DNA from: Thermoflexales bacterium
Lineage (GTDB): Bacteria; Chloroflexota; Anaerolineae; B4-G1; SLSP01
Assembly: GCA_007125545.1 (NCBI GenBank)
Contig: SLDA01000417.1
Span: forward strand, 1-41,030
Direction: 5' to 3'
Length of the DNA: 41,030 nucleotides
In this document: positions 1 through 41,030 of the stretch, piece by piece
How the letters are laid out: each line of letters starts with the position of its first letter
Numbering within the stretch: the stretch's first letter is position 1
Translations under genes and position numbers: made by a program
Notes under the pieces: generated by a model
The model's input: only the letters and a program-made list of their open reading frames with translations
Told to the model about the DNA's origin: nothing
Database searches by the model: none

Positions 1-1
1 C

Positions 2-3000
2 AAGTCCGGGTATCTTACGCTGCGGTTTAACCGGAAGCGCACCATTCCTGTTACGATCTTTTTGCGTGCTCTCGCTGCTATCGATGATCCGTTGAACAGC
101 AAGGAGTTGGTCACCGGAAGCGATGAGGAGCTGATCGAGTTGTTCCGGGAGGCTGATAACGACCCCGATCATCCCTGGATTACAGACACGATTCGTCAGG
201 AGCCTACCTGGGACCTGAAGGCTGGGCGTTCGCTCGCCGAAGAGGCGCTGATTGAGTTCTATCGCCGTATGCGCCCGGGCGACCCTCCTACGTTGGAAAA
301 TGCTCAGGAATACATGATCTCGCAGCTCTTCGACCCGCAGCGCTACAATCTGCAAGAGGTCGGTCGCTATAAGCTGAACCAGCGGATGCAGATCACGGTT
401 CCTATGTCCATTCGTACTATCACGAAAGAAGACTTTGTAGCACTGGTACGTCGTATGATTCACATCAACAACGGCGTTGCCGGACCTGACGATATGGATC
501 ATCTGGGCAACCGTCGCGTCAAGACGGTGGGTGAGTTGGTCCAGGCGAAGATTCGCATTGGTCTGGTGCGGATGGAACGGGTAGTGCGCGAGCGGATGAG
601 TATTCGTGACGAGTCACCTACGCCGGTTGGACTCATCAATATCCGCCCGGTGGTTGCCTCGATTCGCGAGTTCTTCGGTTCGAGCCAGTTGTCGCAGTTT
701 ATGGAAGAAACCAATCCCTTATCCAGCCTAACCCACAAGCGGACCTTGTCGGCTCTGGGTCCTGGTGGCTTACGGCGCGAGCGCGCAGGCTTCGATGTGC
801 GGGATGTGCATAACAGCCACTATGGTCGTATCTGCCCCATCGAAACGCCAGAGGGACCGAACATCGGTCTGATCGGTCGCCTCAGTACCTACGGCCGCGT
901 CAATCAACTGGGCTTCATCGAGACGCCCTATCGGCGCGTGATCCGTACAGCACAGAATACCGTTGAGCAACTGCAGGGCGAGATTTTGCGCGAGGATATC
1001 GAAGACCCGCAGAACGGCGAAGTGATCGCTACATCAGGGACCCACATTACGGCCGAGTTAGCTCAGCGCATGGCTAACCTACCGTTGGGGGATCGCGTAC
1101 GGATCGCGCCCCGGGTCACGAAGGAGATTCTCTATCTGTCCGCCGATCGCGAAGAGCCCTATGTTATCGCTCAGGCCAACGCGGTTCTGGATGTGAACGG
1201 GCGTTTCGTTGACTCACGTGTCGCGGCACGTAAGGGTGATGGTTTCATCTTCACGCCCGCGGATCGCATTGACTTCATCGATGTGGCACCTATCCAGATC
1301 GTGGGTGTGTCAGCGGCCCTGATCCCCTTCCTTGAGCACGATGATGCAAACCGTGCTCTGATGGGGTCAAACATGCAGCGGCAGGCTGTACCGCTCATCA
1401 GCCCCGAGGCGCCGATTGTCGGTACCGGCATCGAGCGCGACGCTGCGCTCAACTCCGGACTCGTTCTGACCACGCGCGCCGCGGGTATGGTGGTTGGCGT
1501 AACGGGTGACAGCGTGACGGTGATGCAGGATGACGGTCAGACTGTCACGCACAAGCTACAGAAGTATGCCCGCTCCAACCAAAGCACGTGCATCGATCAA
1601 CGTCCCACCGTTTCCAAGGGAGAGCGGGTCGAGGTCGGTGATGTCCTGGCGGACAGCTCTTCGACCGTATCGGGGCTGCTAGCTCTGGGACAGAATGTGC
1701 TGGTTGCGTTTATGTCGTGGGAGGGTGGTAACTTCGAGGATGCAATCCTGCTGAGCCACGATCTGGTGCGTAAGGATTACTTCACCTCTGTACACGTGGA
1801 AAAGCACGAGTTGTCGGCTCGCGATACCAAGCTAGGGCCTGAAGAGGTTACCCGTGAGCTTCCCAATGTCGCTGAAGAGGCGCTACGTGATTTGGACGAG
1901 GAAGGTATCGTTCGGGTTGGCGCCGAAGTGGGACCGCTCGACATTCTCGTGGGCAAGATTACGCCGAAGGGTGAGAAAGAGCTAACGCCTGAAGAGAAGC
2001 TTCTGCGTGCCATCTTTGGTGAGAAGCTGCGTGATGTGAAGGATACGAGTCTCCGGATGCCGCACGGCGCACACGGCAAGGTCGTCGATGTCAAAGTCTT
2101 CGACCGGGAAGAGTATCGTGATCTCCCCGCTGGTGTGGAAAAAGTTGTGCGGGTCAATGTGGCTCAGCGCCGTAAGATCACCGAGGGTGACAAAATGGCA
2201 GGGCGTCACGGCAACAAAGGCGTTATCTCGCAGATCGTGCCCGTGGAGGATATGCCCTTCTTGCTCAACGGTCGGCCCGTGGATATCATTCTGAATCCGC
2301 TCGGTGTGCCGGGCCGGATGAATATCGGACAGATTCTGGAAACCCATCTGGGTTGGGCCGCCGATCGATTGGGCTTTAACACCGTCACACCGGTGTTTGA
2401 TGGCGCAGACGAGCAGGAAATCGCAGCTGAGTTGGCCCGTGCCTGGTTGATTGACGAGGCATGGTCCGACGTCATGGAGCGTGCTTGGACCTGGCTGAAG
2501 GCGCAAGAATATCCGTTGGAGTCGTTGATCGATGATGAAGAGGCGCGACTAATCTATATTGCTGCCTGGCTGGCACCGCGGGGCTACGATATGGATCGGC
2601 TTCGCGATGACCGCGTCTTTGCGCGACGTTCTGTGTTGCGTGAGTGGTTGCGCGAGATGGGCTACGATCCCGATGAGCTGTTGTCGTTCGAAGACGATGA
2701 ACGGGATAGTGACGAACGGGCAGTCGCTGACTTACGGGTGCAAGCAGTCTGCCTACGCATCTGGATGGAAGAGCGTGGTGAACAGGTTGCGCATCTTTCC
2801 GATGAGGATCTGATCCTCGAGGCGACGCAGTATGGTCAAGCCCACAACGACCCGTTGCCCACGCTGGGGAAGGTCATTCTGATCAATGGTAAGACGGGTG
2901 AGCCCTTCGATCAGCCGGTGACGGTAGGCCTCATCTATATGCTGAAGCTGGCCCACTTGGTTGAGGACAAGGTACATACACGTTCCACCGGTCCCTATTC

Positions 3001-3361
3001 GTTGGTCACGCAACAGCCCTTGGGTGGTAAGGCACAGTTTGGTGGTCAGCGATTCGGTGAGATGGAAGTGTGGGCACTAGAGGCTTATGGCGCCGCCTAC
3101 ACGCTTCAGGAAATGCTGACGATCAAGTCGGACGATGTTCAAGGCCGTGTTAAGGCCTACGAGTCGATTGTCAAGGGGCTGCCGATCGAAGAACCGGGTA
3201 TCCCGGCCTCATTCAAAGTTCTGGTTAAGGAGTTGCAGAGTTTGGCGCTCTCGGTTGAGGCGGTAACAGACTCGGGCGAGATCCTACACTTCGGTCGTGA
3301 TGACCGACGAGCAGCCCTGCCGAAGCTGGGAATGGGCCTACTCGGGTTGGCCCCGCAGTAA
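2..3361 (+). CDS. rpoB: DNA-directed RNA polymerase subunit beta (5' end off window)
   Basis: Reading frame is open to the window edge ([24 protein letters not shown] upstream of the listed TTG). Contains [65 protein letters not shown]. Confidence 0.97.
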
Positions 3362-3382
3362 GGCCGGGAGTTGACACGACGG

Positions 3383-3410
3383 TTGACGTTTTCGATTCTT
3401 ATGATACAAT
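3383..3410 (+). promoter_or_regulatory. Putative sigma70-type promoter for rpsL operon (TTGACG-16-TACAAT)
   Basis: TTGACG at 3383-3388 and TACAAT at 3405-3410, in the 217-bp rpoB-rpsL gap. Confidence 0.55.
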
Positions 3411-3424
3411 TCCCGTTTGCATAA

Positions 3425-3511
3425 GGGTGACAGCTCAAACCCCTGTCACCCGCAACATGGACGTTACACGGTCGACAATGAGGAGGCCATCGTACTCTAG
3501 ATGGCCTTCTT
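3425..3511 (+). promoter_or_regulatory. Two tandem hairpins in rpsL leader
   Basis: GGGTGACAG(3425-3433)/CTGTCACCC(3443-3451) and AGGCCATC(3484-3491)/GATGGCCT(3500-3507). Confidence 0.5.
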
Positions 3512-3578
3512 CAGTGCGAAATGTTAGGCGACAGAGCGTAAAAGCTTTCTGAAAGTATAGATTCTAGGAGGAGAGACA

Positions 3579-3995
3579 GTGCCGACGATTAATCAGATGG
3601 TGCGTAAGGGACGCAAACCGAAGACGCAGAAGTCGCAGTCCCCTGCGCTAGCTTACAATGTTAATACGAAGAGGGGCGGTAGGCGCGCTCAGGTCAAACA
3701 GGGCAATCCTATGAAACGTGGAGTCTGCACCATCGTACGTACCACAACGCCGAAGAAACCGAACTCGGCGCTGCGCAAAATCGCTCGTGTTCGCCTCTCG
3801 AATCGTATCGAGGTTACGGCCTATATTCCTGGCGAGGGACATAACCTGCAGGAGCACTCGGTCGTGTTGGTGCGCGGTGGGCGTGTTAAAGACCTACCCG
3901 GTGTGCGCTACCATATTGTCCGCGGCGCGTTAGACTGCGCTGGAGTTGATGGTCGCCATCAGAAGCGTTCCAAGTATGGAACCAAAGCTGAATAG
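3579..3995 (+). CDS. rpsL: 30S ribosomal protein S12 (GTG start)
   Basis: [22 protein letters not shown] and [20 protein letters not shown] aggagaga upstream. Confidence 0.97.
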
Positions 3996-4012
3996 CGAGG
4001 ATGGAGTAAAGA

Positions 4013-4483
4013 ATGGCTAGACGAAATCGTCCACCTAAGCGGGAAATCGAGCCCGATATTCGCTATGGCAGCGTGCCGCTGCAAAAGTTCATCAATCGGA
4101 TGATGCGTGGCGGCAAGAAGAGCATTGCTCAGGGCATCATGTATGATGCGTTGGATATGGCAGAAGCGCGTGCCAACCGTCCGGGCCTTGAAGTGTTCAC
4201 CGAAGCTATGGCAAACGTAATGCCCCCGGTTGAGGTAAAGCCTCGCCGTGTGGGTGGTGCGACCTATCAGATTCCGGTGGAGGTGGCGGAGCATCGCCAG
4301 CTTTCGCTGGGGATCCGATGGATGCTGGCCGCCGCGCGCAATCGGCCGGGACGCGGCATGGCGGCAAAGTTGGCGGCAGAGCTGGTGGATGCCGCAAGCG
4401 GAACCGGGTCTGCCGTGAAGCGGCGTGAAGACACGTTGCGGATGGCTGAAGCCAACCGGGCATTTGCACATCTGCGCTGGTAG
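4013..4483 (+). CDS. rpsG: 30S ribosomal protein S7
   Basis: 156 aa; [15 protein letters not shown] and [15 protein letters not shown]. Confidence 0.97.
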
Positions 4484-4561
4484 GCATAGAGACTCTGCCC
4501 TTAATCCAGAGCGGCGAGTTCTAAAGGGCTATCGCTGCACAGGTTGACTGAGGATATTGCG

Positions 4562-6640
4562 ATGGCCGAAGCACATTCACTAGAGCAAATACGCAACATA
4601 GGGATCATTGCCCACATCGATGCGGGCAAGACGACCACAACGGAGCGCATTCTCTTCTACACCGGGCGCACGCACCGGCTTGGTAACGTGGACGAAGGTA
4701 CCACAGTTACCGACTGGATGGCCCAGGAGAGGGAACGCGGGATCACGATAACGTCTGCGGCGGTGACGTGTTTCTGGAATGACTGCCAGATCAATATCGT
4801 GGATACACCCGGGCATATCGACTTCACAGCCGAGGTACAGCGCAGCTTGCGAGTTCTTGACGGTGGAGTGGTCGTCTTCGATGGAATGGCGGGTGTGGAG
4901 CCGCAATCGGAAACGGTGTGGCGACAGGCTCAGGCCTTTCATGTACCACTGATCGCCTTCGTGAATAAGATGGACAAACTGGGCGCTGATTTCGCGCACG
5001 CAGTGGAAACCATTCGCGAGCGATTGGCCGCTAATCCGGTGCCCATTCAGTGGCCTATCGGCGCTGAAGCTGCCTTCGAGGGTTTGGTCGATCTCATCGA
5101 GTGGCGTGCGATGGTCTGGTCGGATGGCTTGGGCCAGCAACGGCAGTATGTGCCGGTGCCGCCTGAGGTCGAAGATGTGGCGCTAGAGGCCCGTGAGGCT
5201 ATGATCGAGGCAATCGTCGAAACCGACGATGAGTTGATGATGGTCTATCTGGAGGGGGACGAAATTCCACCTTCAGACTTGCGGTCTGCGCTACGCAAGG
5301 CGACCGTGAGTGGGATCATCCAGCCTGTGTTGTGTGGGTCTTCACTGCGTAACAAGGGCATTCAGCCATTGCTAGATGCAGTTGTTGATTTTTTGCCTTC
5401 ACCTGCGGATGTGCCGCCGGTGCAGGGGCAGAATCCAAAGAAGGACCAAGTAGAGGAACGACCTGCGGATGCATCGGCACCGCTGGCAGCATTGATCTTT
5501 AAAATAGCGACAGATCCCTATGCGGGGCGATTGGCCTATTTCCGGATTTACTCCGGGAGCCTCAAGCGTGGTGATGTCTACCTGAATGCAGGCAAGCAGA
5601 CACGCGAACGTATCAGCAAGCTGCTGCGAATGTTCGCCGATCGACGCGAAGAAGTCGACGAACTGACAGCGGGTGATATCGGGGCAACCGTAGGGTTGCG
5701 AAACACCGTGACCGGTGATACGCTTTCGGCGATGCACGCGCCAATCGTTCTGGAATCCATTCGCTTCCCAGAACCTGTGATTTCCGTAGCTGTGGAGCCC
5801 AAAACCGTTGCGGACCAGGATCACTTGAATGAGGCCCTGGAGCGCTTAGCGGAAGAGGACCCAACATTCCGGGTCCGGATGGACGATGGCACTGGGCAGA
5901 CGGTCCTATCTGGAATGGGCGAGTTACACCTGGAGATTCTTGTCGACAGAATGTTGCGCGAGTTCCGGGTGGAAGCGAATGTCGGAAAGCTGCGGGTGGC
6001 CTACAAAGAAACGGTCACAAATACCGGGCGAGCCGAAGTTGTCTTCAACCGTATGCTAGCCGGCAAGCCGCAGTATGCCCGCGTAGCTCTGGAAGTAAGT
6101 CCGGTTGAAAGTGGAGAAGCATCAGAGTTTGTCAATCTCTTGCGTCCGCAGGACCTGGCGGCCCGGTACGTTGAGGCGGTCAGAGCTGGGGCGCTACAGT
6201 CGTTGGATAGCGGCTTTTTGGCTGGATATCCGCTGGTAGGGATCAAGGTTTCGCTTGTGAGCGCGCAGGCAGATGAGGCGCTTTCCACAGAGATCGCATT
6301 CAAAGCGGCGTCAGCGCAGGCTTTTCGTGAGGCGATTGAGCTGGCGCAGCCGGTTTTACTTGAGCCGGTGATGGATGTGGAAGTGGTGATGCCAGAAGGG
6401 TTCATCGGTGAGGTTCTGGGTGATTTGAACGCCCGATCTGCCGACATCAGGCTGATGGAGCCCCGCGCAGGCGGTGGTCAGGCAATCCGGGCATTTGTCC
6501 CCCTGACCAAAATGTTTGGGTATGCTACGGACTTGCGCAGTATGTCGCAGGGGCGAGGCACATTCACAATGGAGTTTCACCATTACCAACCGGTGGACTC
6601 CCGGCAGATGGATGCTATCGTGTATGGGTACGGTGCGTAG
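4562..6640 (+). CDS. fusA: Elongation factor G (ATG 4562 preferred over listed TTG 4544)
   Basis: [66 protein letters not shown] upstream of ATG. Confidence 0.93.
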
Positions 6641-6760
6641 GCAGCAAGCCCCACGAATGCATAGGTGCCAGCTCTACAGATGCCTCAGGGCAGGAGTTGG
6701 ACCTGATTTGATCACAGAGAATACGAACTAATCTGATAGTAGAACAAGGAGAAGTAAGCA

Positions 6761-7981
6761 ATGGCAAAAGAGCTTTTCGAGCGCACTAAGCCACATGTGA
6801 ATGTCGGCACGATTGGTCACATCGACCACGGCAAGACGACCTTGACCGCGGCTATTACACGCACGCTATCCCTAAAAGGGTGGGCCGACAATAAAGGCTA
6901 TGATGAAGTCGCGAAGGCAGATGCTAAAATGTTCCGTCGCGATGCGACCAAGATTCTGACCGTCGCAATCTCGCACGTCGAGTATGAGACCGAGAACCGG
7001 CACTACGCGCATGTGGACTGCCCTGGTCACCGTGACTACATTAAGAATATGATCACCGGTGCGGCTCAGATGGACGGCGCAATTCTGGTCGTTTCGGCCG
7101 TTGATGGTCCGATGCCCCAGACGCGTGAGCACATCCTCCTGGCACAGCAGGTTGAGGTTCCGGCCATCGTGGTTTACCTGAACAAGGTCGACTTGATGGA
7201 TGACCCCGAGCTGTTGGAGCTCGTGGAGTTGGAGATTCGCGAGTTGCTTAGCAGCTATCAATATCCCGGCGATGAGATCCCGATCGTTCAGGGTTCTGCA
7301 CTGGCCGCATTGAACAGCCAGAGCAGCGATCCCGAGGATCCAGCTTATGCGTCGATTTGGGAGTTGATGCGTGTGGTGGATGAGTATATCCCCACCCCCG
7401 AGCGCCACGAGGATCGTCCCTTCTTGATGCCGATCGAGGATGTTTTCTCCATCAAGGGACGTGGTACGGTGGTCACCGGTCGTGTGGAGCGCGGTACGCT
7501 GCGTCCCAACACCGAGGTCGAACTGGTAGGCGATATCTACGAGAAGCCGCGGCGGACCGTTGTTACGTCTATGGAGATGTTCCACAAAATTCTGGATGTG
7601 GTTCGCGCGGGGGATAATGCAGGTTTGCTCTTGCGGGGTGTTGGCAAGGACGAGGTCGGTCGCGGTGTGGTTGTGGCTGCACCCAATAGCATTCAGGCGC
7701 GTCGCACTTTCGAGGCCCAGGTCTACATCTTGCGCAAGGATGAAGGTGGACGGCACAAGCCCTTCTTCACCGGCTATAAGCCGCAGTTCTTCATCAACAC
7801 GATGGATATCACGGGTCAGGTTGCACTACCCGAGGGCGTGGAGATGGTGATGCCGGGCGATGATACACGGATGACCGTGGAACTGATGAGCCCTGTCGCA
7901 CTTGAGGCAGGACACCGCTTCGCCATTCGCGAGGGTGGTCTGACCGTCGGTGCTGGCGTTATTACCAAGATTCTCGAATAG
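6761..7981 (+). CDS. tuf: Elongation factor Tu with atypical switch I
   Basis: [48 protein letters not shown] and domains 2/3 typical of EF-Tu. RGITI is absent (reads KILTV). Confidence 0.93.
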
Positions 7982-8006
7982 TTAAGTCTATTCAGTTAGG
8001 TGGTTT

Positions 8007-8315
8007 ATGGCTAAACAACGCATTCGCATTCGGTTAAAGGGATACGATCACCGCATTCTGGATGAGTCGGCGCGCCGCATCGTGGAGGCTGCCGAACGAA
8101 CAGGTGCTCGTGTCGCGGGTCCTGTACCCTTGCCCACTAAGCTCGAACGTTTCACCGTTCGGCGCTCGCCTTTCATTGACAAGGACAGCCACGAGCACTT
8201 TGAGATTCGTACACATAAGCGGTTGATCGACATCCAAGATCCGGATTCGAAGACGATTGATACGCTGATGCGGCTCAATATGCCGGCCGGCGTCGATATC
8301 GAGATTAAACTGTAG
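8007..8315 (+). CDS. rpsJ: 30S ribosomal protein S10
   Basis: 102 aa; [31 protein letters not shown]. Confidence 0.97.
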
Positions 8316-8347
8316 TTCGTTTAGTCTTTACATACGCAATAGCCCAC

Positions 8348-8504
8348 ATCCCCCTGGTCTGTGGATTGCAGGGATGGCCAGGGGGATAGTATGGGAATCA
8401 TAAGGGATGATGCGGCGCGCCTAAAGGCGTGACCACGAGCGCCTCTGGGCGCAGGCTTTCTCCGGGGAATAGGTGCGGCAAGTTAGCCGTGAGCCTTCGC
8501 CGGA
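8348..8504 (+). promoter_or_regulatory. Structured rpsJ-rplC spacer, candidate rplC-operon leader RNA
   Basis: Stems: ATCCCCCTGG/CCAGGGGGAT (8348-8357/8378-8387); GCGCC-TAAA-GGCGT (8417-8430); GCGCC-TCTG-GGCGC (8439-8452); GCGGC/GCCGT (8475-8490) nested in TCCGG/CCGGA (8461-8465/8500-8504). Confidence 0.45.
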
Positions 8505-8552
8505 TCAAAGTGTGGTTGCGAACCGGCCCCCGGCAGTCCCAAGGAGGAATTT

Positions 8553-9200
8553 GTGAAAGGTATTCTAGGACGAAAAGTGGGTATGACCCAGATATTCCAG
8601 GCGGACGGGACAGTGGCGCCCGTAACCGTTGTGGAAGCCGGGCCCTGCTATGTAACGCAGGTTCGCACACCCGAGGAAGATGGGTATCGGGCTGTGCAAC
8701 TGGGCTTTGGCAATGCCAAAGCCAAACATCTGACCAAGGGTCAATTGGGACACCTTGGGCGTGCAGGCGTGCCACAACTGCGGCACCTGCGCGAAGTGCG
8801 GATCCGGCCAGAAGAGGAATACGAGCTGGGCGAGAAGATTCTTGTTGATGTTTTCGAACCCGGTGAGCGTGTGGACATTACCGGTCGATCCAAAGGACGC
8901 GGATTCGCCGGTGTCGTGAAGCGCTATCATTTCGCGGGTGGTCCGCGTACTCACGGTCAGTCTGACCGCGAGCGCGCCCCCGGTTCCATCGGTGCCTGTG
9001 CCACACCAGGTAAGGTCTGGAAGGGTCAGAAAATGCCCGGCCAGATGGGGAACAAGCGAACCACTGTTCAGAACGTGGAAGTGGTTTTGGTCGATCCGGA
9101 GCGCAACCTCTTGGCCATACGAGGTTCTGTACCTGGGCCGAAAGGCGCCGTCGTGTTGATTAAGGGCGCCCGTAAGCAGAAGGTCGCCAGAGGAGGCTAA
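8553..9200 (+). CDS. rplC: 50S ribosomal protein L3 (GTG start)
   Basis: MKGILGRKVGMTQIF; HGQSDRERAPGSIGA; RBS aaggagg. Confidence 0.96.
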   Translation: MKGILGRKVGMTQIFQADGTVAPVTVVEAGPCYVTQVRTPEEDGYRAVQLGFGNAKAKHLTKGQLGHLGRAGVPQLRHLREVRIRPEEEYELGEKILVDVFEPGERVDITGRSKGRGFAGVVKRYHFAGGPRTHGQSDRERAPGSIGACATPGKVWKGQKMPGQMGNKRTTVQNVEVVLVDPERNLLAIRGSVPGPKGAVVLIKGARKQKVARGG

Positions 9201-9202
9201 CA

Positions 9203-9880
9203 ATGCTTATTCCCGTCGTGAATATGCAGGGGGAGAAGGTCGGCGAGACCGAATTGCGCCAGGAGATCTTTGAAGCCCCGGTAAATGTACCGTTGATGCA
9301 TCAGGCATTGGTACGGCAGTTGGCAAATGCTCGCTTGGGGACGCACAAGACTAAGACCCGCAGCGAAAACAACCGCACTAAATCGAAGTGGTATCGCCAA
9401 AAGGGCACCGGACGTGCGCGTCACGGGAGCCGTAATGCGCCGATCTTCGTGGGTGGTGGTATCGCTCATGGTCCGCGCCCCCGTAGCTATGAGAAGCGGA
9501 TGCCGCGCAAGATGCGCCGCGCTGCACTGCGCTCGGCGCTGTCGGCAAAGGCAGGGGCTCAGCACCTCGTGGTCGTGGATGAGTTGATGATGGCTGCGCC
9601 CAAGACCAAGGAAATGGCTCAGATGTTGAGCCGGATTGCACCGGGGTCGAGTAAGACGTTGATTTTGCTGCCGGAGCGCAATACGGCGGTCGAGTTGTCG
9701 GTGCGCAATATGCCGACGGCCAACACGTTGCGCGCGCACTATCTGAACGTTCGAGACCTCCTGAGTGCTGATATTCTTGTGCTGCCGTTGGCCTCCCTTG
9801 AGGTGATCGAGTCGATCTTGGGTAACGGTGCCCCCGAGGGCGATCGCGTGACCGTACAGAGCGGTGAGGCCGAGGAGTAG
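9203..9880 (+). CDS. rplD: 50S ribosomal protein L4
   Basis: [39 protein letters not shown]. Confidence 0.96.
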
Positions 9881-9886
9881 AGTTCT

Positions 9887-10174
9887 ATGAACATTTATGA
9901 GATTATCGTGCGACCGCTAGAAACTGAGAAATCGTATCTGCTTCGCGAAGAGGGCCAGTATGCCTTCATCGTCAATATGAGCGCGAACAAACTCGAGATC
10001 AAGCGGGCGATTGAAGAGATTTACGGGGTTGATGTTGACCGCGTGAGAACGATGGTGGTGCCGGGCAAGGCTAACAAGATGCGCGGGCGACGTCAGGTCG
10101 CCCGGCGCGCGCCGTGGAAGAAGGCTCTGGTATCCTTGGCTTCCGGACAGCGTATCGAAGCGTTGGAGGCATAA
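9887..10174 (+). CDS. rplW: 50S ribosomal protein L23
   Basis: [36 protein letters not shown]. Confidence 0.95.
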
Positions 10175-10175
10175 G

Positions 10176-11024
10176 ATGGCGATCAAGAAGTTTAGTCCTA
10201 CATCTCCTGGTCGTCGTCATATGACGGGCCATACCTTTGAAGAGATCACGCGCACTGAGCCGGAGAAAAGCTTGTTGCGTCCACTGTCCAACAAGGCTGG
10301 GCGGAATGCCCATGGACGGATCACCGTGCGTCATCGTGGTGGCGGACATGCGCGCAGCTATCGGCTTATCGATTTCAAGCGCGATAAGTTTGACATCCCG
10401 GCGCGAGTCGATTCTATCGAATACGACCCTAACCGCTCATCGCGTATCGCGCTGTTGGTCTATGCCGATGGTGAGAAGCGCTACATTCTGGCGCCCTTGG
10501 GACTGAAGGTGAATGACACCGTATTAAGCTCTCGTCTCGAGGGTGAGGTGCGCGTGGGCAATTCGCTACCGGTCGGACGTATCCCTATGGGTACGTTGGT
10601 GCACAACATAGAGATCTATCCCGGTCGTGGCGGACAGATGGTCCGCGCAGCGGGAGCCGCCGCGCAGTTGATGGCGCGCGAAGGTGATTATGTAACCGTG
10701 CGCTTGCCGAGCGGTGAAATTCGCCGGGTGCGCAATGTGTGTATGGCGACCGTGGGCCAAGTCGGCAATGTGGAACATGCTAATGTGAAGTTAGGTAAGG
10801 CCGGTCGCAGACGCTGGTTGGGTTGGCGTCCTGCCGTTCGTGGTTCGGCGATGTCGCCGCGTGATCACCCCCATGGGGGTGGTGAGGGACGCTCGCCGAT
10901 TGGTATGCCCGGACCGAAGTCCCCGTGGGGATGGCGTACACTGGGTAGGAAGACTCGCCGCAACAAGGATACTAACAAGTACATTGTTCGGCGGCGTCAG
11001 ACGGGTTCTCGCCGTCGTCGCTAG
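10176..11024 (+). CDS. rplB: 50S ribosomal protein L2
   Basis: [45 protein letters not shown]. Confidence 0.97.
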
Positions 11025-11041
11025 TAAGGGAGGAAGTTGTT

Positions 11042-11329
11042 ATGTCACGTTCCTTGAAGAAGGGGCCGTACGTAGATCCGAAGCTGTTGCACAAGGTAGA
11101 GGAGATGAATCGTACCGGCAACAAGCGTGTGATTCGAACTTGGTCGAGGGCTTCGGTCATCTTCCCGCAGATGGTCGGGCATACGTTGGCCGTCCACGAT
11201 GGGCGGCGGCACGTCCCGATATACATCACGGAGAATATGGTCGGGCATCGGCTGGGTGAGTTCGCGCCGACCCGGACGTTCCGAGGCCACGTCGGCCGGG
11301 AAAAGAAAGTCCGAGTGATGGTGAGGTAA
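11042..11329 (+). CDS. rpsS: 30S ribosomal protein S19
   Basis: [39 protein letters not shown]. Confidence 0.97.
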
Positions 11330-11333
11330 GCAG

Positions 11334-11687
11334 ATGGCCGAAACTGTTCAAGCCAAAGCACGTCATATTCCGATGTCGGCACTCAAGGTGCGACGGGTCA
11401 TTGATGCTGTACGCGGGATGCCGGCGCATGCCGCAATGGATGCCTTGCGCGAGATGCCCCAAGCCGCTGCGCTTCCAGTGTACAAGGTTATTCGTTCCGC
11501 TGTTGCGAATGCAGATGAAAAAGGGTTGGATATCAACGCTCTTTACATCACTCTGCTAACCGCAGATGAAGGACCCGGTGTGATGCCCGGTAAGGGCTGG
11601 CGGGCGCGTTGGGGTAGCCGTGGGCGCTATCGACCCATTCGCAAGCGTTCGTCCCATATCGCGGTCGTTCTTGAGGAACGACTGTAG
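11334..11687 (+). CDS. rplV: 50S ribosomal protein L22
   Basis: ARHIPMSALKVRRVIDAVRG; GRYRPIRKRSSHIAVVL. Confidence 0.95.
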   Translation: MAETVQAKARHIPMSALKVRRVIDAVRGMPAHAAMDALREMPQAAALPVYKVIRSAVANADEKGLDINALYITLLTADEGPGVMPGKGWRARWGSRGRYRPIRKRSSHIAVVLEERL

Positions 11688-11713
11688 TAGTCGCAGTTTT
11701 AAGGAGGCATATC

Positions 11714-12424
11714 TTGGGACGCAAAGTTCATCCCTATGGTTTTCGCTTAAAGGTAGTCCGAGATTGGAAATCTCGTTGGTTTGCGAAGGGCCGTGAGTAC
11801 GCAGACTTGCTGGATGAAGATCAGAAGATTCGGGCAATGATCTATCGAGAGTTGACCGACCGGTCGCGTGACGGGCAGAGTGGTGTGTCCCGCATCGAGA
11901 TCGAACGCTTCCCGCCGAATCAGATCTCGGTCATTATCTGGACCTCGCGTCCGGGTGTCGTGATCGGACGTAAGGGCGATAGTGTCAAGGCGCTGCGCCG
12001 GGACGTCGAGGAGTTGTCGGGTGGCAAGCGGGTGCACATTGATGTTCAAGAAGTGGAGCAGCCCGATCTGGATGCCAAGCTGGTGGCGGAGAATATCGTC
12101 GCGCAGCTGGAGAAGCGTATCTACCACAGCCGTGCGATGAAGCGCGCTGTGCGGCAGGCAATGCGTGCCGGCGCAGAAGGTATCCGGGTTATGTGCAGTG
12201 GGCGTCTCGCCGGTTCGGAGATGGCACGGGTCACGTGGATGCGCGAGGGGCGTGTGCCCCTGCACACACTGCGTGCGGATATCGATTTCGCTCTGGAAGA
12301 GGCTAACACCGCTTATGGAGCTATCGGTGTCAAGGTCTGGATCTATAAGGGAGAGATTCTCCCTCAGCGATCCACGCCTACCGAAGAGCACGCGAGCGCG
12401 CCTGTCAGCGCGGCTGCTGATTAG
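11714..12424 (+). CDS. rpsC: 30S ribosomal protein S3 (TTG start)
   Basis: MGRKVHPYGFRL; RPGVVIGRKGDSVKALR; RBS aaggagg. Confidence 0.96.
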   Translation: MGRKVHPYGFRLKVVRDWKSRWFAKGREYADLLDEDQKIRAMIYRELTDRSRDGQSGVSRIEIERFPPNQISVIIWTSRPGVVIGRKGDSVKALRRDVEELSGGKRVHIDVQEVEQPDLDAKLVAENIVAQLEKRIYHSRAMKRAVRQAMRAGAEGIRVMCSGRLAGSEMARVTWMREGRVPLHTLRADIDFALEEANTAYGAIGVKVWIYKGEILPQRSTPTEEHASAPVSAAAD

Positions 12425-12453
12425 TCCCCGCGTTGGGGTAAGGAGATCGAGCT

Positions 12454-12885
12454 ATGTTGATGCCGAAACGCGTCAAGTATCGAAAACAGCATCGCGGGCG
12501 GATGACGGGCAAGGAGAGCCGTGGCGTCCGGGTCGATTTCGGCGACTACGGGTTGCAGGCACTGGAGCCCTCGTGGATTTCCGCTCGCCAGATCGAGGCG
12601 GCACGTCGGGCGCTCGTGCGCCATATGCGCCGTCGCGGAATGTACTGGGTGCGCATCTTCCCTGATAAGCCCATTACCAGTAAGCCGGCTGAGACCCGGA
12701 TGGGTAAGGGTAAGGGTGATGTGGACTATTGGGCCGCCGTGGTGCGCCCGGGCCGAGTTCTATTCGAGATCGGCGGGGTGCCGGATGATATAGCTAGAGA
12801 GGCGCTAGATCTGGCGTCCCATAAGCTGCCCATCCGGACCCAAATCATCACGCGTATCGAGTACGGTGGAGAGGCAGGAGAGTAA
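12454..12885 (+). CDS. rplP: 50S ribosomal protein L16
   Basis: [44 protein letters not shown]. Confidence 0.97.
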
Positions 12886-12887
12886 GT

Positions 12888-13106
12888 ATGGAAGCCACTG
12901 AGTATCGTGATATGACATCTGAAAACCTGCGCACTCGCCTGCAGGAGACTCGCCGCGAGTTGTTTAACTTGCGCCAGCAATGGTACGCTGGCAGCTTACA
13001 GGATCACAATCGACTGCGTGCTGTCCGCAAGGATATCGCTCGTATCCTGACGGTCCTGCGGGAGCGAGAGTTGGCTGCGGAAAATCAGGAAGGAGCGGCG
13101 GCATGA
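12888..13106 (+). CDS. rpmC: 50S ribosomal protein L29
   Basis: Short basic protein, [11 protein letters not shown]...[18 protein letters not shown], correct operon position. Confidence 0.93.
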
Positions 13107-13354
13107 AGGAACGGCGGCGACGGCTGGTTGGTACGGTCACCAGTGACAAAATGGAAAAGACTGTAGTGGTGGTTGTTGAGCGACACTACCGTCATGCACT
13201 CTACGAGAAGGTAGTGCGCGCTGCCAAGAAGTATATGGCGCACGACGAGAACGGTGACTGTCACGTTGGTGACAAGGTCCAGATCGTGGAGACACGCCCT
13301 CATAGCCGGCGCAAGCGCTGGTCTGTTGAGGAAATTCTGGAGCGTGCTGTCTAG
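13103..13354 (+). CDS. rpsQ: 30S ribosomal protein S17
   Basis: ATG 13103 overlaps the rpmC stop (ATGA). [31 protein letters not shown]. The listed ORF start 12980 is too long. Confidence 0.95.
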
Positions 13355-13390
13355 GCGCGGGCCTGGACGGCACGGTGAGGGAGTCGTGCG

Positions 13391-13762
13391 ATGATTCAAC
13401 GAGAAACGCGTCTTAAGGTTGCAGATAATACAGGTGCACAAGAAGTGCTCTGCATTCAGGTTCTGGGAGGTTCGGGGCGCCGCTATGGCACTGTGGGTGA
13501 TTCTATCGTCGCCACAGTTAAATCGGCTACACCCACCTCCTCCGTGAAAAAGGGTGAGGTTGTTCGAGCTGTTATCGTGCGCGTTGCCAAGGAGTACCGC
13601 CGGCCGGATGGGTCGTATATTCGTTTTGACGACAACGCTGCGGTTATTCTGGATAGTGCGGGAATCAACCCGCGGGGGACGCGCATCTTCGGGCCCGTTG
13701 CCCGGGAGCTGCGCGAAAAAGGCTATATGAGGATTGTGTCGCTGGCGCCCGAAGTACTTTAG
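13391..13762 (+). CDS. rplN: 50S ribosomal protein L14
   Basis: [51 protein letters not shown]. Confidence 0.97.
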
Positions 13763-13784
13763 TGCCGGTGATGAGGAACGAGAC

Positions 13785-14105
13785 ATGAATCGTATCAAAA
13801 AAGGTGACACTGTCGAGGTGATTGCTGGAGACGACCTGGGTGCACGTGGAGAGGTCCTCCGACTGTTGCTGGGGGAGAACCGTGTGGTGATCTCAGGCGT
13901 GAATATGGTGATCAAACACCAGAGTTCACAGCAGGCGGGGCGGGCTCAGGTGCAGGGTGGTCGTGTCCAGATGGAAGCGCCCGTACATCTGTCCAATGTG
14001 ATGGTGGTATGCCCAGACTGTAGTCAGGCAAGCCGCGTCAGCTTTGGCGAGGTGGACGGACGCAAGGTACGAATCTGCCGCAAATGCGGTGAGGCAATTG
14101 ATTAA
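13785..14105 (+). CDS. rplX: 50S ribosomal protein L24 with C-terminal CxxC pair
   Basis: MNRIKKGDTVEVIAGDDLGARGEVL; VCPDCSQ...ICRKCGEAID. ATG 13785 preferred over listed 13734. Confidence 0.95.
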   Translation: MNRIKKGDTVEVIAGDDLGARGEVLRLLLGENRVVISGVNMVIKHQSSQQAGRAQVQGGRVQMEAPVHLSNVMVVCPDCSQASRVSFGEVDGRKVRICRKCGEAID

Positions 14106-14117
14106 GGAGATGAGGGC

Positions 14118-14654
14118 ATGCAACGGTTAGAAAGAGAATACCGTGAAGAGGTCGCTCCGGCCCTCCTGAAGGAGTTCGGCTACGAGAACTCGATGCAAAT
14201 TCCTCGCATCCGCAAGATCGTCGTTAACACCGGCGTGGGCGAGGCATTGGATAATCCCAAGGCTATTGAGTATGCAGTGGCTGATTTGCGACTGATTACG
14301 GGGCAGCAGCCGGTTATCACGAACGCGCGCAAGTCAATCGCCAACTTCAAGTTGCGCGAGGGACGCGCGATTGGGGTGAAGGTGACTTTGCGCGGTGCGC
14401 GGATGTGGGCATTCTTGGATCGTCTGATGCGAATTGCTCTACCCCGCTCACGTGACTTCCGTGGGGTTCCCGATAAGTTGGATGGCCGTGGCAATTACAC
14501 GTTGGGTCTCCGCGAGCAACTGCTCTTTCCGGAGATTGACTATGACAAGATCGATAAGATTCGGGGCTTTGAAGTTTCGATTAATACATCGGCTACGACT
14601 GATGAGGAAGCTCGGCGTCTGTTGGAACTGCTGGGAATGCCGTTCCGGCGCTAG
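14118..14654 (+). CDS. rplE: 50S ribosomal protein L5
   Basis: [46 protein letters not shown]. Confidence 0.96.
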
Positions 14655-14682
14655 AAGAAGTGGTTGAGAGAAGGAGTAAAGA

Positions 14683-14865
14683 ATGGCGAAGACTTGTATG
14701 CCGATTCGCGAAACACGGCGTAAATATGAAGTGCGAGTGCGCAACCGTTGCTCTCGCTGTGGCCGCCCGCGAGGATACTACCGTCGGTTCGGTCTATGCC
14801 GAATCTGTGTACGCGAACTGGCCTTGGAGGGAAAAATCCCCGGATTGGTCAAGTCCAGTTGGTAA
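14683..14865 (+). CDS. rpsN: 30S ribosomal protein S14, zinc-binding type
   Basis: 60 aa; [30 protein letters not shown]. Confidence 0.96.
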
Positions 14866-14877
14866 TGAGGTGCTAGG

Positions 14878-15285
14878 ATGACAACATCAGATCCGATTGC
14901 AGATATGCTCGCACGTGTACGAAACGCTTTGTTGGTCAAGCATACGACCGTCTCTATGCCCTCATCCAAGATGAAAGTGGCGATTGCCAAGATTCTCAAG
15001 GACGAGGGGTATGTCGACAACTATCGCGTGGTCAACGACGGGAAATTCGATTCCCTGGTGATTGGTCTCAAGTACGTAGGAGACGCGAAGTTACAGCGCG
15101 CTGTGATTACAGACTTGAAGCGCGTCAGCAAGCCCGGGCGTCGTATCTACACCTCCGTCAATGAGATTCCCTGGGTGCGTAGTGGCATGGGTATCGCCGT
15201 GCTGTCTACACCCAAGGGCGTGCTCACCGGACAGCAGGCCCGTCGCCTGAACGTTGGCGGCGAAGTCCTGTGCTACGTCTGGTAG
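14878..15285 (+). CDS. rpsH: 30S ribosomal protein S8
   Basis: MTTSDPIADMLARVRNA; RVSKPGRRIYTSVNEIP; GEVLCYVW C-terminus. Confidence 0.96.
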   Translation: MTTSDPIADMLARVRNALLVKHTTVSMPSSKMKVAIAKILKDEGYVDNYRVVNDGKFDSLVIGLKYVGDAKLQRAVITDLKRVSKPGRRIYTSVNEIPWVRSGMGIAVLSTPKGVLTGQQARRLNVGGEVLCYVW

Positions 15286-15337
15286 ACGGAGTGGGAGACG
15301 CGCCACTTACAGTGGTGGGGTGATAGGGAGGTAAACT

Positions 15338-15886
15338 GTGTCACGAATAGGAAAAATGCCGGTCCCGGTGCCTGCTGGTGTCGAAGTGACCATTGAAGGA
15401 AGCTCTGTGGCTGTCAAAGGCCCCAAGGGTGAGCTGTTGCAAGAGTTCCATCCCAGGATGTCGATTGCGCAGGAAGAGGATGGCACGATTGTGGTCGAGC
15501 GCCCTAATGATGAGCAGTTTTTCAGGGCACTCCATGGCCTGACGCGGGCGCTTATCAACAACATGGTCATCGGCGTCACAGAAGGATACAGCAAGACGCT
15601 GGAGATAGTGGGAACGGGATATCGTGCGGAACTGCAGGGTGAGAATCTGGTGATGAGCCTGGGTTTCTCTCATCCTGTGATCGTCAAGCCGCCGGAGGGG
15701 ATCACATTCGAGGTGACCCCCCGTTCCGGTCTTGTGACTGTGAGTGGCTATGACAAGGAGCTGGTTGGGCGTATCGCTGCGAATATCCGCGGCTGGCGCC
15801 CTGTGGAGCCTTACCTGGGCAAGGGTATTCGGTACCAGGGCGAGCTCGTACGCCGCAAGGCCGGCAAGACCGGTCAGACGGTATAA
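15338..15886 (+). CDS. rplF: 50S ribosomal protein L6
   Basis: [50 protein letters not shown]. Confidence 0.96.
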
Positions 15887-15995
15887 GCTGGAGCGCGATC
15901 GGCGGACGTGCGGTGTGCGGGTGAGCTTACCCCGGGCGTCGATCGTAGCGTTATGAATCTACTATCAAGTACGTGGTACCGAGGGTGTTAAGATT

Positions 15996-16364
15996 ATGAA
16001 ACCAGAAGTAAATCGAGAACAAGCCCGAGATCGGCGTCATGTCCATATCCGGAAACGGGTAGTGGGGACGCCAGAACGTCCACGTCTGAATGTCTTCCGC
16101 AGCCTGAATCATATCTATGCTCAGGTGATCGACGATGCTGCTGCTACGACGTTAGCTGCAGCTTCATCCATCGATCAGGAAGTGCGCGATCAGATGGCCG
16201 GACTCAAGAAGACGGAACAGGCACGGATTGTAGGCAAAGTGGTCGCCGAGCGTGCTTTGGCGGAGGGAATCAAGCAGGTCGTTTTCGACCGCGGGGGTTA
16301 TAGATATCACGGTCGTGTGCAGGCACTCGCAGAGGCGGCACGTGAGGCCGGCCTGGAGTTCTAG
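15996..16364 (+). CDS. rplR: 50S ribosomal protein L18
   Basis: [63 protein letters not shown]. Confidence 0.96.
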
Positions 16365-16375
16365 CTGGAGGAACT

Positions 16376-16966
16376 ATGGCAGAACGCAAAGAAGGTGTAA
16401 CGGGATCACGAGCGAGATCTGATTCGCAGCGCAGGAATCGCTCCCGAGACCGGGTTGAGGAAGAAAAAGAAGAACTGGATGAGCGCGTTATCGACATTAC
16501 GCGCGTGGCCAAAGTGGTCAAGGGTGGCCGGACCTTCGGGTTCCGCGTCACGGCTGTGGTAGGTGATAATGCCGGACAGGTTGGGATGGGGATCGGCAAA
16601 GCCCGTACTGTGCCTGACGCGATTGCCAAAGCCACTCAACGAGCGCGGAAGGATATGCATCCAATTCCGCTTGAGGGGACGACAATTCCCCACGAGGTAC
16701 TCGGCGTTTGCAGCGGTGCGCGGGTGATGCTGCGCCCTGCAACGCAAGGTACGGGCGTGATCGCCGGTGGCGGCGTGCGCGCGGTGCTGGGTGCTGCGGG
16801 CGTGCGTGATGTGTTGACCAAGTCGTTGGGAAGCGCAACTGCGGTGAACGTAGTTCGCGCTACTATGGATGCCTTGGATCAACTGCGGCGCGTCGAGGAA
16901 CTCGCCGAAGAGCGCGGTAAGCCGGTGGCTGAAGTTATGCCCTTCTGGCGCCGGAGGAGATCGTAA
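16376..16966 (+). CDS. rpsE: 30S ribosomal protein S5
   Basis: [42 protein letters not shown]. Confidence 0.96.
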
Positions 16967-17154
16967 TGGCGAAGACCTTGCGTATCAAATTGGTTCGTAG
17001 TCCGATCGGGTACGCGGTACGCCAGAAGCGAACCGCCCAAGCGCTCGGTCTGCGCAAGATTCAACAGGTTGTGGAGCGGCCGGACAACGCCGCTGTCCGC
17101 GGTATGGTAAACCGGATTTCCCATCTCGTTGAGGTTGAGGAAGTCGAAGGATAA
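16966..17154 (+). CDS. rpmD: 50S ribosomal protein L30
   Basis: [27 protein letters not shown]. Confidence 0.94.
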
Positions 17155-17171
17155 CGGTTGGAGGTTATCGG

Positions 17172-17654
17172 ATGAAGCTACATGATCTACATCCCGCAGA
17201 GGGATCTAAGAAAAACCGCAAGCGTAAAGGCCGCGGTATCTCAGCTGGACAGGGCAAAACCGCCGGTCGCGGTACGAAAGGTCAGAACTCACGCAGTGGC
17301 GGTGGTGTACCGGCCTACTTCGAGGGTGGTTCGCTGCCCTTGGTTCGGAAGCTGCCCTTCGTGCGCGGTTATGGGTTTTTTAACCCCTACAAGGTTGAGT
17401 TCTTGCCGGTTAACGTGGACGACCTTAGCAGGCGCTTCGAGTCCGGTGCAGAGGTAGCACCTGAGACGCTCGTCGAGGTCGGTCTCTTGGGCGATGTCAA
17501 GGATCTTGTCGTTGTACTGGGACGTGGTGAGTTGGATCGTCCTTTACATGTCAAGGTTCATCGCGTGTCGAAGTCTGCTCGCGAGAAGATCGAGGCTGCC
17601 GGTGGTTCGGTCGAGCTGCTGCCTTGGCAGCGGGGCGGTTACCGTACCCGCTAG
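17172..17654 (+). CDS. rplO: 50S ribosomal protein L15
   Basis: MKLHDLHPAEGSKKNRKRKGRG; GQGKTAGRGTKGQNSRSGGG. Confidence 0.96.
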   Translation: MKLHDLHPAEGSKKNRKRKGRGISAGQGKTAGRGTKGQNSRSGGGVPAYFEGGSLPLVRKLPFVRGYGFFNPYKVEFLPVNVDDLSRRFESGAEVAPETLVEVGLLGDVKDLVVVLGRGELDRPLHVKVHRVSKSAREKIEAAGGSVELLPWQRGGYRTR

Positions 17655-17755
17655 CCGGACAGCGTGCGTCCAGCCTGGCTTAGCACTCTCAGATCATATG
17701 ATTCTTTGTGCTGTGATTCCAGGTCAGATGACCTTAGGTCGTATGGAGGAAATAC

Positions 17756-19069
17756 ATGATTGAGGCCCTGCGCAATGCATTTAAGCTGCCGGATTTGCGC
17801 CGGCGGATGTTATACACGCTCCTGATTTTGGTGATCTTCAGGTTGGCGTCCAACATTCCGGTGCCTGGTGTGGATCGGCAGGCACTAGCTGCGGTCTTCC
17901 AGTCAGCTACTGGGCCCGGTCGGTTTCTTGAGCTGTTGAACCTACTTTCGGGTGGCGCCGTGCTTAACTTCTCTGTGCTGGCGGCGGGCGTCTACCCGTA
18001 CGTTACGGCATCGCTGGTGCTACAGTTGCTGCTGCCGATTCTGCCAAAATTGGAGCAGCGCATCAAGGACGAGGGAGAAGAGGGTCAGCGTAAACTGAAC
18101 CAGTGGACTTTCTATCTGACGGTGCCGCTGGCGGCGTTGCAGGCCTTCGGCCAAGCGCAGCTCTTCCGTGCCGCGGCAGCCGGGGCACGTCCGATTCTGC
18201 CCAACTTCGGTTTTGGGCCTGGGCAGATCCTACCGACCATCACGATGTTGTTGACGATGACGGCAGGCACGATGTTCGCAGTCTGGCTGGGCGAACTGAT
18301 CACCGAGCAGGGAGTCGGTAACGGCCTTTCGTTGATCATCTTCGGTGGCATCGTGTCGCGGGTGCCCGCGAATCTGCAGGGCATCTGGGCGCAAGATCGG
18401 CTCGGCGGTGTGTTGATCTTCTTGGTCATCACCGTGTTGACGATGTTGTTCATCGTCTTTGTGCAGGACGGCGAGCGCCGTATCCGGGTTCAGTATGGAA
18501 AGCGCGTGCGTGGTATGAAGGTCTATGGTGGGGGGAGCACATACATCCCGCTCAAGATCAACACCGCGGGAATGATTCCGCTGATCTTCGCGCAGTCGAT
18601 TCTGGCGTTCCCGGCGGTAATCGCGCAGTTCTTCCTTAACTCGACGAATCCGACCGTTCTGAGTATCGCCAACGCCGCTGTGGATTACTTCAGTGGCAGG
18701 AATCCCTGGTACGCGCCTGTCTACTTTCTGGCTGTCGTCGGCTTCACCTACTTCTACACCTTCGTTATGGTGGAGCAGCAGAACCTTCCCGAGATGCTGC
18801 AGAAACAGGGCGGTTTTATCCCTGGCGTGCGTCCCGGAATCCGGACAGAGGAGTTTATCCTCGGCATCTACAAGCGTATCACGCTGGTCGGCGCACTCTT
18901 TCTGGGTATCGTGGCGGTCTTGCCTTACATCGTCGGTCTATTCATGCAATCTAATCAGATGCTGATTCAGAGTTCTGGCCTCCTGATCGTTGTGGGTACG
19001 GTCATGGATACGATGCGTCAACTGGAGTCTCAGCTGCTAATGCGCAACTATGAGGGATTCCTGCGCTAA
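17756..19069 (+). CDS. secY: Preprotein translocase subunit SecY
   Basis: 437 aa multi-TM; LLNLLSGGAVLNFSVLAAGVYPYVTASLVLQLL; GVGNGLSLIIFGGI; GVRPGIRTEEFI. Confidence 0.97.
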   Translation: MIEALRNAFKLPDLRRRMLYTLLILVIFRLASNIPVPGVDRQALAAVFQSATGPGRFLELLNLLSGGAVLNFSVLAAGVYPYVTASLVLQLLLPILPKLEQRIKDEGEEGQRKLNQWTFYLTVPLAALQAFGQAQLFRAAAAGARPILPNFGFGPGQILPTITMLLTMTAGTMFAVWLGELITEQGVGNGLSLIIFGGIVSRVPANLQGIWAQDRLGGVLIFLVITVLTMLFIVFVQDGERRIRVQYGKRVRGMKVYGGGSTYIPLKINTAGMIPLIFAQSILAFPAVIAQFFLNSTNPTVLSIANAAVDYFSGRNPWYAPVYFLAVVGFTYFYTFVMVEQQNLPEMLQKQGGFIPGVRPGIRTEEFILGIYKRITLVGALFLGIVAVLPYIVGLFMQSNQMLIQSSGLLIVVGTVMDTMRQLESQLLMRNYEGFLR

Positions 19070-19097
19070 GCAATCGTGAATACGCTCATGACCGGAT

Positions 19098-19108
19098 TAT
19101 GGTATAAT
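19098..19108 (+). promoter_or_regulatory. Putative extended -10 promoter (TATGGTATAAT) upstream of rpmJ
   Basis: TGG-TATAAT with TATAAT at 19103-19108; no clear -35. Confidence 0.5.
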
Positions 19109-19229
19109 ACAAGACTGCGTCGCGGATGACCGCGTTATGGGCTTTTCCGGCGCGGCGCTTGTTATGAAGGTTGAGCGGAACCGGTTACGTGGACTGTGGG
19201 TTCTGTGACGAGAAAAAGGAGTTGATACG

Positions 19230-19343
19230 ATGAAGGTATCACCATCGGTAAAGAAGCGTTGTCCGAAATGCAAGATTATCAAACGACGGGGTGTCGTGCG
19301 CGTGATCTGTGAGAATCCCCGACACAAGCAGCGTCAGGGGTAA
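19230..19343 (+). CDS. rpmJ: 50S ribosomal protein L36 (not in ORF track)
   Basis: ATG 19230 encodes [37 protein letters not shown], then TAA. Confidence 0.96.
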
Positions 19344-19385
19344 AGTCTACCCTTGTTAAGTAGTTTAGAGGAGGTCTAGAGAACA

Positions 19386-19775
19386 ATGGTTCGTATCGCA
19401 GGAATTGACCTGCCACGAAATAAGCGCATTGAGGTCGGATTGACCTATATCTATGGCATTGGTCGTAAGACCAGTGGTGCGATTTTGGAGCGTGCTAACG
19501 TAGATCCGAACAAGCGCGATAGCGAATTGACGGAAGCTGAGGTCGGTGCACTCCGCGAGATCGTTGAACGTCAGTACATGGTTGAGGGTGATCTCCGCCG
19601 CGAAGTTCAGATGAACGTGAAGCGGCTCATCGAGATCGGCTCTTATCGTGGCCTGCGCCACCGCCGGAATCTGCCCGTACGTGGACAGCGTACGCGTACT
19701 AACGCACGTACCAAACGCGGTCCCAAGCGGACGGTTCCCGGGCGCGGTCGACGCCGTGGCTCCAAGAAGAAGTAA
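19386..19775 (+). CDS. rpsM: 30S ribosomal protein S13
   Basis: [51 protein letters not shown]. Confidence 0.97.
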
Positions 19776-19816
19776 TCGAGCAATGCATTCAGAGCAAGAG
19801 GGTGTGAGGAGGTTTC

Positions 19817-20230
19817 ATGGCTAAACGTACAACTCGACAGGGTGCACGAGGTCGAGGAGGTCCGCGCCGGGTCCGGCGCAACGTGCCTCATGGCTGTATC
19901 CATATCAATACGTCGTTTAACAATACGATTATCACGGTCACCGACCCTGAGGGAAACGTACTGCGCTGGTTGACGCCGGGCGTAGCAGGGTTTAAGGGGA
20001 CACGAAAAAGCACGCCGTTTGCGGCGCGGGTCGCAGCAGAGCGCGTGGCGCAGGACTCCATCAACAACGATGGGATGCGCGAAGTCGATGTTTTTGTCCG
20101 GGGCGCAGGGCCGGGCCGTGAGGCCGCATTGCGTGCCATCGCTGCCGCAGGGTTACGCGTACGTTCGATCGTTGATGCGACCCCGATTCCGCACAATGGG
20201 TGCCGTCCACCCAAGCGGCGGCGCATCTAG
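19817..20230 (+). CDS. rpsK: 30S ribosomal protein S11
   Basis: [44 protein letters not shown]. Confidence 0.97.
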
Positions 20231-20253
20231 GTCGTTGAGGAGTAGGAGAAAGT

Positions 20254-20889
20254 ATGGCAAGACAGACTGGGCCAGTATGCAAGCTTTGTCGCCGCGAAGG
20301 GAAGAAGCTCTTCCTGAAAGGCGAGAAGTGCTTCACAAACTGTACTTACGAAAAACGCTCTTATCCACCCGGCCAGCACGGGCAGCAGGCTTCGTTTCGG
20401 CGACGTAGGTCTTCGGACTACACGTTGCAGTTACGTGCCAAGCAACAGGCACGCCGCGTCTATGGAGTGTTAGAACGACAGTTCCGACGCTACTTGACGA
20501 TTGCCGAGGGGCGTGAAGGGTTGACGGCAGAAAACCTGTTGGCAGTGCTCGAGCAGCGCTTGGACAATGTAGTCTACCGCTTGGGTTTGGCTGATTCCCG
20601 ACCACAAGCTCGGCAACTTGTACAGCATGGCCACATCTTCGTCAACAATCATAAGTTGGATATTCCATCTTACTTGGTGAAGCCCGAGGATGTGGTGAGT
20701 GTGAGACCACAAAGCCGCCGTACACAGTACTTCCGGGATCGTCGCGAACTCCTGGGTCAGCGGGCAATTCCCGAATGGTTGAGCTTCAACGAGGACGAGT
20801 TGTCGGGACGGGTAATGTCACTGCCGACGCGTCAGGAAGTTGACAGCCTCTTCGATGAGCAATTGATTGTTGAGTACTACTCGCGCTAA
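20254..20889 (+). CDS. rpsD: 30S ribosomal protein S4
   Basis: [56 protein letters not shown]. Confidence 0.97.
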
Positions 20890-20985
20890 TACTCCGGACG
20901 CCTGCTTGGGTGGACGTGAGTGCGCATATGTGCTCACCATGCTCACCGTTGAGGTAGTCGGGTGTTGGACCAAACAGGAGGCAAC

Positions 20986-21948
20986 GTGTTAGCTGCGCCG
21001 GTTCTACCAAAAGTAGAAGTAGATGTCAATGCTGAACAGTATGGCCGTTATGTTATCGGCCCGCTGGAAAGCGGATATGGTATGACGTTGGGGAACTCCT
21101 TGCGGCGAGTGCTGCTCTCCTCTCTTGAAGGGGCGGCCATCACGGCTGTACGTATCACGGATGTCCCGCATGAGTTTACGGCTGTTGAAGGAGTTCGGGA
21201 GGATGTGGTTCAGATCATTCTCCGACTAAAGCAGATTCGTCTTACGATGGAGGGCGATGGTCCTCAGTATATGACGGTCAGGATCGAGGGCGAAGGTGTG
21301 GTCACCGCCGGTGACATCATCGCGCCACCCGAGATCGAGATTCTGAATCCCGATCTTTATCTGTTCACGGTCAATTCCGATGATGCACATCTGGACCTAG
21401 AGTTAACGGTGGAGAAGGGGCGGGGATACCTGCCGGCTGAGGATCGGGGCCGTGCGCCCATTGGGGTGTTACCGGTTGATGCGATCTTCAGTCCAGTCCG
21501 GCGCGCCAATTTCCGTATCGATCAGGCCCGGGTTGGTCAGTTGACCAACTACGACCGTTTGATCATGGAGATCTGGAGCGATGGACGGATGGCGCCTTTG
21601 GATGCGCTTAAGGAGTCAGCTCGCACTCTAGTGACGCACTTGCGGCTGATTGCAGGCGCTGAAGTCATAGAGGAAGTGGAAATGCCGGAAGCAGAAGCGG
21701 AAGAGGAAATTCCGCATCAGGCTTACGCCACACCGATTGAAGATCTGGGCTTGGGAGTGCGGGTGTACAATGCTCTGAAGCGGACCGGCATTTCCAATGT
21801 TGGCGAGGTTCTGGAGATGCTGTCACGCGGCACCGATGCCCTGCTAGCTATTCGGAACTTTGGTGAGAAGTCGCTCACCGAGTTGCTTGAGCAGCTGGAG
21901 GCCAAGGGGTTCTGGACGGTTGAAGAAGAGGAAGAAGAGGCGGCATAG
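20986..21948 (+). CDS. rpoA: DNA-directed RNA polymerase subunit alpha (GTG start preferred)
   Basis: YGRYVIGPLESGYGMTLGNSLRRVLLSSLEGAAITAVRI; alpha-CTD IEDLGLGVRVYNALKRTGISNVGEV; AGGAGG before GTG 20986. Confidence 0.95.
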   Translation: MLAAPVLPKVEVDVNAEQYGRYVIGPLESGYGMTLGNSLRRVLLSSLEGAAITAVRITDVPHEFTAVEGVREDVVQIILRLKQIRLTMEGDGPQYMTVRIEGEGVVTAGDIIAPPEIEILNPDLYLFTVNSDDAHLDLELTVEKGRGYLPAEDRGRAPIGVLPVDAIFSPVRRANFRIDQARVGQLTNYDRLIMEIWSDGRMAPLDALKESARTLVTHLRLIAGAEVIEEVEMPEAEAEEEIPHQAYATPIEDLGLGVRVYNALKRTGISNVGEVLEMLSRGTDALLAIRNFGEKSLTELLEQLEAKGFWTVEEEEEEAA

Positions 21949-22062
21949 CCGCACTGCGGCTCCGCGGCCAAGGCTGCGGCGCACCGAACTGGGCTTCTTT
22001 AACGCTGTAGTTCCTGGCTCTGGAACGCTTTGGCTTTAGTCGATATATCAGGAGGTTGGGGG

Positions 22063-22458
22063 ATGCGACATCGTGTCGCTGGTAAGAGGTTAAATCGATC
22101 GTCTGGAAACAGGCGCGCCCTGCGGCGAAACTTGGTGACGGAATTGATCCGGCACGAGCGTATTCGTACGACGCGCGCTAAGGCTGAGGCTATCCGGGGT
22201 CAAGCCGAGAAGTTGATTACGCTCGCGAAGCGCGGTATCGCAGCTTCTGAAGAAGAGCCGTCGCGGGTTCTCTCCGCGCGTCGGCTGGCTGCGGCCCGGA
22301 TGAATGACCCGGAAATGGTGCGGAAGTTGTTTGATGAGATTGCACCCCGTTTCGCAACTCGTCCCGGCGGCTATACGCGGATGCTCAAGTTGGGGCTACG
22401 TAAGGGCGATGCTGCCGAGATGGTTGTGCTGGAACTGGTGGATACGCCCGAAGCTTAA
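22063..22458 (+). CDS. rplQ: 50S ribosomal protein L17
   Basis: MRHRVAGKRLNRSSGNRRALRRNLVTELIRHERIRTTRAKA; AGGAGG RBS. ATG 22063 preferred over listed 22030. Confidence 0.95.
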   Translation: MRHRVAGKRLNRSSGNRRALRRNLVTELIRHERIRTTRAKAEAIRGQAEKLITLAKRGIAASEEEPSRVLSARRLAAARMNDPEMVRKLFDEIAPRFATRPGGYTRMLKLGLRKGDAAEMVVLELVDTPEA

Positions 22459-22575
22459 CCGTCTGCTCCAAGACGGGGTGTGACCGGTTATCTGTAGGGC
22501 TTAGAGATGGTGAGTGTAACTGAGTGCGTGGTGCAGTGTTAGTACGTTTCCAAGAGGATACGACGCGGAGCAGGT

Positions 22576-23313
22576 GTGCGACTTAAGGGCGTGATCTGCT
22601 ATGATGGCACAGGATATGGTGGCTTCCAGATTCAAGCGAACGCGCCCACTATCCAGGCCGAGATTGAGCGGGTCCTGGCCCAGCTCGCCGGGACTGAGAC
22701 GCGTGTCATAGCGGCAGGACGCACCGATGCCGGGGTTCATGCTGAGGGCCAGGTCATCGCCTTCGATACGGACTGGCGACATCCGGTTGTGGATCTGCAG
22801 CGCGGTATGAATGCGTTGCTGCCGCAGCAGATTGCCGTTTTTGAGCTATGTGAGGTCGATGCGCGATTCCACCCGCGCTTCGATGCGCTCACGCGGAGCT
22901 ATCGATACACAATCTATCACGCCATTACGCGCCATCCTCTGTTTACCAGGTTCAGTCTACACGTCGCGCCGTCGTTGGATATCGAAGCTATGGAGCTTGC
23001 CGCCCGGTGCCTGGTCGGAAGTCACGACTTTCTGGCATTCGGCTCACCGCCGCAAGGCAATAATTCGGTCCGGGTGGTCTCGCGTGCACTGTGGTCCTAT
23101 CAGGACCCCTGGCTCACATTCGAGATCGAGGCGAACGCTTTTCTGTACCGGATGGTACGGATGTTGGTGGGTACGCTGCTCCGAGTTGGACGGGGAGCAT
23201 TGAGCCCTGAGGCGTTTGAGCAAATCTTGGAGACACGGGATCGAGAGAAGGCCGGACCTGCGGTTGTCGGACAGGGCCTATGCCTGAAGTCTGTTGTATA
23301 CGCAGAAGACTGA
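22576..23313 (+). CDS. truA: tRNA pseudouridine synthase A
   Basis: CYDGTGYGGFQIQ; AAGRTDAGVHAEGQVIAFDT; FLAFGSPPQGNNSVRVV. Confidence 0.93.
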   Translation: MRLKGVICYDGTGYGGFQIQANAPTIQAEIERVLAQLAGTETRVIAAGRTDAGVHAEGQVIAFDTDWRHPVVDLQRGMNALLPQQIAVFELCEVDARFHPRFDALTRSYRYTIYHAITRHPLFTRFSLHVAPSLDIEAMELAARCLVGSHDFLAFGSPPQGNNSVRVVSRALWSYQDPWLTFEIEANAFLYRMVRMLVGTLLRVGRGALSPEAFEQILETRDREKAGPAVVGQGLCLKSVVYAED

Positions 23314-23353
23314 TTCTGACACGCTCACTTATTACGAATAGGGAGTTTCAAAG

Positions 23354-23809
23354 GTGAAGAACATCAGAATGTATAAGACTTACGTCGCCAAACCGGGAGA
23401 GGTCGAGCGCAAGTGGTATGTTGTTGATGCAACCGATCAGACCTTGGGTCGTCTGGCGACACAGATCGCGACCATCCTTAGGGGTAAGCATAAGCCGGAA
23501 TACACCCCTCACGAGGATGTCGGCGATTTTGTTGTTGTCGTGAATGCAGAAAAAGTGCATGTCACGGGACGCAAGCTGGAGCAGAAGAAATATTACCGGC
23601 ACACGGGTTACCCCGGTGGCATTCGAGAGATTTCGCTTGGCCGGCAGCTGCAGCTACACCCCGAGCGCGTGATTGAGCACGCAGTCAAGGGAATGCTACC
23701 CCGGGGACCGCTGGGACGTCGGCAACTGCGGAAGCTGCGGGTATATGAGGGGGCCGAACACCCCCATGAAGCGCAACAGCCCGAGCCGTTGGTTACCAAC
23801 GAGCGATAG
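23354..23809 (+). CDS. rplM: 50S ribosomal protein L13
   Basis: [45 protein letters not shown]. Confidence 0.95.
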
Positions 23810-23841
23810 TGCTTGTCTGAACTGCTTTGAAGGAGATGTGA

Positions 23842-24228
23842 ATGTATTACCAAGGTTTAGGACGTCGTAAGACATCGAGCGCGCGTGTGAGACTGCACGC
23901 GGATGGCACCGGGCAGTTCTTGATCAATGGCAAGCCCTATCGGGAGTACTTTGGTCGAGAAGCTGACTGGCGCAACGTCATGATGCCGCTAGAGGCGACC
24001 CAGACAACGGGACGCTTTGATGTGACCGTCCTCGTCAAGGGCGGTGGCATCACGGGGCAGGCCGAAGCCGTGCAAATGGGCATCGCACGCGCCCTGTTGG
24101 AGGTCAACCCGGACTTCCGCCCCGTGCTGCGTAAGGGCGGGCTTCTGACCCGCGATGCGCGGATGAAAGAGCGGAAGAAGCCGGGCCTCAAGCGGGCCCG
24201 CAAGGCTCCGCAGTACACAAAGCGTTAG
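23842..24228 (+). CDS. rpsI: 30S ribosomal protein S9
   Basis: GLGRRKTSSARVRLHADGTGQFLINGKP; C-terminus GLKRARKAPQYTKR. Confidence 0.96.
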   Translation: MYYQGLGRRKTSSARVRLHADGTGQFLINGKPYREYFGREADWRNVMMPLEATQTTGRFDVTVLVKGGGITGQAEAVQMGIARALLEVNPDFRPVLRKGGLLTRDARMKERKKPGLKRARKAPQYTKR

Positions 24229-24246
24229 TCTACTGATTGCTAAGCT

Positions 24247-24306
24247 AAAGGTAGGTAGTGAGAAGCTAGGTTCTGAGATACCAGCTTCTCCGCCTACCTT
24301 TTTCTC
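24247..24306 (+). terminator. Intrinsic terminator closing the ribosomal protein block
   Basis: AAAGGTAGG/CCTACCTTT (24247-24255/24293-24301) with inner GAGAAGCT/AGCTTCTC (24260-24267/24283-24290), then a T-run. Confidence 0.85.
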
Positions 24307-24330
24307 TGCTGCTCTCTGCAGGGGGATACT

Positions 24331-25815
24331 ATGGCGCAGATAACAATAATTGGGCTGGGTCCAGGGTCGAAGGCAGCGCTCACACTTGAGGCCTGGGAGA
24401 TACTGCAGCAGGCCGAGGAAGTGTGGTTGCGTACCGCTCACCATCCCGTCCTGCGGTCAATCTCCACAGCGGGTCAATGGCACTCCTTCGATGCTGTCTA
24501 CGAAGAGGCCGATACCTTTGACGCTGTCTATACCCAGATCGTCGCGGAAGTCTTACGTCTTGGCCGGCGACCTGAGGGTGCGATCTACGCTGTGCCCGGA
24601 CACCCGCTTGTCGGGGAGTCCACGGTGACACGAATCCTGACCGCTGCTGAGCGCGAATCTATCCCGGTGCACGTCGTTCACGGCGTAAGCTTTGTCGAAC
24701 CCTCTCTTACAGCCCTCAATGTCGACGCCCTCGACGGCCTGCAAATTTCCGATGCGTTGGATATCGTGGCGCTTCACCACCCACCACTCAACCCGGATCT
24801 ACCCGCTCTGATTGGCCAGGTCTATAGCCGCGCGGTCGCTTCTGAACTGAAGCTGGTGTTGATGAATCAGTATCCAGACGAGCATCCTGTAGCTCTGCTG
24901 GATGGGGCCGGCACCGAGCGAGAACGCGTGCAACGGCTGCCACTCTATGAGATAGATCGGCATGAAGCTTCTATGCTAACCAGCCTGTACGTGACACCGA
25001 TGGCGAGCGTGAGCGGTTTTGAGGGCTTTCAAGAGACGATTGCTACGTTGCGTTCTCCTGATGGATGCCCCTGGGACCGCGATCAGACACATGCAACGTT
25101 GCGCACTAACCTTCTGGAGGAGTGCTACGAAGTATTGGAAGCTATCGACGCCGACGATCCACTGGCGCTGCGCGAGGAATTGGGTGATCTGTTGTTGCAA
25201 ATCGTACTACACACCCAAATTGCCGTGGAGGAGGGCGACTTTTATATGCCCGAGGTTATCGCTCACATCGACGCCAAACTGAAGCGGCGCCATCCCCACG
25301 TCTGGGGTGGGGTGGATGTCTCGGGTGTCGATGACGTCGTTGTCAACTGGGAGACGATCAAGCAGCGCGAGCGCACTGAGAAAGGTACGGGCGAGCGCTC
25401 GATGCTCCGCGGCATTCCCCTGGCTTTGCCCTCGCTGGCGCAGGCAGCCGCATACGCGGACCGCGCTGGACGTATTGGTTTTGACAAGATAGATGCCGCC
25501 GGAATCTGGGTGGAGTTGCCTGAGAAGGTGCGCCATCTCCTGCAAGCATTGCTTGACTCCCTGGACGAGCTCTGGAATGCAGATGGAGATGGGACACAGG
25601 GCAATGGGCAGGTACTCGGTGATCTGCTCCTCGTTATCGCTGATTGGGCGCGACGTCACGACACGGATCCGGAGAGCACCCTCCGTGAAGCGAACGCCAG
25701 GTTTGCCGGACGCTTTCACACCCTCGAGATTGCCTCGCGAAAGATGGAGGCCTCTCTACAAACACTGTCGCCGGATCTCATCCGGCGACTTTGGGAGAAC
25801 CGCGAGCAATCTTGA
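24331..25815 (+). CDS. mazG: Tetrapyrrole methylase-domain / MazG pyrophosphohydrolase fusion (YabN-like)
   Basis: N-terminal ITIIGLGPGSKAALTLEAW and YAVPGHPLVGESTV; C-terminal LRSPDGCPWDRDQTHATLRTNLLEECYEVLEAI. Confidence 0.9.
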   Translation: MAQITIIGLGPGSKAALTLEAWEILQQAEEVWLRTAHHPVLRSISTAGQWHSFDAVYEEADTFDAVYTQIVAEVLRLGRRPEGAIYAVPGHPLVGESTVTRILTAAERESIPVHVVHGVSFVEPSLTALNVDALDGLQISDALDIVALHHPPLNPDLPALIGQVYSRAVASELKLVLMNQYPDEHPVALLDGAGTERERVQRLPLYEIDRHEASMLTSLYVTPMASVSGFEGFQETIATLRSPDGCPWDRDQTHATLRTNLLEECYEVLEAIDADDPLALREELGDLLLQIVLHTQIAVEEGDFYMPEVIAHIDAKLKRRHPHVWGGVDVSGVDDVVVNWETIKQRERTEKGTGERSMLRGIPLALPSLAQAAAYADRAGRIGFDKIDAAGIWVELPEKVRHLLQALLDSLDELWNADGDGTQGNGQVLGDLLLVIADWARRHDTDPESTLREANARFAGRFHTLEIASRKMEASLQTLSPDLIRRLWENREQS

Positions 25816-25819
25816 TGGT

Positions 25820-26158
25820 TCAGGATGTGGGTGGTCCCAGGTAGGGTTCCACCTCTTTTTGGAGGGCTCGTTTCGCCTGATTTCCCACCAGCCGGCTCAC
25901 TTCCTCACCGTTGTTGAAGAGGATCATCGTGGGGATGTTCATAACACCGTACTTCGATGCCAGATCCGAGGTGTCTACGTTCACTTTGACGATGCGCAAT
26001 CGGCCTTCCAATTCGCCGGCAAGTTCCTCAAGCGTGGGCCCCAGCTTGCGACACGGTGGGCACCACTCCGCAAAGAAGTCTACCAGCACCGGCATTGTGT
26101 TGCTACTATCCAGTACTTCCTGGAAGTCAGATTGATCGACCTGTTGTAAGCTTCCCAT
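25820..26158 (-). CDS. Thioredoxin with WCPPC active site
   Basis: VLVDFFAEWCPPCRKLGPTLEELA; KYGVMNIPTMILFNNGEEV. Confidence 0.92.
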   Translation of the reverse strand: MGSLQQVDQSDFQEVLDSSNTMPVLVDFFAEWCPPCRKLGPTLEELAGELEGRLRIVKVNVDTSDLASKYGVMNIPTMILFNNGEEVSRLVGNQAKRALQKEVEPYLGPPTS

Positions 26159-26274
26159 ATTACCTTCTCCTATCGTGAAACACCAAGGACACGGCGTGCG
26201 CGTCAGGGTGATTATAACTATGCCGATTATCGCACGCCCAAGGGTGATGTCAAGCCGGATGCATAGCCGGCTAT

Positions 26275-26303
26275 TTGCGGTCTGAGTTTGGCTGTGCTAT
26301 AAT
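26275..26303 (+). promoter_or_regulatory. Putative promoter TTGCGG-17-TATAAT
   Basis: TTGCGG 26275-26280, TATAAT 26298-26303, 81 nt before the LysM-M23 start. Confidence 0.55.
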
Positions 26304-26383
26304 GGTCTAGAAAGGCAATCCCACGGGTTGGCGGTGGCGCATATTCTGCCTCTCCGATAACGGGTTTCTGCCGACAAGAACCT

Positions 26384-27643
26384 ATGACAGATGAATCCAG
26401 TAGGTATCAAGAGAGCCCGGTAGATTCCGAACCGGACCCGGATTTACTCCAGCGGGCCTTGGATTTAGCCCCTGAGCCTGAAGAGGCTATGGAGAGATCT
26501 CGGTACCGTCTTCTGGGCAAAGTCGTAGCAATGGTGACAGCCACTATCTGGCGTCGAGCTTATGACCGCCGGGTCGTTGATGCTTTTTTGGGACGCTATA
26601 GTGCTCATGTCGCCATCGTCCTGTTGGCGCTTGTGTTGAGCTTCGCCGGTCAGATCACCGTGACCTCTATCGACGTGATGGGGTCTGCCGCTTCTCGATC
26701 CCTCTCCCTACCCGCCGCTGCAGAACCAGTGGTCACCCCCACGCCCGAATCCGATGACCTGGGCTATCAGATGCAGCGCCCCCGGGCGGTCGTCCGCCGC
26801 GCAAATCCACTGACCACCATTCCTGAGCGGGTTCGTCTAGAAGTGATTACCTACACGGTTGAGTCCGGCGACAACATCTTCTGGATAGCTGAAAAGTTCA
26901 AGCTCTCCTATACGACCATCGTCTGGTCCAATATGGAAGCCTTGCAGGGTGCGCCCTGGTTGATACAGCCGGGCCTGACCCTGGCTATTCCTCCCGTTGA
27001 TGGCGCCTATCACACCGTTATGCCGGGCGAGAGCGCGACCGCGATCGCTGAGAAGTACCAAGTGTCTCCAGACGCACTCTACAACGAGTGGAACCCGATT
27101 ACGGTCGGGCAGTCGCTAGCGGAAGGCACATTGCTGGTGATTCCCGGTGGCGTCGGTGAGGAGTTCGAATTGGAGGCACCGCCGGCGACACCCAGGTTGC
27201 CCGGGGTGGGGACGGCCTCCGGTAGTTGGGGATATTGTGGAGCCACGGCCGTTTCGGGTTACGGTGCTAATGGATGGTTCATCTTGCCGACGGGCTCGCG
27301 TGCCGTCTCGGGCTATGTGTTCGCCGATCGTCGTAACCCCCGTCATATTGGCCTTGATTATCGCTGCCGTCTTGGTGACCCTATCTATGCAGCGGATGCC
27401 GGGGTTGTCGTTTGGGCAGGCTGGAGTGGTGGTTACGGCAATCTCGTAAGGGTCCGCCATGGGAACGGATATGAGACATACTATGCTCACTTCAGTGCCT
27501 ATGCAGTGAGTTGTGGCGACCCTGTTCGGCAGGGACAGATCGTGGGATACTGTGGCAGCACAGGCTGGTCCACAGGGCCGCACTTGCACTACGAGATTCG
27601 GTTGAACGGTGTTCCGCAGAACCCGGCTCGCTTTGAGCCATAG
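26384..27643 (+). CDS. Membrane-anchored LysM-M23 peptidase (paralog 1)
   Basis: TM segment VAIVLLALVLSFAGQI; LysM-like YTVESGDNIFWIAEKF and HTVMPGESATAIAEKY; M23 HIGLDYRC and GPHLHYEIR. Confidence 0.88.
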   Translation: MTDESSRYQESPVDSEPDPDLLQRALDLAPEPEEAMERSRYRLLGKVVAMVTATIWRRAYDRRVVDAFLGRYSAHVAIVLLALVLSFAGQITVTSIDVMGSAASRSLSLPAAAEPVVTPTPESDDLGYQMQRPRAVVRRANPLTTIPERVRLEVITYTVESGDNIFWIAEKFKLSYTTIVWSNMEALQGAPWLIQPGLTLAIPPVDGAYHTVMPGESATAIAEKYQVSPDALYNEWNPITVGQSLAEGTLLVIPGGVGEEFELEAPPATPRLPGVGTASGSWGYCGATAVSGYGANGWFILPTGSRAVSGYVFADRRNPRHIGLDYRCRLGDPIYAADAGVVVWAGWSGGYGNLVRVRHGNGYETYYAHFSAYAVSCGDPVRQGQIVGYCGSTGWSTGPHLHYEIRLNGVPQNPARFEP

Positions 27644-27675
27644 TCTCTTCTGAGTTTGTTCCGGCGTAGAACCCT

Positions 27676-28791
27676 ATGACCCAACTTCCAACAGAGGCCT
27701 TGAGTTGGCGCGGTTCACCCTTGTTGCGTGGTATTGCACGCATCGCGGGGCTGATCTGGCGCTGGAATGACGACTACATTGGACAACGTCCGGCGCGCGG
27801 TCGTCTGACAGCGCACTTTGGGCTCATTGTTACGCTCGCTTTCTGGGTGCTCCTGGGTGCTTTCGGGCTTGATTCGCTTTCTTCGCTGGTGGATGCGGCG
27901 GATAGGACTTTCCTGAAGGGGATGGCGCAAGATGTAGATGCCGCTTCCGATGCCGGAGTCATTGTTGAGCATCCTTACTCCCGTGTCAGTTCTTATGCCC
28001 AGATCGGCCGTCAGGCCCAAGCTCATACGGCTATTCCGCAACGTCCGCGCTTGGGCGTGGAAACCTATACGGTTCAACTGGGCGACACACCCGAGAAGAT
28101 CGCGGAACACTTCGGTCTGCAGCCAACAACTCTCCTTTGGTCCAATCCTGAGATGGAAAAGGCGCCTGATCTACTCAACATAGGTCAGGTCCTGACCATC
28201 CTACCCTTAGACGGTGTCTATCACACCGTCGCCGTCAGCGACACGCTGGAAAGCTTGGCAGAGGTCTACAAGGTCGAGGTTGAGGAGATTATATCCTGTC
28301 CCTTCAATGACATCCCGGCCGATCAGGAATTGGCAGTGGGTTCTCAGATCATCGTGCCAGGCGGGACGAAGCCCTATGAAACCCGCAATGTCACGCTCTA
28401 CACCAGTTCTGCGCCAGTTAGTGTTCAGGCGTTGGGCCTCTTCCACAGGCCCGCGCCGGGAGTCATAACTCAAGGTTACTGGTATGGACATCGCGCTATT
28501 GATATCGGAGCACCGTTGGGCACCGTGATTCGTGCCGCTGACAGTGGTTACGTGAGCTTCGCGGGCTGGACCGATGTTGGCTACGGATACCTATTGGTGA
28601 TTAACCACAATAACGGCTACGAGACCTACTATGCGCACCTGAGTTGGTACTTTGTCCAGGAAGGTGACATTGTCACACCTGGACAGGAGATCGGCAGGAT
28701 GGGCAGCACCGGTAACTCCACCGGTCCCCATCTGCACTTCGAGATTCGCTACAATGGCTATCCGATGAACCCCAACCACTACTTGCCGTAG
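27676..28791 (+). CDS. Membrane-anchored LysM-M23 peptidase (paralog 2)
   Basis: TM LIVTLAFWVLLGAFGL; LysM-like YTVQLGDTPEKIAEHF and HTVAVSDTLESLAEVY; M23 GHRAIDIGAP and GPHLHFEIR. Confidence 0.88.
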   Translation: MTQLPTEALSWRGSPLLRGIARIAGLIWRWNDDYIGQRPARGRLTAHFGLIVTLAFWVLLGAFGLDSLSSLVDAADRTFLKGMAQDVDAASDAGVIVEHPYSRVSSYAQIGRQAQAHTAIPQRPRLGVETYTVQLGDTPEKIAEHFGLQPTTLLWSNPEMEKAPDLLNIGQVLTILPLDGVYHTVAVSDTLESLAEVYKVEVEEIISCPFNDIPADQELAVGSQIIVPGGTKPYETRNVTLYTSSAPVSVQALGLFHRPAPGVITQGYWYGHRAIDIGAPLGTVIRAADSGYVSFAGWTDVGYGYLLVINHNNGYETYYAHLSWYFVQEGDIVTPGQEIGRMGSTGNSTGPHLHFEIRYNGYPMNPNHYLP

Positions 28792-28831
28792 CCCTCAGTA
28801 CTTGTAGAAACACTGCTTTCAGGAGGGTGAC

Positions 28832-29473
28832 GTGCAACTCATATCGATTGACGAGGCTCGCACGCTGTACCATACAGCAGACAGCGTTCACGACTTTGAC
28901 CACATTTTGAGAGTACTGGTGCTTGCCGAGCGCATCGCCCAGGCGGAAGGTGCCGATCTGGTTATCACAAGCTCTGCCGCGTTGCTGCACGACTGGGGAC
29001 GCGGCGAAGTGGAGTCGAGTCAGACCAACCACGCCAAGGTAGCCGCGGACCGTGCAAGAAGCTATTTGATGCAGCGCGAGACTGCACCGGTGGTGGTCAA
29101 TGCTATTGTACACGCTATCGAAGCCCATCGCTTCCGCACACCGCCACTGCCCCAGACCCTGGAAGCTAAAGTCTTATTTGATGCCGACAAGCTGGATGCC
29201 ATTGGCGCCATTGGGATCGCCCGCGCTTTTGCATATGGTGGCGCCCACAATCAACGCTTGTGGGCGGCGCGCGAGTCGGTCAACCTGCGGCGCTGGCAAG
29301 AGCAAGGTGACGATGCTGACGCCCATACACCGGTTCACGAATTCGTTGTCAAGCTGTCGCGCATTCACAAGCAGCTCTACACTGCCATGGGCCGCCGCAT
29401 TGCTGAGGAGCGACACCTTTATATGTCCGCCTTTTTCGATCGTCTTGGCTGTGAGGTCCGGGGCGAAGCCTAA
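28832..29473 (+). CDS. HD-domain phosphohydrolase
   Basis: VHDFDHILRVLVLAERIA...ALLHDWGR...LFDADKLDAIGAIGIARAF. Confidence 0.85.
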   Translation: MQLISIDEARTLYHTADSVHDFDHILRVLVLAERIAQAEGADLVITSSAALLHDWGRGEVESSQTNHAKVAADRARSYLMQRETAPVVVNAIVHAIEAHRFRTPPLPQTLEAKVLFDADKLDAIGAIGIARAFAYGGAHNQRLWAARESVNLRRWQEQGDDADAHTPVHEFVVKLSRIHKQLYTAMGRRIAEERHLYMSAFFDRLGCEVRGEA

Positions 29474-29512
29474 CCTTCGCCAGTGAATTGCCGCTTGCCT
29501 GTGACGTCCACG

Positions 29513-29542
29513 ACAAAGCGGGGGCCGCGGCCCCCGCCTTGT
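29513..29542. terminator. Putative bidirectional terminator between convergent HD gene and lysS
   Basis: Near-perfect inverted repeat ACAAAGCGGGGGC-CGCG-GCCCCCGCCTTGT. Confidence 0.6.
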
Positions 29543-29567
29543 GATATCCTCAATGTGAAGGTCTCTG

Positions 29568-31079
29568 CTATCCGTCGCGAGATCGTAGATGCGGGTAGAG
29601 TAGAACTTCACGGATGGAGTGGCTATCTGTGAAGAGCATGGCCAATCGGTCGATGCCCAACCCGAAGCCCCCATTGGGTGGCATACCGTATTTCATAGCT
29701 CGGAGGTAATCCTCGTCCAATGGTTGTGCTTCTTTATTGCCGGCTTCATACTCCCGCCCTTGCTGCAGAAACCGCTCTTCCTGCTCGAAGGGATCGTTCA
29801 ACTCGGTGAAGGCGTTGCCCATCTCCATACCTCCGATGAAGAGCTCGAATCGCTCGACGTGAGTTGGATCGTCGGGTTTCTGTTTTGCCAGCGGCGAGAT
29901 CTCCACAGGGTAGTCGTGGATGAAAGTGGGTTGAACGAGCGTGGGTTCTACCTCGCCGAGAAGGTTGTCTACCAGATGGCCCCACGTCGCATCCCCTGCA
30001 GCGCTGTAGCCTCGATCCCGCATCTCGGTACGCAGCGCCTTGGCATCCGGGAAGTTGGTGTAATCGATGCCTGTTCCTTCCAGAATTACATCGCGCAAGG
30101 TGCTTCGTCGCCAAGGTGGAGCCAGATCGATTTCATGGGGACCGTATGTGAGGATTGTTGTGCCTAAAGCCCGCTCGGCACTGTAAGCGATTAGTTGCTC
30201 GACGGTGCTCATAATACCGTAGAGGTCTGTATAAGCACAGTAGAACTCTAGCTGTGTGAACTCCGGATTGTGCTTATAGGAGACCCCTTCGTTTCGAAAG
30301 TCGCGCCCGATCTCGTAGACCCGCTCATACATCCCAACAAGCAAGCGTTTGAGATAGAGCTCGAACGAGATCCGCAGATACAGATCCTGCTTGAGCTGGT
30401 TGTGATACGTCGTGAAAGGCCGTGCCGCGGCGCCACCATAGATGGGCTGCAGCACGGGAGTCTCAACTTCCAGATAATCATTATCATCCAGCCACATCCG
30501 CAGTGCGCTAATAATGCGCGACCGGATACGGAAAATGCGGCGCACCTCGCGATTTACCGCTAGGTCAGCATAGCGCTGGCGGTAGCGTTCCTCTACGTCG
30601 GCGAAGGCGCTGTATCGAACGGTGTTGCCCGCCTCATCCTCATATTCTTTGGGAATGGGTAGGGGCGTGATCGCTTTTGCCAACATACGCCAGGATTGGA
30701 GCTGGAGGCTGACCTCGCCAGTGCGCGTTCGGGTCATTGCACCTGCCGCTTCTACAAAGTCTCCCAAATCGACAGTTCTCCGGAAAAGGGCGAACGCATC
30801 ATCCCCGGTGACATCCCGGCGAATGAAGAGCTGCAATCTCCCTGTAGCGTCCTCAATGTGCGCAAAGGCCAGCTTTCCCATGAGGCGCATACTGACGATC
30901 CGACCTGCGACTGTCACTTCTGGTGCGGCTTCTCCCGTTGCCTCGGTCGGGGTGAATGCCGCCACGGCCTCCTGTGTTGTGTGCGTGCGGTATGATCGAT
31001 GCGGATAGGCGGGAACACCTGCTTCTTCCAGCCGTCTGATCTTTTCCGCGCGTTGCTGCTCCAGATCGTTTAGCTCCAT
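29568..31079 (-). CDS. lysS: Lysyl-tRNA synthetase, class II
   Basis: RIVSMRLMGKLAFAHIEDATGRLQLF; RDFRNEGVSYKHNPEFTQLEFYCAY; GFGLGIDRLAMLFTDSHSIREVLLYP. Confidence 0.96.
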   Translation of the reverse strand: MELNDLEQQRAEKIRRLEEAGVPAYPHRSYRTHTTQEAVAAFTPTEATGEAAPEVTVAGRIVSMRLMGKLAFAHIEDATGRLQLFIRRDVTGDDAFALFRRTVDLGDFVEAAGAMTRTRTGEVSLQLQSWRMLAKAITPLPIPKEYEDEAGNTVRYSAFADVEERYRQRYADLAVNREVRRIFRIRSRIISALRMWLDDNDYLEVETPVLQPIYGGAAARPFTTYHNQLKQDLYLRISFELYLKRLLVGMYERVYEIGRDFRNEGVSYKHNPEFTQLEFYCAYTDLYGIMSTVEQLIAYSAERALGTTILTYGPHEIDLAPPWRRSTLRDVILEGTGIDYTNFPDAKALRTEMRDRGYSAAGDATWGHLVDNLLGEVEPTLVQPTFIHDYPVEISPLAKQKPDDPTHVERFELFIGGMEMGNAFTELNDPFEQEERFLQQGREYEAGNKEAQPLDEDYLRAMKYGMPPNGGFGLGIDRLAMLFTDSHSIREVLLYPHLRSRDG

Positions 31080-31111
31080 GGATTGCTCCTCACTCTACAG
31101 GCATATAGAGA

Positions 31112-31143
31112 GAGCGTATGCAAGGAGATATGCGCATACGCTC
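31112..31143 (-). promoter_or_regulatory. Hairpin in lysS 5' UTR
   Basis: Perfect 10-bp arms GAGCGTATGC/GCATACGCTC (31112-31121/31134-31143). Confidence 0.45.
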
Positions 31144-31236
31144 CCATAGAACCATTGCTGCCAAAATGTGATCGGGGCCCTTCCTCTGTGATGGGCCGAA
31201 CCAGCCTGATAAGGCTCGATTCCCACCCGTGTCGGG

Positions 31237-31713
31237 CTAATGTATCTCGATGACTTTGAAAACGAGGTCCCCTGCCGGAGCGCGCACGATGGCTTTTTCG
31301 CCAACACGCTTACCCAGCAGCGCCTTGCCCAGAGGTGACTCGTTGGAGATCCGACCCTTGCGTGGGTCGGCCTCAGCCGAGCCCACCACGAAGTATTTCT
31401 CATCGTCACCGTTCCCATCTTCTCTTACGGTGACTGTGCTCCCGATGATGACAATATCGGAGCTTTCGCCGGTTATCTGGATGATCTCAGCTTTGCGCAA
31501 GGACTCCTCAAGCTCGAGGATGCGACCTTCCACAAACGATTGCTCGCGTCTGGCTTCTTCCAGCTCTGCGTTCTCGATGAGCTCTCCCTCACCGAGCGCA
31601 TTGTGGAGACGTTCTGCCACTTCCTCGCGGCGAGTCGTCTTGAGATGCTGAAGCTCCTCTTCCAGCGATTTGTACCCCTCGGGGGTTAAGTAAACAACAG
31701 CGCGACTACTCAT
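31237..31713 (-). CDS. greA: Transcription elongation factor GreA
   Basis: VYLTPEGYKSLEEELQHL...ELEEARREQSFVEGRILELE; SNESPLGKALLGKRVGE. ATG 31713 preferred over listed TTG 31722. Confidence 0.95.
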   Translation of the reverse strand: MSSRAVVYLTPEGYKSLEEELQHLKTTRREEVAERLHNALGEGELIENAELEEARREQSFVEGRILELEESLRKAEIIQITGESSDIVIIGSTVTVREDGNGDDEKYFVVGSAEADPRKGRISNESPLGKALLGKRVGEKAIVRAPAGDLVFKVIEIH

Positions 31714-31760
31714 GGAATCCAACCCTCCGGGCCCGTATACTTAAAACCAGGGCTCATGAT

Positions 31761-31798
31761 AAAAAACAAAAACCCGAGAGCCGGCGTGCGCTCACAGG
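31761..31798 (-). terminator. Intrinsic terminator in greA leader / downstream of receiver-ATPase gene
   Basis: On - strand CCTGTGAGC-GCACGCCG-GCTCTCGGG (arms 31790-31798 and 31773-31781) followed by TTTTTGTTTTTT. Confidence 0.75.
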
Positions 31799-31805
31799 TT
31801 GATGT

Positions 31806-31834
31806 ATCATACCACATACTGGGGTCTTTGTAAA
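31806..31834 (-). promoter_or_regulatory. Putative greA promoter TTTACA-17-TATGAT
   Basis: On - strand TTTACA (31829-31834) and TATGAT (31806-31811), 17-bp spacer. Confidence 0.65.
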
Positions 31835-31868
31835 GCCATTACAACCCGGGTTGAGGCCTTACCCGGCG

Positions 31869-33017
31869 TCAGACATCAAGTATGCTTTGAACAATGCGGC
31901 GGACCTGCTGCGCCACCAGGCCTTGGGGCTGTATCTCGACCATCGGTTTCCCATTCTGAACACTTTCATAAGCGATGTCAGGGGACGGCGGGATGCCGGC
32001 GATCATCTCGTGGCGCAGTGTCTGCTCGATCATGCTGCGGCTGAGGGCGCCGGAGACTCCCACCCGGTGGATGAGAACGATGCGCGCCTTCTGACTACCG
32101 ATTCCCAGTCCGGCCAGGCCATTCAGCATCTCGAGCGTGAGGTCCAGTCCGATCCTATTGGGTTCGACGGTCATAACGATGAGGTTACAAAGTCGCAGGG
32201 CTTCCTGATAGGACTCATCAAGTCGCGCCGGCAGGTCAAGCAGCAGGTAGTCGAAGTCGGTGTTGAGGTAGCGCAACAACGTCCGCACGAATCCCTTGGT
32301 GAGCACAGGAGCCTTACCAGCGGGTGTGGACGTCGCCAGAAGCAAATGAGCACCGGAACGATGGCGAACTAGATGTTCGCTCAGCCTGGCGCGGGTCAGG
32401 TGCGCGAGCGGCTGACCCACGAAGGCAGCGAGGCCGTGGTCGTGCCTGAGGGAACTATCGATACCCAGTTGTAGGGCCATGGTACCGCCGCCGTCCTGTA
32501 GCTCTACGACAGCGACGCTGGCTTCTCCCTGCATCCGTCGCAGTTCTATAGCCGTGTTCAGCGTCAGTGTACTGGTTCCAATTCCACCCTTCGTAGCCAG
32601 AAATGCGATGATCTTGCCCCGCTCTATTCTGTCGCTGATGCGGCTCTGGCGTTGTAGTAGGACCTCTACTCGCGAAATCAATTCCCCGGGGTGGATGGGC
32701 TTGGTTAAGTAATCATCGGCCCCAGCCTGGAAGCCTGCAATCTTGTCATTAATCGCAGATTTAGCCGTGAACATCAGGATAGGAATCGAATTGGTAGCCG
32801 GGTGCTCACGGAGCTTCGCGGTGACTTCAAAGCCATCCAAGTGCGGCATCATTACGTCCAGAATAATCAGCGCGGGCTGGGCTTCAATGGCCTTCTCTAT
32901 GGTCTGTAGACCATTCTTGGCGGCGATGATCTCGTACCCCTGCTGCTCTAACATAACGCCGACGAGCCGCAGGGCATCGACATCGTCATCCGCGATAAGA
33001 ATCTTGGGGAGTGCCAT
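31869..33017 (-). CDS. Response-regulator receiver domain fused to CpaE/MinD-like P-loop ATPase
   Basis: REC: ILIADDDVDALRLVGVML, LIILDVMMPHLDGFEV, MFTAKS, DDYLTKP. ATPase: IIAFLATKGGIGTSTLTLNTAIEL, DYLLLDLPARLD. Confidence 0.88.
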   Translation of the reverse strand: MALPKILIADDDVDALRLVGVMLEQQGYEIIAAKNGLQTIEKAIEAQPALIILDVMMPHLDGFEVTAKLREHPATNSIPILMFTAKSAINDKIAGFQAGADDYLTKPIHPGELISRVEVLLQRQSRISDRIERGKIIAFLATKGGIGTSTLTLNTAIELRRMQGEASVAVVELQDGGGTMALQLGIDSSLRHDHGLAAFVGQPLAHLTRARLSEHLVRHRSGAHLLLATSTPAGKAPVLTKGFVRTLLRYLNTDFDYLLLDLPARLDESYQEALRLCNLIVMTVEPNRIGLDLTLEMLNGLAGLGIGSQKARIVLIHRVGVSGALSRSMIEQTLRHEMIAGIPPSPDIAYESVQNGKPMVEIQPQGLVAQQVRRIVQSILDV

Positions 33018-33052
33018 AGATTAAACTCGCTCTCGTCGCTGGGTATTGGCGA

Positions 33053-33080
33053 ATTATAGCTCGGGCTCTGTATGGCGCAA
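33053..33080 (-). promoter_or_regulatory. Putative promoter TTGCGC-16-TATAAT for receiver-ATPase gene
   Basis: - strand TTGCGC (33075-33080) and TATAAT (33053-33058). Confidence 0.45.
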
Positions 33081-33120
33081 GCTACCCGAAAGTGCTCTCG
33101 TCGGGGCAAGTCGTCCGATG

Positions 33121-34662
33121 TTATATCCCGGACAGGGAGCCTACCATCAGCCAGGCCACTACGGCCAGAACTGTGATGATGATGAGTCCGTAGCCTGCCG
33201 TGCTGCGTAGCGCCTCTCCCTCGCCACCGCTAAGCCCCACGGTGCTGCAGCCGACGATGATCTTGGCCGGGCCAAAGACCGATCCGACGCCGGCTCCGGC
33301 ATTATGCAGAGCCAGGATAAAGGGCACGTGAAGTCCCAAGGCCTGGGCGACTTCAAGCTGAAAAGCGCCCAGCATCACGTTGGAGTTGGTGTTGCTACCC
33401 GTCATAAAAGCCCCGAGGGCGCCGATGAACCCCGACATAAGCGGGAAGGAGCCGCCGGCAAACGCTGCCATCGACGTGGACAGCGTCGTGACCATCCCCG
33501 ACATCTGCATGGTCGTAGCCATCGCCATCATCGTAACGATGCCCAGTGTAGTCTTGTAACCGCTCCGCAAGACTCCTCGGCGGATTTTGGCGCCACTGCC
33601 CGGTGGTAGCGCATTTCGCTTTCGGCTCCAGAGTAGTGTCAGTGTGGAGATGTAGATCAACTGCGCTCCTGGATGCCCGAAGACTGAGATGCTTCTGGTC
33701 GTCTCTGCCGCGATTAACGTACCATCCTCCAGGTATAGATCGGGCATCTGTACACTGAGCACCACCCGATTGAGGTGCTGATCCAGGAAAGGAACGAAGC
33801 TCACCGCGAGGATCATAGTAACCAGCAGTAGATAAGGTAACACTTGGATAAAGGCTTGCTTGGGATCGATCGGAATCACCTCCGCCGCATCCATACGTCG
33901 CCTTCGCGCCAGGGCCCAGAAACCGCCTACCAGGAGACCTGCAAGAGCGCCTAGCATTGCAGCGATGTGCTCGATGCCGATCGTTGCGACGAAATACTGC
34001 ACTAAGCTCATGCTGACCGCCATTGTCAATAGAGGCGCGAGCTCCCGGCGGGGCAGACGGTTCCCGGATGCCTTCCAGAGGACAATCGTGCCGCACATAA
34101 AGCAGACCAATACCATGCTCCCGGCGACCCATGGAGCCAGTAGAGCTTTCTCAACTGCCGTAGCCGAGATCAGTGCTTCATAGGGCGCGCCCACGGATCC
34201 GAAAGCGACCGCCCATGTGAGACCGATGGAGGGTATGACCACGGCATCTAAGGGAGAAAAGCCCATGGCCACCAGGATGGGTGCAACGATTGCGACCGGA
34301 ACTCCAAAGCCCCCGACGCTCTGAAGAAACGAGGTGAATCCCCAGGCGAGGAGCAGCACCTGTAAGATACGTCCTGGTGCAAGCTGTTTGAGCATCGTGC
34401 TTGTCGCCTCCAGCGTACCGCCCGCTTCAGTTACACGGAAGAAGAATAGGGCGCCCCAGATGATGTAGAGGACGTAGGCAGCTCGAAAGAAGCCTTGAAC
34501 TTGCGCCCAGAAAAGCACGCTCGGTCCCGCGCCGAACCATAGCCCTGCGATAAGCAATGAAGATAGCAGACCTGCCGCGCCGGCCTTTGAACCGCCCCAG
34601 CGGAAACCGAGCATCAGAATGAGAATGAGGAGTAGGGGAACTGCAGCTAGAAGGGTATCCAT
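33121..34662 (-). CDS. L-lactate permease family transporter
   Basis: 513 aa multi-TM; SVGGFGVPVAIVAPILVAMGFSPL; ALGAFMTGSNTNSNVMLGAFQ; GAGVGSVFGPAKIIVGCSTVGL. Confidence 0.88.
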   Translation of the reverse strand: MDTLLAAVPLLLILILMLGFRWGGSKAGAAGLLSSLLIAGLWFGAGPSVLFWAQVQGFFRAAYVLYIIWGALFFFRVTEAGGTLEATSTMLKQLAPGRILQVLLLAWGFTSFLQSVGGFGVPVAIVAPILVAMGFSPLDAVVIPSIGLTWAVAFGSVGAPYEALISATAVEKALLAPWVAGSMVLVCFMCGTIVLWKASGNRLPRRELAPLLTMAVSMSLVQYFVATIGIEHIAAMLGALAGLLVGGFWALARRRRMDAAEVIPIDPKQAFIQVLPYLLLVTMILAVSFVPFLDQHLNRVVLSVQMPDLYLEDGTLIAAETTRSISVFGHPGAQLIYISTLTLLWSRKRNALPPGSGAKIRRGVLRSGYKTTLGIVTMMAMATTMQMSGMVTTLSTSMAAFAGGSFPLMSGFIGALGAFMTGSNTNSNVMLGAFQLEVAQALGLHVPFILALHNAGAGVGSVFGPAKIIVGCSTVGLSGGEGEALRSTAGYGLIIITVLAVVAWLMVGSLSGI

Positions 34663-34754
34663 GAAGTTTGTCTTGTCTCGCGTTCTAGCCGGTGATGTCA
34701 GGGCTATGCTGCTGGTCCGGCTCTTGTGATATCGGCTATTCTATCACAGAACCC

Positions 34755-34788
34755 GCAAAAAAAGAGCCGGCGCTTAGTGCCGGCTCTT
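34755..34788 (-). terminator. Intrinsic terminator downstream of dnaA
   Basis: AAGAGCCGGC (34762-34771)/GCCGGCTCTT (34779-34788); on - strand followed by a T-run. Confidence 0.85.
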
Positions 34789-34822
34789 GAGGTCGTGGGA
34801 TCACGGGTTCGTAGTTGAGCGG

Positions 34823-36169
34823 CTAGTTCTCACCGTAGAGCTGTCCCTTAAGCAGCATCATCTCGCGCTTGAACTGGTCGTCTTGCTCGAGCCTCGCGCG
34901 GACACGCTCGTAACCGTAGAGAACGGTGGTGTGATCACGCCCGCCCAGTTCCGCCCCAATTTGGGGCAAGGAGGCATCGGTCTCTTCGCGCATTAGATAC
35001 ATGACAATCTGACGCGGCTGTGCAATACGACGTGTGCGCCGGGGGCTCCGCAACTCGTCGGGCGTTACACTGTAGAAGTTGGCGACCGCTTTGAAAATAT
35101 CTGACGATGAGACTTCAGGTCGGTTCGGTAGGAGATCAGCAAGCGCCTTCTCTGCAACCTGCTTATCCAGCGGTAAATTCGTAAGCTTGCTCATTGCCAA
35201 GACCCGGTTGAGCGCGCCTTCCAACTCGCGGATGTTGCTTTCGATGTTCGTCGCGATATAGCTAAGCAGACTGTTGGGGACGACAACGCCCAGGTGCTCA
35301 GCCTTCGACTGCAGTATCGCCATCCGCGTCTCGTAATCGGGCGATTGGATATCCACCATCAATCCCCACTCGAAACGTGAGCGCAGGCGCTCTTCCAGGG
35401 TTACCATCGCCTTGGGTACGCGATCGCTTGTCAGGACGATCTGCCTTCCATTGTCGCGTAACGCATTGAAGGTGTGAAAAAACTCTTCCTGGGTGCTCTC
35501 TTTCCCGGCGATGAACTGAATGTCATCCACCAGCAGGACATCGGCAGTCCGGTATCTCTCGCGGAATTGCTCTGTCGTGTGCGTGCGTATAGACTCGATC
35601 AGCCCATTCGTGAAGGTCTCGGAGGTTACGTAGATAATGTGCATGCCCTTGAGAAAGCAGATGTGCCCAATGGCATGGAGTAGGTGGGTCTTGCCGAGGC
35701 CAACGCCGCCATGAATGAAGAGCGGATTATAGGCGCGTGCGGGCGATTCCGCAACGGCCTGCGAAGCGGCTTGAGCCAGCCGGTTGCTCGGGCCTACGAC
35801 AAAGGACTCGAATGTGTAGGCTGCATTCAGCCCCGGGTCCCTGGACAGTTCATCAGCAAGCATAACGTCCTCTTCCCGGAAAAGAACCGGTACAGATGCG
35901 TCACCGCGCTTGGAGTCCCACACGACGAACCGAGCTTCGATCTCTTGATCGGAAAGCCGGGCCAGGGTGCGCTTGATGACAGGATAAAGCCGGTTTTCCA
36001 GCCACTCGACCGCATAACCGTTCTTCACACCTATGACGAGGGTCGTCTGATTCTCAACACCGATGCAGTGCGTATCACGGAGCCAGGCGTCAAAGGTAGC
36101 ACGCGCCATCTTGAGCTCCAATTCACCTAGCGCGGCCTGCCAAAGTCTTTGTGGTATAATATCGGTCAT
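34823..36169 (-). CDS. dnaA: Chromosomal replication initiator protein DnaA
   Basis: NPLFIHGGVGLGKTHLLHAIGH; VLLVDDIQFIAGKESTQEEFFHTFNAL; GGRDHTTVLYGYERV. Confidence 0.97.
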   Translation of the reverse strand: MTDIIPQRLWQAALGELELKMARATFDAWLRDTHCIGVENQTTLVIGVKNGYAVEWLENRLYPVIKRTLARLSDQEIEARFVVWDSKRGDASVPVLFREEDVMLADELSRDPGLNAAYTFESFVVGPSNRLAQAASQAVAESPARAYNPLFIHGGVGLGKTHLLHAIGHICFLKGMHIIYVTSETFTNGLIESIRTHTTEQFRERYRTADVLLVDDIQFIAGKESTQEEFFHTFNALRDNGRQIVLTSDRVPKAMVTLEERLRSRFEWGLMVDIQSPDYETRMAILQSKAEHLGVVVPNSLLSYIATNIESNIRELEGALNRVLAMSKLTNLPLDKQVAEKALADLLPNRPEVSSSDIFKAVANFYSVTPDELRSPRRTRRIAQPRQIVMYLMREETDASLPQIGAELGGRDHTTVLYGYERVRARLEQDDQFKREMMLLKGQLYGEN

Positions 36170-36489
36170 TCAATTTTCCTTGACTAACGAGTGTCACAGC
36201 AGCACGCCGGTCTCGCTCGACGAACGCGATAGTCTGCGCGTGGGTTCTGCATCAGTGAATCCGCATCGGTGCTAACGCATTTGGGGGTCCTTATACGTGC
36301 AAGAAACCCCGACGGTCTGGATCGAAGACTACCCGTTAATGACGCCGTAGTGACAGCGTAGAGGCGGGCCTACTTCGGGGACATCCTGGAGGCCTGTGCT
36401 GCCTCAAAGAAGGCGTCCGGAATGGTTTCCGTTCGCTCTAGTCCCTGCTGGATTTCTCTTAAGCGCCTCCGTTCCAGATCACCAAGCCC

Positions 36490-36518
36490 ATTCTACCAAA
36501 AAGTCGCCGGTCATGCAA
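36490..36518 (-). promoter_or_regulatory. Putative dnaA promoter TTGCAT-17-TAGAAT
   Basis: - strand TTGCAT (36513-36518) and TAGAAT (36490-36495); implies a ~310-nt leader before dnaA. Confidence 0.5.
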
Positions 36519-36539
36519 TGCCCATGTGTCGCTTTTACC

Positions 36540-36720
36540 TTAAAAACCCGTAAACTTTAATATTGCAGAAACCCCTGTGGAGAGCAAACTTGCTTATCCA
36601 TAGGTGTGCCACTTTCAGAGCTTACCATCACAAGATGTACGGTTTCGTCTGTGGATGACCCTGTGGATAACTCTGCGGGTTTTGTGATCACAGTGTATTT
36701 TGTCCACCCATGGCTTGGAG
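36540..36720. other. oriC: Candidate oriC: DnaA-box cluster next to AT-rich stretch
   Basis: TGTGGATAA (36662-36670, perfect), TGTGGATGA (36650-36658), TTATCCATA (36594-36602), TGTGGAGAG (36576-36584), TTGTCCACC (36710-36718), beside cttaaaaacccgtaaactttaatatt. Confidence 0.75.
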
Positions 36721-37053
36721 CGCGTACATTTTATGATTGCGTCCGAAGCAAGGTTCGTTACTCGGCCTATCAGATCGATGCGACGGAGGGAGAAGGCGAC
36801 CGGGTAAACCGGAGTCCGGATGGTCCGATGATCGTCTCGCTTGTGACCCGAGCCCTGGCTGTCCCCTCGTATCTGAGTGATTAGGAGACCGAATAGGGAA
36901 ATAGAGAATGCCAGCCGCGCGATCCGGTCGCTCTCCGGCGCTATTTGCGGCTCGGTCCAATAAAGTGTTGCACCTGCGGGTATGAGGAGCCATACACGCG
37001 TCCGCCAACGGCCCGCCGAGCATTGATAGGGCCATAGGTGAAAGGCCCTATCG

Positions 37054-37761
37054 TCATGTGTCGGCATTACTAGTCCGCCTCCGTTGGTTTTGATAGTAGT
37101 CGCAGAGATAGGTCAATGTACATTCTTCGCAGCGCGGCGACCGCGCGACACAGGTGGTGCGCCCGTGTTCGATCAGATTGAGGTGTAACGTGTAGTAGAT
37201 ACTCGTCGGGAGCAGCTCTTCCAGCAGCACGTGAGCTTGCTCGCGTGACGCTTTCTGGGGGATAAGCCCAAGACGACGGCTTACCCGGTGCACGTGAGTG
37301 TCGACTGGAAAGGCCGGGCGGTCCAGAGCAAAGAGCAAAACGATGGCGGCCGTTTTCGGCCCCACCCCATTTAGTTCCAACAGCCACTCTCGCGCCTCTT
37401 CCAGCGGTTTCTCGCGCAGGAAATCCAGGGAGATAGCTCCATGCCTCTCGGTAATGGCACGGAGCGCACCCTGGATACGTGGCCCTTTGGTGGGCGCCAG
37501 CCCCGCGGGTCGGATGGCATCGATGACGACCTTTTCTGGTGCGTCCCGGACCGCTTCCCAGTTCGGTAATTGGTCGCGAAGTTGCAAGTAGGCCAGGTCG
37601 CGATTGTGATCGTTAGTGTTCTGGCTGAGAATGGTGTTGACCAGCGTGCCTACAGGGTCACTCTCGCGCTCCTCGTGTCTCTCGCCATAAACTTCAATCA
37701 GCCGCTCCTGCACCTCGAGCGCTTTATCCTGCAAGGCTTGTGCTTCGTCGTTTGCGATCAC
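37054..37761 (-). CDS. nth: Endonuclease III (4Fe-4S DNA glycosylase)
   Basis: LNGVGPKTAAIVLLFAL, VDTHVHRVSRRLGL, CVARSPRCEECTLTYLC (C-x6-C-x2-C-x5-C). GTG 37761 overlaps the Nudix stop (GTGA) behind GGGAGG. Confidence 0.94.
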   Translation of the reverse strand: MIANDEAQALQDKALEVQERLIEVYGERHEERESDPVGTLVNTILSQNTNDHNRDLAYLQLRDQLPNWEAVRDAPEKVVIDAIRPAGLAPTKGPRIQGALRAITERHGAISLDFLREKPLEEAREWLLELNGVGPKTAAIVLLFALDRPAFPVDTHVHRVSRRLGLIPQKASREQAHVLLEELLPTSIYYTLHLNLIEHGRTTCVARSPRCEECTLTYLCDYYQNQRRRTSNADT

Positions 37762-38198
37762 CAATATGCCTCCCACACTCGTCTGGCGCGGCGGATCCAC
37801 TCGCGTTCGGCTTCATACGTGAGGTGTTCATAAGCCTGATCCCAGGGTATCCAGACGGCGAAAAACTGGTCTTCGTCAACCTCTGGTTGTTCAATTCGGG
37901 TGAGTGATGGCGCGCGCATAAGGTAGTAGTGCTCGATTCGCCGTATGATTCTGTTCTTGTGTAGAAAAGTGACCAGTTGCTCGCCGAGGTCCGCTCTGAT
38001 CTCCAAATCGCCGTATCCGCTCTCTTCCTGGACCTCACGCAGCGCCGCATCTGCCGGTGACTCCGCGCCTTCGATGTGACCCTTCGGCAGCCGAACCTCG
38101 TCGCGGTCGGGGCGCACGAGCACAAGGACTTGCTCGCCGGTGGCATCGGCGACCACGCCACCCGCTGCAGTATAGGTCTGTGTCTCTGTTTCCACCAA
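37758..38198 (-). CDS. Nudix hydrolase
   Basis: Nudix box GHIEGAESPADAALREVQEESGY. Confidence 0.92.
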   Translation of the reverse strand: MVETETQTYTAAGGVVADATGEQVLVLVRPDRDEVRLPKGHIEGAESPADAALREVQEESGYGDLEIRADLGEQLVTFLHKNRIIRRIEHYYLMRAPSLTRIEQPEVDEDQFFAVWIPWDQAYEHLTYEAEREWIRRARRVWEAYW

Positions 38199-38216
38199 TC
38201 GGCCTCCTCTACCGCG

Positions 38217-41030
38217 CTATCCTAGCAACTTCCGGTTAAGTTCCTGCACCGCCGTCGTATGTTGGTTGAGGTCCTGCAGCAGTCGCTCGGTATCATCGCC
38301 ATAGCGGAGGCGACGCGCGAGAAAGGCGAACGCTTCGCTATCTGTCGCAGGTACTGTTAAGTCCTTGGCGTTTCCTCGGACCATCCGTAATCCGTCGATG
38401 AGCCAGCGCAAGAACGTGTGCGCCCTGCGGAGACGTACATAGTCTTCGTCGGTCAGAAGCCCCGCCTGCGCCAGCGCGGCCAATACCGCGCGGATATTCG
38501 TGGAGCGCAACGCGGGCTCGTCCTTGCCGTGCGTAATCTGCAGTCCTTGCACCAGGTACTCGACGTCCACGAGCGCGCCTGGGCTGTACTTCGCATTGAA
38601 GGTACCTCCGGTTACGAGGTGGCGGATCTGTCGCTGGCGCATGGCCCGCATCGCTGCAACATCGAAGGCCACGCTGTTGTAGACGAAACGGTCCCGCAGC
38701 TCGACCAATGTCTGTCCAAGCCCTGCATTGCCGGCAATCGGGCGCAGCTTCACCAGCGCTTGACGCTCATAGGCCCAGGCAGAGCCCTCCGGCGCGAAAT
38801 ACCGGCGAAAGGATTCCAGAGAGACTGCCATACTGCCGGCTTTGCCATACGGTCGCAGTTGCAGATCGATTTCGAAGATGCCTTCCCGTCGAGCTTCAAT
38901 CACTTGTAGGAAGAGCTGAACGAGTCTCTCGTAGAACTCGGCAGTGCTGATGATCGTCGGCCCGGATGTCTGTCCATTGCCGCTATAGACGAAGAGCAGT
39001 TCTATGTCGGATGCGAAACCCAGTTCGCGCCCACCGCATTTTCCCAGTGCGCAGACCGTCATATCGCTAAGCTCGCCATTCTCCAGGTAGGGCGTTCCAT
39101 ACTGCGCTCGTAGATCCTCATGGCAGAGGTGATACGCCGCATTGACGATGACCTCGGCTAGTGCTGTGAGTTCCTCGGAGAAGTCCCAGAACTCAGCTGT
39201 GTGACCCAAGATGTGGCGCATATCGATACGAAACATCTCCCGATCTTTGAAGGCATTCAACACCGCCCGCCACGGACTGCTGTCGCTGGGAGGTTGAGCC
39301 CCGCTGTGCACCGGAGCAAGCGCGGCCTCCAGCTCTGCTTGAAGCTGGGCTCTCGACTTCATGGTATCGAGAGCGTCCACATCCCTCACCACGGGGAACA
39401 GATTAGTATATTGCATGCGCAGGAAGTCGTTCCAAAGAAACTCGCTGACACCGAGCAGCTGTGCCAGCCGATTAAGGATCTCTGGGTTTTCCAGCGATGC
39501 GAACTCGTCTGGCCAGTTGGGTTGGCGAAAGAGATGGCTGATAAACTCACGGAAGTGTAGCAGCGCCGTTTCCGGATCCGGGGTGTGGGGCAGTAAGTGA
39601 GTGAAGTGTTTGATAAGGACTACAGCCGCCCGCAGCTCGCGTTGAGTCTCGGCCGACACGATTTTGTTCCCATTGGCGTCGGTAACCAGGAGCATATCTT
39701 GGGCCACGCTGCCGGATGAAGCGACGCTCACCCGCGCGATGTATATGTGGTTGTAGGCAAGCGCGTTAGTGATCTCGTAGAGGAATCCCAGGGTATCCGG
39801 CGCAGTGATGTTGAGCACCGTGTATTCCGGGGAAGCATCGTTGTCGATCTCGATCGTCACCGGATAGAGCGTCGCACCCGTCTCGAGCGATGAAGGTAGG
39901 GCCGAGGCAACGCGCTTAGCCATCGCGCCGCGCGCCTCCTGTCGCTTTCCTGCATGCATCAATCTGAGGAGCGCCTCAAGGTCTTCCTCATACTTCCTCC
40001 AAGTGGCGGCAGAAGTCGTGCTGTGCACTGCACGGACTGTGAAGGCGTCGACAATCTTGCGTGGTGCGGAAGGCTGCCGGCTCTCGGGTTCAGTAGCAGG
40101 TTCGTACGTGAACACCTGCCCCTCCTCTATGGAGAACCCATAGACAAAGAGCAGTCCGCAGATGAGGGAGAGCTCTCCCTGATAGTCATAGGCTACGATT
40201 GTCACTCGCCAGCGGTCCTCTGGTAGTGCCACAGCTTCGACTTCACTGAGGTTGTCAGAGTCCAGGCGTGCTGCCATCGCGGCGTGCTGCCGGATCTCTT
40301 GGCGTGTGAAAGCCGCAGCATAGGAGGCATCCATGCGGGCGACATGCACACGGTTGGCATCCACCGTCTGGGGTTCCAAGGGATTAGCGTCCATGACTGG
40401 CTCTCCTAGATACCTGAGATAGACAGAACGGATGGCGGCTCGATGCTGTTCGTAGCGGGAGACAAAATCTCGCTGCCCCTCGAAACCCAGGCGCCGCGCG
40501 AGCTGCGTCAACGCCTTGGGCGCTTGGGGTAGGGCATGCGTTTGCCGGTAGTGCATCATCTGAAGGTAGTGTTCGATGGTGCGTAGGAACACGTAACCGT
40601 CGTCCAAAATGCGTCTGTCGCGCGCTGAAAGTAAGCCGGCAGCGGCCAGGCGCGCCAACGCGATCAAGGTCGTGCGACTGCGAATCTCCGGCTGTCCTGC
40701 TCCATGGACAAGCTGCAGATACTGTGCCACGAACTCGATGTCCCGGATCGACCCCTGCCCCAGCTTCACCTCGCCCCACGCACGTCCCTGGTCGAGCAGA
40801 TGCCCCTCTGTGAGCTGCTTCATAGCGCTCACACTCTCGCGGGCTTCGCTCGCACCGACGTCATAGATGATCGCCGGTAGAGTGTCCAGGAATGCGGTAC
40901 CCAGCGCCGCATCTCCGGCGACGACCCGCGCTTTTAGCAGGGCCTGCTTCTCCCAGATGCGCGCGTGCTGACTCAGATAGCGCAAATATCCGTTGAGCGA
41001 GGTCACCAGCGGACCGGTCCTGCCCCAGGG
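38217..41030 (-). CDS. GlnE-family glutamine synthetase adenylyltransferase with internal tandem ACT domains (N-terminus off window)
   Basis: Two GlnE-like modules (GRTGPLVTSLNGYLRY...EKQALLKARVVAGD and GKAGSMAVSLESFRRY...ERQALVKLRPIAGN; GSIRDIEFVAQYLQLVHG and GALVDVEYLVQGLQITHG) flank ACT-like segments. Frame is open past the listed GTG 41006 (PWGRTGPL). Confidence 0.85.
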   Translation of the reverse strand, partial: PWGRTGPLVTSLNGYLRYLSQHARIWEKQALLKARVVAGDAALGTAFLDTLPAIIYDVGASEARESVSAMKQLTEGHLLDQGRAWGEVKLGQGSIRDIEFVAQYLQLVHGAGQPEIRSRTTLIALARLAAAGLLSARDRRILDDGYVFLRTIEHYLQMMHYRQTHALPQAPKALTQLARRLGFEGQRDFVSRYEQHRAAIRSVYLRYLGEPVMDANPLEPQTVDANRVHVARMDASYAAAFTRQEIRQHAAMAARLDSDNLSEVEAVALPEDRWRVTIVAYDYQGELSLICGLLFVYGFSIEEGQVFTYEPATEPESRQPSAPRKIVDAFTVRAVHSTTSAATWRKYEEDLEALLRLMHAGKRQEARGAMAKRVASALPSSLETGATLYPVTIEIDNDASPEYTVLNITAPDTLGFLYEITNALAYNHIYIARVSVASSGSVAQDMLLVTDANGNKIVSAETQRELRAAVVLIKHFTHLLPHTPDPETALLHFREFISHLFRQPNWPDEFASLENPEILNRLAQLLGVSEFLWNDFLRMQYTNLFPVVRDVDALDTMKSRAQLQAELEAALAPVHSGAQPPSDSSPWRAVLNAFKDREMFRIDMRHILGHTAEFWDFSEELTALAEVIVNAAYHLCHEDLRAQYGTPYLENGELSDMTVCALGKCGGRELGFASDIELLFVYSGNGQTSGPTIISTAEFYERLVQLFLQVIEARREGIFEIDLQLRPYGKAGSMAVSLESFRRYFAPEGSAWAYERQALVKLRPIAGNAGLGQTLVELRDRFVYNSVAFDVAAMRAMRQRQIRHLVTGGTFNAKYSPGALVDVEYLVQGLQITHGKDEPALRSTNIRAVLAALAQAGLLTDEDYVRLRRAHTFLRWLIDGLRMVRGNAKDLTVPATDSEAFAFLARRLRYGDDTERLLQDLNQHTTAVQELNRKLLG

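Follow-up and report, generated by a model that had tools for sequence, protein, structure and literature searches.

An alternative switch I cassette in the elongation factor Tu of a Chloroflexota order, with a possibly rebuilt GDP state

Few stretches in biology are as conserved as switch I of EF-Tu, which textbooks present as the place where the protein toggles between its GTP and GDP states. In the window, the whole 41,030-nucleotide stretch of DNA analyzed here, the tuf gene encodes a full-length EF-Tu in which this segment is replaced by a longer cassette that reads KILTV in the place of RGITI and retains a single switch I residue, the threonine of the Mg and γ-phosphate site. On balance, we lean towards the joint proposal that this gene is the housekeeping EF-Tu of a Chloroflexota order (whose MAGs are named Thermoflexales or Thermoflexia) and that its product is a working EF-Tu in which the contacts of the GTP state would survive and the hairpin of the GDP state (D50, K56, and G59-I60 in E. 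coli numbering) would be rebuilt. There is thus a conserved natural alternative to a segment of the translation machinery that nearly all bacteria have in common and that was considered close to immutable.

Apart from the cassette, the gene and its surroundings are those of an ordinary tuf. The str operon runs in the usual order of rpsL, rpsG, fusA, tuf, and rpsJ (Table 1), and the protein scores 632 bits against TIGR00485, the curated EF-Tu equivalog, for which the cut-off is 522 bits, and also matches PF00009, PF03144, and PF03143. The G1, G3, G4, and G5 motifs and the catalytic histidine are all present, with NKVD and GSAL retained, so that the initial annotation was right that a full-length GTPase keeps the Mg-coordinating threonine, the SHVEYET strand, the P-loop, DCPGH, NKVD, and GSAL. 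An AlphaFold (AF2) model has a mean pLDDT of 88 and a TM score of 0.92 to 1exm/1eft, with the three-domain fold in the GTP-form arrangement; the cassette itself has a pLDDT below 50 in two AlphaFold runs, and the TM and fold match concerns the body of the protein only. By Foldseek, the Thermus EF-Tu is 61% identical. With canonical EF-Tu (E. coli and Thermus thermophilus) the protein shares the three domains, the P-loop, DCPGH, NKVD, GSAL, the equivalent of Thr-61, and the str-operon position; it differs in the replacement of residues 49–62 with a gain of five residues, the change of D50 to alanine, and KILTV for RGITI.

Table 1. Features of the tuf locus in the window.
Feature	Position	Strand	Comment
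rpsL ORF (S12)	3579..3995	+	str operon
rpsG (S7)	4013..4483	+	str operon
fusA (EF-G)	4544..6640	+	switch I is the ordinary RERGITI
tuf (EF-Tu, 406 aa)	6761..7981	+	one tuf in the assembly; TIGR00485, three Pfam EF-Tu domains
P-loop GHIDHGKTT (G1)	6815..6841	+	canonical
Alternative switch I cassette, residues 47-68	6899..6964	+	+5 residues, in place of YDQIDNAPEEKARGITI
Ala51	6911..6913	+	Asp50 (E. coli numbering) otherwise invariant; Ala in all 52 KILT-type proteins, Asp in all 42 canonical ones
Core D-A-T-K-I-L-T, residues 61-67	6941..6961	+	includes Thr67, the Thr61 equivalent
SHVEYET strand after switch I	6971..6991	+	canonical
DCPGH, start of switch II	7016..7030	+	canonical; with catalytic His (H84 equivalent)
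rpsJ (S10)	8007..8315	+	downstream of tuf

Several minor features of the neighborhood were seen in passing. In the window (62–3579) and in the related contigs L072, L074, L214, and L215, rpsL follows rpoB at a distance of 218 to ∼410 bases, without space for rpoC between them; the gap is ∼1.2 kb in L095. In L214 (genome G120, 9645–12525), an insertion of ∼2.9 kb separates rplC from rplD, compared with ∼100 bases in relatives, and in L211 (G196, 11668–13648) fusA is in two overlapping pieces, probably through a frameshift or sequencing error.

Comparison with 42 canonical Chloroflexota EF-Tus and with E. coli bore out the original description of a switch I that lacks RGITI, is about 5 residues longer (exactly five more than YDQIDNAPEEKARGITI), and carries KILTV instead. 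Across the lineages with this type of switch, the consistent differences from the 42 canonical proteins are D50 to alanine, I60 to leucine, and an inserted D-x-[TS]-K-I, with Thr-61 retained, giving a general form [VI]AK...R-D-x-T-K-I-L-T-[VI]. We propose to call KILT class those EF-Tus with [VI]AK at E. coli positions 49–51 and K-I-L-T-[VI] at the place of RGITI, two or five residues longer than canonical, and the window EF-Tu belongs to it. Residues A51, D61, K64, I65, L66, and T67 are common to all relatives of the type (52/52, the proteins of one alignment, from which L252 and L253, two short forms found afterwards, are absent), more than chance could explain, and the Thr-61 equivalent aligns in the same 52; coordination of Mg and the γ-phosphate is the predicted role of this aligned threonine. 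In L252 and L253 the R-D-x-T part is variable and KILT is retained. Identity within the loop is low, and the pairing of single residues, such as R58 with R59 or K64, is uncertain. The translational GTPase signature around RGITI (PROSITE PS00301), a motif rather than a functional definition, is matched by 42/42 canonical proteins and by 0/57 of the alternative type; signatures of this kind, and the assumption of universal EF-Tu sites, fail in such lineages.

Within the order, the cassette is 97.4% identical at the protein level, above the flanking strand and switch II (94%) and the stretch that follows (84%), whereas its four-fold silent sites are only 40% identical, much like those elsewhere in the gene. 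The silent sites are saturated, and given the contrast between protein and silent-site identity, the cassette is under strong, long-lasting purifying selection.

Known structures suggest which state of the protein the replacement would affect. With GTP bound, Thr-61 is the only switch I residue to touch the nucleotide directly (PMC6950810). With GDP bound, the protein is in its open form and switch I folds into a β hairpin; F46, I49, and D50 then stabilize the nucleotide, and K56 and R59 contribute to the hairpin state (PMC5851678). Given that the cassette retains the Thr-61 contact and drops or moves most of the hairpin residues, we infer that the on-state is ordinary and the off-state rebuilt, the argument for the latter being built on E. 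coli structures. In the GTP state, the retained threonine would coordinate Mg and the γ-phosphate, Leu-66 may stand in for Ile-60 of the hydrophobic gate, and the parts left unchanged (the following strand, switch II, the residues at the tRNA 5′-end, and domains 2 and 3) would work as usual, with aminoacyl-tRNA delivery and GTP hydrolysis probably as in any EF-Tu. The change would be felt mainly in the GDP state, where D50 (which sits on GDP), K56, and G59-I60 are absent or moved and the longer segment with its invariant D-x-[TS]-K-I would take their place. On this proposal we would expect an altered affinity for GDP, a different rate of spontaneous or EF-Ts-driven exchange, and a different off-state hairpin, whereas the on-state should be normal and the ribosomes ordinary. 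The natural replacement separates the features that the switch requires (the threonine, the gate, and the following strand) from those that are customary (D50, K56, and R58-G59), and offers a ready-made cassette swap with which to probe the role of the loop in the GDP state, EF-Ts exchange, decoding fidelity, and proteases or modifications directed at switch I.

The genome of the window (G000) contains one tuf at the EF-Tu level, and no second copy was found there. A profile of the switch region gave one cassette match in each of 46 of the 48 genomes of the order, with scores across the proteins searched falling into two groups (at least 83 bits for the KILT type and at most 69 bits for canonical proteins); the remaining two assemblies yielded no tuf of any kind, consistent with gaps in the MAGs. 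Of the earlier suggestions, the one that stands is thus that of a rewired switch in the sole EF-Tu of the lineage. The systematic genome survey covered Chloroflexota, where the type is patchy, scoring in 6/400 genomes when the phylum was sampled evenly. Families f1–f3, which make up the order, have the long cassette (+5), as do f9, f41, and f70, the class of f70 being represented by one genome, and in all of these the gene sits in the str operon; in f41 the cassette is VAKASEKQGRRDDTKILTI, and some genomes carry two copies. A short form (+2; IAKGGVVR...KILTV) is found in f100, f152, f156, and f168 (5/294 genomes of another class). A third form, from f79 (L254, genome G631), has the short cassette ADITKGGTVRDETKTVTIA, which is of the same class and differs in reading KTVTI for KILTV and in being only two residues longer than canonical. 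A tuf in a Chromatiales MAG labeled Gammaproteobacteria (L079) is Anaerolineae-like, likely by contamination of the bin.

Outside the genome survey, plasmid tufs appear canonical, the two nearest solved structures among those listed carry a canonical switch I, and viral contigs gave no KILT-type EF-Tu, the one chance match not being an EF-Tu. Planctomycete EF-Tus in public databases presumably read much like the KTVTI-type cassette. EF-Tus with a KILT-type switch I must already be deposited in such databases under the plain name EF-Tu. In the literature searched, we found no published description of a KILT-type switch I, nor any biochemical or structural work on such a protein, and a 2026 paper on EF-Tu diversity mentions neither Chloroflexi nor the insertion.

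In f9 and f70, the cassette is in the str-operon copy and a second tuf of canonical length has an altered switch I. These second genes lie in a tRNA-Thr/Tyr/Thr...Trp locus (f9) or beside nusG (f70), read RQGITI (together with DCPSH, in G053), EQGITV, or HGVGI in the place of RGITI, and fall on long branches (L117 and L185 of f9, L246 of f70), with the Thr-61 equivalent lost in L246. Fast-evolving second tufs (L117/L217 in G053, L185/L216 in G120, and L246 in G415) have further odd residues, DCPSH and T382A. They look relaxed or repurposed, perhaps GTPases with a new task or genes on the way to becoming pseudogenes, which suggests that the cassette copy has taken over the main role and that the other copy was released or put to a new use.

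The origin of the cassette was considered with two trees. In a tree of EF-Tu from which the cassette was left out, the type must have changed at least four times. The AU test rejected one clade of all KILT proteins in this body tree (p = 0.007), but did not reject grouping of the order with f9 (p 0.23) or with f70 (p 0.07). In the rpsL-rpsG-fusA tree, f9 is joined to the order, and this tree is compatible with a single origin. Judging by both trees, the cassette may have arisen once or several times, and their disagreement could be explained by concerted evolution between tuf copies or by transfer of segments. SelB, aIF2-γ, CysN, and EF-G belong to the same GTPase superfamily, and all score far below EF-Tu for the window protein; given these scores and the RERGITI of the operon's own EF-G, nothing indicates that switch I was borrowed from a sister family. 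We entertain, as a tentative and rather less probable extension of our proposal, an ancient second class of EF-Tu in several Chloroflexota classes and probably other phyla, marked by a switch I that can be exchanged as a module (R-D-x-T-K-[IT]-[LV]-T or a variant of it). This class would have a different GDP off-state and exchange cycle, tend to displace the canonical copy in genomes that contain both, and be immune to enzymes acting on RGITI.

Among positions conserved in the 42 canonical relatives, those changed in every KILT lineage all lie within E. coli residues 49–62, and no consistently co-varying EF-Tu residue was found outside switch I when the KILT lineages were set against these 42. 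H84, K89, N90, and T382 are retained, as are drug-site, tRNA-end, and catalytic residues, and helices h5, h8, h14, and h15 of 16S rRNA have no KILT-specific change in a comparison of 10 KILT with 7 canonical genomes. Hence the cassette is modular and self-contained. The same observations are what would be expected if the cassette were a functional equivalent of RGITI that arose once or a few times, was fixed with compensations inside switch I, and is held by epistasis as a historical accident. We regard this as the best of the other explanations and still an unlikely one, since its spread over several lineages, and the fact that in f9 and f70 it is the canonical-type copy that decays, point to an advantage of the cassette copy where both exist.

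Slightly less likely again is that the cassette is an escape from attack or modification at switch I. Lit, encoded by the E. coli element e14, cleaves EF-Tu between Gly-59 and Ile-60 (PMC3014915), a pair present in every canonical relative and in no KILT type, where K56 is also gone or moved; avoiding a Lit-type cut site or K56-modifying enzymes might protect against enzymes triggered by phage or delivered by competitors. The patchy distribution and modular swap are compatible with such an arms race, but the near-invariance of the cassette across the order suggests constraint rather than continuing conflict, and RGITI is retained in EF-G.

Co-evolution with an altered partner, be it EF-Ts, 23S rRNA, a ribosomal protein, or a tRNA set, has some appeal for a segment that faces the ribosome and the exchange cycle and is changed throughout the order, yet we consider it improbable with ordinary 16S rRNA near the factor, RERGITI in the EF-G of the same operon, and EF-Tu free of co-variation elsewhere.

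We give very little credence to a specialized paralog or an elfamycin-insensitive form, both raised by the initial annotation. The window tuf is the str-operon copy in a genome with no other, and where f9 and f70 have a second copy it is that one which decays. R333, a site of pulvomycin-resistance mutations, is asparagine in the window protein, which could bear on pulvomycin, but it varies independently of the cassette, and the residues of the kirromycin site are kept (L120, Q124, G316, A375, and E378 invariant, Y160 nearly so). Two further oddities mentioned by the initial annotation need correcting: the leucine of REGGLTVG occurs in 34/42 canonical relatives and is therefore a trait of the class, and the variant 14-residue segment comes down to residues 340 and 346 of the window protein (7778–7798; R327K and R333N by E. 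coli numbering), which vary inside the group and among relatives and show no tie to the cassette.

An assembly error, frameshift, or pseudogene can be dismissed for practical purposes, MAG assembly and one apparently chimeric relative notwithstanding, given that the cassette recurs, near-invariant in protein and saturated at silent sites, across dozens of separate assemblies. When canonical genes were translated out of frame, the products were no closer to the cassette than shuffled sequences, and an origin by frameshift was rejected. The relative concerned, G034, has at a contig end (L119) a tuf that resembles Thermoflexus over its first ∼90 residues and the canonical lineages thereafter; another partial tuf begins there on a different contig (L118), and the two are probably an assembly chimera.
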